Part shown: positions 1 to 64,000 of the stretch, one piece after another | How the letters are laid out: each line of letters starts with the position of its first letter | Numbering within the stretch: the first letter of the stretch is position 1 | Source: Halegenticoccus soli | GTDB lineage: Archaea; Halobacteriota; Halobacteria; Halobacteriales; Haloferacaceae | Assembly (NCBI RefSeq): GCF_002844195.1 | Contig: NZ_PEND01000005.1 | Span: 62,001 to 126,000, forward strand | DNA: 64,000 nt | Direction: 5' to 3' | Program-made: the position numbers and the translations under genes | The notes under the pieces: model-generated | What the model was told of the DNA's origin: nothing | Database searches by the model: none | Seen by the model: the letters and a program-made list of their open reading frames with translations, nothing else

Positions 1-1202
1 AAGATCGCCTCGGCCTGCGTGTGAACCGCCGTCCACATCTTTCCGACGTCCGGATGGCTGGGAAACGCCACGGCGTTCTCCATCTCCTGGGCGACGACCT
101 TCAGCTTCGGGTGGTCGTCGAGGTACTGCTTGAACGCGTCCGTCTCGTAGGCGTCCTTGCGGCCGGGGAACCCGCCCATCGCCCTGGTGACGTTCTTCTG
201 GACCTCCATCGAATCGATGTATTCGAGCCACTTGCGGCCGATTTCCTGGTCGGCCCCGCCCCGGCTGGGGACCGAGTAGTAGACCCCGGCGCTCCACGTG
301 TGGCTCTTTTCGATCCGGGGACCGCCGGGGTGGGGGTTGTACTGCCAGTCGATGCCGCTGTCGCGCAGGCGCGGGTAGTGCCACGACCCGGCATACAACA
401 TCGGCGCCTGACCGCTGAGGAAGTCCTCGACGTGCGTCGTCCCGGACGTGCGGGCGAGGACGTGCTCGTCTTCGACGACCATCGGCTGGAGGAATTCGGC
501 CGCCTCCACCGCCGCCGCGTTGTTGATCGCCGCCTTCGACCCGTCTTCGGTCAGGTACCCGCTGCCGTTCGAGAGGACGAACGCGTCGAGCCCTTCGCCG
601 GCCGCCATCGAGTAGCCGGTGCCGTGTTCCTTCCCCAGTTCTTCCACCCAGTTGGCGAACTCGTCCCAGCTCGGCCGGTGTGACGGGTCGGGAACCTCGA
701 GGCCGGCCTGTTCGAACATCTGCTTGTTGATGCAGAGCAGCCGGCAGTCGGCGTACCAGGGAACGCTCCACAGCGTGCCGTCGTACGAGCTGTTGTTGCG
801 CGCCGCGGTGACGTAATCGTCGGGCGAAAAACCGTGCTCCTCCAGGTTCACGGCGACGCCCTTGTCGCCGAAGCGGGGAACCCAAAGAACGGACAAGGCG
901 AGGCTGTCCGGCGCGTTCCCCGCCGGAATCGCCGACGTCGCTTTCGCGAGGTAGTTGTCGAAGGGGTAGTACTGCCAGTTGACGCCGTCTAGACCGTGCT
1001 TCTTCTCGAACTCCTTCGCCTGTTCCTCGCGAATCGGCGACAGCCCCGGATCGTTCCAGGCCCACAGCGTGGCCGAGTTGCTCCCATCGGATTGGCCCGA
1101 GTCGCCGCTCCGGCCGCCGCTGGCACAACCGGCCAACCCGGCCGCCCCGGCTCCTCCAGCGATCGCTAACGCCTTCCGTCGAGTCACGCGGTTCTCTCTC
1201 AT
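1..1202 (-). CDS. ABC sugar transporter, extracellular solute-binding lipoprotein (3' end outside window)
   Basis: This is a family 1 (CUT1-type) solute-binding protein that would capture a sugar outside the membrane and deliver it to an ABC importer. The reverse strand reads without a stop from the ATG at 1202 to the window edge, about 400 residues, near the usual length of 420-450, so only the end is missing. The N-terminus has a twin-arginine signal (VTRRKALAI) followed by a glycine/alanine-rich stretch and the lipobox-like LAGCASGG, so it is probably a Tat-exported lipoprotein anchored at the cysteine. The mature part has family-typical stretches such as TLWAWNDPG and WSVPWYADCR. It lies 151 nt downstream of the transporter ATPase on the same strand. 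Permease genes are not in the window and may follow to the left. The substrate cannot be read from the sequence. Confidence 0.9.
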   Translation of the reverse strand, partial: MRENRVTRRKALAIAGGAGAAGLAGCASGGRSGDSGQSDGSNSATLWAWNDPGLSPIREEQAKEFEKKHGLDGVNWQYYPFDNYLAKATSAIPAGNAPDSLALSVLWVPRFGDKGVAVNLEEHGFSPDDYVTAARNNSSYDGTLWSVPWYADCRLLCINKQMFEQAGLEVPDPSHRPSWDEFANWVEELGKEHGTGYSMAAGEGLDAFVLSNGSGYLTEDGSKAAINNAAAVEAAEFLQPMVVEDEHVLARTSGTTHVEDFLSGQAPMLYAGSWHYPRLRDSGIDWQYNPHPGGPRIEKSHTWSAGVYYSVPSRGGADQEIGRKWLEYIDSMEVQKNVTRAMGGFPGRKDAYETDAFKQYLDDHPKLKVVAQEMENAVAFPSHPDVGKMWTAVHTQAEAI

Positions 1203-1353
1203 GGGCTACCTTACGGGAAGAGGAGAGTCTTGCATGATAAATGTTTGGGATACTCTGTCAGTCCATCCACCATGAGGAATTCGTCCGGGAGTGCCGACCG
1301 AAGGACCGACCCCGCGAGAGGGACGTAGCGGACGATCGGACGCGGGCACCGAC

Positions 1354-2484
1354 TCAGGCGCGGACACCGTGATCCTCCGTCCGCGTCGCGCTCCGCGTCT
1401 TCAGCGCGTCGCCGGTCTCGGCGTCGAAGAGGTGAATCCTGTTCTCCGGCATCGCGATATCGACGGTGGCTCCTGGCTGGATTATCCGTTCGCCGCTGAG
1501 GCAGAGCGTACACGTTTCGCCGCCGAGTTCGACGTAGGCGTACGTCACGTCGCCCATCGGTTCGGTCACCGTCACCTGAACGGTGACGCTGTTCGCATCG
1601 TCGGGGCTCGCCAGTTCGACGTCTTCCGGACGGATCCCCATCGTCAACGGACCGTCGGCGACCGACAACTCGTCGCGGATTTCGGCGCTGAGATCGTACC
1701 GGAACGCCTCGTGCACGAGCGCCCCGTCGGCGTGCTCGACGTCGAAGAAGTTCATCGACGGCGAGCCGATGAATCCCGCGACGAACCTGTTCGCGGGCTC
1801 GTAGTAGCATTCGAGCGGCGTCCCCAGCTGCTGGAGCTCGCCGTCGTTGAGGATGGCGATGCGGTCGCCCATCGTCATCGCCTCGGTCTGGTCGTGCGTC
1901 ACGTAGATCGTCGTGATGTCGAGCTCCTGCTGGAGGTTCTGTAACTCGGTCCGCATCGTCGTCCGGAGCTTCGCGTCGAGGTTCGACAGCGGCTCGTCCA
2001 TTAGAAACACCTCGGGCTCGCGGACGATGGCGCGCCCGAGCGCGACGCGCTGCTGCTGCCCCCCCGACAGGTCGCCCGGCTTTTTGTCGAGGAGGTCCTG
2101 GATGTCCATCATCCTCGCCGTCCGTTCGACGCGCTCTGCGATCTCCTCCTTCGAGAGGTCGGTGGACATCTTCAGGCCGAACGCCATGTTGTCCCGGGCG
2201 GTCATGTGCGGATACAGCGCGTAGTTCTGGAACACCATGGCGATGTCGCGCTCCGTCGGCGGCTGGTTCGTGATCGGTTCGTCGTCGAGGAGAATCTCTC
2301 CCTCGCTCACCGTCTCTAGCCCCGCAACGCACCGGAGCGTCGTCGACTTCCCGCAGCCCGACGGACCGACGAGGACGAGAAACTCCCCGTCGTCGACGTC
2401 GATGTCGAGGTCGTCCACCGCGACGATCGGCCGGCTGTCGTCCTCGAAGACCTTTCGAAGGTGACGGATCTCTAGTTTACCCAT
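1354..2484 (-). CDS. sugar ABC transporter ATP-binding protein (MalK/UgpC type)
   Basis: This is the ATPase subunit of a CUT1 sugar importer, 376 residues from the ATG at 2484. It shows Walker A GPSGCGKST, Q-loop FQNYALYPHMT, signature LSGGQQQRVALGRA, Walker B VFLMDEPLSNLD and the H-loop histidine in VTHDQTEAMT. About 130 further residues form the regulatory TOBE/OB domain typical of MalK and UgpC. In-frame ATGs also exist at 2508 and, further up, 2532, but a TATA-like TTTATTATT at about 2519-2527 would place transcription start near 2497, so only the 2484 start would lie on the mRNA. The gene precedes the binding protein gene on the same strand and the two are probably cotranscribed. Confidence 0.92.
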   Translation of the reverse strand: MGKLEIRHLRKVFEDDSRPIVAVDDLDIDVDDGEFLVLVGPSGCGKSTTLRCVAGLETVSEGEILLDDEPITNQPPTERDIAMVFQNYALYPHMTARDNMAFGLKMSTDLSKEEIAERVERTARMMDIQDLLDKKPGDLSGGQQQRVALGRAIVREPEVFLMDEPLSNLDAKLRTTMRTELQNLQQELDITTIYVTHDQTEAMTMGDRIAILNDGELQQLGTPLECYYEPANRFVAGFIGSPSMNFFDVEHADGALVHEAFRYDLSAEIRDELSVADGPLTMGIRPEDVELASPDDANSVTVQVTVTEPMGDVTYAYVELGGETCTLCLSGERIIQPGATVDIAMPENRIHLFDAETGDALKTRSATRTEDHGVRA

Positions 2485-2824
2485 CGCGGACTCACTACCG
2501 TAGCGCATCGTAATTGGTAATAATAAATGCACGGGTGCTAACGCCGGGTAGTGTTCAGATACGCAGTTACCGCGAGGAGCTCCATCGGGGACTACCAGAA
2601 AGCCCTCGGGCGGGTCGACTCCCGCGGCTCGCTGCGCGCGGTCGCTCCCGGCGGTCGCTCACGTGCTTGCGTCGCCGGGGGTCGCCGACCCGCCCTCGCC
2701 CTTTCAATCCACAGGGCTGACGGCTGAGCGACTCCACGAAACCGCCGGCGGTAACGTCCGTCTCTGAACAGTGCCCCCGATCGCGTCCGAAGGTATTTCC
2801 GTTTACGCTGAAACCGGTGACACC
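2485..2824. promoter_or_regulatory. divergent intergenic region with TATA-like box for the transporter operon
   Basis: This stretch separates the leftward transporter operon from the rightward isomerase gene. A TTTATTATT box on the minus strand (2519-2527) fits a haloarchaeal TATA element for the ATPase gene. The rest is GC-rich (2600-2720), with no frame I can support and no clear box for the rightward gene. Confidence 0.45.
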
Positions 2825-3628
2825 ATGAAGTTCGCTCTCAACCAGGTAGGCTTCCCGTACGAGGACCTCCTCGAGAACCTGTCGTTCCTCGCGGACGCCG
2901 GGTACGACGGCGTCGAACCGAACGTGACCGCCGACGGGCCGCTGTGGGACGACGACCGCGTGGCCGCTTTCGCGGCGGAAGCGAACCGGGCGGGAGTCGG
3001 GGTTCCCGCCGTCTCCACGACGCTCCACTGGGAGTTTCCCCTGTCGAGTCCGGACGGGAAAACGCGCGACCGCGGCGTCGAGATCGGCGAGCGGATGATC
3101 GAGGTCGCCGCGAGGGTCGGCGCGGAGGCCGTTCTCATCGTTCCGGGGGTCGTCGACGGCGACACCCCGTACGACGAGGCGTACGATCGGGGGCTGGAGG
3201 CCGTCAGGACGCTCGCGAGGCGCGGTTCGGAGTACGGCGTCACGATCGCGGTTGAGAACGTGTGGAACGACTTCCTCCTCTCGCCGCTGGAGTTCGCGTC
3301 GTTCGTCGACGCCGCCGCCGAGGCCGGTCCCGTGGGCGCGTACTTCGACGCGGGTAACGTCAGGCGGTTCGGACGGCCCGAGCAGTGGATCCGCATCCTG
3401 GGCGACCGCGTCGCGCGGATTCACGTCAAGGACTACCGGACCGACGTCGACACCATCGAGGGGTTCACCTACCCCCTCCAGGGGAACCTCGCGTGGGGGG
3501 AAATCACCCGAGCCCTGGCCGACGTCGGCTACGACGGGTGGATAACGGCCGAAGTCCCGCCGTACGAGACGTACCCCGATCAGATGCCGCCGCAGCTGCT
3601 GGCGAACCTCCGTCGGATTTTCGCGTGA
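2825..3628 (+). CDS. sugar phosphate isomerase/epimerase-like TIM-barrel protein
   Basis: A 267-residue AP-endonuclease-2/xylose-isomerase-like TIM barrel. Family landmarks are LADAGYDGVEPN near residue 25, VAVENVWNDF for the metal-binding Glu strand, VGAYFDAGNVRRFG for the Asp strand, VARIHVKDYR, and a late GWITAEVPPYE for the last metal-binding Glu. The family isomerises or epimerises sugars and cyclitol derivatives using a divalent metal. I prefer the ATG at 2825 over an in-frame upstream start at 2771 because the conserved barrel begins at MKFALNQVGF. It sits among sugar oxidoreductases and a sugar transporter, so a role in the same pathway is likely. The exact substrate is not evident. 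Confidence 0.85.
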   Translation: MKFALNQVGFPYEDLLENLSFLADAGYDGVEPNVTADGPLWDDDRVAAFAAEANRAGVGVPAVSTTLHWEFPLSSPDGKTRDRGVEIGERMIEVAARVGAEAVLIVPGVVDGDTPYDEAYDRGLEAVRTLARRGSEYGVTIAVENVWNDFLLSPLEFASFVDAAAEAGPVGAYFDAGNVRRFGRPEQWIRILGDRVARIHVKDYRTDVDTIEGFTYPLQGNLAWGEITRALADVGYDGWITAEVPPYETYPDQMPPQLLANLRRIFA

Positions 3629-3803
3629 CGGCGACCGCTCGACACCGACGGTGACCGCGCAACACCGACGGCGACCGCGCGACAGTTGGATTCGCTCGTC
3701 GGCGCGGATTGCGCCGACGAGCTTCGGATCGCCTCCCGAGCTGACCGGGCGACAGCGCCGCCGAGAAAGACTTTTGCCGGATCCGAGAGCAGAGCAAGCC
3801 GCT

Positions 3804-4184
3804 ATGCAAGAGATCAGCACCGACGACGCGCCTCCGAGCATCGGCCCGTTCTCGCAAGCCGTCCGCCACGGCGACACCGTGTACGTGTCCGGGCAGGGAC
3901 CCATCGACCCCGACACCGGCGAGATCGCGAGCGAGGACGTCAGAGAGCAGACGCGGCGGACGCTCGAAAACGTCGCCACGATCCTCGCCGCGGCCGGCAC
4001 CTCGATCGACAACGCCGTCAAGGCGACGGTGTTCCTCACCGACATGGATCACTACGACGCCGTCAACGAGGTATACGCAGCGTACGTGAGCGACCCGTAC
4101 CCCGCGCGAAGCGCGGTTCAGGTCGTCGAACTCCCCGTCGACATCCACGTCGAGATCGAGGTTATCGCCGCTGTCGAGGGGTGA
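3804..4184 (+). CDS. RidA family reactive enamine/imine deaminase
   Basis: A 126-residue member of the RidA/YjgF/UK114 family, full length. Visible motifs are PPSIGPFSQAVRHGD, VYVSGQGPIDPDTG, the segment VKATVFLTDMDHYDAVNEVY, and PARSAVQVVELP with the catalytic-site arginine. The family hydrolyses reactive 2-aminoacrylate-type enamines or related imines. The ATG at 3804 gives exactly the same length as the second RidA at 34435, supporting this start over the longer upstream frame. It is 175 nt downstream of the isomerase gene on the same strand. A PLP enzyme (11930-13135) is the nearest possible source of an enamine in this part of the window, which is inference only. Confidence 0.92.
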   Translation: MQEISTDDAPPSIGPFSQAVRHGDTVYVSGQGPIDPDTGEIASEDVREQTRRTLENVATILAAAGTSIDNAVKATVFLTDMDHYDAVNEVYAAYVSDPYPARSAVQVVELPVDIHVEIEVIAAVEG

Positions 4185-4249
4185 GGATCCTTCACCTCGA
4201 ACGAGATCGTGCTCCGGGACTCGCCCGCCAGCGACGCGCGCGTCATCGA

Positions 4250-5269
4250 TCAGGGGCGCAGGACGGCCTTGATGACGCCGTCCCGCCGCTCTCGCACGGC
4301 TTCGAGCGCCTCGTCGTAGCGGTCGAGGGGGAACTCGTGGGTGACGATGCCGTCGATGGAGAGGTCGCCGCGCCGGAAGAGTTCGACGACCTCTCCGACG
4401 GCGTGCGAGGCCGTGACCCCGCCGACCACCTTCAGCTCCTTCGACACGATGTCGTTCGGGTCGATCTCCTTCCGATCGCCGAACACGCCGGTGAGAACGA
4501 CGCTCCCGCGCTTTTTCGTGACCTTGAGGCACGTGTCGACGACCTCTCCGGCGCCCGCGGCTTCGACGCAGAGGTCGACGCCCTCCCCGTCGGTGTAGGC
4601 CACGAGCCGCTCGACCGGATCCTCCTTTCGGACGTTGATCGTGAGCGTCGCGCCGTGGTCCTCGCCGACGGCGAGACGCTCGTCGCGGGTACCCGTGAGC
4701 GCGACGTCCTTCACGCCCCGCGCCCGGAGCAGCTGGACGCCGTACAGTCCGAGCGACCCCGGCCCCAGAACGGCGGCCGTATCGTCGAACGACGTCGACA
4801 CGCGCTGCACCCCGTGAAGCGTGCACGCCGCGGAGTCGATCTGGGTCGCTTCGAGATCGGACACGTCGTCCGGCAGCGGCGTGAGCGTGTACGCGGGGAG
4901 CGCGGCGTACTCGCGGTAGCCGCCGTCGACGGTGAAGCCGACCTCCTCGAGGTCGTCGCACTGGTAGTACCGCCCTGCGCGGCACGCCTCGCAGGTGCCG
5001 CAGTAGATGAACCCGTGGAGCGCGACGCGGTCGCCCACGTCGAGCGAGTCGACGCCCTCCCCGACCTCGACGACCTCGGCGCACACCTCGTGTCCGGGAA
5101 CGAGCGGGTAGCTCGTCCAGGGCGGCCCCTCACCCTCGATGAGTCCGACGTCGCTTCCGCAGATACCCACCGCGCGAACGCGAACCAGCGCCTCGCCCCG
5201 CTCGGGTTCGGGCCGCGGGCGATCCTCGTCCCACACGTTTCCCTCGCCGTCCGTAACCACTGCTTGCAT
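4250..5269 (-). CDS. zinc-dependent medium-chain alcohol/polyol dehydrogenase
   Basis: A 339-residue medium-chain dehydrogenase/reductase. The catalytic-zinc cysteine is in GICGSDVGLIE, the GHE motif in PLVPGHEVCAEVVEVG, and the structural-zinc cysteines in CGTCEACRAGRYYQC. The nucleotide-binding segment reads VLGPGSLGLYGVQLLRARG, a variant of GxGxxG. It resembles sorbitol/threonine dehydrogenase-type enzymes and would oxidise a secondary alcohol of a sugar or polyol with NAD(P). Two ATGs are possible (5290 and 5269). A minus-strand CTTATTA at 5297-5303 would start transcription close to 5270, which favours 5269. It is convergent with RidA and divergent from the PIG-L gene. Confidence 0.88.
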   Translation of the reverse strand: MQAVVTDGEGNVWDEDRPRPEPERGEALVRVRAVGICGSDVGLIEGEGPPWTSYPLVPGHEVCAEVVEVGEGVDSLDVGDRVALHGFIYCGTCEACRAGRYYQCDDLEEVGFTVDGGYREYAALPAYTLTPLPDDVSDLEATQIDSAACTLHGVQRVSTSFDDTAAVLGPGSLGLYGVQLLRARGVKDVALTGTRDERLAVGEDHGATLTINVRKEDPVERLVAYTDGEGVDLCVEAAGAGEVVDTCLKVTKKRGSVVLTGVFGDRKEIDPNDIVSKELKVVGGVTASHAVGEVVELFRRGDLSIDGIVTHEFPLDRYDEALEAVRERRDGVIKAVLRP

Positions 5270-5296
5270 GGCGTTTCGAGGATTTGCCATGTGAGT

Positions 5297-5427
5297 AATA
5301 AGTGTATCGTCGCCGTCGACTCCGTTCCGCGCGGAGATCGAGGAGAGCGCCGGTTCGCGACGGAGCGGCGAATCCCGGAGGGGCCGGTCCCGGATCGGCG
5401 CGCGCCGCGCCGGCACAAGATTTATTA
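5297..5427. promoter_or_regulatory. divergent TATA boxes for the dehydrogenase and PIG-L genes
   Basis: On the minus strand CTTATTA (5297-5303) lies about 28 nt before the dehydrogenase ATG at 5269. On the plus strand TTTATTA (5421-5427) lies about 26 nt before the PIG-L ATG at 5450. Both spacings predict leaderless or nearly leaderless mRNAs, the common haloarchaeal arrangement. Confidence 0.5.
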
Positions 5428-5449
5428 CTCGAATCTCGGATCCAAGCGT

Positions 5450-6148
5450 ATGGATCTGGTAGCCATAGTCGCTCACCCGGACGACGCGGACATCTTCTGC
5501 GGCGGAACGCTCGCGAAACACGCCGACCGCGGCGACGACGTGACGATCGTCTACATGACCCGGGGCGAGTACGGCGGGTTCGACGTCTCCGAGGACGAAC
5601 TCGCGGCGACGAGAGAGGCCGAAGCCGAGGCGGCCGCGGAGACTCTCGGCGCTGCCACCGAGTTCCTCGACTTCAAGGACGGCCGGATCACGTACTCGCT
5701 CGAACGCCGCCTCCGGATCGTCGACCTCGTCCGCGAGCTTCGACCCGACCTCGTTCTCACCCACTACCGCGACGACATGCACCCCGACCACCGAGTGACG
5801 TCCCGGCTGGTCACCGACGCCTACTACATGACCTCGCTGCCGCTCGCCGAAACCGACCACGAACCGTGGGAGCCGGAGAACGTGTACTACTTCGGAAAGC
5901 CGACCTCGTCGTTCGAGCCCGAAGTGTACGTCGACGTCAGCGAGCACCAGGAGACGAAGGAAGAGGCGATCCTTCGACACGAATCGCAGGTGGAGTGGCT
6001 GGAGGAACACGGGGGCATCGACGCCGAGTTCGACGGACTCGTCGAGGGCGTCCGCGCGGAGGCTCGCACGCTCGGACGAACGCGGGGCGTCGAGTACGCC
6101 GAAGGGTTCGTCCCGCTCCACCGCGCGGCCGAGGAGTACCTCGGATAA
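5450..6148 (+). CDS. PIG-L/LmbE family deacetylase
   Basis: A 232-residue zinc-dependent N-deacetylase of the PIG-L (LmbE) family. The metal site is shown by VAHPDDADIFCGGTL near the N-terminus and HPDH around residue 108. The first aspartate of the family PHPDDE motif is kept, but the usual glutamate is replaced by alanine-aspartate. These enzymes remove acetyl groups from N-acetylglucosamine-type substrates. The ATG at 5450 is supported by the TATA box about 26 nt upstream. The gene lies between the zinc dehydrogenase and orc; a link to amino-sugar breakdown together with the PLP lyase-like gene at 11930 is plausible but not shown. Confidence 0.88.
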   Translation: MDLVAIVAHPDDADIFCGGTLAKHADRGDDVTIVYMTRGEYGGFDVSEDELAATREAEAEAAAETLGAATEFLDFKDGRITYSLERRLRIVDLVRELRPDLVLTHYRDDMHPDHRVTSRLVTDAYYMTSLPLAETDHEPWEPENVYYFGKPTSSFEPEVYVDVSEHQETKEEAILRHESQVEWLEEHGGIDAEFDGLVEGVRAEARTLGRTRGVEYAEGFVPLHRAAEEYLG

Positions 6149-6230
6149 CGCGCGGCCGCCGGTCACCGACCGTTTCTCGCGCCCCCGAGATCGACGCGCC
6201 GTCGCGCGGTCACGCGCCGCTTTCTGGACC

Positions 6231-6290
6231 GATCCGCGAAGAGCACCGAGCCCGATTCGCGAAGAGTACCGAGCCCGATCCGCGAGATCG
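6231..6290 (+). repeat. 23-bp tandem repeat upstream of orc
   Basis: The unit GATCCGCGAAGAGCACCGAG plus CCC starts at 6231, recurs at 6254 with two changes, and begins a third, partial time at 6277. The period is exactly 23 bp. It lies about 170-230 bp upstream of the replication initiator gene, where iterons or origin elements are often found. It is outside any gene. Confidence 0.6.
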
Positions 6291-6341
6291 GGGACGCTCG
6301 CGAGCGTCTCTCGCCCGATTACAGGAGTAGGGGTGTAAACA

Positions 6342-6364
6342 GATACAGGTGAAACGAGGGGGGT
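6342..6364 (+). promoter_or_regulatory. candidate origin recognition box (ORB)
   Basis: The run ACAGGTGAAACGAGGGGGG resembles the archaeal ORB: a GTGGAAAC-like core followed by a G-string. It lies about 100 bp upstream of the Orc1/Cdc6 gene, the usual place for an autonomous origin. Only one good copy is seen here; GAAACGAGGGGGG recurs far away at about 32994. The match is by eye, without a motif score. Confidence 0.5.
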
Positions 6365-6461
6365 CGGGGAACGACGGGGGCGTTTCGCGATTGCGAACGG
6401 GTCGCACCGATCGCCGGAACCGACCCGAGAGTTTAAGACGGTCGTTCGGGTACGGTATTCC

Positions 6462-7742
6462 ATGGCACGCCGGGACGGACGGATCGAAAACGCGGACGCG
6501 ATCGAGGACGTCTTCACTGTCCGCAACAGCATCTTCTCGCGGGAGGATCTCCTCGACACCGGGTACGTCCCCCGATCGACTCGTATCGTCGGACGGAACG
6601 AAGAGATCCGCCGACTGGCCGCGGCGCTCAACCCCGCTCTCTCCGGGGGCTCGCCGAACAACGTCTTCCTCTACGGGAAGACGGGAACTGGAAAGTCGCT
6701 GTGCGCGAAGTACGCGACGCGCCGCTGTCAGCAGGTCGCGGCCGAAAACGGCGTCGAGATCGGCCGGATCGTCGTCGATTGCTCGCAGGAGGACACCGAA
6801 ACCCGAGCGGTGCGGGCCCTCGCGAAGGGGTTGAACGATCCGGACGAGACGGGGATCGACGTTCCGGACACCGGTCTGGGCCGGTCGCGGTACTACGAGC
6901 GCCTGTGGACCGTTCTCGATTCGAGCTACGACGTCGCGCTCGTCGTCCTCGACGAGATCGACCGCCTCGACGCCGACGACGTCCTCATGCAACTTTCGCG
7001 GGCGACCGAAGCCGGGAAGCTCGACCGGTGTTCCGTCGGTATCGTCGGCATCAGCAACAAGATCGGGTACAGGGACCGCCTGCGGGAGCGCGTCAAGAGC
7101 AGCCTTCGGGAGCGCGAGATCGTCTTCAAACCGTACGACGTGGACGAGCTGAGCGAAATCATGCGCAACCGCGTCGACGCGTTCCGTGAGAACGCCCTCA
7201 GCGGCAGCGTCGTCGGCGAGTGCGCAAAGCTCGCGGCCGAGGAGCACGGCGACGCCCGGAAAGCCATCGACCTGCTCCGCCACGCGGGGGAAATCGCGCG
7301 CAGCGCCGGGGCGAGGACCGTAGAGGTGGAGCACGTTCGCGAAGCGAGCGAGCGGGCCGAAAGGGACCGGTTCCACGAACTCCTCGTCGGGGCGACCAAT
7401 CAGCAGAAGGCCGTGCTGCTGGCCGTCGTCTCGCTCGCGCTGACCGAGAAGTCGCGCGCGTTCAGAACGAAGGAGATCTACGAGGCGTACGAGCAGATCT
7501 GCGCCGACGCCGCGCTCGAAGTGCTCTCGAAGCGCCGCGTGCACGACCTCCTCCGCGAGTGGGAGTTCCTCGAGGTGCTCGACATCGCGCGCACCGGCGG
7601 CGGTCGCGCGCGGGGGAGCTACCTGGAGTGTCACCTGGTAGAAGATCCGGGAATCGTCCGCTCCGTCATCAACGAGGACGGTCGGTTCGCCGGGCTCGGC
7701 TTCGCCTCGGGGAGGAATTCCACGACGTGGTCCAACATCTGA
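6462..7742 (+). CDS. orc: Orc1/Cdc6 family replication initiator
   Basis: A 426-residue Orc1/Cdc6 AAA+ ATPase that would bind origin DNA and load the MCM helicase. Domains are an N-terminal linker with IVGRNEEIRRLAAALN, Walker A FLYGKTGTGKS near residue 66, Walker B ALVVLDEIDRLD near 160, sensor-1-like VGIVGISNKIGYRDRL, the lid helices (KLAAEEHGDARKAIDLLRHAG), and a C-terminal winged helix from about 310 to 410. Length is typical. The preceding 310 bp carry a 23-bp tandem repeat and an ORB-like site, so a replication origin may lie directly upstream. It stands inside a sugar-catabolic cluster rather than beside other replication genes, as is common for secondary haloarchaeal replicons. Confidence 0.95.
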   Translation: MARRDGRIENADAIEDVFTVRNSIFSREDLLDTGYVPRSTRIVGRNEEIRRLAAALNPALSGGSPNNVFLYGKTGTGKSLCAKYATRRCQQVAAENGVEIGRIVVDCSQEDTETRAVRALAKGLNDPDETGIDVPDTGLGRSRYYERLWTVLDSSYDVALVVLDEIDRLDADDVLMQLSRATEAGKLDRCSVGIVGISNKIGYRDRLRERVKSSLREREIVFKPYDVDELSEIMRNRVDAFRENALSGSVVGECAKLAAEEHGDARKAIDLLRHAGEIARSAGARTVEVEHVREASERAERDRFHELLVGATNQQKAVLLAVVSLALTEKSRAFRTKEIYEAYEQICADAALEVLSKRRVHDLLREWEFLEVLDIARTGGGRARGSYLECHLVEDPGIVRSVINEDGRFAGLGFASGRNSTTWSNI

Positions 7743-7793
7743 CTCCGCGAGGGCCGACGACCCCGCCGCGTCGCTCGTCGATCCGAACAAAGA

Positions 7794-7800
7794 TTTATTA
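7794..7800 (+). promoter_or_regulatory. TATA box for the oxidoreductase pair
   Basis: TTTATTA ends 24 nt before the ATG at 7825, giving a leaderless-type promoter for the two overlapping oxidoreductase genes. The same word stands before several other catabolic genes of the window. Confidence 0.5.
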
Positions 7801-7824
7801 CGATTCCTTCCACACGGTGATTCG

Positions 7825-8823
7825 ATGCAGCAAGTCGGCTTAGTGGGGAGTGGCTTCATGGCCGCGACACACGCTAACAGCTATCAGCACATACCGGACG
7901 CGGAGGTGACGGCGGTCGCGTCGCTCGACGAGAGCCGGGACGCGTTCGTCGAAGAGCACGTCCCGGAAGCGGACGTGTACGCGGACGCCGAAGAGATGAT
8001 GGACGCCGCCGACGTCTCGGTCGTCGACGTGTGCACGCCGACGCCGAGCCACCGGCCGCTCGTCGAAGCGGCCGCGGAGCGGGGGCTCGACGTGTTCTGC
8101 GAGAAGCCCATGGCGCGGACGCTCGAAGAGGCAGCCGCCGTGATCGACGCGACCGAGCGAACCGGCGTGACGTTCATGACGGGGCACGTGCTCCGCTACT
8201 TCCCGGAGTACGCGGAGGCGAAACGGCGCATCGACGCGGGCGAGATCGGAGCGCCGGGGACGCTGCGGGCCGAGCGCCTCTCGTCGCCGCCGGCGCACGG
8301 CAGCGACAACTGGTACAGCGACAAGGAGCGCAGCGGCGGCGTCCTCTTCGACATGGCGATTCACGATTTCGACTTCCTGCGCTGGGTCGCGGGCGACGTC
8401 GAGCGCGTGTTCACGCGCTCGGCCGAGTGGGAGAACGGACTCCTGAAACAGCACGCGGTCGTCCTGCTCCGCTTCGAAGACGGGCCGATCGGCCACGTCG
8501 AGGCGTCGTGGGCCTACCCCGAGGACACGCCGTTCACGACCGCGTACGAGTTCGCGGGCGACGAGGGCTCGCTCGAATTCGACACCCGGGAGGACGACTC
8601 GCTGCGCGTCCCCGGCGGCGCCGGCGAGGCGCACATCCCGCGGAGTCCGCTCGCGACCGACCCGTACACCCGGGAACTCGACCACTTCATCGCCTGCGTC
8701 GAGGGGGGCGCGGATCCCGATATCACGCCGGAGGACGCGTACGAGGCGATCCGCATCGCGGTCGCGGCCGTCGAGTCGGCCGAGTCGGGCGAACCGGTTT
8801 ACCTGTCGGAGGTGGGCGCGTGA
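7825..8823 (+). CDS. Gfo/Idh/MocA family sugar or inositol dehydrogenase
   Basis: A 332-residue NAD(P)-dependent oxidoreductase. The Rossmann glycine motif is GLVGSGFMAATHANSY, the family catalytic lysine is in DVFCEKPMA around residue 92, and MAIHDFDFLRWVAGDVE carries the conserved His-Asp of the active site. The C-terminal alpha/beta domain ends with IRIAVAAVESAESGEPVYL. The family oxidises ring hydroxyls of sugars and inositols. It overlaps the next gene by 4 nt and follows a TATA box, so the two form an operon. Confidence 0.92.
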   Translation: MQQVGLVGSGFMAATHANSYQHIPDAEVTAVASLDESRDAFVEEHVPEADVYADAEEMMDAADVSVVDVCTPTPSHRPLVEAAAERGLDVFCEKPMARTLEEAAAVIDATERTGVTFMTGHVLRYFPEYAEAKRRIDAGEIGAPGTLRAERLSSPPAHGSDNWYSDKERSGGVLFDMAIHDFDFLRWVAGDVERVFTRSAEWENGLLKQHAVVLLRFEDGPIGHVEASWAYPEDTPFTTAYEFAGDEGSLEFDTREDDSLRVPGGAGEAHIPRSPLATDPYTRELDHFIACVEGGADPDITPEDAYEAIRIAVAAVESAESGEPVYLSEVGA

Positions 8824-9845
8824 GCGCGCGCATCGGGATCTGCTCGGCGGCGCACCTCCACGCGGACTCCTACGCCGCCTGCCTCGACGGCCTTGAGGGG
8901 GCCGAATTCGTCGGCGTGACAGCCGAGGGGGACGAGGTGGAGCGGACGAAGGAGAAGACGGACGAGTACGGAACCGACTTCTACGCGCCCGACGAACTCC
9001 TCGCCCGCGTCGACGGCGTCGTCGTCTGCTCGACCAACGCCGATCACGGCGACTGGGTCGAGCGCGCCGCCGCCGCGGGCGTCGACGTTCTCTGCGAGAA
9101 ACCCCTCGCGCCCTCGGTGACAGAGGCGCGCGCCATGGTGGAGGTGTGCGAGAGCGCCGGCGTTCACCTCGGCGTCGCGATGCCGCTCCGGTTCTGCCAA
9201 CCCGTTCGGAACGCCAAGGCCGCGCTCGACGACGGGGCGCTCGGCGACGTCCGATTCCTCAGCGGAACGAACCGCGGCCGCATGCCCGGCGAGTGGTTCA
9301 CCGACCCGGAGAGGGCGGGCGGCGGCGCCGTCGTGGACCACACCGTGCACATCGTCGACGCCGTGCGCTGGTTGACCGGGGAGGACGTTCGCGAGGTGTA
9401 CGCGGAGATCGACACCCGCTTTCACGACGTCCCGGTCGAGGACTGTAACCTCCTGTCGATGGAACTCTCCGACGGGACGAGCTTCGTCCTCGACGGCTCG
9501 TGGAGCAAGCCGGATCGATGGGAGACGTGGGGGGACGCCACGCTCCGGCTGGTCGGAACTGACGGCGTCGTCTCCGTCAACTGTTTCGGACAGACGATCA
9601 AACAGACGCGCGACACCGGCGACGCAGGCATCCGCTCCGTCTACTGGGGGTCGAACCCCGACGAAGGGCTGGTTCGCGACTTCGTCGACGCCGTCGCCGA
9701 GGGTCGCCCGCCGCTTAAGACCGGTGCGGACGCGCTCGACGACGTGGCCGTCGTCGAAGCCGCCTACGAGTCCGCGGAGCGCGGCGAACCGGTCGCGGTG
9801 GAGTCCACGGCCGAGCGACTGCGCCGCCCCGAACGAACGCCGTAG
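8820..9845 (+). CDS. Gfo/Idh/MocA family oxidoreductase
   Basis: A 341-residue oxidoreductase starting with GTG at 8820, overlapping the previous stop by 4 nt (translational coupling). It shows RIGICSAAHLHADSY at the N-terminus, DVLCEKPLAPS with the catalytic lysine, and VVDHTVHIVDAVRWLTGED in the active-site region. The Rossmann motif is GICSAAH rather than the usual GxGxxG, a variant shared with the gene at 9866. The two are close paralogues (for example LLSMELSDGTSFVLDGSWS is identical in both) and lie tail to tail, 20 nt apart. Substrate unknown; a sugar or cyclitol is expected. Confidence 0.9.
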   Translation: MSARIGICSAAHLHADSYAACLDGLEGAEFVGVTAEGDEVERTKEKTDEYGTDFYAPDELLARVDGVVVCSTNADHGDWVERAAAAGVDVLCEKPLAPSVTEARAMVEVCESAGVHLGVAMPLRFCQPVRNAKAALDDGALGDVRFLSGTNRGRMPGEWFTDPERAGGGAVVDHTVHIVDAVRWLTGEDVREVYAEIDTRFHDVPVEDCNLLSMELSDGTSFVLDGSWSKPDRWETWGDATLRLVGTDGVVSVNCFGQTIKQTRDTGDAGIRSVYWGSNPDEGLVRDFVDAVAEGRPPLKTGADALDDVAVVEAAYESAERGEPVAVESTAERLRRPERTP

Positions 9846-9865
9846 CCGGATCGTGGACCCCGGCG

Positions 9866-10852
9866 TCAGTACGAAATCTCGACTGGCTCGTCGCGCGCCG
9901 CCGATTCGTACGCCGCCTCCATGACCCGGACGGTTTTCACCCCGTCCGACAGCGGCGTCATCGGTTCGCGGCCCGTTTCGAGCGCACCGATGAAGTCTCT
10001 GAGGAGCGCGTTGTTGGGATCCGCGCCCCAGAAGACCGACTCGACGCCCTTGTCGCGCCCGGTGTCGCGGACGCAGGTGTACGACTGGCCGAAGCAGTCG
10101 GCGGTGACGACGTCGTCGCTGCCGATCAGTTCCAGCGTCGCGTCCCCCCAGAAGGTGTTCTCCATCGGGGTACTCCACGAGCCGTCGAGGACGAAGCTCG
10201 TCCCGTCGGAGAGTTCCATCGACAGGAGATTCACGTCTTCGACCGGAACGTCGTAAAAGCGCGTTCCGATCTCCGCGTACACCTCGGTGACCCGCTCGCC
10301 CGTGATCCAGTGGACGACGTCGACGATGTGATCGGTGTGGTCCATGACCGCGCCGCCGCCGGCGAGGTCCGGGTCGGTGAACCACCCGCCGGGCATCCGC
10401 CCTCGGTTCGTCCCGGAGATCGCCAGGAGCGTCCCGAGGTCGCCTCGCTCGTAGGCGCGCTTGGCCGCCCGAATCGGACGGCTGAACTTGAGCGGCATCG
10501 CCATGCCGGCGACGAGACCCTCCCGCTCGCATCGATCGCGGAGTTCGCGCGCCTCCGCGAGCGAGGTTGCGAGCGGCTTCTCACAGAGGACGGCGACGTC
10601 GTTCGTCAGCGCGAGGTCGAACAACTCGCCGTGGGCCGCCGTCGACGAACAGACCAGGACGCCGTCCGCGGACCGCACGAGCTCCCGGCGCGAGAGGGGC
10701 ACCGTTCCGACCGCGTTCGCCCGATACCGCGCCCGCTCCGGATTCTCGTCGCTCAGTCCGACGAGTTCGACGCCGGGCATCTTCGCCAGTAACGCCGCGT
10801 ACACTTCGGCGTTGACGTGTGCGGTCGAGCAGATCCCGATCCTGGTCGTCAT
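9866..10852 (-). CDS. Gfo/Idh/MocA family oxidoreductase (paralogue of 8820-9845)
   Basis: A 328-residue oxidoreductase with RIGICSTAHVNAEVY, VLCEKPLATSLAEA for the catalytic lysine, and MDHTDHIVDVVHWITGERV. The C-terminal half closely follows the convergent paralogue at 8820-9845, so the pair probably arose by duplication with inversion. Its ATG overlaps the stop of the upstream gene (10849-11823) in an ATGA arrangement, so the two are translated from one mRNA. It probably acts on a related sugar or cyclitol. Confidence 0.9.
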   Translation of the reverse strand: MTTRIGICSTAHVNAEVYAALLAKMPGVELVGLSDENPERARYRANAVGTVPLSRRELVRSADGVLVCSSTAAHGELFDLALTNDVAVLCEKPLATSLAEARELRDRCEREGLVAGMAMPLKFSRPIRAAKRAYERGDLGTLLAISGTNRGRMPGGWFTDPDLAGGGAVMDHTDHIVDVVHWITGERVTEVYAEIGTRFYDVPVEDVNLLSMELSDGTSFVLDGSWSTPMENTFWGDATLELIGSDDVVTADCFGQSYTCVRDTGRDKGVESVFWGADPNNALLRDFIGALETGREPMTPLSDGVKTVRVMEAAYESAARDEPVEISY

Positions 10853-11823
10853 GCGCTCACCTCGTCGATGCTGACGGGGCGGCCCTCCGCGATCGATCTA
10901 CGGGTCGCCAGCACCGCGCGCGTCGCCGCCGCGGCGGCCGAGACGTCCGCAGCTCCGTCCGCCGCGCGGTCCGAACGGTTGACGAACGCCCGGAGCATCC
11001 GTGCGTAACAATCGTCGTCGCGAGCGGCCGGGTCGATCGTCTCGCCCCCGGAGGATCGAACGGAGACCGCGTCCTCCTCGGTGAACCGAACGACGCCGTG
11101 ATCGCCGGCGAGTTCGATCTCGACCCGGGGAGGGACCGCCGCGTCGGACCACGTGACTTCGACCTGCCCCTTCGCGCCGTTCTCGAACCGCAGGAGGACG
11201 TGTACGTGGTCGTAGGCGCCCCCTTCGGCGGCGCGCGCGAACACGCGGTCGATGGGCCCGAACAGCCACCGGAGCACGTCGAAGTCGTGCGCGGCGACTG
11301 CTCCGAGGACGGTACCCGGCGTCTCCGCGGCCCGAAGCGCGACGTACCACGCGTTCCAGCCCTGGTCGGGCGACGGCGCGGTGCGCTTTATCCGGGCGAC
11401 TCCGAGCGACCCGATTCCCCCGCCCTCCGCGTGGTCGCGCATCCGACCGTACAGCCGGGAGAACCGATTGACCGACGCCGCTACCAGTCGTCCGTCCGAG
11501 GCGTCGGCGGTCGAAACGAGCGAATCGAGGTCCTCCCGCGCGTACGCGAGCGGCGGATCGCAGCGGACCGACAGACCCGCTTCGAGCGCGGTTCGGACCG
11601 TCGAACGGTGTTCGGCCGCGGGGCCGCAGACGTCCACGGCGTCTACGGGGAGTTCCCGGAGGGACTCGTCGAGCGTTCCGTACGCGGGCGCGTCGATGCC
11701 CTCCGGAATCTCGGTCGGCGCGTCAGTCACGAGGCCGCCAACCGCCACGTCGTCGATGCACTCGTACCGCTCCGCGTTGCGGCGGATCGCCCGACCGCGA
11801 CCGACTATGGCGACGGTTCGCAT
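10849..11823 (-). CDS. Gfo/Idh/MocA family oxidoreductase (divergent)
   Basis: A 324-residue member of the family. The N-terminal Rossmann motif is VAIVGRGRAIRRNAE. The usual EKP catalytic motif is not seen: the corresponding segment reads GLSVRCDPPLAYARED, so lysine is replaced and the usual dehydrogenase chemistry may be altered or lost. VAAHDFDVLRWLFGPID is kept. It is first in a two-gene unit with the 9866 gene (4-nt overlap). A minus-strand CTTATCA at 11846-11852 lies about 25 nt before the ATG at 11823, a good leaderless promoter. Confidence 0.82.
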   Translation of the reverse strand: MRTVAIVGRGRAIRRNAERYECIDDVAVGGLVTDAPTEIPEGIDAPAYGTLDESLRELPVDAVDVCGPAAEHRSTVRTALEAGLSVRCDPPLAYAREDLDSLVSTADASDGRLVAASVNRFSRLYGRMRDHAEGGGIGSLGVARIKRTAPSPDQGWNAWYVALRAAETPGTVLGAVAAHDFDVLRWLFGPIDRVFARAAEGGAYDHVHVLLRFENGAKGQVEVTWSDAAVPPRVEIELAGDHGVVRFTEEDAVSVRSSGGETIDPAARDDDCYARMLRAFVNRSDRAADGAADVSAAAAATRAVLATRRSIAEGRPVSIDEVSA

Positions 11824-11929
11824 ACTCGTACCTCCCGCTCCTGCGTGATAAGTATTGATCCGGCACCGGGAGCTCCGCGCGGATCGTCCGCCTGTCTCGC
11901 GTTTCCGCGAAGGCGTCGGCGACGGGCGA

Positions 11930-13135
11930 TCAGAGGTTGGCCTCGATGCGGTCGAGGACGTAGTCGGCCTCGTCGTCGGAGAGGCACATCGGATTGAGGG
12001 TGAGCGTCGCCTCGTCGAGGGCGTCGGCGCCGACGAAGACGCGCGGGTTCTCGCGGCGGAGGGCGAGAACGAGCTCGGCCGCTGTGGCCCCGGCAGCCTC
12101 GTCGAGCGTGAGCCGGAGTTCGGGCGCCGCGGCGACCTTGCCGCCGCCGGTGATCGCGTGCGTCACGCCTTCGAGGTCGGCGGCGCGGGTCGCCATGGCC
12201 TCGACGCGCTCCGTCCACTCGCGCCGGAGCGCGTCCGCGTCCTCTTCGAGGAAGCGTTCGAGCGCGCGGATGAGCCCGACGAGCTCCTCCTTGCCGACTT
12301 TCAGCGGCCGACCGATCCCCTGCCTCGGAACGCCGTCGAGCGAATCGACGTCGACGAGTTCGCGCGGGGGATCCCAGACGGGGGCCGCGGCGTGCATGTC
12401 GAGGTGCTGGAGCGCCGCCGACTCGACGAGGTCTGCGCGTCCGGCGAGGATGCCGGTCGACTGCGGGCCGCGAATCGCCTTCCCGCCGCTGAAGACGACG
12501 AGGTCGGCGCCCGCGTCGACGAACCGCGACAGGTTCCGTTTCGGTGGCAGTTCGGCGGCGGCGTCGACGATGACGGGCACGTCGTGGCGGTGTGCGACCT
12601 CGACCACGGAGCCGAGCGGCGGGGACGTGTACTCCTTCTGGACGTAGGCGACGGCCGCCGTGTCGTCCGTGATCGCGGCTTCGATCTCCCACGGTTCGAC
12701 GTTCTCCGATCCCGTGCCGAGGTGTCGATCGTTCGTCCCGACGTCCACGATGGTCGCCCCGGCGGTTCGGAGCGCGTGGTCGTACCCCGTCCGGTGCGTT
12801 CGCGGCATGACGATCTCGTCCGCGACGCCCTCCGTGTCGGGCAACCGCGCCATGACGCCCGGGTCGTCGCGCGCGATACACGCCGCGGCGCCGAGCAGCA
12901 TGGCCGCCGCCGCGCCGCTCGCCACGTACCCCGCTTCGGCGTTCGTACACGCCCGGATGAGTTCGCCGGCCCTCGCCTGCAGATCCGAGATGCGGGCGAA
13001 CGCCCCGGCCGCGTCCCGCATCGCTTCGACCGCCTCCGGGCGTATCAGACTCCCGCCGATGCGGGTTTTCGTTCCGGCCGCGTTGATGACTCTCGGGACA
13101 CCGATCTCGTCGTATATGGCTCGCTCCTTCGTCAT
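11930..13135 (-). CDS. SelA/DgaE-like PLP-dependent enzyme (aminotransferase class V fold)
   Basis: A 401-residue fold-type I PLP enzyme of the SelA-like group. It opens with GVPRVINAAGTKTRIGGS, a hallmark of this group, has AGYVASGAAAAMLLG for the PLP-phosphate loop, VIVDAAAELPP with the cofactor Asp, and VVFSGGKAIRGPQSTGIL with the Schiff-base lysine. Relatives include selenocysteine synthase and D-glucosaminate-6-phosphate ammonia-lyase (DgaE). With sugar dehydrogenases and a deacetylase nearby, an amino-sugar-acid lyase is more likely than selenocysteine synthesis, since nothing for selenium is present. A minus-strand CTTATTG near 13170 would serve as the TATA box for the ATG at 13135. 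Confidence 0.82.
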   Translation of the reverse strand: MTKERAIYDEIGVPRVINAAGTKTRIGGSLIRPEAVEAMRDAAGAFARISDLQARAGELIRACTNAEAGYVASGAAAAMLLGAAACIARDDPGVMARLPDTEGVADEIVMPRTHRTGYDHALRTAGATIVDVGTNDRHLGTGSENVEPWEIEAAITDDTAAVAYVQKEYTSPPLGSVVEVAHRHDVPVIVDAAAELPPKRNLSRFVDAGADLVVFSGGKAIRGPQSTGILAGRADLVESAALQHLDMHAAAPVWDPPRELVDVDSLDGVPRQGIGRPLKVGKEELVGLIRALERFLEEDADALRREWTERVEAMATRAADLEGVTHAITGGGKVAAAPELRLTLDEAAGATAAELVLALRRENPRVFVGADALDEATLTLNPMCLSDDEADYVLDRIEANL

Positions 13136-13333
13136 GCTGGCGTCGCCCCAACGGATAGCGGCAACCTCAATAAGTCATTCGAGTCGGAGCATCTCCGGCT
13201 CTGTCGCGCCCCCGCAGACTACCCGAGTCGTCCGGCGGGGGCGACTCGGACCGACGGTGCGGCGGCCGTCGTGTGCGGATATACGCGCTCCAGGTTCCGC
13301 GTTGAGGAGCGCGGAGAGTCGCTCTCCGCCGCG

Positions 13334-13830
13334 TCAAAGGCTCCCGAGCTGGTCGGTCGACTGCCCGTGTTCGAACACGAACCACTCGACTCCGGCGTCG
13401 CGGGCGGCCTCGACGCAGCGCGCGAGGGCGACATCGCCCTCGCCGAGTTCGACGAGATCGCGTTCGGGCGAGTCGACGAAGGTGTCGGTGACGTGGACGG
13501 CGGGAATCCGATCGCCGTACTCGCAGAGGAGGGAAACCGGGTCTCGACCGGCTTTCGTCGCGAGCCCGATGTCCGACTCGAAACCGACCGCCTCGTCGGT
13601 GCGTTCCGCCAGCCGACGGAAGGCGGTCGTACCACCGACTTCCCGGAATTCGAAAGCGTGATTGTGACACAGGAGATCGAATCCGACCCGATCCGACACG
13701 AACGTCACTCCGAACGCTTGTAAAGGTCGGCGTACCGACGGCACTCTTCGGCGGCCGCGTCGTACTCGTTCCCCTGGTTCTCGAATTTCGCACCGAAGCG
13801 GAACGCTTGGTCCGCGAACCGAAGCGAGGA
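13334..13830 (-). pseudogene. sugar phosphate isomerase/epimerase remnant, truncated and frameshifted
   Basis: Two reading frames join into one TIM-barrel isomerase fragment. The upstream frame gives FGAKFENQGNEYDAAAEECR and RYADLYK and then hits a stop. A second frame picks up in the same place (about 13720) with FGVTFVSDRVGFDLLCHNH, continues through IPAVHVTDTFVDSPERDL and ends in WFVFEHGQSTDQLGSL. The CHNHAFEF segment matches the YHNH metal-site strand of the family. The N-terminal half is not detectable. Only about 160 of the usual 270 residues survive, split by a frameshift, so a working protein is unlikely. It probably belonged to the same catabolic cluster as the PLP gene upstream. Confidence 0.65.
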
Positions 13831-14062
13831 TCGAAAACCGACATATTTGTTCGTATCAGCCGACCCCACCGACGATCGGCGGTCCGATTTTCGGGCCGTA
13901 ATCGTCCATTCTCTACTGTTGATTCCGAAATAAGGTGATAATCCAACGCTACATCCGACGTTGATGGCGTGTATTTTCGTCGAAGTTTCCTCGGCCATTT
14001 TAGCGATCCAATCAATTACGTTTGGAACGGTCCGAATCGTTCTCGATACTCCCGTCGGAGGC

Positions 14063-14800
14063 TCAGCGGACCCGTTCGATCAGCGCCTCCGCGTTTCGTA
14101 ACACCCGGGCTTCGACCGAGGGGTCGAGGCGGCCCGGGTACCGTCTGAACTTCGTCACTTCGCCGCCCTCGTAGCCGCCCTGCGAGAGCACGCGCGCAGT
14201 CGGGACGTAGGTGAACCCGTCGTTCGCGTACGCGGCCACCCAGAGCGGCCCGTCGAACCGGTCTTTGAGCAGGAGGGCGTAGTCGACGACCGCCTCGCCC
14301 GCGAGCGCGAGCATCGTGAGGTCGGTCCCGAAGCCGACGGCCTGCATCGGATACGGGTACTCGGTTCGGATGTCGCCGGTCCGTTCCCGTTCCTCGGCCA
14401 AGAGCTCCCCGTGCCGCGACCAGAACGGATCGTCGGAGTCGCGCATCCGCGCCAGTTCGTCGTCCGTCGGCGGACCGTCGAAGCGAAGCGTCGGCTCTTC
14501 GTAGACTAACCGAAGGGGACCGCGAACCGGCCGTCTCGCCGCCTCGACCGCCGCCGTGACCGCGTTCGCCATCGTCCGTCCGTGCTGTTTCGCCAGTTCG
14601 AGAGAGCGCCGGGGGTACGGGTTCTGGTCGCCGCCGCACCCGGGGAGGTACGCGACCGTCGCCCCCGGGTACCGTTCGCGGAGGTATTCGACGGCGTACC
14701 CCGGCCAGTCGCCGCTGTAGCGGTCGACGAGCAGCGTCGTCGCGTGGCAGGCGTACCCGAAGAGGACGGCGAGCGGGTCGCAGAGAGGGTCGTCGGCGAA
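14063..14800 (-). pseudogene. 5'-truncated neutral/alkaline ceramidase-like hydrolase
   Basis: The reverse strand carries the C-terminal part of a protein of the neutral/alkaline non-lysosomal ceramidase family. Landmarks are LAVLFGYACHATTL, YSGDWPGYAVEYL, VAYLPGCGGDQNPYPRR and WVAAYANDGFTYVP. About 245 residues are recognisable to the stop at 14063. Family members are usually above 400 residues, and the N-terminal part with the first zinc ligands is absent. The frame stays open to an ATG at 14953, but residues beyond about 14800 do not resemble the family and read better as coding on the opposite strand. The gene therefore looks beheaded by a rearrangement near 14795. Confidence 0.6.
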
Positions 14801-15010
14801 TGGATCTACGCCGACGCCGTCGACATGCAAAACGGAGCCTACGAAATCAGGGGCGCGAAAGGCGACGGCGACAGCTTGACGATCGATCTCGGCGATCAGA
14901 CGACGGTGAAGGAGTTCACCGACGCCACCGACCCGGGCGGGGGCTACGAACACGTTCTCGTGGAGGGCGGAGGCTTCGTCATCCCGCTGAGCGCAGAGTG
15001 GTCGGCCTGA
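14798..15010 (+). pseudogene. orphan 3' gene fragment on the plus strand
   Basis: The plus strand reads WIYADAVDMQNGAYEIRGAK, then DSLTIDLGDQTTVKEFTD and, after an acidic glycine-rich stretch, FVIPLSAEWSA with a stop at 15010. Composition, acidic residues and GC-rich third positions look haloarchaeal coding, unlike the antisense reading. No promoter or N-terminal part exists: upstream the sequence turns into the antisense of the ceramidase remnant. I do not recognise the family. It looks like the tail of a gene joined to the ceramidase fragment at about 14795. An ATG at 14825 would give a 61-residue protein, so a short real gene cannot be excluded. Confidence 0.35.
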
Positions 15011-16302
15011 CGCGGCGCGAGCCGTTTCTGGGAGACTCGGCGAGAGCGCGGCGGACCGCGTGCGCCGGCTGCGCAGGCGGCGTATCGAACGCGGTCCCCC
15101 CGTCGTATCACTTTCGGAGACCGGGGCTGGAGTGTCCGTCCGCGCGAAGGACGCACGCGTTCTCGCGGGTGAGGGGCCCCGGCCAACCGAAGGCGCAGCA
15201 TCCGCGGAGGGCGTCGAAACTCACTTATCATGTGTGCGATAGGTCCCTCGTGACCGGATCGACCGCTTCGAGAGGATGGGCTCATCGAGTACTTGGACCC
15301 GTCCACCAGACTGTCTGACCGACCGAAAGATCAGTATATTCTGACGTAGTATTACGGAAATAATTGTACTAACGTTCGGCCGACGTGCAGACGATCCACG
15401 AGCCATCGGTCGCAACGACGCTCCGTTCCAGTCCCTTCGGGACGCCTCTCAGTCGGATTCGTTCCTACTATTTCACACCCGAGCGTCACAGATTTCGGTT
15501 CAGCACGCGGTAGCCCAGCTCTATCGACGATGGTTGTCGTTGGAGTTGACGGATCTCCGGCCTCGAACGCCCCGAAAAGCGGATTTTCGCTCGTTTCGCC
15601 CGCATGACGTCCGTTCGGGATCACTGAACGCGATCAAACCGCATATCGTGAGACCGGCAGTACGCGGCCGAAAGCGGTTCGAAGTTCCGCGGAGGGAGCA
15701 CGCCGTGCTCGGGGAGGCGGTAGAGAGGTCTCGACTCCGATTCTCCAATAATATACGCTAGTATAACGAATATAACGACACTACGTTATCTCTTCTGAGT
15801 TTGTAGATGGCCCCGGGGAGTCCGGTTGCCAATTAAGTCACCCAGTTACTCTCGGAGGAGATGGACGTAAAACGCGAAGAGTATGATTACGTTTCTAGTT
15901 CTGTAATAGTAGTGGGGGTCCGGCGGCACCGAATCGCTCTCTCGGCGACCACGTCCCGTCGACGGACGGAGATCCGACCGTGCGATCCTGCATTACGGCT
16001 CTCCGAAGGTCTTCCCGCCTATTTCTTTCGTCAGTCGAGAAAATCGAGATTGCTGTGAAAACAAACAACCACGTTCCCCGCGTTTAGTTGCGAACGGGGA
16101 AATTCGGCGATCGAGGACATGGAACCGATACTGAGTGATCGTCCAGCGTGGAAGAACAGTATCTCACGATTACGAGCTAAAAGGCCACGGATGGTAATTC
16201 AGCCTATCCCGTCATTCCGTATCGTATTATGCTGGCAACTAGTCCAGAACTAGTGAACCTAGTCGTTTGCAAAGTGGAGAACGTCAACTCCGCCACCTCC
16301 GC
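15011..16302. other. 1.3-kb region without a supported gene
   Basis: No reading frame here looks coding on either strand. The part from about 15730 to 16300 is clearly AT-richer than the surroundings. A 25-codon plus-strand frame at 15530 starts MVVVGVDGSPAS, which resembles the beginning of universal stress proteins but stops quickly. The position between two decayed genes and the IclR gene fits a zone of deletions and rearrangement. Confidence 0.5.
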
Positions 16303-17076
16303 TCACCGCCCCGTGTACGTGATGTTCAGCTCGATGACGTTCGCGACTCGTTTGAGCTTGGTCGGGAACTCCTCGCGGAAGCGCTGTCTCCGGAACCGGC
16401 TGGTCGGGCCCGATACGCTGATGGCACCCTCAATCGTGTCGTCGTTGTTGACGATAGGGACGGCGACACAACGGAGCCCTTTCACGCGGGCCTCGTCGTC
16501 GAAGGCGACGCCCTCCTCGCGCACCTCTTCGAGGTGGTCTAAGAGCTCGCCCCTGTCGGTGATCGTGTTCTCGGTCGTCGCCGGAAGTCCGTGCCGGTCG
16601 ATGATCTCGTTCACTCGGTGACGGGGGAGGTACGCGAGAATCGCCTTTCCGAGCGCCGTGTTGTGGAGGTGGACGCGCTGTCCGATGTACGAGTCCGTCT
16701 TGACGGCGTCCGCCCCGTGCGCACGGTGGAGGTACACTCCCTTGCCGTGTTCTTCGACGAGAAGGTTCGATAGCTCGCCCGTCTCCTCGGCGAGCGCGGT
16801 CACTTCGTCCCGCGCGATGTCGTATATCCGCTCTCTCTGCCTCGCGCGCCCGCCGAGGTCGAGGAACCGCAGCCCGATCCGGTAGGAGTTCCCGTCCTTG
16901 ACGACGTAGCCATCCCGCTCCAGGGTGGTAAGATAGTTGTGGATGCTGCTCTTCGAGAGGTCGAACGCGTCGGTCAACTCCGTCACCGTCGCTTCGTTCC
17001 GCCGCTTCAGCTCTTCGAGGAGCGCGAGGGTCGTTTGCGCCGTTTTGACGACGTTGGGGTTCTGTCGGTCGCTCAT
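16303..17076 (-). CDS. IclR family transcriptional regulator
   Basis: A 257-residue IclR regulator. Residues 1-75 form a winged helix (VTELTDAFDLSKSSIHNYLT, then RDGYVVKDGNSYRIG). The rest is the effector-binding IclR domain with LHNTALGKAILAYLPRHRV and a C-terminal EGAISVSGPTSRF. It would bind a small sugar-acid-type ligand and control the neighbouring catabolic genes. A minus-strand TTTATTA (17100-17106) lies 24 nt before the ATG at 17076. The adjacent leftward oxidoreductase and lactate-racemase-like genes and the rightward operon at 20044-23430 are the natural targets. Confidence 0.93.
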   Translation of the reverse strand: MSDRQNPNVVKTAQTTLALLEELKRRNEATVTELTDAFDLSKSSIHNYLTTLERDGYVVKDGNSYRIGLRFLDLGGRARQRERIYDIARDEVTALAEETGELSNLLVEEHGKGVYLHRAHGADAVKTDSYIGQRVHLHNTALGKAILAYLPRHRVNEIIDRHGLPATTENTITDRGELLDHLEEVREEGVAFDDEARVKGLRCVAVPIVNNDDTIEGAISVSGPTSRFRRQRFREEFPTKLKRVANVIELNITYTGR

Positions 17077-17279
17077 GCGCGACACGATCCGTCCAATAGT
17101 AATAAAGCTCCCTCCAGCAAGCTCGAATAGTGATTTGGAATAACTGGACGCGAGCCGCGTCAGGAGACGACTGCGCCCGGAACCCGGAAAGCTCCCGTTT
17201 CCGAACGTCTGTCGCGGTCTACTCCCGGACGAGGCGTGGGATGCGTTGCGCCGCGATTCGCCGCGAAGCGCGGTCCCGT

Positions 17280-18377
17280 TCACCAGGACGTGATCGGCAC
17301 TTCTCGGAGCGGCAGTTCGAGCGGGACGTCTACCGTCGAACCGGTGTAGTGTGAGAGGTAGAAGCCGACGATGATTTCCAGCGACCGGGCGGCCTCGACG
17401 CCCGGCGAGTAGTTCTCGCTCTCGCCGTTCAGCAGGTCTCGGACGTGGGCGGCCGCGTTCGCGAACGACCGCTCGTAGTCGTCTTCCCACGTCCACGCCC
17501 CTTCGATGCCCGGAAGCGGCTTCTCGACGTGCTCGCCGCCTTCGAGCGACCAGTACCGCCACTCGCCGTCGTCGTTGTTCAGGTACAGCTTCCCCTCCGT
17601 GCCGACGAAGCTGAGCATCATCGACGAGACGTCCCGCGGGATGGTACAGTCGACAGTGACGAAGGAGCCGTTGTCCATGACGACGTGTCCGCCGCCGCCG
17701 GCGTCGTCGACGTCCCGACTCGCGCCGAGCGAGTCGACGGCCTCGTTCTCGCCGGTGACGTAGCCGCTGATCCGGTCTGCGCGCGCATCGAGGAGGTACA
17801 CCAGTGTATCCAGAACGTGCGTGGAGTTCCGCATCAGTTCCATCCGGTACTGGGTGCTTACCGACTTGACCTCGCCCAGCAGATTCCGTTCGTGGATGAG
17901 ATCGCGGAGTCGCTGGAGCTTGTCGGTGAACCGGAACGAGTGGTTGACGACGAGTTCCGTCCCGGTCTCGTCGCACGCCTCGACCATCTCCTCGGCGGCG
18001 GTGACCCGCGACGCGATGGGTTTCTCGCACCAGATGACGTCGGGCGCGGCGGGGGATCGGGCGGCGTCGACGGTGTGCCGGTGGTGGAGGAACGACGGCG
18101 TGCAGACCGAAACGACGTCGAGGTCTTCCCGAGCGAGCATCGACTCGTGACCGAGGTACTGGCGATCCGACGGGATGCCCCAGGCGTCGCCGAACGTCTC
18201 GAGGTTGTCCTCGTCGACGTCCGCGACGGCGACGAGTTCTATCTGATCGGTGCTGGCGTAGCCGCCGGCGTGACTCGCGTCGATCTTTTCGCTTCCGATG
18301 GCCTCCTCGTCGTGCATTCCGAGGATACCCATTCCCGCGATGCCGCCCGTTCCGATGATACCTGCGTTGTATGTCAT
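17280..18377 (-). CDS. Gfo/Idh/MocA family oxidoreductase
   Basis: A 365-residue oxidoreductase with GIIGTGGIAGMGILGMHD at the N-terminus, VIWCEKPIASRVTAAE with the catalytic lysine near 122, and ELVVNHSFRFTDKLQRLRD. The active-site segment reads MRNSTHVLDTLVYLLDAR. It is the fifth and longest member of the family in the window and is not a close paralogue of the others. A TTTTATTA on the minus strand near 18508 lies about 130 nt upstream of the ATG, so unlike its neighbours this mRNA may have a leader of roughly 100 nt. The IclR gene lies about 200 nt downstream on the same strand. Confidence 0.9.
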   Translation of the reverse strand: MTYNAGIIGTGGIAGMGILGMHDEEAIGSEKIDASHAGGYASTDQIELVAVADVDEDNLETFGDAWGIPSDRQYLGHESMLAREDLDVVSVCTPSFLHHRHTVDAARSPAAPDVIWCEKPIASRVTAAEEMVEACDETGTELVVNHSFRFTDKLQRLRDLIHERNLLGEVKSVSTQYRMELMRNSTHVLDTLVYLLDARADRISGYVTGENEAVDSLGASRDVDDAGGGGHVVMDNGSFVTVDCTIPRDVSSMMLSFVGTEGKLYLNNDDGEWRYWSLEGGEHVEKPLPGIEGAWTWEDDYERSFANAAAHVRDLLNGESENYSPGVEAARSLEIIVGFYLSHYTGSTVDVPLELPLREVPITSW

Positions 18378-18587
18378 AACTGGATCTCCGAGTGGGATAC
18401 GGTCGGCGCCCTCCCCGCCGCCTCCGGACGCTGCCCCCGATGTTATCGAGGCGGTTCCGCGTCCGTTCCGGTCGGGCTACCGTGGCTAACCTATAGTACC
18501 GTCTGTAATAAAATTTGAGTGTGATTTGAGTGCGCGTCGACCGCGCCCCGCCCGCGGCGAGCCGGCGGCGATCGCGTCCGCGGCGGC

Positions 18588-19928
18588 CTATTCGTGCGGT
18601 GACGGCGCCGCGAACCGCCCGCCCTCGAACTCGATCGGGGCGGGTTCCTCGACGACGCGCAGGTCGTCGCGCTCGCGCGCTTCCTCGACGAGCGCCGTCG
18701 ACGCGTAGAGCCGGCGGAGGTGCATGGTGTCCGCCGCGCGGAGGACGCGGACCGTGTCCGGTTCGACGACGCCGATAGTCGACAGGGCGGCGGCGAGGCC
18801 GGCGCGGTCCGTCTCGACAACCGGCGGGAGCTTCACCCCGCGGATGGTGCTCGCCGTGATCGCGTTGATGAGCGTCGTCGGGGCGTCGAGTTCGCCGACG
18901 ACGTCTCGGTGGATCACGTCGGCGGACCCGACGCCCATCGCGTTACCGTGGGTGGTCTCCGTCAGCCCTCGGGTGTAGATGCGCTTGATGTCCGGGCTGT
19001 CGGGTTCGGGCTCGTTGATGGCGAACGGACGCCGACCGATGACGTTCGTGTCCATCCCCTGCCCGCTGATGTCCTTCCCCTGTCGGTCGAAGACGACCAC
19101 GTCCAGCTCGTCAAACGGGAGCGTGGGCATCGTCTCGTGGGCGAGTTCCAGCAGTTCCTCCTCCCGGTCGAGGAAGCCGCTCGGGGGAACTCCTTCGACG
19201 TGCGCCGTCTCGTCTTGTTGGTCCTCGACGATGGCGACGCCCCCGACGATCGGGAGCGATTCGAGCAGTTGCTCGGCGATCTCGGGGATCATGCGCCTGA
19301 ACGACCAGTCGATAGCCCACTGGTGGGCGATCTGCGCGCCGCGCTGTTTTCCCATCCCGATGACGATCATCTTTGAGAGACCGCTCTCGACCGTTCCGTC
19401 GAAGTCCGTGTGCGGTTTGACGCGGTTTATCGGGACGATGGCGTCGGCACCCGTGGCGTTGGCGTCCGCGAAGACGGGCACGTCGCGGTCGGGCGTCCGC
19501 CCCACTTCGACGACCCGCATGCTCGACCGGATCTCGCAGCCGATCGTCGACTCGCTCACGCCGAGTTCGTTCAGCATCTCCCTTTGCCCCTCGCCCGTTG
19601 CGCCGCCGTGGCTTCCCATCGCCGGGAAGACGAACGGTTCGTAGCCGGCGTCGGAGACGGCGTCGACGACGCCAGCGACGATAGCCGGCAGGTTCGCGAT
19701 GCCGCGACTGCCGACCCCGAGCGCGACCTCCCCCCCGTCGGGGACGTCCTCGAACGACAGCGACTCGACGGCCCGTGCGGCGCGTTTCCCCGTCCGTTCC
19801 GGCGGGATCGGGTCCGTTTCCCAGAGCTGTTCGATGACTCCCATCTCCGGCAGGTCCGGGTCGCCGCACGCTTCGAGGACCGTCTCTTCCGAAACCGAGA
19901 GACGCCGCGCCGCGTCGTTCGAATTCAT
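18588..19928 (-). CDS. LarA-like (lactate racemase domain, DUF2088) protein
   Basis: A 446-residue protein of the nickel-pincer lactate racemase family (LarA/DUF2088). Features consistent with LarA are ALGVGSRGIANLPAIV, the histidine in AMGSHGGATGEGQREML, INRVKPHTDFDGTVESGLSK with another histidine and a lysine, and MGKQRGAQIAHQW. The family isomerises 2-hydroxyacids with a nickel pincer nucleotide. No LarB, LarC or LarE homologue is in the window. The ATG at 19928 fits a minus-strand TTTATCA (19952-19958) 24 nt upstream; a longer frame to 19997 would extend past that promoter. It is divergent from the FAH-hydrolase operon, whose expected product would be lactate or another 2-hydroxyacid. Confidence 0.85.
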   Translation of the reverse strand: MNSNDAARRLSVSEETVLEACGDPDLPEMGVIEQLWETDPIPPERTGKRAARAVESLSFEDVPDGGEVALGVGSRGIANLPAIVAGVVDAVSDAGYEPFVFPAMGSHGGATGEGQREMLNELGVSESTIGCEIRSSMRVVEVGRTPDRDVPVFADANATGADAIVPINRVKPHTDFDGTVESGLSKMIVIGMGKQRGAQIAHQWAIDWSFRRMIPEIAEQLLESLPIVGGVAIVEDQQDETAHVEGVPPSGFLDREEELLELAHETMPTLPFDELDVVVFDRQGKDISGQGMDTNVIGRRPFAINEPEPDSPDIKRIYTRGLTETTHGNAMGVGSADVIHRDVVGELDAPTTLINAITASTIRGVKLPPVVETDRAGLAAALSTIGVVEPDTVRVLRAADTMHLRRLYASTALVEEARERDDLRVVEEPAPIEFEGGRFAAPSPHE

Positions 19929-20043
19929 AGTGCGCACATCGTCGGATTCCGTGATAAATTTACCCGTGGCGAGGCCGTTCGCGCGGCGGTAGCGCACCCC
20001 GACACCTCAAGAATTAAGTCGGCGAGCGCCGGCGTAAAATCCG

Positions 20044-20892
20044 ATGCGATTCGTTCGCTACACTGACGGAACCAGATCCGCGTGGGGAGTCGAGAAAGAG
20101 GCGACCGTTCGCGCGCTGTCGGACCTTCCCGGAGGGGAGCCCGATCTCGCGGACATCGGCAATCCGAGCTACCGGTCGCGGGTGGCGACCCTCGCGAAGA
20201 GTGGAGGACTGACGCGGGTGGATCTCGACGCGATCTCGCTCCTGGCACCGGTCCCGCGCCCGGGGAAGATCGTCTGTTGCGGGCTCAACTACCGGGACCA
20301 CGCCGAAGAACAGGACGAGGAGATCCCAGAGAAGCCGATGCTGTTCGGGAAAGCGCCGACGGCGGTCACGAACCCCGGCGACCCCATCGTCCACCCCGAT
20401 CCGGAGAACGAACGGGTCGATTTCGAGGTCGAACTGGGCGTCGTCATCGGAAGGGCGGGCAAAGACCTCTCGGAAGCCGAGGCGTACGAGCACGTCGCGG
20501 GCTACACGGTCGTAAACGATGTCAGCGGGCGGACCGCCCAGGGGACTGACGGCCAGTTCTTCCGCGGAAAGAGCTACGACACGTTCGCCCCGATGGGTCC
20601 CGCGCTGGTCGCCGGCGACGGTTTCGACCCCAACAACGTCGACGTCGAGATGCGCGTTGACGGCGAGGTGAAACAGGCCTCGAACACGGAACAGTTCGTT
20701 TTCGACGTCGGCGAACTGGTATCGTACATCAGCCGCTCAATGACGCTTCGCCCCGGCGACGTCGTCTCCACGGGAACGCCCGGCGGCGTGGGCATCTTCC
20801 GCGACCCCGTGGAGGTGCTGGAACCGGGCCAGACGACCGAAGCGGAGATCGAGGGGATCGGCACCCTGACGAACACGGTCGTCGGGGAGTAA
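20044..20892 (+). CDS. fumarylacetoacetate hydrolase (FAH) family protein
   Basis: A 282-residue FAH-family hydrolase, full length. The N-terminal domain has KIVCCGLNYRDHAEEQ. The catalytic core shows FGKAPTAVTNPGDPIV, the metal ligands in RVDFEVELGVVIGRAG, GYTVVNDVSGRTAQ and GPALVAGDG, and the C-terminus has LRPGDVVSTGTPGGVGIF. Family members cleave carbon-carbon bonds of 2,4-diketo acids or decarboxylate and isomerise related acids. With a sugar-acid dehydratase and a dehydrogenase just downstream, a 2,4-diketo-3-deoxy-sugar-acid hydrolase role is plausible. The start is supported by an AATTAAG box about 30 nt upstream. Confidence 0.92.
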   Translation: MRFVRYTDGTRSAWGVEKEATVRALSDLPGGEPDLADIGNPSYRSRVATLAKSGGLTRVDLDAISLLAPVPRPGKIVCCGLNYRDHAEEQDEEIPEKPMLFGKAPTAVTNPGDPIVHPDPENERVDFEVELGVVIGRAGKDLSEAEAYEHVAGYTVVNDVSGRTAQGTDGQFFRGKSYDTFAPMGPALVAGDGFDPNNVDVEMRVDGEVKQASNTEQFVFDVGELVSYISRSMTLRPGDVVSTGTPGGVGIFRDPVEVLEPGQTTEAEIEGIGTLTNTVVGE

Positions 20893-20992
20893 GGAGCCTT
20901 CCTTCGGGCGGCTCCGACGCCGGCTGGTCGGCTCACGTCGGGCGATTCGCCGGAGGAACGACATCTCTCCTCGGGGCCATCCGATGGCAATA

Positions 20993-20999
20993 TTTATCA
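20993..20999 (+). promoter_or_regulatory. TATA box for the enolase-superfamily gene
   Basis: TTTATCA lies 29 nt before the ATG at 21028, suggesting its own near-leaderless promoter despite the upstream hydrolase gene on the same strand. Confidence 0.45.
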
Positions 21000-21027
21000 G
21001 GCTACGAGCCAGTGTCGCCGTATACCT

Positions 21028-22119
21028 ATGACTGAACTGTCAACGATCACGGACATCGAGACGGGATTGTACGGCATTCCGAACGACGAGGCGCTGGAGG
21101 ACGCGACCCAGACGTTCGACGAACTCGAACTCGTCACCGCCTTCGTCGAGACGTCCGAGGGATGCCGCGGCGTCGGCTTCACCTACACCATCGGCAGAGG
21201 CGGGTCCGCCGTCAAGGAGTTCCTCGACGACGTCCTCGCGCCCCGACTCGAAGACGCTCCCGTCGCACCCCGGCGAGTCTACGACGACCTCAGGTCCCAG
21301 ACGACCTTCATCGGCCGGGAGGGGATCTCCGAGTTCGCCATCGCCGCCGTCGACACGGCGCTGTGGGACGCGAAGGGCAAAGAGACCGGCCGGCCCCTGT
21401 ACGACTTGCTGGGCGGGACGCGGCGGCACGTACCCGCCTACGAGACGAACGGCGGGTGGATCCAGTTCGACGAGGAGCAACTCCGCGAGAACGCGCGCCG
21501 CGTCGCCGACGAGGGGTTCTCGGGGATGAAGATGAAGATCGGTCGGGGGCACGCCGAGGACGCTCGCCGCATTCGGACCGTCCGCGAGGAACTCCCCGAA
21601 GGCACGGATCTCTTCGTCGACGCCAACTGTTCGTTCACCGTTGCGGAAGCGCGTCGGTTCGTCAGCGAGCTCGACCGGCCCCTTGGCTGGCTCGAAGAAC
21701 CGCTGCAGAAAGGCGACTACAGCGGCTACGCGGACCTCCGGAGCAAGATCGACGTCCCCATCGCGCTCGGCGAGAACGTGTACAACACGACGCAGTTCAA
21801 GCAGGTACTGGCCCAGAACGCGGCCGACGTCCTCCAGCCCGACGTGAGCCGCGTCGGCGGAATCACGCCGTGGCTGACCGTCGCTGAGGCGGCCGACCTG
21901 TGGAACACCCCGGTATCGCCTCACTACGTGGAGCCGGTCCACGTCCACCTCGCCGCCCCGTTCGAGAACGTTCCGTACATAGAACACCACTCGACCGTGC
22001 TCAACAAGGTCGTGGAGTCGCCGCTCGAACTGACCGACGGCGGGTTCCTCCCCCCCGCAGAGCCGGGTCTCGGAGTGCGCTTCGACGGTCTCGAACAGTA
22101 CGCCAAGCGCCGGGAGTAG
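21028..22119 (+). CDS. mandelate racemase/enolase superfamily sugar-acid dehydratase
   Basis: A 363-residue enolase-superfamily enzyme. After the capping domain (about 1-125) the barrel shows the K-x-K base in GFSGMKMKIGRG, metal ligands in LFVDANCSFT, GWLEEPLQKGD and IALGENVYNT, and SPHYVEPVHVH with the histidine of the D-H dyad. Both a KxK and a downstream histidine are present, as in the mandelate racemase group and sugar-acid dehydratases such as rhamnonate or gluconate dehydratase. It would abstract a proton next to a carboxylate and dehydrate an aldonate to a 2-keto-3-deoxy acid. The neighbouring FAH hydrolase and dehydrogenase suit the next steps. Confidence 0.9.
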   Translation: MTELSTITDIETGLYGIPNDEALEDATQTFDELELVTAFVETSEGCRGVGFTYTIGRGGSAVKEFLDDVLAPRLEDAPVAPRRVYDDLRSQTTFIGREGISEFAIAAVDTALWDAKGKETGRPLYDLLGGTRRHVPAYETNGGWIQFDEEQLRENARRVADEGFSGMKMKIGRGHAEDARRIRTVREELPEGTDLFVDANCSFTVAEARRFVSELDRPLGWLEEPLQKGDYSGYADLRSKIDVPIALGENVYNTTQFKQVLAQNAADVLQPDVSRVGGITPWLTVAEAADLWNTPVSPHYVEPVHVHLAAPFENVPYIEHHSTVLNKVVESPLELTDGGFLPPAEPGLGVRFDGLEQYAKRRE

Positions 22120-22365
22120 GGCGTCTACTGCCAATTTTCATGTAGTAGTGCCGCGCTCTGCAGAACGGACCATGTCAGTAGCTTCTCGACGGAGCGTTCA
22201 CCACTCGTACGACGGCCGCAGAGCGGACGAGTAGACTGCCGGAGGGTTCGCGGCGGTCCTCTCTCCCGAACGGTAGCGACGCGGATCCGCCAATTCAGCT
22301 CAGTTCTGGAGGCCCGGCGAAAAATTCATTATCGACCTGTTAGAATCCCAGATCGGTGTACATGA

Positions 22366-23430
22366 ATGCGCGGAGCAGTACTGAAAGAATACGGCGAGCC
22401 GTTAGAGATCGAAGAACGAGACACTCCCGAGCCTGACGCCGACGAGGTCCTCGTCGAACTGGAGGCGTGCGGCATCTGTCGGAGCGACTGGCACGCCTGG
22501 CAAGGGGACTACGGGTGGCTCGAAGGCGGAAAGGTTCCGTGCGGTCACATCCTCGGGCACGAACCGGCGGGTACCATCGTAGAAGCGGGCGACGACGTCG
22601 AGAACTACGGGGAGGGGGACAGCGTCGTCCTCCCGTTCAACACCGTCTGCGGGAAGTGCGATCGGTGTCGGAACGGCGACTCACACATGTGCGAGAACAT
22701 CGTTCATTACGGGTTCGAAATCCAGCCCGGAGCGTTCAGTACGCACGTCGTCGTCCCGAACGCCGACTTCAACCTCGCGAGGATCCCCGAGGGGATCTCG
22801 CCGACCGCCATGGCCGCGCTGGGGTGCCGCTACGTGACGTCGTACCACGCGATGGTCGACCGGGCTCAGGTCGGGCCGGGCGACTGGATCGCCGTCCACG
22901 GGTGCGGCGGGATCGGGCTGTCGGTGGTGAACGTGGCCAACGCGCTCGGTGGGAACGTCGTCGCCGTCGATCTGGAGGACGAAAAGCTCGATCTCGCCGA
23001 GGACATGGGCGCGGTCGAGACGGTCAACGCCCGGGACGTGAGTGACGTCCCGAAGGAAGTCAGGGACGTCACCGACGGCGGAGCGAACATCTCGGTGGAT
23101 GCGCTCGGGATCGCCGAGACGTTCCACAACTCCATTCGCAGCGTCCGGACGATGGGGCAGCACGTCCAACTCGGCATCACGACCTCCGAGGAGGAGGGGG
23201 TGGTCGATCTCCCGATCGATTACATGCTCCACAGCGAGATCGACTTACTCACAGCGAAGGGTATGCCGCCGCACCGCTACCAGGAAATCTTCGACATGAT
23301 GAGAACCGGTAAGCTCACGCCCGAGCGGATGGTGAGCCGCGAAGTCGCGCTCGACGACGTTTCCGACCGCCTCGAAGCGATGACGAACTTCGAGACGAAA
23401 GGCGTCGAGGTCGTCACGCGGTTCGGATGA
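22366..23430 (+). CDS. zinc-dependent alcohol/sugar-acid dehydrogenase (MDR family)
   Basis: A 354-residue medium-chain dehydrogenase. The catalytic zinc site is in EACGICRSDWHAWQ and GHILGHEPAG, and the structural zinc cysteines are in CGKCDRCRNGDSHMC. The cofactor motif is VHGCGGIGLSVVNVANALGG. The length is normal. It follows the enolase-type dehydratase after 246 nt and could oxidise the 2-keto-3-deoxy acid to the 2,4-diketo acid that the FAH protein would split. It is not a close paralogue of the dehydrogenase at 4250. It lacks a clear TATA box of the common type; an ATTCATTATC stretch lies near 22325. Confidence 0.9.
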   Translation: MRGAVLKEYGEPLEIEERDTPEPDADEVLVELEACGICRSDWHAWQGDYGWLEGGKVPCGHILGHEPAGTIVEAGDDVENYGEGDSVVLPFNTVCGKCDRCRNGDSHMCENIVHYGFEIQPGAFSTHVVVPNADFNLARIPEGISPTAMAALGCRYVTSYHAMVDRAQVGPGDWIAVHGCGGIGLSVVNVANALGGNVVAVDLEDEKLDLAEDMGAVETVNARDVSDVPKEVRDVTDGGANISVDALGIAETFHNSIRSVRTMGQHVQLGITTSEEEGVVDLPIDYMLHSEIDLLTAKGMPPHRYQEIFDMMRTGKLTPERMVSREVALDDVSDRLEAMTNFETKGVEVVTRFG

Positions 23431-23584
23431 GAGGGACCGCCTGAACAACCGTCGCGTCCGGGGGCGGCCGTCGGTGACACCGGGAAAGCGCTCGAATCGC
23501 GGTTTGATCGAACGACTACCCGCGAGAAATCGAGGCTACGCCCGGAGCGTCCGAGTGCCGGCGAACCGAGCCGTCGCCATCGGG

Positions 23585-24358
23585 TTACGCCGGGGATTCC
23601 GCCTCTTCATTCGATCGAGAACCGCTGATCATTAGACTCACCAGCTTGTCTCTGGTGGCGGTTTCCGCGTCGACGACGCCCGCGTCGCGACCGTGGTGGA
23701 GCACCTGGATGCGATCGGCGACCTTCTTCATGTATTCGATGTTGTGCGAGATGAGGAGGATCGAAATTCCACGGCATCGCATCCGTCGAATCAGGTTCAA
23801 GACCCGATCCGCCCCTTCGACCGAAAGTGCGCTCGTCGGTTCGTCCATGATGACGATCTTCGGGTCGGACAGCAGCGTTCGCGAAATGGCAACGAGTTGT
23901 TGCTCGCCGCCGGAGAGTCCGCTGACCTCCGCTTCGGGGTCGACTCCGATTTCCAGTTCCGCTAACAGCTCCTCGGCTCGTTCCCGCATGCTGGTTTTGT
24001 TCAACACTCCGAACCCTCCCACGCCGGCGACGTCCTCGCGTCCGAGGAAAACGTTCTGCGTGACGGTGAGGTTCTCGGCCAACGCGAGCTGCTGAAACGT
24101 CGTTTCGATGCTGAGATCCTTCGCCACGCGCGGCGTCGAGATATCGACCGGCTCCCCGTTCATCAGGATCGTTCCTCGGTCCGGCTCGACCGCGCCGGCC
24201 AGGCACTTGATGAGCGTGGACTTCCCCGCGCCGTTGTCGCCAGCTAATCCGAGCACTTCCCCGCGTCGAAGCTCCAGGTTGGCGTCTTCGAGCGCGACTA
24301 CCTCGCCGTAGGTTTTGTGAATTCCTTTCATCGACACGATCGTGCCATCTCTTGTCAT
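23585..24358 (-). CDS. sugar ABC transporter ATP-binding protein, single-domain RbsA/XylG type
   Basis: A 257-residue ATPase of a ribose-type (CUT2) importer. Walker A is GLAGDNGAGKSTLIKCLAG, the Q-loop lies near ETTFQQLALAENLTV, the signature is GLSGGEQQLVAISRTLL, Walker B is IVIMDEPTSALS, and the H-loop is LLISHNIEYMKK. Bacterial RbsA usually has two fused ATPase domains (about 500 residues); this one has a single domain and would have to dimerise. The ATG at 24358 is chosen because the family starts with a short lead to VSMKGIHKTYGEV. It is transcribed away from the permease gene, so it is in its own unit. Confidence 0.9.
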   Translation of the reverse strand: MTRDGTIVSMKGIHKTYGEVVALEDANLELRRGEVLGLAGDNGAGKSTLIKCLAGAVEPDRGTILMNGEPVDISTPRVAKDLSIETTFQQLALAENLTVTQNVFLGREDVAGVGGFGVLNKTSMRERAEELLAELEIGVDPEAEVSGLSGGEQQLVAISRTLLSDPKIVIMDEPTSALSVEGADRVLNLIRRMRCRGISILLISHNIEYMKKVADRIQVLHHGRDAGVVDAETATRDKLVSLMISGSRSNEEAESPA

Positions 24359-24623
24359 GCGTCCTCGATATCTGTGGTGAAGCGCATAACGTTTACTCTC
24401 GAACCGGCCGACCCATAGCTGTGACAGCCAGTTCGTGAAGCGCACTATCGCTCCCGCGCTCGGGAGTAGCGAAGTGCCGGGGCGAAACGACCTCTCCCAT
24501 GGGTACCGGGGCGATCGGTCCACTGAAGCGCCGTTCCGTGAGCTCCATCCCGAGCGCGCTCCGTCGAAAGCGAGACGCTCGGACGAGCGTCAACGTTCTT
24601 ACGTCGGTATCGAATCGGAGGGA

Positions 24624-24632
24624 AAATTATAA
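24624..24632 (+). promoter_or_regulatory. TATA-like box before the permease
   Basis: AAATTATAA lies about 26 nt before the permease ATG at 24658. It decides for that start against the open frame extending upstream to 24499. The 300-nt divergent region between ATPase and permease otherwise shows nothing recognisable. Confidence 0.45.
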
Positions 24633-24657
24633 TGCGTGGTACTCAGAATCTCGATAC

Positions 24658-25638
24658 ATGTTCTCCGAGCTCAAGGTAGACGTGCGACCGGCGATCGAGA
24701 GCGTGGGTTTCCAAAAGATCGGCCAGTACGGCCCGATTTTCGGCCTGATCGGGCTGTACGCGCTGTTCTCCGCTTTCGCCGATCAGTTCCTCACGTACGG
24801 AAATCAACTCAACATCCTGCGTCAGATTTCGCTCATCGGAATCTTAGCCGTCGCCAGCACGTTCCCCATTTTGTGCGCGGAAATCGACCTCAGTATCGCG
24901 CAGATGATGGAACTGACTGGGGTGTTGATCGCCGGTCTCGCAACCGGGTCCTACGTCGCGCAGACGGTTTCGGTTCCCGTCGCCGTTTTGGCGGGACTGG
25001 CTACCGCCGTCTTCCTCGGCGGCGTCTCCGGATTCATCACGAGCCGGTTCGAGGTTCCGTCCTTCATGACGACGCTGGCCATGTTGTTCCTCGCCGACGG
25101 TCTTAGCCTCACGATTTCCGGGAACCGCCCCATCAGGGGGTTACCAGAGGCGTTGACCGCCCTCGGCGGGTCGGAAATCTTCGGTATTCCAAGCATCGCA
25201 CTCGTCTTCCTGACGTTACTCGCGGTCTCACAGCTCATCCTCTCGTACACTCGATTCGGACTCTACATCTATGCGATCGGCGGGAACCGAGAGTCCGCCG
25301 AGCTAGTCGGGATCAACGTCAAGCGCGTTCGAATGGGCGTACTCGTACTCTCCGCTTCTTTCACCGTTCTCGCGGCTATCGTCGCCATGGGACGGATCGG
25401 AAGCGTAGACCCGAACATGGGCACCGGCTTACTTCTCCCTCCGATCGCGGCGGTTATCCTGGGCGGGGCGAACCTGTTCGGCGGGAGCGGTAACATGATC
25501 GGCACGTTAGTCGGCGTTCTCATCTTGGGCGTCCTCGCGAACGGTCTGAATCTGCTCGGAATCGGGCCGGACGGTCAGCTAGTTGCTCAAGGCATCGTGC
25601 TGCTTGTCGCCGTATTAGCCAACGTTAGCAGGCGATGA
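24658..25638 (+). CDS. ribose-type ABC transporter permease (RbsC/XylH-like)
   Basis: A 326-residue integral membrane protein of the branched-chain/monosaccharide (CUT2) permease family. Many hydrophobic segments are visible, starting at FGLIGLYALFSAF. Family landmarks are SLIGILAVASTFPILCAEID, VPSFMTTLAMLFLADGLSL, and VILGGANLFGGSGNMIGTLVG near the C-terminus. It would pass a pentose or similar sugar across the membrane with the ATPase at 23585 and the binding protein at 25801. The gap to the binding protein is 162 nt. Confidence 0.93.
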   Translation: MFSELKVDVRPAIESVGFQKIGQYGPIFGLIGLYALFSAFADQFLTYGNQLNILRQISLIGILAVASTFPILCAEIDLSIAQMMELTGVLIAGLATGSYVAQTVSVPVAVLAGLATAVFLGGVSGFITSRFEVPSFMTTLAMLFLADGLSLTISGNRPIRGLPEALTALGGSEIFGIPSIALVFLTLLAVSQLILSYTRFGLYIYAIGGNRESAELVGINVKRVRMGVLVLSASFTVLAAIVAMGRIGSVDPNMGTGLLLPPIAAVILGGANLFGGSGNMIGTLVGVLILGVLANGLNLLGIGPDGQLVAQGIVLLVAVLANVSRR

Positions 25639-25800
25639 GGGACGAATCGAAGCTCAAACTCACGTTCGAAGGCGAAATCGGAGGAGTAGCGGGGCTGCAG
25701 TTCGAGTTAACCGCGTAACATCGCGCACCTGCTACCAGTGAGCATTATTTGTTAGCTTGGAGTAAATTACTTATATCCATAGCGATAACGAGGTGTGTGT

Positions 25801-26766
25801 ATGTTAGCCACTGCCAGTAGACGAAGGTTCCTCCGAAGGAGCGCAATTGTTGGAACTGGTGTTTTAGCGGGCTGTTTAACCGAAGGGGAAAACTCGGCCA
25901 AATACTCAACCGCGGTATCCATTCCGTCGGTGGAATACCAGTTCTTCGTTCGACTACAGGACCGGTACGAGCAGCTCCAAAAGGAGAGAGACATCTCCGG
26001 AACGTTCTACGACGCTCAGAACTCCGTGTCGCAGCAAGTGTCGGACGTAGAAACCGCCGTTACCAACGACGTCGACTTCATCGCCATTTCGCCGATAACC
26101 GAACAGGGGGTTACGCCCGCCGTCAAAAACGCGAACGAGGCCGATGTTCCCGTAATCAACATTGATAGGACCATCAAAGGTGCAGAAGTAGCCACCCACA
26201 TCGCGTCGGACAACGTTCAGATGGGAGTGGATGCGACTAACAAGTGTCTCGAGTTCATGCGAGGGATCGCGGACAAAAGTTCGTACAACCTCCTCGAACT
26301 GCGAGGGACGCCGGGGACGAGCGTCGCGAACGACCGCAACGAAGGTCTCAAACGCGCGTTGAAGGAGAACGATAGCCTCTCGCTCTTAGGGAGTCAGAAC
26401 GCGGAGTTCTCGACGTCGGAGGCGGTGAGCGTCATGGAGGACTTCGTAACGTCACACGGTGACAAAATTGACGGCGTGTACGCCCACAACGACCTCATGG
26501 CCCTCGGCGCGCACCGGGTAATTCAGGACAGCAACCTGAGTGACATCCCAATTGTCGGCATTGATGGCACGGACACGTGGGTTCAGACGTTTAGCGACAA
26601 TCAGTACTACGCGACGGTTGCCCAACTTCCTGAAAAAATGATGTCGACCGCCGTGGACGTCGGAATCGAGGTAGTGGAGGGAAAGGAGGTGAAGGAGTTC
26701 TATCAGACAGAAGCGCCGATCATCACCCAGGAGAACGCTCAACAGTATCTCGACGAATACTTCTGA
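25801..26766 (+). CDS. ribose-type ABC transporter substrate-binding lipoprotein (RbsB-like)
   Basis: A 321-residue periplasmic-binding-protein-like sugar receptor. The N-terminus carries RRRFLRRSAIVG and the lipobox VLAGCL, so it is a Tat-type lipoprotein. The mature domain shows ISPITEQGVTPAVKNANEAD, VPVINIDRTIKG, VMEDFVTSHGDKIDGVYAHN, DLMALGAHRVIQ and IVGIDGTDTWVQTF, all typical of peripla_BP_4. The ATG at 25801 follows an ATTACTTATATCC stretch at a leaderless distance; a GTG two codons upstream is less likely. Base composition is more AT-rich than in the flanking clusters, which may point to a separate origin. Confidence 0.92.
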   Translation: MLATASRRRFLRRSAIVGTGVLAGCLTEGENSAKYSTAVSIPSVEYQFFVRLQDRYEQLQKERDISGTFYDAQNSVSQQVSDVETAVTNDVDFIAISPITEQGVTPAVKNANEADVPVINIDRTIKGAEVATHIASDNVQMGVDATNKCLEFMRGIADKSSYNLLELRGTPGTSVANDRNEGLKRALKENDSLSLLGSQNAEFSTSEAVSVMEDFVTSHGDKIDGVYAHNDLMALGAHRVIQDSNLSDIPIVGIDGTDTWVQTFSDNQYYATVAQLPEKMMSTAVDVGIEVVEGKEVKEFYQTEAPIITQENAQQYLDEYF

Positions 26767-27177
26767 CGCCCCGCGTGACACTGGAGACCGAACAGGTACT
26801 CGGTCCGACGACGAGCGCGTTCTCACGGTACCCCGGTACCAGCAGCTTCGTCGCATTGAGAGTGGAGGTGCTGGTTGCGCCGTCTTGTGGCCTGCGGTCG
26901 ATACGTTTCTGTCCGGTCCAGCCTCCATCGATACCGATCAATACAGGAAGCGAGAGTCCGTTTGGAAGCGGTGCGGTGTTTATGCTGATATTCGGTTTAT
27001 CGCCACTGGTCGGGTTTGTGTTGTGTCGGTACCGTTCGGACTGTGGAATCTGAAACCGGAAACCTCATCGGCAGCCGAATTCGCCCCGAAACGCCCCGAC
27101 GCGGCTCCATCTCTTCCGTGACCGCTCTGGCGGGATACCGCCCGGTTTTGAACCGAAGGTTCGAAGACGAACACTCG
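26767..27177. other. 411-bp intergenic region, nothing recognised
   Basis: The stretch lies between the convergent binding-protein gene and the ParA partner gene. Short open frames occur on both strands, but none has haloarchaeal acidic composition or a recognisable motif. No clear terminator hairpin was found. Confidence 0.4.
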
Positions 27178-27624
27178 CTAGGACTCTTCGTCCAGAAGCG
27201 GACCGTCGGCCCGATCGGTACGAGTCGCCACGAACGCCTCTGCAACGTCCTCGGCCGTCAGCGTCTCCGCCGCCGCGCGGAGCAGGGCGTTGTGGAGTTC
27301 GCGCTTCTGGACGGCCTCGTAGCCGTCGCGGCGGAGGGACACTTCGGCCTCGAACAACAGACCCGACGCACCGTCGACGGCCGCCCACGTCTCCGGCAGA
27401 CAGTACACCGAGTGCTGCGTCTGCGCCTTCGCGGTCGGAAACGCGGGCTCCCTCTCCGGATCGTACCTCGGCGCCTCGTCGTCCGTCCCCGCCGCGTCAG
27501 CCGTCGACGAGTCCGCGCCGACGGGTTCTGATTCGCCCGAGAGCGTCCCGGCGAGTTCTTCGAGAGCCTCGTCACCCGGATCAGCCCGCTCCCCCTCGTC
27601 GTCAGTGAGGTCTTCGAAGGGCAT
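27178..27624 (-). CDS. ParA-associated acidic protein (partition partner candidate)
   Basis: A 148-residue protein with an acidic, disordered first half (LTDDEGERADPGDEALEELA) and a structured second half (HSVYCLPETWAAVDGASGLL, then VQKRELHNALLRAAAETLT). Its ATG overlaps the ParA stop by one base (TGATG), so the two are translationally coupled. That position is typical for the DNA-binding or adaptor partner of a ParA ATPase. I do not recognise a named domain. Direct DNA binding is inference. Confidence 0.75.
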   Translation of the reverse strand: MPFEDLTDDEGERADPGDEALEELAGTLSGESEPVGADSSTADAAGTDDEAPRYDPEREPAFPTAKAQTQHSVYCLPETWAAVDGASGLLFEAEVSLRRDGYEAVQKRELHNALLRAAAETLTAEDVAEAFVATRTDRADGPLLDEES

Positions 27625-28496
27625 CAGCCAACCACTCCCCCGTTCTCGACGATTTGTGCGAGTTCCTCGTAGCAGTCGAGTTGATCGCACTCGGGGTCGA
27701 AGTCCCGAAGCGGTTTGCGCGCCCTGTGGGCCTTGTCGATGCTCGCTCGGTGCCGGATTCCCGGCAACTCGCCGTCGTATTCGCCGGCGCCGATAGCGTC
27801 CCAGTCAGCCTCGGAGAGATAGGCGAAGTTCGGGACGTACGAACTGAGCTCCTCTCGACTGGTGAGGGCCCGCAGGAGATTTCGATCCCGCGTATCCTGG
27901 TCTAGGCGTTCGCTCAGGTCCGTCGGAACGAGCGCCAGGAGTTCGAGGTCGAAGTACTGTCGCGCCTCTTGAATTAGGCGCTTATTCGTCTGCGTGATGC
28001 CCGACTCCCACCCGCTCTCGGGTCGGAGAGGGACGATCAGGTTCTTCGTCGCGAACAGCGCGTTGTCGTTGATCTTTCCCCTGTTCGCCGGCGTATCGAC
28101 GATAATGTAGTCGTAGACGTCCCCGAGAAGGGGATCGACGACGTTTCGAAAGAGACGTTGGCTCGACGCCATCGCGGACTTGAGGTTCGTCTCGACCTCC
28201 TCGAGGGCCTCGTGGGAGGGAAAGAGGTCGAAGCCCTCGGTGACTCGCACGGTGAAGTCCATCGGGTCCGCTCCGTCGAGGAGGACGTCCTGGACGTGAT
28301 TCTCCCCCTCGTAACGGTCGCTATAGCCGAGGTTGAAAGTGGTGTGGCCGTTGTCGTCGAGATCGACGAGGAGCGCCCGGTCGTTTCGCTCGGCGAGCTC
28401 GCGCGTGAGATTGATGGCGGTGGTTGACTTCCCGAAGCCGCCCTTTAAAACGTTGATCGCGACAGCCCGCGGTGCCTTGTCGGTTACGCCGCCCAT
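27624..28496 (-). CDS. ParA family partition ATPase
   Basis: A 290-residue ParA/MinD-type ATPase with deviant Walker A VLKGGFGKSTTAINLTREL near residue 18 (the KGGxGKST form with the signature lysine), ALLVDLDDNGHTT for A', and YDYIIVDTPANRGKIN for Walker B. It would form ATP-dependent complexes on DNA and segregate the replicon. It is followed by an overlapping partner gene and preceded by a region with repeats (28579-28612). A TATTTTATA box on the minus strand (about 28524-28532) lies 28-30 nt before the ATG. The presence of parA and orc in one window suggests a secondary replicon. Confidence 0.93.
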   Translation of the reverse strand: MGGVTDKAPRAVAINVLKGGFGKSTTAINLTRELAERNDRALLVDLDDNGHTTFNLGYSDRYEGENHVQDVLLDGADPMDFTVRVTEGFDLFPSHEALEEVETNLKSAMASSQRLFRNVVDPLLGDVYDYIIVDTPANRGKINDNALFATKNLIVPLRPESGWESGITQTNKRLIQEARQYFDLELLALVPTDLSERLDQDTRDRNLLRALTSREELSSYVPNFAYLSEADWDAIGAGEYDGELPGIRHRASIDKAHRARKPLRDFDPECDQLDCYEELAQIVENGGVVG

Positions 28497-29099
28497 AGAC
28501 CGTCGTTCATTCTCCTACACTATAAAATATACTGACTTTCAGGAAGGTATCCACTATAATTCAGGGAATGACGGTGCCTACATTCATTAGAGTAGCTACA
28601 TTCGCTAATGTACGACTGAAACGACCATCGTCGCGCGGAGCGAGCCGGTGTTCGAGAATTCCGCGTCCGTGTGGATCCCGTCATTCATGTACAGACATTC
28701 AGTACTGTCCTTCACTTTTATCATGTAACGCATTGGCAGACATCCGTTACAAGCAGAGTACGCCCGCTGCCCCGTTTCCCGTCGTCTCTTTCACCGCCGG
28801 TGGAAACTCTCCACGCCCCTCGGAGAGTGTACAACTTTTACTGTACGACTCGAACTGTAAGCGCGATTCGAAGTCACGGGTACGTGAACAGCACCGTCCA
28901 CTACTGTAACGAACGTTGCTCATGTCGATCATGTTCTTCATGTACCAAATGTATCCCCTGCGCGATCGCTGAACGGCGACCGTAGCTGACCAACAGCGCC
29001 GGTTCGAGCGTATTCGAGGAGGGATCGATGGCCCGGTTCACAACACTATCCACCGAGAGCGTCAGAACGCTTATTTCCGTGAACGGCTACCGATTCTGT
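28497..29099. other. AT-richer region upstream of parA with iterated TACATT/TGTAC words
   Basis: About 600 bp without a supported gene. Besides the parA promoter and the palindrome at 28597-28612, words such as CATGTAC, ACATTC, TGTACGACT and CTGTAAC recur through 28570-28960 in both orientations. This is the natural place for a centromere (parS-like) array, though the copies are degenerate and no strict unit can be drawn. Confidence 0.4.
28579..28612 (+). repeat. direct repeat plus palindrome upstream of parA (parS candidate)
   Basis: TACATTC occurs at 28579 and again 18 bp later at 28597. The second copy forms a perfect inverted repeat, TACATT-CGCT-AATGTA, at 28597-28612. It lies about 100 bp upstream of the parA start. 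A role as partition site or ParA-operon operator is inference. Confidence 0.4.
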
Positions 29100-29327
29100 A
29101 TGCAGTCCGTACATCTCAGACGTGTCCTGAGCCGCGCCCGCTACGCCGCACTCGGGGCCGCTGTTGGCGCGGCCCTCGGGGGCCTGATCAGCAAGAGTGC
29201 TGCGAGCTCTGGCGGTGCGATCGGTGGCCTCGTCGGAGCGACATTCGGAGAAACACAAGTTACTGCTCAATCCCGCCTCGAGGGGATAAAAGAGCGCGGA
29301 CGCGCTCGCGTCGAACAGATAAAATAA
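29100..29327 (+). CDS. small glycine-zipper membrane protein
   Basis: A 75-residue protein. The middle has alternating Gly/Ala runs (YAALGAAVGAALGGLISK, then SSGGAIGGLVGATFGE) forming two hydrophobic glycine-zipper helices, followed by a charged C-terminus (LEGIKERGRARVEQIK). Such small proteins are widespread in haloarchaea and have no established function. The ATG at 29100 is chosen because the zipper starts soon after it; an upstream in-frame ATG at 29028 would add an uncharacteristic 24 residues. Confidence 0.65.
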   Translation: MQSVHLRRVLSRARYAALGAAVGAALGGLISKSAASSGGAIGGLVGATFGETQVTAQSRLEGIKERGRARVEQIK

Positions 29328-29654
29328 CCCCTCGGTCCGCGAACTCGGACCGCCGGATCCGCTGGTTTCTGCCGCAGACTACGAGAACCCCTCCCTCACG
29401 GAAGAACCCAAGGGACGATTTCATATATTTTCACAAACAAAAAATTAATATACAAATTACGTATATAAACATAAATAATCGTAATAACGACCGATCGCGT
29501 TGCCGCATCGGACTCGACAGGTGTCCTCGACCGATACGCTCTCTCGCTGCCACGGTCGTACTGTCGACGGCCTCCGCGAGCGGCGCAGTTAGGCGAGGGA
29601 TCGAGGGAAACGTCGAGGCGGGGCCCGAACGCGTCCCGACTAACGTCACCGTCG
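29328..29654. other. AT-rich intergenic region
   Basis: The middle (29415-29480) is strongly AT-rich, with runs such as ACAAACAAAAAATTAATA. No gene is visible. It separates the replicon-maintenance part from the osmolyte region and could be an easily melted or promoter-rich stretch. Confidence 0.4.
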
Positions 29655-30035
29655 TCAGGAGAGAGCGATCGTGATGTCCATCGAGGAGACCATCCCGACG
29701 AAATCCCCGTCCGTATCGACGACCGGCAGGTGTTTGATACCGAAGTTGGTCATCATCGCGGCGGCTTCTTCCAGCATCAGATCCAACGTGATCGTTTCGA
29801 CCGGCGCCGTCATCACGTCGGCTACGCGGAGTTCCGACGCGTCGCGGCCGTCGGCGACGGCGTCGAGCACGTCGGTACTGGTAATGATTGCCGTCGAGGA
29901 ACCCGGTACGAGGAGCGCGCTGATGTTGTGCTCCCGCATCGCTCTCGCAGCCTCTTCGACCGTCGCCTTCGCCGAGATCGTTTGCAGAGGAGTCGACATG
30001 ACCGCTTCGACGCGCGTTCGGTTATCAACGTCCAT
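29655..30035 (-). CDS. CBS-domain pair protein
   Basis: A 126-residue protein made of two CBS motifs: first VMSTPLQTISAKATVEEAAR with ALLVPGSSTAIITSTDVLDA, then VMTAPVETITLDLMLEEAA with HLPVVDTDGDFVGMVSSMD. A CBS pair binds adenosine nucleotides and typically senses energy state. The first unit has an irregular GSSTAIITSTD segment. It is 290 nt downstream of a small membrane protein and of the BCCT transporter on the same strand and may modulate transport, which is inference. Confidence 0.88.
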   Translation of the reverse strand: MDVDNRTRVEAVMSTPLQTISAKATVEEAARAMREHNISALLVPGSSTAIITSTDVLDAVADGRDASELRVADVMTAPVETITLDLMLEEAAAMMTNFGIKHLPVVDTDGDFVGMVSSMDITIALS

Positions 30036-30325
30036 ATGGATCCAACGACGCCCGACGGTTTCTGTCTTTTCCCTCGGGGTGGTCGCTCCTCACCTGAGTC
30101 TTGGCCCCCTCCGTCGTCTCCGGCTCGCACGACCCCTCTACTTCAATCCGTGTGTTGGCGCGTGCATCTTCGGTGCGGTGTACGCGTCGGCAACACGACC
30201 CCCGTGAGCGCCGCCTTCGACGCCTTCTCGCGCGCCGCGACGGGAGACGATTTCCTCGTACCTGACCGTCATCGCGGACGATACCGCAATGATCGCGTTT
30301 TATCGCCTTTTCGCCGTCGTCGCGG

Positions 30326-30499
30326 TTAGGATTCGACCGGATATTTCGCACGGTACCCGTCGCGCAGCAGTCCTACCGCTATCGAGTACACGCAGAGGAG
30401 AACTAAACTGAGCCCGAACGTGATTCCGACTGGCGTGAGCGAACTGACGAACAACGCGCCGACTGAGAGCGTGATTCCGAAGGGCACGATTCGGTTCAT
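30326..30499 (-). CDS. small two-helix membrane protein next to the BCCT transporter
   Basis: A 57-residue protein with two hydrophobic segments (VPFGITLSVGALFVSSL and ITFGLSLVLLCVYSIAVGLL) and a short basic tail. The ATG at 30499 begins just before the first helix; a longer frame to 30595 has no sensible N-terminus. It lies 229 nt downstream of the BCCT gene on the same strand. It could be an accessory subunit of the transporter, but I know of no family name. Confidence 0.5.
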   Translation of the reverse strand: MNRIVPFGITLSVGALFVSSLTPVGITFGLSLVLLCVYSIAVGLLRDGYRAKYPVES

Positions 30500-30728
30500 A
30501 CCCGTTCGTGAAGCCGAAACCACATCAAGACCCGGCAGACGGCCGTCTGACGCCTGGTCGCCTGGGCGGTGAATGACCTCGACCGCGCAGAACACGTTGA
30601 ACGCACCGAAGCTGACTCCCTTCGAAGGCCGGTCACGACCAACTGGAAGGGAGACGGCCGCGGCGTCTATTCCGTTTCGGTCCAGCTAGACCGTCACCCG
30701 CCGGGAACGACCGGACGCTTCGTCCGAT

Positions 30729-32327
30729 TCAGTCGTCTTCAGCTCTGGGAACACCCTGCATCGAATCCGTCTGCGAGACGGCGCGCTCCTCGCTAAAGAA
30801 GACCGCCTGGATCGTCCTGAACTCCAGGATCATCACCGCGACGGCGATCAGACAGATGACCGCAAACGGACCGCCGGTGATGATCGCCGCCGCCTGCAGC
30901 GCGTTTACACCGCCGACCACCATGAGCAGTGAGGCGAGTGCTCCCATGATGGCGCCCCAGACGACGCGGTTGATCGTGGACGGTTGTTCTGTACCACCGG
31001 TCGTGAGCATCCCGAGTGCGAGCGTCGAGGAGTCGGCCGACGTCACGAAAAACGTCGTCACGAGTAGTAAGAACAGCGCGGTCACGATCGACCCGAACGG
31101 AAGCGCGCCGAGAAGCGGGTAACCGGACCCCGCCTCGCCGTACTGCCCGACGACTCCGAGGATGTTCGCAGCGCCGGTCTTCTGTAGGAAAATGGCGGTC
31201 CCTCCCATCGTGGCGAACCACGGAATCGTGATGCCGGTCGACGCGATGACGCCCGTTCCGACGACCTGTCGCACTGTGCGACCGCGCGAGACGCGCGCAA
31301 TAAACAGGCCGACGAAGGGGGTCCAGGAGAACCACCAGGCCCAGTAAAACACGGTCCACGCGCCGACCCACTCGCCGCCGTTGGTAGTGCCGGTGTACAA
31401 ACTCATCGTGATGAACTGGTTCGCGTACCGACCGACCGCCTCGGTCCCGATGTTCATAATATACACCGTCGGGCCGGTAACGAACACGAACACGGTGACG
31501 AGGGCGAACAGCGCCATGTTGAAGTTCGAGATCCGTCGAATCCCCTTTTCGACGCCGAGCGCGACCGACACCGTGAATGCGATCGTCAGTCCGGTAATCA
31601 CGAGAATCGTTTCCAGGTCGCCGACAGAGATCCCCGTGGTGTACTCGATTCCCGTCAGGAACTGATTGCCGACGAGACCCAGCGTCGTCGCTATCCCGCC
31701 GATGGTCGCGAACACGGCCAGTATGTCGATCACCTTCGCCCAGACGCCGTCGAGGTTGTCTTCTCCGACCAGCGGGAGAATGATCGTCGAAATGCGCAGC
31801 GGTGCGCCCCGCCGGTACGCGAAGAACGCGATCGGAATACCCATGATGACGTAGCCCGTCCACGCCGAAATTCCCCAGTGGAAAAAGGTGTACTGGACGG
31901 CTCCGATCGCCGCCTCGGTGGTCTGCGGCTGCGCATCGAACAGCGACGGAACGGTGTCATAGTGGAAAATCGCCTCCGCGGGGCCCCAGAACACGATGCC
32001 GGCGGCTATCGCCGCCGAGTAAAGCATCGCGAAGTACTCCAGAAAACCGAACTTCGGCTCCTCGTCCGGTTCGCCGAGCTTGATGTTCCCCCACGGCCCG
32101 AATACGAGGAACAGCGCGAACACCACGAGACCAAACATCGACAGGAGGTACAACCACCCGAAGTTACTCCAGATAAAAGCGTTCACCTCGTTCAACCGCT
32201 TTGCGGCCGACGCCGGCCTGAAAACGAACGCGGTAATCGCGCACAGCGTCGCCGCGACTCCGACGCCGAATACGATCGGATCGAGCTCGTCAACGAATCG
32301 TCGTACCATTCCGCCGTCTTCGCTCAT
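30729..32327 (-). CDS. BCCT family betaine/carnitine/choline transporter
   Basis: A 532-residue secondary transporter of the BCCT family, with twelve hydrophobic segments. Landmarks are FGWLYLLSMFGLVVFALFLV, KFGFLEYFAMLYSAAIAAGI, the substrate-site tryptophan segment FYWAWWFSWTPFVGLFIARV followed by SRGRTVRQVV, and FFVTSADSSTLALGML. The family imports quaternary ammonium osmolytes such as glycine betaine with Na+ or H+. The ATG at 32327 is used; another at 32309 is possible. The rest of the region encodes enzymes that could demethylate betaine, so the substrate is probably betaine or a related N-methyl compound. Confidence 0.93.
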   Translation of the reverse strand: MSEDGGMVRRFVDELDPIVFGVGVAATLCAITAFVFRPASAAKRLNEVNAFIWSNFGWLYLLSMFGLVVFALFLVFGPWGNIKLGEPDEEPKFGFLEYFAMLYSAAIAAGIVFWGPAEAIFHYDTVPSLFDAQPQTTEAAIGAVQYTFFHWGISAWTGYVIMGIPIAFFAYRRGAPLRISTIILPLVGEDNLDGVWAKVIDILAVFATIGGIATTLGLVGNQFLTGIEYTTGISVGDLETILVITGLTIAFTVSVALGVEKGIRRISNFNMALFALVTVFVFVTGPTVYIMNIGTEAVGRYANQFITMSLYTGTTNGGEWVGAWTVFYWAWWFSWTPFVGLFIARVSRGRTVRQVVGTGVIASTGITIPWFATMGGTAIFLQKTGAANILGVVGQYGEAGSGYPLLGALPFGSIVTALFLLLVTTFFVTSADSSTLALGMLTTGGTEQPSTINRVVWGAIMGALASLLMVVGGVNALQAAAIITGGPFAVICLIAVAVMILEFRTIQAVFFSEERAVSQTDSMQGVPRAEDD

Positions 32328-33047
32328 ACGAAGGTCGCCCCCCGTCTCGTCGTATCCCGTCGCGGCGCCGAGAGCGAGCGACGCGGGCATTCGGCTTCAG
32401 CGGTTCGTCGTACGCCCGCCGATCGTCGCCCCGATCGCCCTCTGAACGGGGCCGAAAGGAGCTTCGACGCCAGTGGTCCGGCACGATACGCTGTCGACGG
32501 CGGAATCCGAGGCTCTGCTACCGTTCGTGGGAGATCCATCTTGTTCGCCTCTGTACGGACATCATCGATGTGAATTATATATGTTGCCGTTTGCTATCCA
32601 TTAGCGTGGCAGAAATAAACAGAGTGTGGTGATGAGAAGGGTGATCAAACTACGAGAGCTGCCGCCCGAGAGCTCGACGGTGGCGGACAACGCCGCCCGG
32701 TTGAACGGGAAACGGGCTTTTCGCCTGCCTCCCGTGCACGTTTGATCGCCCTGTAATCGGGCTGTAGTCGCCACCGCCGACTGTCCGCTGAATCCCCGTG
32801 GACGGGCGACCGGCGCCGGCCCCCTTTCTCTACCGGTCGAGGGCCGCCGTGCGCTCGCCTCTCAATTCGGACTCCGCGTGTCGTCGCAGTGACTACTTGT
32901 GTCCGCCGCGCGACCGCGGTGGGCGTTCAACCACAACGTGACAGTAATAGGAGTGTATTTGCTTCGGCGGAGGTCCCCCTCCTCGCCCGCGAAAGAAACG
33001 AGGGGGGAACGCGGTCGCGGGCGAGCGCCGGGGCGGTCTCGAACGCG
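32328..33047. other. 720-bp region upstream of the BCCT gene, with a possible 37-residue ORF
   Basis: The part at 32570-32600 (GAATTATATATG) is AT-rich and may hold promoter elements for the transporter. A plus-strand frame at 32632-32745 reads MRRVIKLRELPPESSTVADN and ends NGKRAFRLPPVHV; it could be a 37-residue peptide but has no recognised homologue. GAAACGAGGGGGG at about 32994 repeats the G-string core seen in the ORB-like site upstream of orc. Nothing else is evident. Confidence 0.3.
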
Positions 33048-34298
33048 CTACCCGTAGATCGGGAACCTCTCACAGAGTTCGTCGACCTGCGAGGCAACAC
33101 GATCGCCGACGACGTCGTCGTCGGGGTTATCGAGTACGTCGACGACGAGTTCAGCGACGGTGTCCATCTCCGCTTCTCCGAAGCCGCGCGTCGTGAGCGC
33201 GGGCGTTCCGACGCGGATACCGCTCGTGACCATCGGCGACCGGGTTTCGCCGGGCACGGTGTTCTTGTTGACGACGATTCCCACGTCGCTCAGCAGCGAT
33301 TCAGCCCGTTTGCCGGTGAGGTCCGGGTGCGACTCACGCAGGTCGACGAGCAGGAGATGTTTGTCGGTTCCGCCGCTGACGGGCGAAAGCCCCCGCTCGT
33401 CGAACGCCTCTGCGAGCCTCTTCGCGTTCGCGATGACCTGTTCGGCGTACGCCGCGAACTCGTCGGTCTGGGCTTCCGCGAACCCGACGGCCTTGCCCGC
33501 GATGTTGTGCATCAGCGGCCCCCCCTGCGCGCCGGGGAACACCGCGGAGTCGACGTCGTCGGCGTGCTCCTCGTCGCACATGATCAGCCCGCCGCGGCCC
33601 GCGCGAATCGTCTTGTGGGTGCTCCCGGTGACGAAGTCCGCGTGGTCGACCGGCGACGTGTGAACGTCTGCCGCGATGAGCCCCGTGACGTGGGCGATGT
33701 CCGCGAGGTGGTACGCGTCGACCTCGTCGGCGATTTCGCGGATGCGCTCGTAGTCGAACTCCCGTGGGTACGCTGAGGATCCGCTCACGACGAGATCCGG
33801 CTCGACCTCTCGGGCTCGCCTCGCGAGGTCGTCGTAGTCGACGTAGCCGGTCTCCGGATCGACCTCGTACTGCTCGACGTCGTAGAGTTGCCCGGAGAAG
33901 TTGACGCTGTGGCCGTGCGAGAGGTGACCGCCGTGCGAGAGCGAGAGCGAGAGGATGCGGTCGCCGGGTTCGAGAACCGCGAAGTAGACGCCCATGTTGG
34001 CCTGCGTCCCGCTGTGCGGCTGGACGTTGGCGTGATCGGCGCCGAAGAGGTCTTTCGCGCGTTCGACGGCGACCTCCTCCACGGTGTCGACGTGCTGGCA
34101 CCCCCCGTAGTACCGCCCGCCGGGATACCCTTCCGCGTACTTGTTCGTCAGGACGCTCCCCTGTGCCTCGAGAACCGCTTTCGAGACGTGATTCTCCGAA
34201 GCGATCATTCCGAGCGTCGATTCCTGCCGATCGCGTTCGCGGCGGACGGCCTCGGACACGCTCGGAGCTATCTGGTCGAGTGGCTGGTCGAACGCCAT
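33048..34298 (-). CDS. glyA: serine hydroxymethyltransferase
   Basis: A 416-residue SHMT, full length. The PLP lysine is in VTGSTHKTIRAGRGG, the N-terminus has TLGMIASENHVSKAVLEAQG, YAEGYPGGRYYGGCQHVD and VQPHSGTQANMGVYFA follow, and the C-terminus shows VTSGIRVGTPALTTRGF. It converts glycine plus 5,10-methylene-tetrahydrofolate to serine, or the reverse. Here, next to betaine-demethylating enzymes that would produce glycine and methylene-THF, the serine-forming direction is likely. It is divergent from a RidA gene that starts 136 nt away, so the two may share control. Confidence 0.96.
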   Translation of the reverse strand: MAFDQPLDQIAPSVSEAVRRERDRQESTLGMIASENHVSKAVLEAQGSVLTNKYAEGYPGGRYYGGCQHVDTVEEVAVERAKDLFGADHANVQPHSGTQANMGVYFAVLEPGDRILSLSLSHGGHLSHGHSVNFSGQLYDVEQYEVDPETGYVDYDDLARRAREVEPDLVVSGSSAYPREFDYERIREIADEVDAYHLADIAHVTGLIAADVHTSPVDHADFVTGSTHKTIRAGRGGLIMCDEEHADDVDSAVFPGAQGGPLMHNIAGKAVGFAEAQTDEFAAYAEQVIANAKRLAEAFDERGLSPVSGGTDKHLLLVDLRESHPDLTGKRAESLLSDVGIVVNKNTVPGETRSPMVTSGIRVGTPALTTRGFGEAEMDTVAELVVDVLDNPDDDVVGDRVASQVDELCERFPIYG

Positions 34299-34434
34299 GC
34301 TTCGAGTTGTGGACGATCGGGGGTAAGTATCTTGCGCGCGGTCACGCAACCACGAACGGTACGCTGAATTACGTGATGTGGAGCGGCGATCGCCGAAACC
34401 TGGATTTAAGTCGGCCTCCGCTGTACGCCCGGTC

Positions 34435-34815
34435 GTGAAACGCACTCTCAGCACCGACGACGCGCCCGCCGCGGTCGGCGCGTACAGCCAGGCGACGACG
34501 AACGGCTCCGTCCTCGTGACCGCGGGACAGCTCCCGCTCACGGCCGACGGCGACCTCCTGGCCGATGCGTCCGTCGGCGAGCAAACGAGGCAGTGTCTGC
34601 AAAACGTCGAGGCGATTCTCGAGTCGGAGGGGCTGTCGATGGCCGACGTGCTCAAGACGACCGTGTTTCTCGACGACATCGACGATTTCGAGGAGTTCAA
34701 CGAGGTGTACGGCGAATTCTTCGACGACGAGCCGCCCGCCCGCAGCGCGGTCGAAGTCGGCAAGGTTCCGAAGGGCGCGGCGATCGAGATCGAAGCGATA
34801 GCGGCCAACGAGTAG
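34435..34815 (+). CDS. RidA family enamine/imine deaminase (second copy)
   Basis: A 126-residue RidA protein starting with GTG at 34435. Motifs are STDDAPAAVGAYSQATTNGS, VLVTAGQLPLTADGD, VLKTTVFLDDIDDFEEFNEV and PPARSAVEVGKVPKGA. It would hydrolyse 2-aminoacrylate, the reactive intermediate made when serine or threonine dehydratase acts on its substrate. That dehydratase is encoded at 41583-42821 and SHMT is divergent next door, so the pairing makes sense. The GTG start is supported by the ATTTAAG box about 28 nt upstream and by equal length to the copy at 3804. Confidence 0.93.
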   Translation: MKRTLSTDDAPAAVGAYSQATTNGSVLVTAGQLPLTADGDLLADASVGEQTRQCLQNVEAILESEGLSMADVLKTTVFLDDIDDFEEFNEVYGEFFDDEPPARSAVEVGKVPKGAAIEIEAIAANE

Positions 34816-35319
34816 CGGCCGTCCCTCGCTCGTACCGACCTTCAATCCGCTCGAACGACCGTTCGGGCGATTCGAGTGATTCGAGTAATTCGAGTGATTC
34901 GGGCGATTCGAACGGTTCGGGCGGAAAATACGGTTCCGGACCGCCAACCGGCGCTCACGGCGAGACTCCCTTCGCCCCCCTACCGCGTCGAAAGCGACGA
35001 GGTGGACCGACCGCTCTCACACGTACAGTGACGTTATTTTCGGACGGAAAGTGAAAACTCGATCAGTGATCACCCCTCCGCGGGCGGTTCCGCGGCGCAG
35101 ATCCGCCACGCGGAAGTGAAGGACCCTGAGCCGGGGGAACGTCGTCGCGGCAGCGATCAACGACTGTCCGTGCGCCCGCCTCGGTGACGCCCCGAGCGGG
35201 TCGATGGAAGCGCCAGAGTATTGCTTCCCATCGGACGGCCGCGTCGTGCGGGAGGCGCGATCACCTCCCGCTGATCCGTGAACGGCGCTCCGGGTACGAG
35301 CCCGGGACGGTGTCGCGAG
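34816..35319. other. intergenic region between ridA and purU
   Basis: Apart from the 9-bp repeat array at 34861-34923, no feature could be supported. Short open frames exist on the plus strand but look like shadow or random frames. Confidence 0.4.
34861..34923 (+). repeat. 9-bp tandem repeat (seven units)
   Basis: Seven consecutive 9-bp units of the form ATTCGAGTG (variants ATTCGGGCG, ATTCGAACG, GTTCGGGCG) fill 34861-34923, starting 45 bp after the ridA stop. It lies outside genes, so copy number may vary by slippage. The units are rich in TTCGA/TTCGG. Confidence 0.7.
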
Positions 35320-36297
35320 TCAGTCGTCCGCAACGGCCGTTCCGTCCCGTTCGTCGGCGACGAACTCCCCGCGGCTGTCGATCGGGCGACTCGGGTTCAG
35401 CTGGTCCAGTTCGCCGGGAGCGCCGAGCTGCGCGTCGACCTCTCCCGAATTATCGAGCGTCGTGCGACCGCGTTGCACGGCGATGGCGTCGTCGAGGTGG
35501 AGCTGCACCGCCTCCAGGAGGGCTTCGGCTTCGAGCGGCTGGCCGCGGGCCTTGATCTCGTCGACGCTCGCGTCGTCGGGGACGTTGAACGCCCGCTGGG
35601 CGATGATCGGCCCCTGGTCGAGGTCCGTCGTCACGTAGTGGGCGGTGACGCCCGCGATCCGGACGCCCTCCTCCTTGGCCTGCCGGTACGCCGCCGCCCC
35701 CGGGAACGCCGGCAGCAGGCTCGGGTGGACGTTGATGATGCGGCTCTCGTAGCGGAAGACGACCTCCGGCGAGAGAATGCGGATGTAGCGGGCCAGCACG
35801 ACGAGGTCGACGTCGTATTCGGCGAGCAGGTCGAGCAGCTCCTCCTCGTCGGGGTTGCCGTTCTCGTCACCGATGTCGTGGAACGGAACGTCGCGCGCCG
35901 CCGCGAGCGGCCGTAAGTCGTCGTGGTTGCCGATGACGACATCGATGTCCGCCCCGAGTTCGCCGCTGTCCCGGGCATCGAGCAGCGCTTCGAGGCAGTG
36001 GCTCTCCTTGGTGACGAGCACGGCGACGGACTGGTTCTCACAGTCGGAGGGGAACAGAACCTGCACGTCGACGCCGAATTCGTCCCCGAGTTCGTGGAGT
36101 TCCTCCCGAAGCGTTACGCGAGTGATCTCGGCCTCGGACGCGTCGACGCGCATGGTCATCCGGAACGTCTCGTCCCGAACGGCTTGATCGAGGTCCACGA
36201 TGTCGATGCCGCGCTCGAACAGGAGGGACGTAATGTCGGCGATGAGCCCCGAGTCATCGTCGCCGACGACGGTTATCTCCGTCAGTTCGCGGGTCAT
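35320..36297 (-). CDS. purU: formyltetrahydrofolate deformylase
   Basis: A 325-residue PurU-type enzyme. An N-terminal ACT domain (residues about 1-85: EITVVGDDDSGLIADITSLL) is followed by a formyltransferase fold with VVIGNHDDLRPLA, INVHPSLLPAFPGAAAYRQA and VTTDLDQGPIIAQ, which hold the catalytic Asn, His and Asp. It releases formate from 10-formyl-THF and so regenerates free THF. The C-terminus has about 40 residues beyond the standard end (RTTLDNSGEVDAQL and onward). In a region that feeds C1 units into folate, it could keep the THF pool free while discarding formate. Confidence 0.93.
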   Translation of the reverse strand: MTRELTEITVVGDDDSGLIADITSLLFERGIDIVDLDQAVRDETFRMTMRVDASEAEITRVTLREELHELGDEFGVDVQVLFPSDCENQSVAVLVTKESHCLEALLDARDSGELGADIDVVIGNHDDLRPLAAARDVPFHDIGDENGNPDEEELLDLLAEYDVDLVVLARYIRILSPEVVFRYESRIINVHPSLLPAFPGAAAYRQAKEEGVRIAGVTAHYVTTDLDQGPIIAQRAFNVPDDASVDEIKARGQPLEAEALLEAVQLHLDDAIAVQRGRTTLDNSGEVDAQLGAPGELDQLNPSRPIDSRGEFVADERDGTAVADD

Positions 36298-36687
36298 ACC
36301 CGCCGCCCCCGAGCACCGATCGCCTTCGTCCCTGTCCGCCGTCGGTGTCGTCCGACGGGCTTCTTGCGTACGCGCACCGGTCGGTCGTCCGTCGACACTG
36401 ACGGCTCGATCTCTCTCAGTGACATCCGGTTCGGCACTTCCCGTTCGCCGGTATTGAACCTTGTTTCTCCTGAAACCCAGGAGATACGATGTGATTGCCG
36501 ATCGCAATTCGCGTCAGCGAAACGACGGTATGAAAATCGGTGTGGCTACGCCCGCTCCCGAAGGTATTCGACGACGGCGGACGGATCTCCGTCGAGACCA
36601 CCGCCTCGAGCGAAGGTCGCACCGTTCCCCGTCGCGCGTTTGAACGTCGACGACACATTAATGGAGTCGCCGAACGGGACGGCTGGC
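36298..36687. other. divergent intergenic region between purU and folC
   Basis: About 390 bp with no supported gene. The plus-strand ATG at 36661 lies in frame nine codons before the chosen folC start at 36688. A TGAACC-rich stretch near 36455 has no recognised function. Confidence 0.4.
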
Positions 36688-37950
36688 ATGCAGTACCACG
36701 AATCGATCGAGTATCTGGAGTCGTTGCAACGTCGCCGCCCCGAACTCGGAACGGCGACGACGGCCGAATTGCTCCGCCACCTCGGCCGTCCGCAGGACGA
36801 GCTCGACTGCGTCCAGATCGCGGGCTCGAACGGGAAGGGGAGCACGGCGCGGATGCTCGAATGCGTCCTTCGGAACGCGGGACTCGCTGTCGGCCTCTAC
36901 ACGTCGCCTGATCTGAACGATCCGCGCGAGCGGATCCGGGTGAACGGCCGGAAAATCCCGAAGGCGCGCGTCGGGGCGTTCGTCGAAGAGATCGACGGCT
37001 GTATCGAACGCCTGCGCGACGAAGAGAACTCGCCGACGTACTTCGAGGTTCTCACGGCCCTGGCGCTCCACCACTTCAGCGTCGAACGCGTCGACGTCGC
37101 GGTCCTCGAAGTCGGCATCGGCGGCCGGTACGACGCGACCAGTGTCGTCGATCCGATCGCTAGCGCCGTGACGAGCGTCTCCCTCGAGCACACCGACATT
37201 CTCGGCGACACGGTCGAAGAGATCGCCCGCGACAAGGCGCAGGTTGCCCCGTCCGGAGCGCCGCTCGTGACCGGCGCGACCGGCGCGGCGCTCGAGGCGA
37301 TCCGAACGGAAACGGACGTGATCACCGTGGGGAGCGACGACGCCGACGTGATCACCCGCGAGCACGGGCTGGCCTCCCGCGTCGAGAGCGACGTCTCGAT
37401 AACGGCGCCCCAGTGGGCGATCGAGACGAACCTGCCACTCCTCGGCCAGCACCAGGCGACGAACGCCGGCATCGCCGCGACGCTGGCCCGACAGATCGAG
37501 ACCGTGGAACCGGAGACGATCGCGGAGGGGCTCCGGAACGCACACTGGCCGGGCCGGTTCGAGATCACGTCGACGGACCCGCTCGTCGTTCTCGACGGCG
37601 CGCACAACCCCGGAGCCTGCGCGGCGCTCGCTCCGCTCGTCGATCGGTACGAGTTCGACGACCTCCACCTCGTGTTCGGCGCGGTGAAGGAGAAAGACCA
37701 TCGGCGGATGGCGACGGAACTCCCTCCGGCCGATTCGGTCTACCTCTGCGAACCGAACGTCGCCCGCGCCGAAAGCGTCGATGCGCTCGCGAAGGCGTTC
37801 GACGGTCACGCACCGACGCTCGTCCGGACCGCTTCTGTCCTCGAGGCCACGGAACGGGCGCTGACGGCGGCAGATCCGGGCGACTTCGTCCTCGTCACCG
37901 GTTCGCTCTACGTCGTCGCGGAAGCCCGCGATCGGTGGACGCACTCCTGA
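36688..37950 (+). CDS. folC: folylpolyglutamate synthase / dihydrofolate synthase
   Basis: A 420-residue Mur-ligase-family FolC. The ATP loop is QIAGSNGKGSTARMLECVL, the folate region YTSPDLNDPRERIRVNG, then VLEVGIGGRYDATSVVDP and SLEHTDILGDTVEEIARDKA. The ADP-binding C-terminal domain contains VVLDGAHNPGACAAL. It adds glutamates to folate and so traps the THF cofactor used by SHMT, PurU and the GcvT-domain enzymes in this region. In some haloarchaea folC is fused to folate biosynthesis genes; here it stands alone. I use the ATG at 36688; an in-frame ATG at 36661 is possible. Confidence 0.93.
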   Translation: MQYHESIEYLESLQRRRPELGTATTAELLRHLGRPQDELDCVQIAGSNGKGSTARMLECVLRNAGLAVGLYTSPDLNDPRERIRVNGRKIPKARVGAFVEEIDGCIERLRDEENSPTYFEVLTALALHHFSVERVDVAVLEVGIGGRYDATSVVDPIASAVTSVSLEHTDILGDTVEEIARDKAQVAPSGAPLVTGATGAALEAIRTETDVITVGSDDADVITREHGLASRVESDVSITAPQWAIETNLPLLGQHQATNAGIAATLARQIETVEPETIAEGLRNAHWPGRFEITSTDPLVVLDGAHNPGACAALAPLVDRYEFDDLHLVFGAVKEKDHRRMATELPPADSVYLCEPNVARAESVDALAKAFDGHAPTLVRTASVLEATERALTAADPGDFVLVTGSLYVVAEARDRWTHS

Positions 37951-38124
37951 TTTCGAAGCGACCGGATACGCCGACGCGAACGAAGCGCTGACGTCGTTAG
38001 CGTGCGCGACGTGCCGGAAAACGCCTTCTCGTTGCCGTGCAGGCACGCGGCTACTAGTATACCCGTGCGCAATTCACACTCGTTTGACAATACTCTTATG
38101 GTCCTTCCCGAAGCCCGTAGTGGT

Positions 38125-38211
38125 ATGACTATCGAATCGCCCGAACCGTGTTCGTCCACGATCAAAGACGCTCGCGTGATTCGCCGGATCCGGGATCCGA
38201 GGGACGGATAA
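38125..38211 (+). CDS. possible 28-residue leader peptide upstream of a Bat-type regulator
   Basis: An ATG at 38125 opens 28 codons (MTIESPEPCSSTIKDAR and on to RIRDPRDG). A TATA-like CTCTTATGG at about 38094-38102 lies some 25 nt upstream, the spacing of leaderless haloarchaeal starts, and the stop is 27 nt before the regulator ATG at 38239. So either this peptide is really made ahead of the regulator or the box is accidental. No homologue is recognised. Confidence 0.3.
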   Translation: MTIESPEPCSSTIKDARVIRRIRDPRDG

Positions 38212-38238
38212 CCGGCCGAAAGAGAATCGAGAACAGAC

Positions 38239-38901
38239 ATGTCTCTCACAGTGAAAATCTACATAGAGCACGACCAACTCGCCTTACTTCCCACGTTACG
38301 GAAATCGGACGACGCCACTATCGAAGTCATCACCCAGGCCAACACCGATCCGGACTCGAACGTCTTTCCATTTCTGATCAGACACGACGACCGCCGGGAA
38401 CTCGAAACCCACCTCGACGAGGATCCGACCGTCGACAGCTACGAACTCGTGGACGAGAGCGGCGACACGTACATCTACTACATCGAGCACTCGGATCGAA
38501 CGAAACTACTGAGCCCCGCGGTGACTAGCGTTAACGGATTGATGTTGCGGGCGGAGACCAGAAGCGGCGGGTGGTTCGTGCAGTTACAGCTCCCCGATCG
38601 CGAGGCTCTCAACGCGGTGTGGGAGTACGCGAAGAGGCACGGTATCCACTTCGACATAACGGAGGTCTACGGAAACATCGGGGACGTCTCTGACATCTCG
38701 TACGGACTGACCGAGGAACAGGAAGAGGCGTTGAAGGTGGCTTACAGAAGCGGCTACTTCAGCGAACCCCGCGAAATGGCCCTCAGCGACGTCGCCGACG
38801 AGATCGGCGTGTCTTCGACCGCGATGAGTGGCCGCCTGCGGCGGGGGATGCGGAACTTGATCTCCGCAGCGCTGATGGAGGACGAGGACGTCGACTCATA
38901 G
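38239..38901 (+). CDS. Bat-type HTH_10 transcriptional regulator
   Basis: A 220-residue regulator of the haloarchaeal bacterio-opsin-activator-like family. Residues 1-155 resemble the Bat input/DmsR-like domain (KIYIEHDQLALLPTLR, then YELVDESGDTYIYYIEHSDR). The C-terminus is an HTH_10 domain: LTEEQEEALKVAYRSGYFSE, DVADEIGVSSTAMSGRLRRG and MRNLISAAL. It lies between folC and the HalOD1/aldehyde oxidoreductase genes on the same strand and is the best local candidate for controlling the C1/betaine genes. The effector is unknown. Confidence 0.9.
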   Translation: MSLTVKIYIEHDQLALLPTLRKSDDATIEVITQANTDPDSNVFPFLIRHDDRRELETHLDEDPTVDSYELVDESGDTYIYYIEHSDRTKLLSPAVTSVNGLMLRAETRSGGWFVQLQLPDREALNAVWEYAKRHGIHFDITEVYGNIGDVSDISYGLTEEQEEALKVAYRSGYFSEPREMALSDVADEIGVSSTAMSGRLRRGMRNLISAALMEDEDVDS

Positions 38902-39081
38902 GGAGTATCGGTGGAGTTCACAGATTCTCGACGAAGAACCGAGAGACGCCACCGGGGGACGGGCTTCGAAACCGCCGGCTGACTACGATATTCCCTCTAC
39001 CTCCAGCTCGCACGAGGTGCGGATCGTTCCGGAAGTACGCGGGGCTGCTGTCGGCGGTGTCGTCCGCGAATTCCCCACCCA

Positions 39082-39092
39082 GGATATTTAAA
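39082..39092 (+). promoter_or_regulatory. TATA box deciding the HalOD1 protein start
   Basis: GATATTTAAAA ends 27 nt before the ATG at 39120. This spacing favours a leaderless start at 39120 over the next in-frame ATG at 39147. Confidence 0.5.
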
Positions 39093-39119
39093 AGTGAGGC
39101 ATATTCCTCATCAAACACC

Positions 39120-39437
39120 ATGTGGGTGACCGGTGATGGTCGTCACATGAGTAGCGCTTTAGATTCAGCATCCAACCGAACGACTCACCACCTTCACCAC
39201 GAATGGGCTGGGGAGGGATGGGTGAGCGACCGGATCGTCGAGGCGATTGCGGACTACGAAGGCGAGAGTCCGCGGAACCTTCCACCGCTGAGCGACAGTA
39301 TCAATCCCGAAGCGCTGGACACCGCGTTCGAGTCCGACAACGGAAGCGCCCCCAGTGCGGGGTGTATCACCTTCTCGTACTACGGCTACACCGTACTCGT
39401 CCAGAGCACCGGGCAGATCCTCATCAGGAAAAACTGA
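39120..39437 (+). CDS. HalOD1 domain protein
   Basis: A 105-residue protein whose core matches the haloarchaeal output domain HalOD1: SDRIVEAIADYEGESPRNL, PPLSDSINPEALDTAF, and CITFSYYGYTVLVQSTGQIL. HalOD1 proteins are thought to be output or signalling modules of haloarchaea, mechanism unknown. The stop lies 31 nt before the aldehyde oxidoreductase ATG, so the two genes are probably cotranscribed. Confidence 0.85.
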   Translation: MWVTGDGRHMSSALDSASNRTTHHLHHEWAGEGWVSDRIVEAIADYEGESPRNLPPLSDSINPEALDTAFESDNGSAPSAGCITFSYYGYTVLVQSTGQILIRKN

Positions 39438-39468
39438 CCGACGGACAATCAACTCACACAGTGAAACT

Positions 39469-41412
39469 ATGACAGAACTCGGCGGCTTCCAGAATCACGT
39501 CGCGCGGATCGATCTCGGGGACGGAGACGTAGCGTACGAGGGCATCGACGACGAGGACGCGAAGAAGTACATCGGCGCGCGCGGCCTCGGGGTGAAGTAC
39601 GTCTTCGAGCAGGGGCCGGACGTCGACCCGCTGGGGCCCGATAACCTACTGGCGTTCATGAACGGCCCGCTCACCGGCACGCAGGTGGTGATGAGCGGTC
39701 GGATCGCCGTCTGCACGAAATCACCCCTCACGGGGACCGTCACCGACTCCCACCACGGTGGCTGGAGCGGCGCGCGGCTCAAGTGGGCCGGCTTCGACGG
39801 CCTGCTCTTCGAGGGGCGAGCCGAAGACCCCGTCTACGCGTACGTCGAGGACGGCGAAGTCGAACTCCGCGACGCCTCGCACGTGTGGGGGAAGGGCGTT
39901 CACGAAACCTGCGACGCCATCGAAGAGGAGGTCGACGGCGCGTACGGCAAGAACCTCTCGATCATGGCGATCGGCCCCGCCGGCGAGAACGAAGTCCGGT
40001 ACGCGTGTATCATGAACGAGGACGACCGGGCGTCGGGCCGCGGTGGCACCGGCTGCGTGATGGGCAACAAGCGGCTGAAAGCCGTCGTCGTCAAGTCCGG
40101 GACGAAGATGCCGAAGCCCGAGGATCAGGAGACGTTCCGAGAGGGCCACCAGCAGGCGATGCAGGCGATCACCGAATCTGATGTCACCGCGCCGAACGAG
40201 GGCGGCCTCTCGATGTACGGGACGAACGTCCTCATGAACATCACGGAGGAGATGGACGGCCACCCGACCAAAAACGGCCGGTACACCTCCGCGATCTCGT
40301 ACAACGACAACGAGGAGGACCGTCCGAAGGACCTGGACGCGGAGAAGATCAGCGGCGAGAACGTCCGCGAGAACATCCTCGTCGACGAGCCGACGTGTCA
40401 CTCCTGCCCGGTCGCCTGCAAGAAGGAGGTCGAGGTGTCGGCGATGCACAAGGGCGAGGAGATGAACGTCCGGATGGAGTCGTTCGAGTACGAGTCCGCC
40501 TGGGCGCTGGGGACGAACTCCGCCAACGACGACCGAGACAGGATCGCCGTGATGATCGATCGCTGCAACGACGTTGGCGTCGACACGATCGAGATGGGGA
40601 ACATCATGGCGATGGCGATGGACGCCACCGAGAAGGGGTATCTCGACGACCTGGACGACGGGCTGGAGTGGGGCGACAGCGAGACGATGATCGAGATGAT
40701 AGAGCGCGTCGCCCACCGGGAGGACAAGCTGGCGGATTTGCTCGCGGAGGGCCAAAAGCGCGTGGCGGAGGAGATCGACGCCCACGACTGCCGTCTCGAC
40801 GTCAAAGGCCAGGCTATCGCCGCCTACGATCCGCGCTGTATGAAGGGGATGGGGATCGGCTACGCCACGTCGAACCGCGGCGCCTGCCATCTCCGCGGAT
40901 ACACGCCCGCGGCCGAGATTCTGGGGATCCCTGAGAAGGTCGATCCCTACGAGTACGAGGGCAAGGGTGAACTCACCGCCCAGTTCCAGGACCTCCACGC
41001 TATCTCGGACAGCTTCGACATCTGCAAGTTCAACGCCTTCGCGGAGGGAATCGAGGAGTACGTCCTCCAGTTCAACGGCATGACCGGGCTGGACTACGGC
41101 GAGGAGGATCTGCTCGAGTGCGGCGAGCGCATCTACAACCTCGAACGCTACTACAACAACCTCGCCGGCTTCGACGGCGACGACGATTCCCTGCCCGAGG
41201 TGTTCCTCGAAGAGGGCGGCACGCCCGGCCAGGGTGCCAGCGAGGGGGAGTACTGCGAACTCGAGGAGATGAAGGCGGAGTACTACGAGCACCGCGGCTG
41301 GGTCGACGGCGTCGTTCCCGACGAAAAACTCGCGGAACTGGAGATCGACATCGGCCCCGGGACGGGCGTCAGCACCGGCGAGGGCGGCGCGGCGGTTCCG
41401 TCCGACGACTGA
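39469..41412 (+). CDS. aldehyde:ferredoxin oxidoreductase family (tungstopterin) enzyme
   Basis: A 647-residue AOR-family enzyme. The N-terminal pterin-binding domain shows YIGARGLGVKYVFEQGPDV, NGPLTGTQVVMSGR, TDSHHGGWSGARLKWAGFDG and GCVMGNKRLKAVVVKSG. The [4Fe-4S] cysteines are CHSCPVAC plus a distant cysteine in FDICKFNAF. Family enzymes oxidise aldehydes to acids with ferredoxin and carry a tungsten (or molybdenum) bis-pterin. It lies inside the betaine/C1 region, so formaldehyde released by N-demethylation is an attractive substrate; the family includes formaldehyde:ferredoxin oxidoreductase. Substrate assignment is inference. It follows the HalOD1 gene closely. Confidence 0.93.
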   Translation: MTELGGFQNHVARIDLGDGDVAYEGIDDEDAKKYIGARGLGVKYVFEQGPDVDPLGPDNLLAFMNGPLTGTQVVMSGRIAVCTKSPLTGTVTDSHHGGWSGARLKWAGFDGLLFEGRAEDPVYAYVEDGEVELRDASHVWGKGVHETCDAIEEEVDGAYGKNLSIMAIGPAGENEVRYACIMNEDDRASGRGGTGCVMGNKRLKAVVVKSGTKMPKPEDQETFREGHQQAMQAITESDVTAPNEGGLSMYGTNVLMNITEEMDGHPTKNGRYTSAISYNDNEEDRPKDLDAEKISGENVRENILVDEPTCHSCPVACKKEVEVSAMHKGEEMNVRMESFEYESAWALGTNSANDDRDRIAVMIDRCNDVGVDTIEMGNIMAMAMDATEKGYLDDLDDGLEWGDSETMIEMIERVAHREDKLADLLAEGQKRVAEEIDAHDCRLDVKGQAIAAYDPRCMKGMGIGYATSNRGACHLRGYTPAAEILGIPEKVDPYEYEGKGELTAQFQDLHAISDSFDICKFNAFAEGIEEYVLQFNGMTGLDYGEEDLLECGERIYNLERYYNNLAGFDGDDDSLPEVFLEEGGTPGQGASEGEYCELEEMKAEYYEHRGWVDGVVPDEKLAELEIDIGPGTGVSTGEGGAAVPSDD

Positions 41413-41582
41413 TCGGGATCGGCTCTTCCGACGCACTCAGTTACGCTGACGCGCCCGTTACCGGCCAGCAGTGCCATCAATCAGCGATTCCTGCGACGCG
41501 CTCGACTACAGACCCGTAGTCTCGGCGTCTCCGACCCCGTCGCTCACTCCACTCCGTTCCTCCGAAACTCCTCGTTATCCTT

Positions 41583-42821
41583 TCATCCCCGATTGAGGTC
41601 CTCAACCGTGTACCCTGCCAACTCGATGGACCGGACGATGGATTTCGCGTGTTCGGCGCCGCTCGTTTCGACCTCGAACAGCAGGTAGGCCTCGCCGATA
41701 GTCAAGTCATCGACCGACCGGTCGTGGCGGACGGTTCGGATGTTCGCGCCGTGGTCGCCGATGACGCCCGAAATCTCCTCCATCTTGCCGGGCGCGTCGT
41801 TGATCCGCACGCGAAGCTGCAACAGCTGTTCGCGCTCCGTGAGCGCGTGAACCAGAACCGTCTGTAACATCGTCATATCGAGGTTCCCGCCGCAGAGCAG
41901 CGGCATGACCGTCTCGCCACGCACGTCGAGGTCGTCGCTGAGGATCGCCGCGACGGACGCCGCGCCGGCGCCTTCGACGACCTGTTTCGCTCGTTCGAGC
42001 AGGAGGAGGATCGCGCGCGCGATCTCCGAATCCGAGACGGTGACGATCTCGTCGACGTGCTCCTCGATGAGCGACAGCGTCAGCTCGGAGATGCCGCCCG
42101 TCGCGATGCCGTCGGCGATCGTATCGACCTCGTCGAGCGTCACCGGGACGCCCTTGTCGAGACTCTCGTGGACGGTTTCGGCGCCGTCGGCCTGGACGCC
42201 GACGACGCGCGCGTCCGGGGCGAGGTGGTCGATCGCGGTCGAGATTCCGCCGACGAGTCCGCCACCGCCGATCGGAACGACGATCGTATCGACGTCCGGG
42301 CAGTTCTCGTACATCTCGACGCCGAGGGTTCCCTGACCGGCGACGATGTCCGGATCGTCGTAGGCGTGGACGAACTCGGCGTCGGTCTCGGACGCGTGCG
42401 ACTGCGCGTACTCCATCGCCTCCTGGAAGTCCTGCCCGACGAGCTCCACGGTCGCCCCGTACCCGCGGGTCGCGTCGACCTTCGCCTGCGGGGCGTTCTT
42501 CGGCATCACGATCGTCGAGTCCGCACCGCACTTTGTCGCCGCCAGCGCGACCCCCTGTGCGTGGTTGCCGGCGCTAGCGGCGACGAACTCGTTGATTCCC
42601 TCGTCGACGTCCTGACTGATCTTGTTGTACGCCCCCCTCGTCTTGAACGATCCGGTCCACTGTAGATGCTCCAGCTTCAGGTACACGTCAGCGCCGACGA
42701 GGTCGCCGAGCGACGTGCTCCGTTCGACGGGCGTTCGCTTGACGACCATTTCGTCGTCCAGCCGTTCGCGTGCTCGCTCGATGTCTTCGTACCGTATCAG
42801 GAGTTCTCTCGATTCGCTCAT
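41583..42821 (-). CDS. ilvA: threonine/serine ammonia-lyase with ACT domain
   Basis: A 412-residue PLP-dependent dehydratase. The Schiff-base lysine is in WTGSFKTRGAYNKI, the phosphate loop is VVPIGGGGLVGGISTAI, and the cofactor-contact region ASAGNHAQGVALAA is present. Residues about 330-412 form a single ACT domain (LQLRVRINDAPGKMEEISGV). It deaminates threonine or serine to a 2-keto acid through an aminoacrylate or aminocrotonate. In this neighbourhood it may convert serine made by SHMT into pyruvate, with RidA removing the reactive intermediate. The ATG at 42821 is used; a TTG two codons earlier is unlikely. Confidence 0.93.
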   Translation of the reverse strand: MSESRELLIRYEDIERARERLDDEMVVKRTPVERSTSLGDLVGADVYLKLEHLQWTGSFKTRGAYNKISQDVDEGINEFVAASAGNHAQGVALAATKCGADSTIVMPKNAPQAKVDATRGYGATVELVGQDFQEAMEYAQSHASETDAEFVHAYDDPDIVAGQGTLGVEMYENCPDVDTIVVPIGGGGLVGGISTAIDHLAPDARVVGVQADGAETVHESLDKGVPVTLDEVDTIADGIATGGISELTLSLIEEHVDEIVTVSDSEIARAILLLLERAKQVVEGAGAASVAAILSDDLDVRGETVMPLLCGGNLDMTMLQTVLVHALTEREQLLQLRVRINDAPGKMEEISGVIGDHGANIRTVRHDRSVDDLTIGEAYLLFEVETSGAEHAKSIVRSIELAGYTVEDLNRG

Positions 42822-42928
42822 GTTCAAGGGTGTTTCGTTGTCAACGGGCGTGTTTCGTTACCGCGGGAGTAGTCGATCGGCGGCTCGTGCGCTCGAATGG
42901 TCGGTGTGGAATTCGGCCCCCGCTGGTA

Positions 42929-45481
42929 TCACCGCACGATCTTGTCGCGACCGGGGTCGAACAGGGGCTCGTCGCGAACCGTCGCGTCGTACGTCTCCCC
43001 TTCGCACTCGATCCGGACCGACGTCCCCGCCTCGGCGTACTGGCTCGGCAAGTACGTGTACGCGATCGATTCGCCGACGCTGTAGCCGTAGTCGGCGGCC
43101 TGTACGTACCCGACCGCGTCGCCGTCCTTGAAGACCGGCCGCCCGCTCAGCACGACGTCGCTCGACTCGTCGAGCGTCAGGCAGGCGATTCGGTCGTCGA
43201 TACCCTTCTCCTTCGCTTCGACCAACGCCTCCTTCCCGACGAAGTCGGTGTCCAGGTCGACCGCGAACGGAAGCCCCGCGGCGAGCGGGTTGACGTCCGT
43301 GTCGATGTCGGTTCCCCACAGCCGGAAGCCCTTCTCGAGCCGCATCGATTCGAGCGCGCCGCCACCCATGGGCCTGAGACCGAGGTCTCGCCCGGCTTCC
43401 CACAGCGTCTCCCAGAGCTTCCGGCCGTATTCCGAGGGTGCCCACAGCTCCCATCCCAGTTCGCCGACGTACGAGACCCGGAGCGCGATTACCGGGACGC
43501 TGCCGACGTAGAGCCGCTTGCAGCTGAAATACGGGAAGCCGCCGTTGGACACGTCGGCGTCGGTGACGCGCTGGAGCAGGAGCCGGGAGTTTGGACCCCA
43601 CAGCCCGACGGTACACTTCGCGGACTCCTCGACCGTCACGGAGACTGTCTCGGGGGCGTGCCGCTCGATCCAGGAGCCGTGAATGCCCGGGGAGTTCCCC
43701 CCGCCGGTCGTCACCATGTACTCGCCCTCGTCGAGACGAGCGACGGTGAGATCGGCCAGGACGTTGCCGCCCTCGTTCAGCATCGTGGTGTACCGAACCT
43801 GCCCGACGTCGATGTCCACGTCGTTAGTGCAGATCCGCTGGAGGAACTCGCCGGCGTCGTCGCCCTCGACCATGATTGAGCTGAAAGTCGTCATGTCGAA
43901 CATGGATACTTCCTCGCGAGTGTGGAGGTGCTCGGCGCCCTCGATGGGAGACCGGTTGACGCCCTGCCAGCCGTCCTGCTCGGGAATCCGCTCCTCGTGC
44001 TTCGAGACGAGATCCACGTTGTGGTCGTACCACTGCGGGGTCTCCCAGCCGCCGCTCTGGTAGAACTCCGCGCCGAGCTCCCGCTGTTGGTGGTAGAACG
44101 GACTCACCCGGAGCCCGCGGTGGTCGTCCGGTTGCCACCGCGGTTCGACGATGCTGTACACCTGCTGGTACCGCAGTCCGCCGCGATCCGTGAAGTACTC
44201 CTTGCTGCCGGCGTGCGGTCCGAAGCGGTTGACGTGAATCGCGCTCGTGTCGACGGGGCCGGAGGGGAGCCGCGGAACGCCGGTTTCCATCCACTCCGCG
44301 AGGATCTTCCCGTAGCCGCCAGAGTGCGTCCACCAGATCGCCAGCCCGGTCCAGAGGCCGTCGATCCGCGCCGTCTCGCCGAGGACGGGCATCCCGTCGG
44401 GGGTGTAGACGAACACTCCGTTCTCGGCGACGCGGAACTCCTTGCCCGCCGTCGCGGGGAGCAGCTCGTCGAACGCTTGCCGCGGCGGCTTGTCGCGGTT
44501 CGGGTGCGTCGGCTTCGTCCAGTGTTTCTCGGTGAACCTGTGGACCGACGCCTGGCTGTCCTCCGCGTTCGTCCCCATCTTGTCCGGATCGACGACCAGC
44601 GGCTCGTGGTTGTACGATCCGAGCCCGTAGCCGTCGCCGTGGGTCCGGAAGTACAGCGAGTTGTCCTGGTCGCGACCGACCGGCCGGTCCGGGGGTTGAG
44701 CCATGTACTCGGTGAGCTGTCGATCGCCGGGGACCTCCAGTCCGGCGGTGGCGTCGCCGATCGTCTCGCCGTCTCCCCGTAGCTCGTCGATCGGCTCGGT
44801 GACCACGTACTGGTGCTCGACGGGCGCGATCGGCAGGTCGAGGCCGACCATCTGACCGGTTTGGTACGCCCAGTTGTTCGTGGCGAGAACGCACCGGTCG
44901 CACTCGATGCTGCCGCGATCGGTTTCGACCGCCCGCACCTCGCCGCCGCTGACGTCGATGTCCGTGACTTCGGTGTGCCCGAAGAAGCGCGCTGGCGACG
45001 TCTCGATGTACCACTTGAGCGCCTCCGCTCCGGCCACCTGACCGTCGGTCGGCGAGTAGTACCCGCCGAGAATCGCGTCCGGGTCGACGAGCGGAAGCCG
45101 TTCGGAGACCTCCTCCGGGTCGAGCAGCTCCGGCCCCGGAAGCCCGTACGACGTCGCCCACTCGACGCGGCGCCGGAGGAAGTCCATCCGCTCTTCCGAT
45201 CGCGCGAGCTCGATGCCGCCAACTTCCGTATACACGCCCGCGTCCTTCAGCAATCGGCTCGTGTAGTGAGCCGTCTTGGTCTGGATCTTCGACGGCGACG
45301 TCTGGAACACGATTCCGGGTGCGTGCGTCGAAGAGCCGCCCGTAACGGGGAGCGGCCCCTGATCGACGACGACGACGTCGTCACATCCGAGCTCCGTCAG
45401 GTGGTACGCGACGCTGCACCCGACAGCGCCGGCGCCGACGATCACCGTATCGGCTCGCGAGGGGAGGCCGTCTGTGCTCAT
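42929..45481 (-). CDS. FAD-dependent dimethylglycine/sarcosine oxidase-like enzyme with GcvT domain (copy 1)
   Basis: An 850-residue fusion. Residues about 10-430 are a DAO-type FAD domain: TVIVGAGAVGCSVAYHLTEL, then GGSSTHAPGIVFQT, where the histidine corresponds to the covalent-flavin histidine of dimethylglycine oxidase/dehydrogenase. About 470-840 are the FAO-like linker plus the folate-binding GcvT domain (GLWGPNSRLLLQ, LRVSYVGELGWELW, and ESMRLEKGFRLWGTDID). Such enzymes demethylate dimethylglycine or sarcosine and hand the methyl carbon to THF as methylene-THF. It lies just downstream of its paralogue and beside ilvA. H2O2 would arise if it is an oxidase, matching KatG in the region. 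Confidence 0.92.
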   Translation of the reverse strand: MSTDGLPSRADTVIVGAGAVGCSVAYHLTELGCDDVVVVDQGPLPVTGGSSTHAPGIVFQTSPSKIQTKTAHYTSRLLKDAGVYTEVGGIELARSEERMDFLRRRVEWATSYGLPGPELLDPEEVSERLPLVDPDAILGGYYSPTDGQVAGAEALKWYIETSPARFFGHTEVTDIDVSGGEVRAVETDRGSIECDRCVLATNNWAYQTGQMVGLDLPIAPVEHQYVVTEPIDELRGDGETIGDATAGLEVPGDRQLTEYMAQPPDRPVGRDQDNSLYFRTHGDGYGLGSYNHEPLVVDPDKMGTNAEDSQASVHRFTEKHWTKPTHPNRDKPPRQAFDELLPATAGKEFRVAENGVFVYTPDGMPVLGETARIDGLWTGLAIWWTHSGGYGKILAEWMETGVPRLPSGPVDTSAIHVNRFGPHAGSKEYFTDRGGLRYQQVYSIVEPRWQPDDHRGLRVSPFYHQQRELGAEFYQSGGWETPQWYDHNVDLVSKHEERIPEQDGWQGVNRSPIEGAEHLHTREEVSMFDMTTFSSIMVEGDDAGEFLQRICTNDVDIDVGQVRYTTMLNEGGNVLADLTVARLDEGEYMVTTGGGNSPGIHGSWIERHAPETVSVTVEESAKCTVGLWGPNSRLLLQRVTDADVSNGGFPYFSCKRLYVGSVPVIALRVSYVGELGWELWAPSEYGRKLWETLWEAGRDLGLRPMGGGALESMRLEKGFRLWGTDIDTDVNPLAAGLPFAVDLDTDFVGKEALVEAKEKGIDDRIACLTLDESSDVVLSGRPVFKDGDAVGYVQAADYGYSVGESIAYTYLPSQYAEAGTSVRIECEGETYDATVRDEPLFDPGRDKIVR

Positions 45482-45789
45482 ATAACACACCCCGATCGTA
45501 CGGTTAGTGTCATAAGTGCAACGGTCACTTAAGTACCAGGGACGTCGCGTAACCCGCGCTGACGGGCGATGTGACTCACAAGGCACATCTTGTGCGCGGA
45601 GCGACGGTCGATCCACAAACGTCCGATCCGATGACGTGTTCGACGAGTTCCTCCTCGGGGGGCGCACGACTCGCTCTCGACGGCAGGTACGGACGCCGGC
45701 GCTTCCATCGAACAGCCGTGACCGCCGGGTATTCACTTCTCGGCGACAAAGAAATCGGGCGGACGTCGCAGGGGCCGCGCGGGGCGGCG

Positions 45790-48390
45790 CTACGAGAGCA
45801 CGCGCTCGCGTTCGGGGTCGAAGAGGGGTTCTTCGCGGACCGTCGCCTCGTAGCGCTCGCCTTCGTGGAGGATTTCGACCTCGACACCGGGCTCGGCGTA
45901 CCCCGGCGGGAGGTACGCGTACGCGATGCACGAGCCGACGGTGTAGCCGTACTCGGCGCTGTGGACGTACCCGAGCGTCTCGTCGCCGTCGAGAACGGGG
46001 CGATCCGCGAAGACGACCGCGTCTTCGTCCCGGAGCGTCAAACAGGCGATCTCGTGGCGGACGTTCTCCCCGTCCGCCGCCTCGGCGACCGCGCTCTTCC
46101 CGATGAAGTCGGTCTCGAGATCGACGGCGAAGCCGAGGCCCGCCTCGTAGGGATTGTGTTCGGTGTGGAGGTCCTCACCCCAGAGCCGGAACCCCTTCTC
46201 GATGCGCAGGGAGTCGAGCGCGCCGTTGCCGTACGGTCTGAGGTCGTATTCCTGTCCGGCTTGCCAGAGGACCTCCCAGAGTCGCTCCCCGTACTCGGCG
46301 GGCGTGTACAGCTCCCAGCCGAGTTCACCCGCGTACGAAACGCGAAGCGCGGTGACCGGGACGTTCTTGACGAAGATCTCCTGGGACGTGAAATACGGGA
46401 ATCCGTCGTTGGAGAGGTCGGCGCGCGTGACCTTCTCGAGCACCTTCCGCGCGTCGGGACCCGTGAGCACGAACGACGACAGGTTCGACGTGACGTCTCG
46501 CACCACCACGTCCGCCGGCGCGTGCTCGCGTATCCACGCGAGGTGGTTCTGCCCGACCTCTCGCCCGGTCGTCAACACCAGGTACCTGTCGTCGTCGAGC
46601 CGCGTGACGGTGATGTCTGCGCGCACGCCGCCCTCCTCGTTGCACATGAGCGTGTAGCGCACCTGCCCGACGTCGATGTCCATGTCGTTTGTGCACAGGT
46701 ACTGTACGAACTCGGCGGCTCCCCGGCCGCTGATCTCCATCTTGTTGAAGGACGTCATGTCGTGGAGGCCGACGGCGTTGCGCACGTGCAGCGCTTCGGC
46801 GCCCTCGATCGGCGACCAGTACTTCGCTTCCCACCCGTCGCGATCGGGGATCTGATCGCCGTACCGCGCCAGGAGATCGGCGTTCGAATCGAACCAGTGG
46901 GCCTCCTCCCAGCCCGCCTCCGCCCACAGTTCGGCGTCGAGCTCCTCGAGCTTGTGATACACCGAGCTGCGACGGATGTCGCGCTGGTGGTCGGTCCAGG
47001 TCCACTTGGGATGGACGATGTTGTAGACGATTCGATACTCCTCGCCGCCGATGTCGCGGGCGAAGTCCCAGCTCCCCTCGTGCGGCTGGAAGCGGTTGAC
47101 GTCGCAGTGGCGCAGGTCGATCGGCCCCTCGGGCAGGCGCGGGACGCCGTTTTCCATCCACTCGGCGAGCGCCTTGCCCGCGCCGCCGGCGTGCGTGACC
47201 CAGATTGCGGCCGCGGTCCAGAGCCCGTCGTACTCCTGAACGGGTCCCATCACGGGCAGGCCGTTGGGCGACTCCGCGAACATCCCGTTGTACCTGTGTT
47301 CGAGTTCCTTCCCCTCGGTCGCCGGGAGCAGTTCGTCGCTGGCCTGACGAGGCGCTTTGTCCGGACGGTCCGGGTGCGTCGCGTTGTTCATGTGGTACTC
47401 GGAGAACTCGTGTACCGACCCCTGCTCGCCGTCCGAATCGTTACCGCCCAGCTCCTGGGGGTCCGGCACGAGCGGCTCGTGGTTGTACGACCCGATGCCG
47501 TACGCGTCTCCGTGCGTCCGGAAGTACATCGCGTTGTCCTGGTCGCGGAGGATCGGCCGGTCGGGCCCGACGAGGAGTCGATCGGCTTTCTCGCCGGAGA
47601 CGTCTCTGTAGTTCTCGTACACCGGATCGTCGGTGACGTCCTTTCGACTCTCGGCCAGCTCTTCGAGTGGTTCGGTGATCGTGTACTGGTGCTCGACCGG
47701 CGTCACCGGGAGGTGGACGCCGAGCTTCTCGCCGAGCTGGCGCGCCCAGATGTTCGTCGCGATCACCACCTCGTCGCACTCGATCTCGCCGTTCTCGGTG
47801 ACGACCGACCGGACCTCGCCGCCCTCGACCTCGACGTTCTCGGTCCTCGTGTGGGGGACGAACGTCGCCCCCCGCTCCGTGGCCGCCTCCGCTAACGCGG
47901 CGCACGCCCTCACGCCCGACACCTGACCGTCGGTCGGCGAGTAGTAACCACCCTCGATGACGTCGCTATCGACGAGCGGGAGATTCTCCGCTACCTCCTC
48001 CGGCGAGAGGATTTGGGGCTCGGGAACGCCCCAGGATTTCCCCCACTCGACGCGACGCTGGAGGAAGTCCATGCGCTCGTCGGACCGAGCGACCTCGATC
48101 CCGCCGGTCTCGTTGTACAGCGGCTCGCCGTCTCCGTCCTCGAACTGGGAGTACAGCCGCCGGCTGTACATCGCGAACTTGGTGAGGACCTTCGGCTCCG
48201 CGGTCTGAAACATGATCCCCGGGGCGTGACTGGACGATCCGCCGGTCGTCGGGAGCGGTCCCTGGTCGACGACGACGACGCCGTCGCGTCCGAGCTCGGT
48301 CAGGTGATACGCTACACTGCACCCGACGATACCGGCGCCGACGATAACGGTGTCCGCTTCGGCCGGCAAGCTGCCGTGTGTGCTCGTCAT
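45790..48390 (-). CDS. FAD-dependent dimethylglycine/sarcosine oxidase-like enzyme with GcvT domain (copy 2)
   Basis: An 866-residue paralogue of the preceding gene, same architecture: TVIVGAGIVGCSVAYHLTEL, GGSSSHAPGIMFQTAEPKVL with the putative flavin-linking histidine, then the GcvT part (FVLTGPDARKVLEKV, LRVSYAGELGWELYTPAEYG, DSLRIEKGFRLWGEDLH). The two copies differ enough (substitutions throughout and short insertions such as EDGDGEPLYNETGG) to suggest different substrates, for example dimethylglycine for one and sarcosine for the other. They share orientation but are 308 nt apart. A TATACTTATC box near 48420 probably drives this gene. Confidence 0.92.
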   Translation of the reverse strand: MTSTHGSLPAEADTVIVGAGIVGCSVAYHLTELGRDGVVVVDQGPLPTTGGSSSHAPGIMFQTAEPKVLTKFAMYSRRLYSQFEDGDGEPLYNETGGIEVARSDERMDFLQRRVEWGKSWGVPEPQILSPEEVAENLPLVDSDVIEGGYYSPTDGQVSGVRACAALAEAATERGATFVPHTRTENVEVEGGEVRSVVTENGEIECDEVVIATNIWARQLGEKLGVHLPVTPVEHQYTITEPLEELAESRKDVTDDPVYENYRDVSGEKADRLLVGPDRPILRDQDNAMYFRTHGDAYGIGSYNHEPLVPDPQELGGNDSDGEQGSVHEFSEYHMNNATHPDRPDKAPRQASDELLPATEGKELEHRYNGMFAESPNGLPVMGPVQEYDGLWTAAAIWVTHAGGAGKALAEWMENGVPRLPEGPIDLRHCDVNRFQPHEGSWDFARDIGGEEYRIVYNIVHPKWTWTDHQRDIRRSSVYHKLEELDAELWAEAGWEEAHWFDSNADLLARYGDQIPDRDGWEAKYWSPIEGAEALHVRNAVGLHDMTSFNKMEISGRGAAEFVQYLCTNDMDIDVGQVRYTLMCNEEGGVRADITVTRLDDDRYLVLTTGREVGQNHLAWIREHAPADVVVRDVTSNLSSFVLTGPDARKVLEKVTRADLSNDGFPYFTSQEIFVKNVPVTALRVSYAGELGWELYTPAEYGERLWEVLWQAGQEYDLRPYGNGALDSLRIEKGFRLWGEDLHTEHNPYEAGLGFAVDLETDFIGKSAVAEAADGENVRHEIACLTLRDEDAVVFADRPVLDGDETLGYVHSAEYGYTVGSCIAYAYLPPGYAEPGVEVEILHEGERYEATVREEPLFDPERERVLS

Positions 48391-48496
48391 TGACAGTGCG
48401 GTGTCCCGTAGGTGTACAAATATACTTATCGCCCGCCTCGACATCAACCACAACGTACCGAATCTGTTACAAGTAGTGGTTCGCGCGATCGGACTG

Positions 48497-48735
48497 ACAT
48501 CCTCCCGCGCCTGAAGATGCCCCGAGCGTTGGAATATTAAGGTTCACAACCCACCGGTTCCCTCGGGTGGAACGACCCAGAGGTTTGATTGAACAGGCGA
48601 ACTGCTGGTCGTGCCAAACAACCGTTACTCGTATCCTCCGTTGGAGGATTCCGTTCGCCGGCCGTTCGAGAACGGGGGCACTCGAACGCCGCCCGGCGAA
48701 CGCCGTCGCTCGGAGCTCGGATTCGCCACAGGGAT
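48497..48735 (-). pseudogene. IS1341-type tnpB 3' scar
   Basis: The reverse strand still reads AAFECPRSRTAGERNPPTED, then NGCLARPAVRLFNQ and SFHPREPVGCEP, then a stop. This is the zinc-finger-to-end tail of a TnpB like the one at 62037 (there PAVRLFDPSEGRFAPREQVV). Beyond the stop the GACATCCTCCC terminus of the right end is kept, but its hairpin is degenerate. Everything upstream of the zinc finger is gone. It is a dead remnant directly beside copy 2 of the FAD-GcvT gene. Confidence 0.65.
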
Positions 48736-48801
48736 TTAAACGGGTGAACTATTCCTCACTCAGTCTTATTCTCCGCGCTGAGGTGAGTAGTACACAGTAG
48801 C

Positions 48802-49965
48802 ATGGGAGTCAGTACCTCGATTGAGATCCTCTCGCAAATACTCGAGCGGTACGAATCGGGTGGGGGCACGGTCCACCAGGTCGAGGCGACGCTCTCCGAG
48901 CGGGGGAAGAGAGACGGACTGAGCGTCACGGTCGACGTCGCCGTGCCGCTGTGCTCGGCCGCGAACGACCGCTCGGAACCCGACGCGTCGCCCGTGACGG
49001 CGGTGCTCGGAGACGGCGGCGAGTTACGGCTCGAGTTCCCGCCGTCGATCGTGCCGTCGATGGACGAGTGCGCTCCTGAGAGTGTTTCGACCGCCAGAGA
49101 GGACGTCCGCGTCGCCGCCGACGGGACTATCCTCGTGACGTTCGCTCTCGGTGTGGATGCGGACGCGGAGCCAGAGGAGGTCGCCGTCTCGACCTCGACG
49201 CCTCTCGAAGAGCCGAACGAGGTAGCGACGAGCGTGGGCGAGGACGAGCGGGGATCCGCCGCGGGATCGGAGAGCGGCACCGAGACGGAAAGCGAGGCGG
49301 ATCCCGGGGCCGAGACCGAGAGTGCGCTCGAGGCCGCGCGAAACGAGGACCTGCCGCCCTACGAAGACGTCGAGTACCTCCGGTGCCTGTACGATTCGTT
49401 CGACACGTTCACGGCGATGGCCGACGCGCTCGAAATGGACGTCACCTCGGAGACCGTCCGTCGGTACATGATCGACGCCGGAGTCCACGAGCCCGCGTCC
49501 TACAACACGACCGCCGGGGGCGAGACGGAGGACGCGGTCGACGACGACCCGGCAGCGATAGAAGCGACCGACGCGCCCGGCGAGGTGGAAGAAGAGACGC
49601 TCTCCCCAGACCCGCCAACGGACCCGACCGAAAGAACGGCGCCGGCCCTCGACCGAGCGTCGGCGGGGGAGGCGAACGGGCCGAGCGAGCACGTTTCGAG
49701 AAAACAGCTCGTCACCGACGGCATCGGCCTGCCCGACGGCGTCGAGCTCGAAGAGCTGATCGACGCCATCGCGTCGTCGCTGACGCTGTACGACGTCCAC
49801 CAGCAGCTGGATCTCGATCGCGGACGCACCCGCGAACTGCTGGAACGGCTCAACCTGATCGACCTGGTCGTGAAGCGGGTTTACAGCGCGGACGACCCCG
49901 AGAGACGACCGTCGCGGGACGAAATCGTGGACCGAATCCGCGACAGCGTCGCCACCGAGCGGTGA
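48802..49965 (+). CDS. helix-turn-helix protein of unknown function
   Basis: A 387-residue acidic haloarchaeal protein, not recognised as a named family. It appears modular: an N-terminal globular part (1-115, ISIEILSQILERYESGGG-like start), a Ser/Glu/Thr-rich linker (about 130-180), a helix-turn-helix-like unit (YLRCLYDSFDTFTAMADALE, then VTSETVRRYMIDAGVHEP), a second acidic linker, and a C-terminal second HTH-like unit (LTLYDVHQQLDLDRGRTREL). Two DNA-binding-like units suggest a regulator or chromosome-associated protein. It lies between the tnpB scar and the first Rieske gene, on the same strand as the latter. Confidence 0.65.
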   Translation: MGVSTSIEILSQILERYESGGGTVHQVEATLSERGKRDGLSVTVDVAVPLCSAANDRSEPDASPVTAVLGDGGELRLEFPPSIVPSMDECAPESVSTAREDVRVAADGTILVTFALGVDADAEPEEVAVSTSTPLEEPNEVATSVGEDERGSAAGSESGTETESEADPGAETESALEAARNEDLPPYEDVEYLRCLYDSFDTFTAMADALEMDVTSETVRRYMIDAGVHEPASYNTTAGGETEDAVDDDPAAIEATDAPGEVEEETLSPDPPTDPTERTAPALDRASAGEANGPSEHVSRKQLVTDGIGLPDGVELEELIDAIASSLTLYDVHQQLDLDRGRTRELLERLNLIDLVVKRVYSADDPERRPSRDEIVDRIRDSVATER

Positions 49966-50265
49966 CGCCGCGACCCCGTCCGAGCCGACGCGATGGTTGG
50001 GCAGAACGGCCGACTCGTTCTCGTCCGCTGTTTTCTCCCTCTCACCTGGGTGAAACGCGATCGAACGGGCCGAAGGTTCGATCCATCGTTAGCGTTCGCG
50101 CGTGGGCGTCGGTTCGCCCGCTGGCGCGACGCTCTCCTCTCTCGGAATCGGCGTTCGACCGCGCGTACGGCGCCGAGTTCGCGGGCGCCGTATTCTACCC
50201 GGTTTATATTGATGTTCAATATCACTGGTGAACGGTTTTAGTAACCGCTCCGGTGTTGGTACTAT
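49966..50265. promoter_or_regulatory. promoter region of Rieske gene 1, with block shared with Rieske gene 2
   Basis: The last 65 bp before the ATG at 50266 hold TTTATATTGATGTTCAATATC plus ACTGGTGAAC at about 50203-50233, then TTTTAGTAA at 50236-50244 as a TATA-like box about 23-28 nt before the start. The same order and most of the bases recur before the paralogue at 52246. The upstream part (49966-50190) shows nothing else. Confidence 0.5.
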
Positions 50266-51399
50266 ATGACACAGTGGGACGACTCACAGACGGAACACGT
50301 GAGTGACGATATCACGGACGAATCGAACGCGCTGCCGGCGCGGTACTTCACGGAGCCGGACGTCTTCGAGATGGAAAAGGAGAAAGTGTTCGGCCGGTAC
50401 TGGGTCTACGCCGGCCACGCCAACGCCATCAAAGAACCGGGTCAGTACTTCACGAGGGACGTCGGCAATCGCAAGCTGATCATCGTGCGCGGTCACGACG
50501 GCCGGCCCAAGGCGTTCGACAACGTCTGCGCCCACCGGGGATCCAAAATGGTGGAGGACACGCCGATGACCGACCCGGGCGACGCGAGCCGGATCCAGTG
50601 TCCGTACCACCTCTGGACGTACGATCTCGACGGAACCCTCAGGAGTACGCCGCGGAGCTTCGAGGAGGCGAGCTTGAATCCGGATCTCGAGGACGAGGAC
50701 GTCCGAGAGCTCGACCCCGAAGAGAACGCCCTGAACGCCGTCAACGTCGACACGATCGGCCCGTTCATCTTCGTCAACCTGAGCGACGATCCCATGCCGC
50801 TCGAAGAACAGGCCGGCGAAATGAAAGACAGGCTCGAAGCGCTGCCGCTCGGCGAGTACGAGCACGCCTGCCGGATCGTCTCGGAGGTCGAGTGCAACTG
50901 GAAGGTGTTCGCCAGCAACTACTCCGAGTGCGACCACTGCCAATCTAACCACCAAGATTGGATCGAGGGCATTCAGCTCGACGAGTCGGAGCTGGAAGTG
51001 AACGATTACCACTGGGTGCTCCACTACACCCACGAGGAAGACGTCGACGACGAGCTGCGCATCCACGATGAACACGAAGCGCAGTTCCACTACCTGTGGC
51101 CGAACTTCACGGTCAACATGTACGGGACCGCCGACGGCTACGGCACCTACGTCATCGACCCCATCGACACCGACCGCTTCCAGCTCATCGCCGACTACTA
51201 CTTCGAGGACGCCGACCTCTCCGACGAAGAGGAGGAGTTCGTCCGCACCAGCCGGCAACTCCAGGAGGAGGACTTCGAACTGGTCGAACGTCAGTGGGAG
51301 GGGCTGAAAACCGGGGCATTGGCACAGGCGCAGCTCGGGCCGAACGAACACACCGTCCACAGGTTCCACCGGCTCGCCCAGGAGGCCTACAACTCGTGA
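50266..51399 (+). CDS. Rieske-type aromatic/N-methyl oxygenase alpha subunit
   Basis: A 377-residue Rieske non-heme iron oxygenase. The [2Fe-2S] ligands are Cys88 and His90 in NVCAHRGSK and Cys112 and His115 in IQCPYHLWTYD. The catalytic iron histidines are His224 and His229 in NYSECDHCQSNHQDW. Relatives such as GbcA demethylate glycine betaine, and others act on carnitine or stachydrine, with release of formaldehyde and use of an electron-transfer partner. Such a reductase (GbcB-like) is not in the window. With BCCT and dimethylglycine-oxidase-like genes nearby, glycine betaine is the most probable substrate, by context. Confidence 0.92.
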   Translation: MTQWDDSQTEHVSDDITDESNALPARYFTEPDVFEMEKEKVFGRYWVYAGHANAIKEPGQYFTRDVGNRKLIIVRGHDGRPKAFDNVCAHRGSKMVEDTPMTDPGDASRIQCPYHLWTYDLDGTLRSTPRSFEEASLNPDLEDEDVRELDPEENALNAVNVDTIGPFIFVNLSDDPMPLEEQAGEMKDRLEALPLGEYEHACRIVSEVECNWKVFASNYSECDHCQSNHQDWIEGIQLDESELEVNDYHWVLHYTHEEDVDDELRIHDEHEAQFHYLWPNFTVNMYGTADGYGTYVIDPIDTDRFQLIADYYFEDADLSDEEEEFVRTSRQLQEEDFELVERQWEGLKTGALAQAQLGPNEHTVHRFHRLAQEAYNS

Positions 51400-51535
51400 C
51401 GTCATCGTATCCCCCGATCCAGTCGCGTACGTGCGAGGAAGCGATAGAGAGGGACCTGCGGAACAGCCGGTGCGGTACTCGCCACCTGGACCGAACGAAA
51501 CCAGCGCACGATCCCAGAACCAGCACGGACCAATC

Positions 51536-51895
51536 ATGAGCACGCAAGAGAAGGCGTCGTACGTTGCGGTCTGTCCGGAGTGTGACGAAAGAAAGCAAAC
51601 GGAGACCCCGAACGAGGTCGTCGAGTTCTACCGCCGACACCACCGCGTGACGGGACACGACGTGGACCTAGAGCGCGCACGGCCGGATCTGGACGAGGAC
51701 GTGACGGGCGACGATCTCAAAAGCGTCGTCCGGCACCTCCTGGAACAGTACCCGAACGGCGTCCCGATCGGCGTCATCGTGGCGGTGATGAACGAACGCG
51801 GCCTGTCGATCGGTGAGACGCTGGACGAGATCCACGAGATACGGATGGGCGGCGGTCTGTACGAACCCCGAGACGATCACCTGGGTGCGTTCTAG
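51536..51895 (+). CDS. small zinc-motif/winged-helix protein
   Basis: A 119-residue protein. The N-terminus holds a CPEC motif (YVAVCPECDERKQTE), a zinc-ribbon-like half site, with HHRVTGHD as possible further ligands. The C-terminal half (LKSVVRHLLEQYPNGVPIGV, then YEPRDDHLGAF) resembles the winged-helix tail found at the end of archaeal MCM helicases and in related small haloarchaeal proteins. A regulatory, DNA-binding role is inference. It lies 136 nt behind Rieske gene 1 and ahead of Rieske gene 2 on the same strand. Confidence 0.7.
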   Translation: MSTQEKASYVAVCPECDERKQTETPNEVVEFYRRHHRVTGHDVDLERARPDLDEDVTGDDLKSVVRHLLEQYPNGVPIGVIVAVMNERGLSIGETLDEIHEIRMGGGLYEPRDDHLGAF

Positions 51896-52245
51896 CGCTG
51901 TCGACCCGCCGCTCAGCGCTACGCGTGACCGGACAGTTCGCCCGTCAGCACACTGACCACGACGGCTACCCGGGAAGGCAGACTCGCAGCGCCGGTTGCA
52001 GGCGTCGTCCCCTCGAAAGCCACCGCCTGCTGGTGGATGTAGCTATAATCACTTCTATTCGATTCTCTTGGAAAGATTCGGATTGATGACAATTGACTAT
52101 CCGGCCTTGCCATCGGCGGTGAACTATGTAGGCGCTGTTGGATTCATCTCACGCCTTCAGGCGCGGGTATTCTCCTCGCGTTTTATAATGACGTTCTATA
52201 TCACTGGTTAACTCTTTTTTGAAACCGCCTCAATGATGCTATTGT
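51896..52245. promoter_or_regulatory. region upstream of Rieske gene 2, with IS-type hairpin and shared promoter block
   Basis: At about 52147-52175 the sequence CTCACGCCTTCAGGCGCGGG forms a hairpin of the kind found at ends of IS200/IS605-type elements in haloarchaea. It is followed at 52181-52212 by TTTTATAATGACGTTCTATA and TCACTGGTTAAC, which match the block before Rieske gene 1, and then by a TTTTTTGAAACC stretch. The paralogue's promoter is thus preserved next to an IS scar. 51896-52140 shows nothing recognisable. Confidence 0.5.
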
Positions 52246-53256
52246 ATGACACAGTGGAACGACGCGCAGGTGAAGCCCGTTAGCCCAGACATCACGGACA
52301 GATCGAACGCGCTGCCGGCGCGGTACTTCAGGGAGCCGGACGTCTTCGAGATGGAAAAGGAGAAAGTGTTCAGCCGGTACTGGGTCTACGCCGGCCACGC
52401 TAACGCCATCAAAGAACCGGGTCAGTCCTTCACGCGGACCGTTGGCGGCCGCGACCTGATCGTCGTCCGAGACGACGAGAACGAAGTGAGAGCCTTCAAC
52501 AACTTCTCGGCGCGCGACGGGGCGAAAGTCGTAGACGACGCACCGATGACCGATCCCGAGAGCGTCGACACCGGCGAACTCGACGACTTGGACGCCGTCA
52601 GCGTCGACACGATCGGCCCGTTCATCTTCGTCAACCTGAGCGACGATCCCATGCCGCTCGAAGAACAAGCCGGCGAGATGAAAGACAGGCTCGAAGCGCT
52701 GCCGCTCGCCGAGTACGAGCACGCCTGCCGAATCGTCTCGGAGGTCGAGTGCAACTGGAAGGTGTTCGCCAGCAACTACTCCGAGTGCGACCACTGCCAG
52801 GCCAATCACCAGGACTGGATCAAGGGTATCTCGCTGAACGAGTCCGAACTCGAGGTGAACGACTACCACTGGGTGCTCCACTACACCCACGAGGAGGACG
52901 TCGACGACGAACTACGTATTCACGAGGAGCACGAGGCGCAGTTCCACTACCTATGGCCGAACTTCACGGTCAACATGTACGGGACCGCCGACGGCTACGG
53001 CACCTACGTCATCGACCCGATCGACACCGGCCGCTTCCAGCTCATCGCCGACTACTACTTCGAGGACGCCGACCTCTCCGACGAAGAGGAGGAGTTCGTC
53101 CGCACCAGCCGGCAACTCCAGGAGGAGGACTTCGAACTGGTCGAACGCCAGTGGGAGGGGCTGAAAACCGGGGCATTGGCACAGGCGCAGCTCGGGCCGA
53201 ACGAACACACCGTCCACAAGTTCCACCTGCTCGCCCAGGAAGCCTACAACTCCTAA
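52246..53256 (+). CDS. Rieske oxygenase paralogue lacking the [2Fe-2S] site
   Basis: A 336-residue paralogue of the gene at 50266. Residues 1-60 and the whole C-terminal catalytic domain are nearly identical (NYSECDHCQANHQDW, TVNMYGTADGYGTYVIDP, EEEFVRTSRQLQEEDFEL), so iron-binding histidines are kept at about 183 and 188. The Rieske domain is dismantled: Cys88 and His90 become Ser and Arg (NFSARDGAK), and the segment with the second Cys-His pair and following residues is missing as an in-frame gap of 41 residues. There is no stop or frameshift, so it is expressed-looking. It may act with a Rieske domain from another subunit, as the Rieske-less NdmC does with NdmD, or be a structural or decayed partner. 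Confidence 0.9.
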   Translation: MTQWNDAQVKPVSPDITDRSNALPARYFREPDVFEMEKEKVFSRYWVYAGHANAIKEPGQSFTRTVGGRDLIVVRDDENEVRAFNNFSARDGAKVVDDAPMTDPESVDTGELDDLDAVSVDTIGPFIFVNLSDDPMPLEEQAGEMKDRLEALPLAEYEHACRIVSEVECNWKVFASNYSECDHCQANHQDWIKGISLNESELEVNDYHWVLHYTHEEDVDDELRIHEEHEAQFHYLWPNFTVNMYGTADGYGTYVIDPIDTGRFQLIADYYFEDADLSDEEEEFVRTSRQLQEEDFELVERQWEGLKTGALAQAQLGPNEHTVHKFHLLAQEAYNS

Positions 53257-53295
53257 CCGATTCGGGTCGGCGACCCGAATCGGTCCTCCCCCACC

Positions 53296-53841
53296 TAATT
53301 CAAGCAGGGAGTCCCGGCCTTTAGGCCGGGCGGGAATGCGACCCGTGTCTCGAAAGCGCTCGTCCACGAGGCGATAACACACACCTGTTCTCCCATCGCC
53401 TTTGAGGACCTCACCGATATTCGAGAACGGATGCCCGGCGTGAAAAAGTTCCACGTATGGGCGTTCAAGCAGCTCTGTGAGTACGTCGAGTACAAAGCCG
53501 CCGAGTTCGGGATTCGGACGGTACAAGTCGACCCGGCGTACACGAGTCAACGGTGTTCGTGCTGTGGAACGACCCTCCGAGAACATCGGCCTTCTCAGGC
53601 CGAGTTCCTGTGCCGGAAGTGTGGGTATGAGGTACACGCTGACTACAACGCAGCGAAGAATAGTGCGACGAAGTATGTCCGGGCGGGCCAAAAGCGTCCG
53701 TCCGGACGGGTGAACCGTCAACTCGCCCTGAAGTCGGGAACGCTGAACGGGAATGGGGGGGTTTTTCCCTGCCAACGCAGACGCGTAGGACAGACCGGGA
53801 GTTCACCGACAAGCCCCGGCGTTTACGCCGGGGTAGTTGAC
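53296..53841 (+). pseudogene. IS1341-type tnpB remnant, internally deleted
   Basis: An IS-end hairpin (CCCGGCCTTTAGGCCGGG, about 53308-53325) is joined directly to the last third of a TnpB: IAFEDLTDIRERMPG, KKFHVWAFKQLCEYVEYKAA, VDPAYTSQRCSCCG and CRKCGYEVHADYNAAKNSA with the zinc-finger cysteines. The reading breaks near 53755 at a G/T-rich run and the usual tail is out of frame (EFTDKPRRLRRGS). A second hairpin CCCCGGCGTTTACGCCGGGG (53814-53833) marks the other end. The RuvC N-part is gone, so it cannot make active nuclease. It lies between Rieske gene 2 and katG. Confidence 0.75.
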
Positions 53842-53916
53842 GGCTCCTTGAGACCTCCTGTCCGGGTCGGCGCCGAGTGGACCGGTGGAAAACGTTACAG
53901 AGATTCGAGGAGAACG

Positions 53917-53936
53917 CCCACGACTGAAGTCGTGGG
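53917..53936. terminator. IS-type hairpin abutting katG
   Basis: CCCACGACTGAAGTCGTGGG is a perfect 8-bp stem just beyond the katG stop (53942, minus strand). It is of the same make as the tnpB right-end hairpin at 61997-62016 and may be a further IS end. Its place lets it serve as a transcription terminator for katG, which is inference. Confidence 0.45.
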
Positions 53937-53941
53937 AGAAG

Positions 53942-56424
<2,483 letters not shown>

Positions 56425-59400
56425 ATGACCTCGTCGGATCCCACCATCACCCCCGAAGATGTGCTTACGGTGTTGAAACAGTCAGATGGCCCACGAACCC
56501 CGGTGACCGCGTCCGAGGTGGCAGCCGCTCTCAACTGCTCTGAGACGATTGCCGACGATAAACTCGCTATACTCGTCGAGCGTGGTGCGCTCCGAGCGAA
56601 GGAAGTAGGTGCCTGTGAACGCGTCTGGTGGCGACCTGCGTGCGACCCTTTAAAAGAGATCCCTGAAACTGTACAGTTCACCGCGCTCACCCAGGCGGTC
56701 ACCGAGTACGCTATCTTTAAGCTCGATCGAGACGGGCGCGTAACCTCTTGGAACGAGGGGGCCGAACGCATCAAGGGGTACTCGGAGGCCGAAATTCTCG
56801 GCGCGCACGTATCGTCCTTCTATACAGACGCTGACGTTGACGCGGGCGTCCCCGAGACCAATCTCGCCAAAGCCGAAACCGACGGCGAGTGTACCGACGA
56901 AGGCTGGCGCGTTCGCAAAGACGGCACGCGATTCTGGGCCGACGTCTCGATCACGGCGCTCTACGGCGACGACGGTTCGGTGTACGGATACGTGAAGGTC
57001 ACCCGAGACAGCACGGAGCGGCGCGAGTACGAACAACAGCTACGCCGCGAGCGCGATCTTCGCCAGCGCATCTTGGAGGCTAGCCCGATCGGCATCAGCT
57101 CACTCACGCCGGACGGGGAAATTCTCCTGATGAACGAACGTGCTACGGACATCGTCGGCACCGTGAAGGACGAGCAACTCGGGGAAACCTATAGCGGAGA
57201 GGAGTGGAGCGTCTACGATACCGACGGGCAGCCTGTTCCTCCCGAAGACCGTCCCTTCAGCCGGGTTCTCCAGACCGGCGAGCCCGTATTCGGCTTCGAA
57301 CTGCAGGTCGAACGCCCGGACGGTGATCGGGCGTGGCTCTCCGTGAACGGCATGCCGGTCGTGGATTTGACGGGCGAGATTTCGCAGGTCATCCTCACCT
57401 ACGAAGACATCACGACGCTCAAAGAACGCGAAGAGCAGCTCCGTGAGGCGCGGGACGTGAAAGATCAGATCTTGCAGACGAGTCCCGTCGGAATCGGCGT
57501 TTTCGCGTGTGACGGTACGGTCGTCGAAACCAACCGCCGAGCGGTGGATCTCCTCGGCTTCGAATCTTCCGACTTCGACGAATACGCGGTTGGTACCTTG
57601 GATGTGTATGATAGAGAGGGGCAGTTTATTCCTCCCGAAGACCGCCCAGTCACGCAAGTGTTCACCACAGGTGAACCTATAGAAGAACGCGGAATAAACT
57701 TTGAATCACCAGACGGGACGCGCAGGTGGCTGTCAGTCAGTGTCGCGCCACTCACGGACGGTTGCGGCGAAATCCAGCACGTCGTCGTTGCCGGAAAAGA
57801 CATAACCGCGCTCAAGAAGCGTGAGCGCGCCCTCCAGCGTGAACGGGATCTCATCGACCGTATTCTGGATACTATTCCGGTGGGGGTTACCATATTTAAC
57901 CCGGATAAAACGCTCGAACGTGCGAATACCCAGGCGATACGTAACCTCGGCTATGAGGACGGGTCTCCTACTGAGTATGAAATCGGAGATCTCGACATGT
58001 TGGATGAAGATGATGCTCTTGTCCCCATTGACGACCGCCCCTACGTCCGCGTTTTCGAGATGGGAGAGCCCGTGTTCGATGAAGTCATCCAGTACGAGCT
58101 ACCGACGGGTGATCGTGAGTGGCTCTCGATCAACGCAGCACCGCTGTTCACCGAGGACGGCGAACTCGAGCGAGTCATCGTCGCCGGCAAGAACATCACC
58201 CGACTCAAACGCCAGGCTCGCCAGCTCGAACGGCAGCGGGACGAGCTCGAACGCGAGTTGGACGAGGTGTTCAAGCGGATCGACGACGCGTTCTTCGCGC
58301 TCGACGTCGAGTGGCGGTTCACCTACGTCAATGACCGCGCCAAGGAGCTCCTTGAGAAGCCCGGAGCGGAATTGCTCGACAGCAGCATCTGGGAGGAGTT
58401 CTCCGAGGCCGTCGGGTCGACCTTCCAAGAGGAGTACGAGCGCGCGCTGGCCACCCAACAGCCGGTGAGCTTCGAGGAGTATTATCCTCCACTCGACACG
58501 TGGTTCGAAGTCCGTGTGTACCCGTCGGAGACGGGTCTCTCAGTGTACTTCCGCGACGTGACCGAGCGGAAGGCACGCGAACGTGAGCTCGAGCAATACC
58601 AGCGGATTGTCGAGACGATCTGGGACGGCGTCGCGGCCCTGGACGCCGACAATCAATTCGTGATGGTCAACGAGGCGTTCTGTGCGATGACCGGGTATGA
58701 CCAGGAGGAACTCCTCGGCGAACACGCGACACTCGTCCACAGCCCGACGGTCAATACGGAGGCTGCGTCGCTGACCGAGTCTGTGTTGGCCGGGGACTCC
58801 CCCTTCGCGACGCTGGAGTTCGACTTGACCGCTGCCGACGGGAGTACGATCCCGGTCGAGGGACGGTTCGGCCCCTACGAGTATGAGGACGGTACGTACG
58901 GACGGGCTGGCGTCGTCCGTGACGTCACTGACCGAAAGCGCCGAGAGCAGGAACTCAAGGCCCAGATCAGTCAGCAGAAAGCCACCGCCACGCTCGGCAA
59001 GCGCGCCCTTGAGGAGAGCGATCTCGGCCGTCTGATGGACGAGGCAGTCGAACTCGTTGCTGAGACGCTCGACACGGACTGCTGTAAAGTGTTAGAACTA
59101 CTCCCCGACGGTGAGAACCTGCACCTCCGGGCGGGCGTCGGATGGCACGACGGGGTAGTCGGAACCACGTTCGTGGAGACCGACCGCGGCTCGCAGGCAG
59201 GCTACACGCTGCTGTCCGCCGAACCGGTGGTGGTCAAGGACCTCTCTACGGAAACGCGTTTCAGCGGCCCGGATCTCTTGACTGATCACGACGTCGTAAG
59301 CGGCATCAGCGTCGTTATCGGTTCGCCCGACGATCCCTGGGGGGTACTCGGTACACACGACCGCGCTCACCGCGAATTCACCGATCACGAGATCACCTTC

Positions 59401-61581
59401 GTGCAAAGCGTCAGTAATATCCTCGCAACAGCCATCGAGCGCGCCGATCGGGAGTTTCTACTCACCACCACGCAATCTATCGCCGAGGCCGAGACGTTTG
59501 AAGGTGGACTGGAAGCGGTCCTCGACGAAGTGTGCGACGTGACCGAATGGGAATACGGCGAAGCGTGGCTTCCGGCGGACGGCGGTCCGCTCGAACTCGT
59601 ATCTGTAACCCACGCGAACGTACGTGAGCTCGACTCGTTCGTTTCGGCTTCACTCGAACGTCGCTTCGCGCCTGGTGAGGGGCTCGCGGGGCGAGTTTGG
59701 AAGTCGGGGGAACCGATCTGGATTACTGACGTTTTAGACACGCCGGGCAGCGAATTCGCGAGAGGCGAAGAGGCACGCCCTGTCGGGCTACGTACGGCAC
59801 TCGGTGTCCCTATCGTGACCGAAAACGGCGTCGTCGGTGTGCTCAACTTCTTCATGACTGAAGCCCGCGGGAGCGACAGCTGGCTTATTAATTCCGTGTC
59901 TGCGATCGCGACGAAGCTCGGGGACATAATCGCGCGCCGACAGGCCGAGAGGGCGCTCGAGCGCGAGAAAGAACTCCTCGAGCAGATTCTGGAGATGAGC
60001 CCCGTCGCGATCACTGTTCTGACTGCCGAGGGCGAATTCGTTCGCCTGAACAGCAGCGCCGAATCGATCTTCGGTCTTTCCGAAGAGGAGATCGTGGGCC
60101 AGAAACATCTCTTTTCAGAGTGGCTCATTTACGACGAGAACGATCGACTGATCCCTCGCCGAGACCGCCCGTTTGCGCGAATAGTGGAGACTAGAGAGCC
60201 AGTGCTGAACTGGGAAGCCAAGCTGGAACGCTCTGATGGAACGCACATCTGGCTTTCCGTCAACGGTGCGCCGCTCGTCGGGAGTGACGGGACAGTCACC
60301 CACGTGGTCTTTGCGACAGAGGACGTCACCGACGAGAAACGCCGCGAATTAGACCTCCAACGTCAGGTCGAGTCGTTGAAACCGCTCAACCGCTACAACA
60401 CTATTACGCAAGAGATTACAGAGACCATAGCGACGGCCCAGACCACGAACGGGGTAGAAGAGGCCACTTGTCAGGCGATAGCGTCGTTCGACCCGTACAC
60501 GTTCGCGGTCACGGGCGAGTTTTCACCCGATTACGAGGAGTTTTTGCCGAGAGCCTGGGCGGGCATCGAACAGGGGGAACTCGAGGCGGTTTTAACGACC
60601 GATCCCGGGAAGGACCTCGTATCCGGGCTCGGTGCGATGGCGGCGAGGACGGGGACGGTTCAGGTTCTCCAGAGCACCTCGGGAGCTCTCGAGTCTCGCT
60701 CTCAGGTCGGCGAGGACCCGCAGTGGGCGTATCAGTCCGTTATCTTCGTTCCGCTTGCGTACAACGACGTCGTTCACGGCGTTCTCGGTGTGTTTACCGC
60801 TTCTCCGTTCGCGTTCAGCGAAGACGAGGCTGCGCTGCTTGAAGAACTTGGGCGGACAGTCGGACTCGCTCTCGTCACGGTGAAGAACAAACAACTCCTG
60901 TCAACGGATGTTGTCACCGAAATTTCATTTTGCGTGACTGATTCGGACCTTTTTTTCCTCAGCGCCTCTGAGGCGACTGGATGTTCGCTCACGCTCAACT
61001 TCCTTACTCCCGCAGAAGAGGGTACGTACGTAGTGTACATAGCTGTCGAAGGGACGAGCCCTGAGCAAATCGCCGGCCTGGCGAGCGAGTCACCGGAGGT
61101 TGTCGGTGCTCGGGTCCTCCGTGACTCACCGACGAAAACGGGAGGCAAGCTGGAGGTCACGTTATCCAGTTCCTCCCCGTTGATGCGACTCTTCGATTTC
61201 GGCGCTCAGTTGCACCAAGCGACCGTGGACGACGGCGTCGGACAATTCGTCATAACCGTCCCGTCCGGGGAGAGCACTCGATCAACGTTACGGTGGATCA
61301 AGAACCTCTTTTCGACGGTGGAGTTCGTGTCGAAACGGGATGTCTCACGGATCCAGAACGAGCAATACCTCTCGCTGAATTCGCTCGAAGGTAGCCTAAC
61401 GGGTCGACAACAGGACGCACTCGAAACGGCATATCAGGCGGGCTACTTCGAATGGCCGCGCGAGAGTACCGCTGAGGAGGTCGCTGATGCGATGGGCATC
61501 ACACCTCCCACGTTCCACCACCACTTGCGCAAAGCAGAGCGCGAACTCGTGACGGCGTTCCTGACCGCTACCTCGGAATAA
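56425..61581 (+). CDS. giant PAS/GAF/Bat/HTH_10 sensor-regulator
   Basis: A 1718-residue one-polypeptide regulator. Approximate layout: winged helix 1-75 (ASEVAAALNCSETIADDKL); PAS at 85-200, 211-335, 344-465, 474-600, 614-715 and 724-840; GAF at 860-1010 and 1012-1175; PAS at 1181-1315; GAF at 1325-1488; Bat domain at 1490-1640 (LSTDVVTEISFCVTDSDLFF); HTH_10 at 1655-1710 (GSLTGRQQDALETAYQAGYF, then MGITPPTFHHHLRKAEREL). Seven PAS and three GAF units make it one of the longer Bat-like proteins. No histidine-kinase domain is present, so it should act as a direct transcriptional regulator, possibly with redox or ligand sensing. It is divergent from katG. Confidence 0.92.
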   Translation: MTSSDPTITPEDVLTVLKQSDGPRTPVTASEVAAALNCSETIADDKLAILVERGALRAKEVGACERVWWRPACDPLKEIPETVQFTALTQAVTEYAIFKLDRDGRVTSWNEGAERIKGYSEAEILGAHVSSFYTDADVDAGVPETNLAKAETDGECTDEGWRVRKDGTRFWADVSITALYGDDGSVYGYVKVTRDSTERREYEQQLRRERDLRQRILEASPIGISSLTPDGEILLMNERATDIVGTVKDEQLGETYSGEEWSVYDTDGQPVPPEDRPFSRVLQTGEPVFGFELQVERPDGDRAWLSVNGMPVVDLTGEISQVILTYEDITTLKEREEQLREARDVKDQILQTSPVGIGVFACDGTVVETNRRAVDLLGFESSDFDEYAVGTLDVYDREGQFIPPEDRPVTQVFTTGEPIEERGINFESPDGTRRWLSVSVAPLTDGCGEIQHVVVAGKDITALKKRERALQRERDLIDRILDTIPVGVTIFNPDKTLERANTQAIRNLGYEDGSPTEYEIGDLDMLDEDDALVPIDDRPYVRVFEMGEPVFDEVIQYELPTGDREWLSINAAPLFTEDGELERVIVAGKNITRLKRQARQLERQRDELERELDEVFKRIDDAFFALDVEWRFTYVNDRAKELLEKPGAELLDSSIWEEFSEAVGSTFQEEYERALATQQPVSFEEYYPPLDTWFEVRVYPSETGLSVYFRDVTERKARERELEQYQRIVETIWDGVAALDADNQFVMVNEAFCAMTGYDQEELLGEHATLVHSPTVNTEAASLTESVLAGDSPFATLEFDLTAADGSTIPVEGRFGPYEYEDGTYGRAGVVRDVTDRKRREQELKAQISQQKATATLGKRALEESDLGRLMDEAVELVAETLDTDCCKVLELLPDGENLHLRAGVGWHDGVVGTTFVETDRGSQAGYTLLSAEPVVVKDLSTETRFSGPDLLTDHDVVSGISVVIGSPDDPWGVLGTHDRAHREFTDHEITFVQSVSNILATAIERADREFLLTTTQSIAEAETFEGGLEAVLDEVCDVTEWEYGEAWLPADGGPLELVSVTHANVRELDSFVSASLERRFAPGEGLAGRVWKSGEPIWITDVLDTPGSEFARGEEARPVGLRTALGVPIVTENGVVGVLNFFMTEARGSDSWLINSVSAIATKLGDIIARRQAERALEREKELLEQILEMSPVAITVLTAEGEFVRLNSSAESIFGLSEEEIVGQKHLFSEWLIYDENDRLIPRRDRPFARIVETREPVLNWEAKLERSDGTHIWLSVNGAPLVGSDGTVTHVVFATEDVTDEKRRELDLQRQVESLKPLNRYNTITQEITETIATAQTTNGVEEATCQAIASFDPYTFAVTGEFSPDYEEFLPRAWAGIEQGELEAVLTTDPGKDLVSGLGAMAARTGTVQVLQSTSGALESRSQVGEDPQWAYQSVIFVPLAYNDVVHGVLGVFTASPFAFSEDEAALLEELGRTVGLALVTVKNKQLLSTDVVTEISFCVTDSDLFFLSASEATGCSLTLNFLTPAEEGTYVVYIAVEGTSPEQIAGLASESPEVVGARVLRDSPTKTGGKLEVTLSSSSPLMRLFDFGAQLHQATVDDGVGQFVITVPSGESTRSTLRWIKNLFSTVEFVSKRDVSRIQNEQYLSLNSLEGSLTGRQQDALETAYQAGYFEWPRESTAEEVADAMGITPPTFHHHLRKAERELVTAFLTATSE

Positions 61582-62036
61582 GTTCTGTTTTTCGCCGAAC
61601 CACAGCCATCCGATCGCTCTGGTGACGCGACCCCCGCCGTTTTTCCCGTCTTCGCCCCGTGACCGTTCATTAATCGCTCTTTTGGCACTACTACTCGCCG
61701 TAGGCACCTCTGTGGCTGCGTCCGTGAGTCGTCGACGCTTGTCGCTTGTCCTGTTCTAACACGTTAGAGGACCCGTGTCTGTGACCTGTACCCGGAAGCC
61801 GAGAGAGCGAGAGACGGACATCGAAATTCGACCGGCAGTTTCGGAAGCGTTGTCACCGAAGTGTCTATTCGTCGTTACCAGTCGTCCACAAACCCAAGCA
61901 CGACCAGTAGATACCACAAACTACCCATAGAGACCGGACTTTACTCGAGTCACCCGAACGAGAAACCCGTTCTCGGAGTCCGCCGTTTGACATCCTCCCA
62001 CGGCTGAAGCCGTGGGATTCCCTCCGGGTTGGGGTA
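61582..62036. other. intergenic region with tnpB right-end hairpin
   Basis: The right end of the tnpB element lies at about 61990-62036, with the hairpin CCCACGGCTGAAGCCGTGGG at 61997-62016. In intact elements this end encodes the omega (reRNA) guide scaffold, transcribed from the minus strand. The rest (61582-61989) shows no supported gene; a GC-rich stretch at 61600-61680 is antisense-open but not convincing. Confidence 0.55.
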
Positions 62037-63130
62037 TTACGGTTCGCGGTCCACAACTTGTTCTCGCGGGGCGAACCGGCCCTCACTAGGGTCGAACAGG
62101 CGAACCGCTGGCTGTCTCGAAAACGCGAAGCGTTTTCGATGAGTCATCGAAGTGCCGGAGGCACTTCGAGATGCCAACCAGCCGGTATCCCTATCTCCTC
62201 CATCGCAGGCGCGATTCGGGAGTACCCTTCGTCTGATGTTTGCCGCACCGTTGCAGTCAGCGTTCCCGACGAATCCACAATCACGGACGTACAAACCACG
62301 TTCGACGCGTTGACGCTTGTCCGACTGCCCGCACGCCGAACACGTTTTCGACGTGCCGCGTTCGGACTTCTCGACCACGTCGATACCTTCGGATGCGACC
62401 TTATACGAGAGCATCGTCGTGAAGCGGCCGAACGCCCACCCGTGGAGGTCAAGATTGCCGTGGTCGCCCCAGTTGCGAGCCTCGCCGTTCTCGTCCTCGC
62501 GAATGCCGCCGAGGTCGCCGACAACAATCATTCCGACGCCGCGTTCGACGCACTCCGCAACGATATCTTCGACAGTGCGTCCGTCGGGCGGTGCATTTTC
62601 TGGCGAAACGCTTCGTTCACGGGAGGTCGAATCGTCAGTTTCGGCGCGTTTCTTGGCGAAGTAGTATTCGTCTTCTTTGAGCGCGCCGCCGGGGTACAAC
62701 ACGGTCTTGTCGCCATACGAGACGGTAGCGAGGCCACTGATGCCGAGGTCGATGCCCGCCACACCGTCGCCCGGTACGCTGGCAATGTCGATTTCAACGC
62801 GGCAGACGAAGTGCAACCGCTAGACACCGTGTTCGTACACCGCATGAATCTGTTGGACGTCCTTGACGGTCCGACCGACCGGCCCGATAACGTTGTATTC
62901 GCAGAGGACGAAATCGGACCGCCCGCCTTTGAGGTTCCGGCCTTTCGAGATGCGAACGCGGTTGTTCGCGGTGTCGTGCTTGAGGCCCGCCACCTTGAAC
63001 GTGACTGTTGACCGTGGGTGGTCGTCGTTGTGTTTGCGGTAGCCGGGCGGATTCGCGTTCTCGTCCCCGCTTCCGCGCTTTTCGTACCAACTGGTGAACG
63101 CCTCAGCGAGTTCTTGAAGAACTCGCTGTG
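62037..63130 (-). pseudogene. IS200/IS605 (IS1341-type) tnpB pseudogene
   Basis: A TnpB (RNA-guided nuclease of IS200/IS605 elements) cut at the N-terminus. The upstream part reads FTSWYEKRGSGDENANPPGY, KVAGLKHDTANNRVRISKGR and AVYEHGV, then an amber codon at 62820-62822. After it the frame resumes with RLHFVCRVEIDIASVPGDG, the RuvC-I motif IDLGISGLATVSYG, and the zinc finger CSACGQSDKRQRVERGLYVR. The amber sits where relatives have Trp in YEHG-WRLHFVC, so TGG to TAG is likely. The N-terminal part before about 63130 is missing. A 57-bp palindromic insertion interrupts the tail. A 259-residue internal product from 62816 could be made but would lack the N-terminal lobe. Confidence 0.85.
62115..62171. 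repeat. 57-bp palindromic insertion in the tnpB tail
   Basis: A 57-bp block bounded by TCTCGA and TCGAGA contains two hairpins, CGAAAACGCGAAGCGTTTTCG (62118-62138, 9-bp stem) and TCGAAGTGCCGGAGGCACTTCGA (62147-62169, 9-bp stem). It adds 19 codons between GWLA and QPAVRLFD relative to the TnpB tail seen at 48497-48735, without changing the frame. It looks like a miniature mobile palindrome; no second copy was noticed in the window. Confidence 0.6.
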
Positions 63131-63141
63131 CTCAACGAGCG

Positions 63142-63634
63142 CTAGTTGTTCTCACCAGCCGGAGCGATACGTGCCTCGACCAGATTGAGTTGGTCAGCGA
63201 AGTAGTTCGCGCCCTCGGTCGCGAATCGGCGAGTGTTTCCCTCCGAGACGTCCACCTCGCGCGGCCTGTTGAACATGAGCGCGTAGAGCGCGGTGGGTGT
63301 CTCGGTGTAGCGGATAACCCACCCCTGGTAGTCGCCCGGGTTCTGCACCACGTTGATGTCCCGCCCTTGGCCGCCCTGCAGCAGGTCGATCGTCAGCGAG
63401 TTGGGCAGACTCCCCGTGACGGTGAACCGCGCCCGGGATGAAGTCGTTGGCTTGCACGAGCACCGACCCCGACTCTTGGGCGACAACCCTTCCACTCGCA
63501 CCGACACCAAGCGCGAGCGCTCCGGTCGCTACCGCTCCCTTCTTCATGAACGAGCGGCGGAACTCACTTGATTGGCGAGCGCTGGTTCTCTTCCGTTCCT
63601 CCCCTCGGTTTCTCATCTTACCCTTCGTATTCAT
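63142..63634 (-). pseudogene. Tat-secreted protein, frameshifted
   Basis: The first frame starts at 63634 and gives a twin-arginine-like leader (SSEFRRSFMKKGAVATGALA, then GVGASGRVVAQES) followed by VLVQANDFIPG. There the frame changes: the continuation, RFTVTGSLPNSLTIDLLQG, INVVQNPGDYQGWVIRYTET and FATEGANYFADQLNLVEARI, lies in the other frame to the stop at 63142. Around 63428-63436 the sequence GGGCGCGGTTC fits loss of one GC pair of bases from a GCGCGC run. The join would restore about 160 residues of an exported protein of unknown function. It lies 12 nt from the truncated tnpB end. Confidence 0.65.
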
Positions 63635-64000
63635 GGTCTCTCAGGACCAGTTTAGCCTCAGGTGACACCGACGGAGGGCGAGCGGGAAGTCGGTCTCACT
63701 GTGTTTCTAGCGTCGATGACTCGTATTTCGGCTGTCATCCGCCGTCTGAGACCCCGGTCAAGTCCTACCGGTAATCTAGTATCTGTAGCGGAATCTCCGT
63801 AAAATACTAGTCAAATGGATTAGAATTCCCGATCCTCATTCGGAGAGACAGCGAGAGATCCTGCTCGGTTCAGAAACACCCCCACGGCGCCGTAGACACT
63901 CGCTATCCGTGTGCGTTCAAAACGAGATACGATCACGACGAGAAGTGGCGGTAGTGCAAGAGGGCGTTCCGCGTCACTCGCGTCCGCCTTTCGGTTTGCG
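63635..64000. other. 366-bp end region without a supported gene
   Basis: The stretch is AT-richer (63770-63830) and shows no convincing frame. Near the window edge the plus strand reads FKTRYDHDEKWR, a stop, then CKRAFRVTRVRLSVC, which looks like a possible broken gene but cannot be judged from this fragment. Confidence 0.35.

Follow-up and report, generated by a model that had tools for sequence, protein, structure and literature searches.

A Rieske-less subunit conserved beside its Rieske-bearing paralogue in haloarchaea, with a predicted role in a heteromeric N-demethylase

The window analysed here, a 64-kb stretch of DNA, belongs to the haloarchaeon Halegenticoccus soli (genome G000, 4.6 Mb) and contains two paralogous genes, hereafter L and S, which encode proteins of 377 and 336 amino acids, respectively, in uninterrupted reading frames. 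The features of the locus are as follows:

30729-32390, minus strand: BCCT betaine/carnitine/choline transporter (neighbourhood annotation)
35320-36297, minus strand: formyl-transferase/PurU-like protein of C1 metabolism (neighbourhood annotation)
42935-45502, minus strand: second FAD oxidoreductase-GcvT fusion, 55% identical to the first (synteny)
45790-48453, minus strand: first FAD oxidoreductase-GcvT fusion, dimethylglycine/sarcosine dehydrogenase type, divergent neighbour (domains, synteny)
48802-49965, plus strand: 387-aa protein upstream of L, with no Pfam or NCBIfam match
50204-50233, plus strand: TATA/operator-like block upstream of L (motif search)
50266-51399, plus strand: L, complete Rieske oxygenase alpha-type protein with Rieske ligands C88/H90/C112/H115 and iron site E221/H224/H229/D336 (Pfam, alignment)
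51536-51895, plus strand: 119-aa putative zinc-binding protein of the HVO_B0008 type, between L and S (Pfam, synteny)
52183-52212, plus strand: the same 30-base block upstream of S (motif search)
52246-53256, plus strand: S, Rieske-less alpha-type subunit, paralogue of L (open reading frame, alignment, Pfam, orthologues)
52507-52515, plus strand: Ser88-Ala-Arg90 in S, at the first Rieske ligand pair, Cys88-Ala-His90, of L (alignment)
52558-52602, plus strand: junction region of S, shorter by 41 codons, at the place of the L loop that binds the cluster through Cys112/His115 (alignment)
52783-52809, plus strand: iron site kept in S, with Glu180 (bridging type), Cys181, His183, Cys184 and His188 (alignment to CntA Glu205/His208/His213)
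53128-53130, plus strand: Asp295 of S, at the position of the CntA carboxylate iron ligand (alignment)

An earlier note on this DNA had described S as an uninterrupted gene in which Cys88 and His90 are replaced by Ser and Arg, and the alignment and the reading frame bear out both points. Its 41-residue in-frame gap removing the second ligand pair stands as a net difference of 41 codons with loss of Cys112 and His115, but not as one clean block, since the aligner places the missing codons as 37 + 4 and S has diverged from L around the junction too. Likewise, the remainder, said to be nearly identical, is so over the catalytic half (94.6% identity, residues 150-377), but reaches only 71% over residues 1-105. 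Pfam recognises both the Rieske domain (63 bits) and the catalytic domain (70 bits) in L; the catalytic domain of S scores 67 bits, while its Rieske domain gives only a half match at the cut-off (20.5 bits). The E-x2-H-x4-H motif of CntA lines up with E180/H183/H188 of S, and two features next to the iron site that define Group V of the Rieske oxygenases, a bridging Glu and a Cys-x-x-Cys pair (PMC7948474, PMC10952381), are present in S as E180, C181 and C184. Both proteins score under the 670 cut-off of the NCBIfam GbcA equivalog (L 141 bits, S 85 bits), and on these scores are best classed as relatives of GbcA, not as certified GbcA. Caution is needed in using existing annotation, in which genes of the S and L type carry the label 'SRPBCC family protein' and nothing more.

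The promoter block, which the note had seen to be kept, follows the pattern TTATAnTGAnGTTCnATATCACTGGTKAAC; it has exactly two matches in the window and none in shuffled sequences, and it is recognisable before S and L at the other examined loci, including those of the split clade described below. The typical gene order is [FAD-GcvT fusions]-387-aa protein-L-119-aa HVO_B0008-type protein-S. The 387-aa protein is conserved (40-56% identity) upstream of L at most S-bearing loci, a position that makes it a candidate regulator, and the 119-aa gene follows L at nearly all haloarchaeal loci examined, whether S is present or not, and possibly encodes an accessory factor of the oxygenase. Genes for an aldehyde:ferredoxin oxidoreductase and a PLP enzyme also lie near in the window, and related loci contain formaldehyde dehydrogenase, formate dehydrogenase and folate enzymes. 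This context fits a stepwise demethylation of glycine betaine, which, judging from the neighbours and from distant similarity, is the most likely substrate. Directly downstream of S (53431-53680) lies a C-terminal remnant (TNB domain) of a TnpB-type (IS200/IS605) RNA-guided nuclease, and no full-length TnpB was seen there; a catalase-peroxidase (KatG-type) gene adjoins the oxygenase cluster on the opposite strand (53942-56116).

A search of haloarchaeal genomes for a Rieske-less form accompanied by a Rieske-bearing copy, as the note had proposed, showed that 21 different genomes, spread over at least four families, encode the 336-aa form; the note's refuting case, occurrence in one strain with relaxed selection, does not hold. 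It occurs in Haloferacaceae (the window species, Haloprofundus, Halogranum), in Natrialbaceae (Natronococcus, Natrinema, Haloterrigena, Natronorubrum, Halostagnicola, Natronolimnohabitans), and in Haladaptatus and Halocatena; several copies are borne on large plasmids, and the orthologues, where measured, share 76-82% identity with the S of the window. Because the gap recurs in 21 genomes and the window sequence contains no N, the assembly error that the note had allowed for is ruled out. Cys88, Cys112 and His115 are absent from S in all 21 genomes and His90 in 20 of them, whereas E221/C222/H224/C225/H229/D336 (L numbering) are kept in every one, with H183, H188 and D295 invariant in S. Intact L proteins keep both the Rieske and the iron ligand sets (16/16). 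Each S genome also has a Rieske-bearing partner, mostly directly upstream of S, which is intact L in 15 genomes and a form without the iron site, L', in six. L is frequently found without S, and a second L branch is common in haloarchaea lacking S. The S-type L of Haloarcula amylovorans (L063; 83% identical to the window L) has neither S nor the 119-aa gene in its available flank, possibly through secondary loss. In draft assemblies of Haloterrigena salina JCM 13891 and Natrinema versiforme JCM 10478, S and L genes contain joins made by a single N as well as duplicated ends (L079, L092, L095, L054), probably because the near-identical catalytic halves confused assembly; three copies from Haloterrigena salina JCM 13891 (L079, L092, L095), considered as chimeric variants, were excluded, as their breaks coincide with such joins.

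The six L' genomes are of the Natronococcus type (Natronococcus sp. A-GB1 and A-GB7, N. amylolyticus, N. jeotgali, a Natrialbaceae MAG, and G304). Their L' proteins keep the Rieske ligands C88/H90/C112/H115 (6/6) and lack both iron histidines (6/6), with the Asp kept in two; in place of the NYSECDHCQANH iron motif they have unrelated sequence, e.g., GASLE----RLRRGD. Accordingly graded Pfam scores are found, with 66-70 bits for the Rieske domain and 22-36 bits for the catalytic domain of L', and 16-21 and 71-73 bits, respectively, for three S proteins of split genomes. Whole-genome searches with L revealed no intact orthologue in five of the split genomes, and a family search found no second homologue at E 1e-60 in G304, whose locus was also inspected. 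These six genomes show reciprocal loss, with one Rieske-only and one iron-only chain, S being the one member of each pair that still has an iron site; the window genome, with its intact L, does not show such loss. Since the six L' proteins form one clade in the tree, they represent one evolutionary event, not six.

The note had also suggested separate dN/dS estimates for the N- and C-terminal parts, and these were obtained by the Nei-Gojobori method with codon bootstrap from four close split genomes, so that the values are approximate. They give, for S, 0.22 (0.09-0.49) in the Rieske remnant versus 0.07 (0.04-0.12) in the catalytic part, and, for L', 0.05 (0.01-0.14) in the Rieske part versus 0.43 (0.32-0.59) in the catalytic part; for L', the two bootstrap intervals do not overlap. 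The constraint is mirror-imaged, lying in the catalytic half of S and in the Rieske half of L'. Close pairs outside the split clade show similar constraint on the catalytic domains of S (0.055) and L (0.037).

The two halves of S differ in their history. Within genomes that have intact L, identity between S and L is 89-98% over the catalytic half but 61-75% over the N part. S is monophyletic in the N-part tree (support 98), while most S proteins pair with the L of their own genome in the catalytic-half tree, and S monophyly is rejected for the catalytic part (dlnL 757, p 2e-56 for DNA; p 0.004 for protein). Independent recent duplications of S are ruled out, because S forms one N-part clade with the same gap throughout; its sequences point to a single origin. 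The natural reading of these patterns is repeated gene conversion between the catalytic halves of the two paralogues, and efficient gene conversion has been reported for Haloferax volcanii (PMC8223754, PMC11276520). The Rieske-less N part was overwritten in none of the 21 genomes, which suggests selection favouring the cluster-less state, although conversion may also be blocked by the divergence and the gap as such. The wider substrate range that had been proposed for mixed oligomers is unsupported, given how alike conversion keeps the catalytic halves where L is intact.

AlphaFold2 models, made of single chains from shallow alignments, show for S (pLDDT 70, but largely below 50 at residues 179-196, the iron-site region) the catalytic fold and, at the former Rieske domain, a set of strands from which the cluster loop is missing, and for L' of A-GB1 (pLDDT 68) a catalytic fold from which the ligands are absent. 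For both models, the best PDB match is CntA. This enzyme is a head-to-tail trimer in which the metal sites lie 44 A apart within a chain and 12.2 A apart between subunits, and are bridged by the essential Glu205 (PMC7948474); given so short an inter-subunit distance, a subunit without a cluster can work if its neighbour has one. We propose that a haloarchaeal Rieske N-demethylase of quaternary amines has S as its catalytic, alpha'-type subunit, and that S has shed its cluster-binding loop and retained the mononuclear iron site. S and L would assemble head-to-tail, and electrons would pass from the [2Fe-2S] cluster of L across the interface to the bridging glutamate of S and on to its iron, with S on the acceptor side and L or L' on the donor side. 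Since electron transfer in Rieske oxygenases runs between adjacent subunits, such a heteromeric enzyme, with the cluster given by L or L' and the catalytic iron by S, is the best explanation, and we consider it probable, the assembly and the direction of electron flow being inferred. The idea in the earlier note that S may use the cluster of its paralogue in mixed oligomers is strongly supported at this level by its occurrence in 21 genomes and by the loss of the partner's iron site in six. L is complete in most species, where the S/L pair would be partly redundant and the need for S is not obvious. In the Natronococcus clade, L' alone would provide the cluster and S alone the iron, and the two probably work only together; a three-member ring of S and L' would contain one competent Rieske-to-iron junction, and hence a single active site per trimer.

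Of the alternatives, the one that survives best, though we think it unlikely, is that S forms a catalytic homotrimer on which L' (or L) docks transiently as a separate Rieske electron carrier. The complete Rieske domain of L' and its less constrained catalytic domain (omega about 0.4) would agree with this; yet the degenerate domain is nearly full-length with a CntA-like fold in the model, its omega of 0.43 (CI 0.32-0.59) is not neutral, as expected if ring assembly needs the domain, and intact L elsewhere is an ordinary oxygenase subunit. Pseudo-subunits are common, and beside intact L the addition of S takes away Rieske-to-iron junctions, so that S could have a structural or regulatory role without being catalytic, reducing how many active sites a trimer has. 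The structural role, also raised in the earlier note, is nevertheless disfavoured and in our judgement improbable: S invariably keeps its iron triad together with the bridging Glu and the Cys pair, its catalytic dN/dS is about as low as that of L in intact-L species, and in six species S alone of the pair bears the iron site. Slightly less probable still is an unrelated donor, such as a reductase or a ferredoxin. Here the precedent is NdmC of the NdmCDE caffeine N7-demethylase complex, which has no Rieske cluster and uses that on its reductase, NdmD (PMC4408171), in line with the note's remark on the source of its electrons, and flavin reductase-type domains are located elsewhere in the haloarchaeal genomes. 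However, the examined flanks of S yielded no recognisable reductase and no second Rieske protein; the conserved Rieske protein there is L or L', and the Rieske domain of L' is tightly constrained although L' itself lacks an iron site that it could supply. That S is a decaying duplicate, as its ligand loss and gap might imply, has next to no chance of being true, in keeping with the note's argument against simple decay, and is refuted by conservation across families: 20 of the 21 genomes have an S of the same length, the remaining one being explained by an artefact of a draft assembly, and S has no stop codon in any of them, is under strong purifying selection and has a conserved promoter.

The heteromeric N-demethylase that we favour has both kin and precedents. 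CntA and GbcA (Group V) share with S the fold and the iron site with its bridging Glu and Cys-x-x-Cys pair, but their known members hold both metal sites in each chain, whereas S has only the iron and L' only the Rieske site. NdmC is likewise an iron-bearing subunit that borrows electrons from another chain, and S is predicted to be of the same type, without a shared family being implied; its donor, unlike the reductase NdmD, would be a paralogous alpha-type subunit subject to recurrent gene conversion. The chlorophyllide a oxygenase of the alga Micromonas differs from S/L' in being a eukaryotic chlorophyll enzyme of another subfamily with another substrate. Work attributed to Kunugi in 2013 reportedly placed its Rieske site on one chain and its iron site on the other, and we know of no intermediate series with an intact partner for this enzyme. 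The enzyme has been described as one Rieske oxygenase on two polypeptide chains (PMC9615114). Two-chain and Rieske-less oxygenases thus have precedents; the haloarchaeal case differs by its subfamily, by the proposed paralogue donor combined with gene conversion, and by the preserved intermediates, and an open-access literature search found no prior report of a Rieske-less subunit in haloarchaea.

In this system, a prokaryote offers a naturally occurring test of how electrons pass between the subunits of Rieske oxygenases, with the metal sites on separate gene products, each of which can be altered alone. We regard it as evenly balanced whether haloarchaea keep the full series, from homotrimer through a gene-converted mixed ring to an obligate reciprocal pair with one active site per trimer. 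Such a series, with ancestral, intermediate and final states in living species, would show how a homo-oligomer may turn into an obligate hetero-oligomer through complementary loss.
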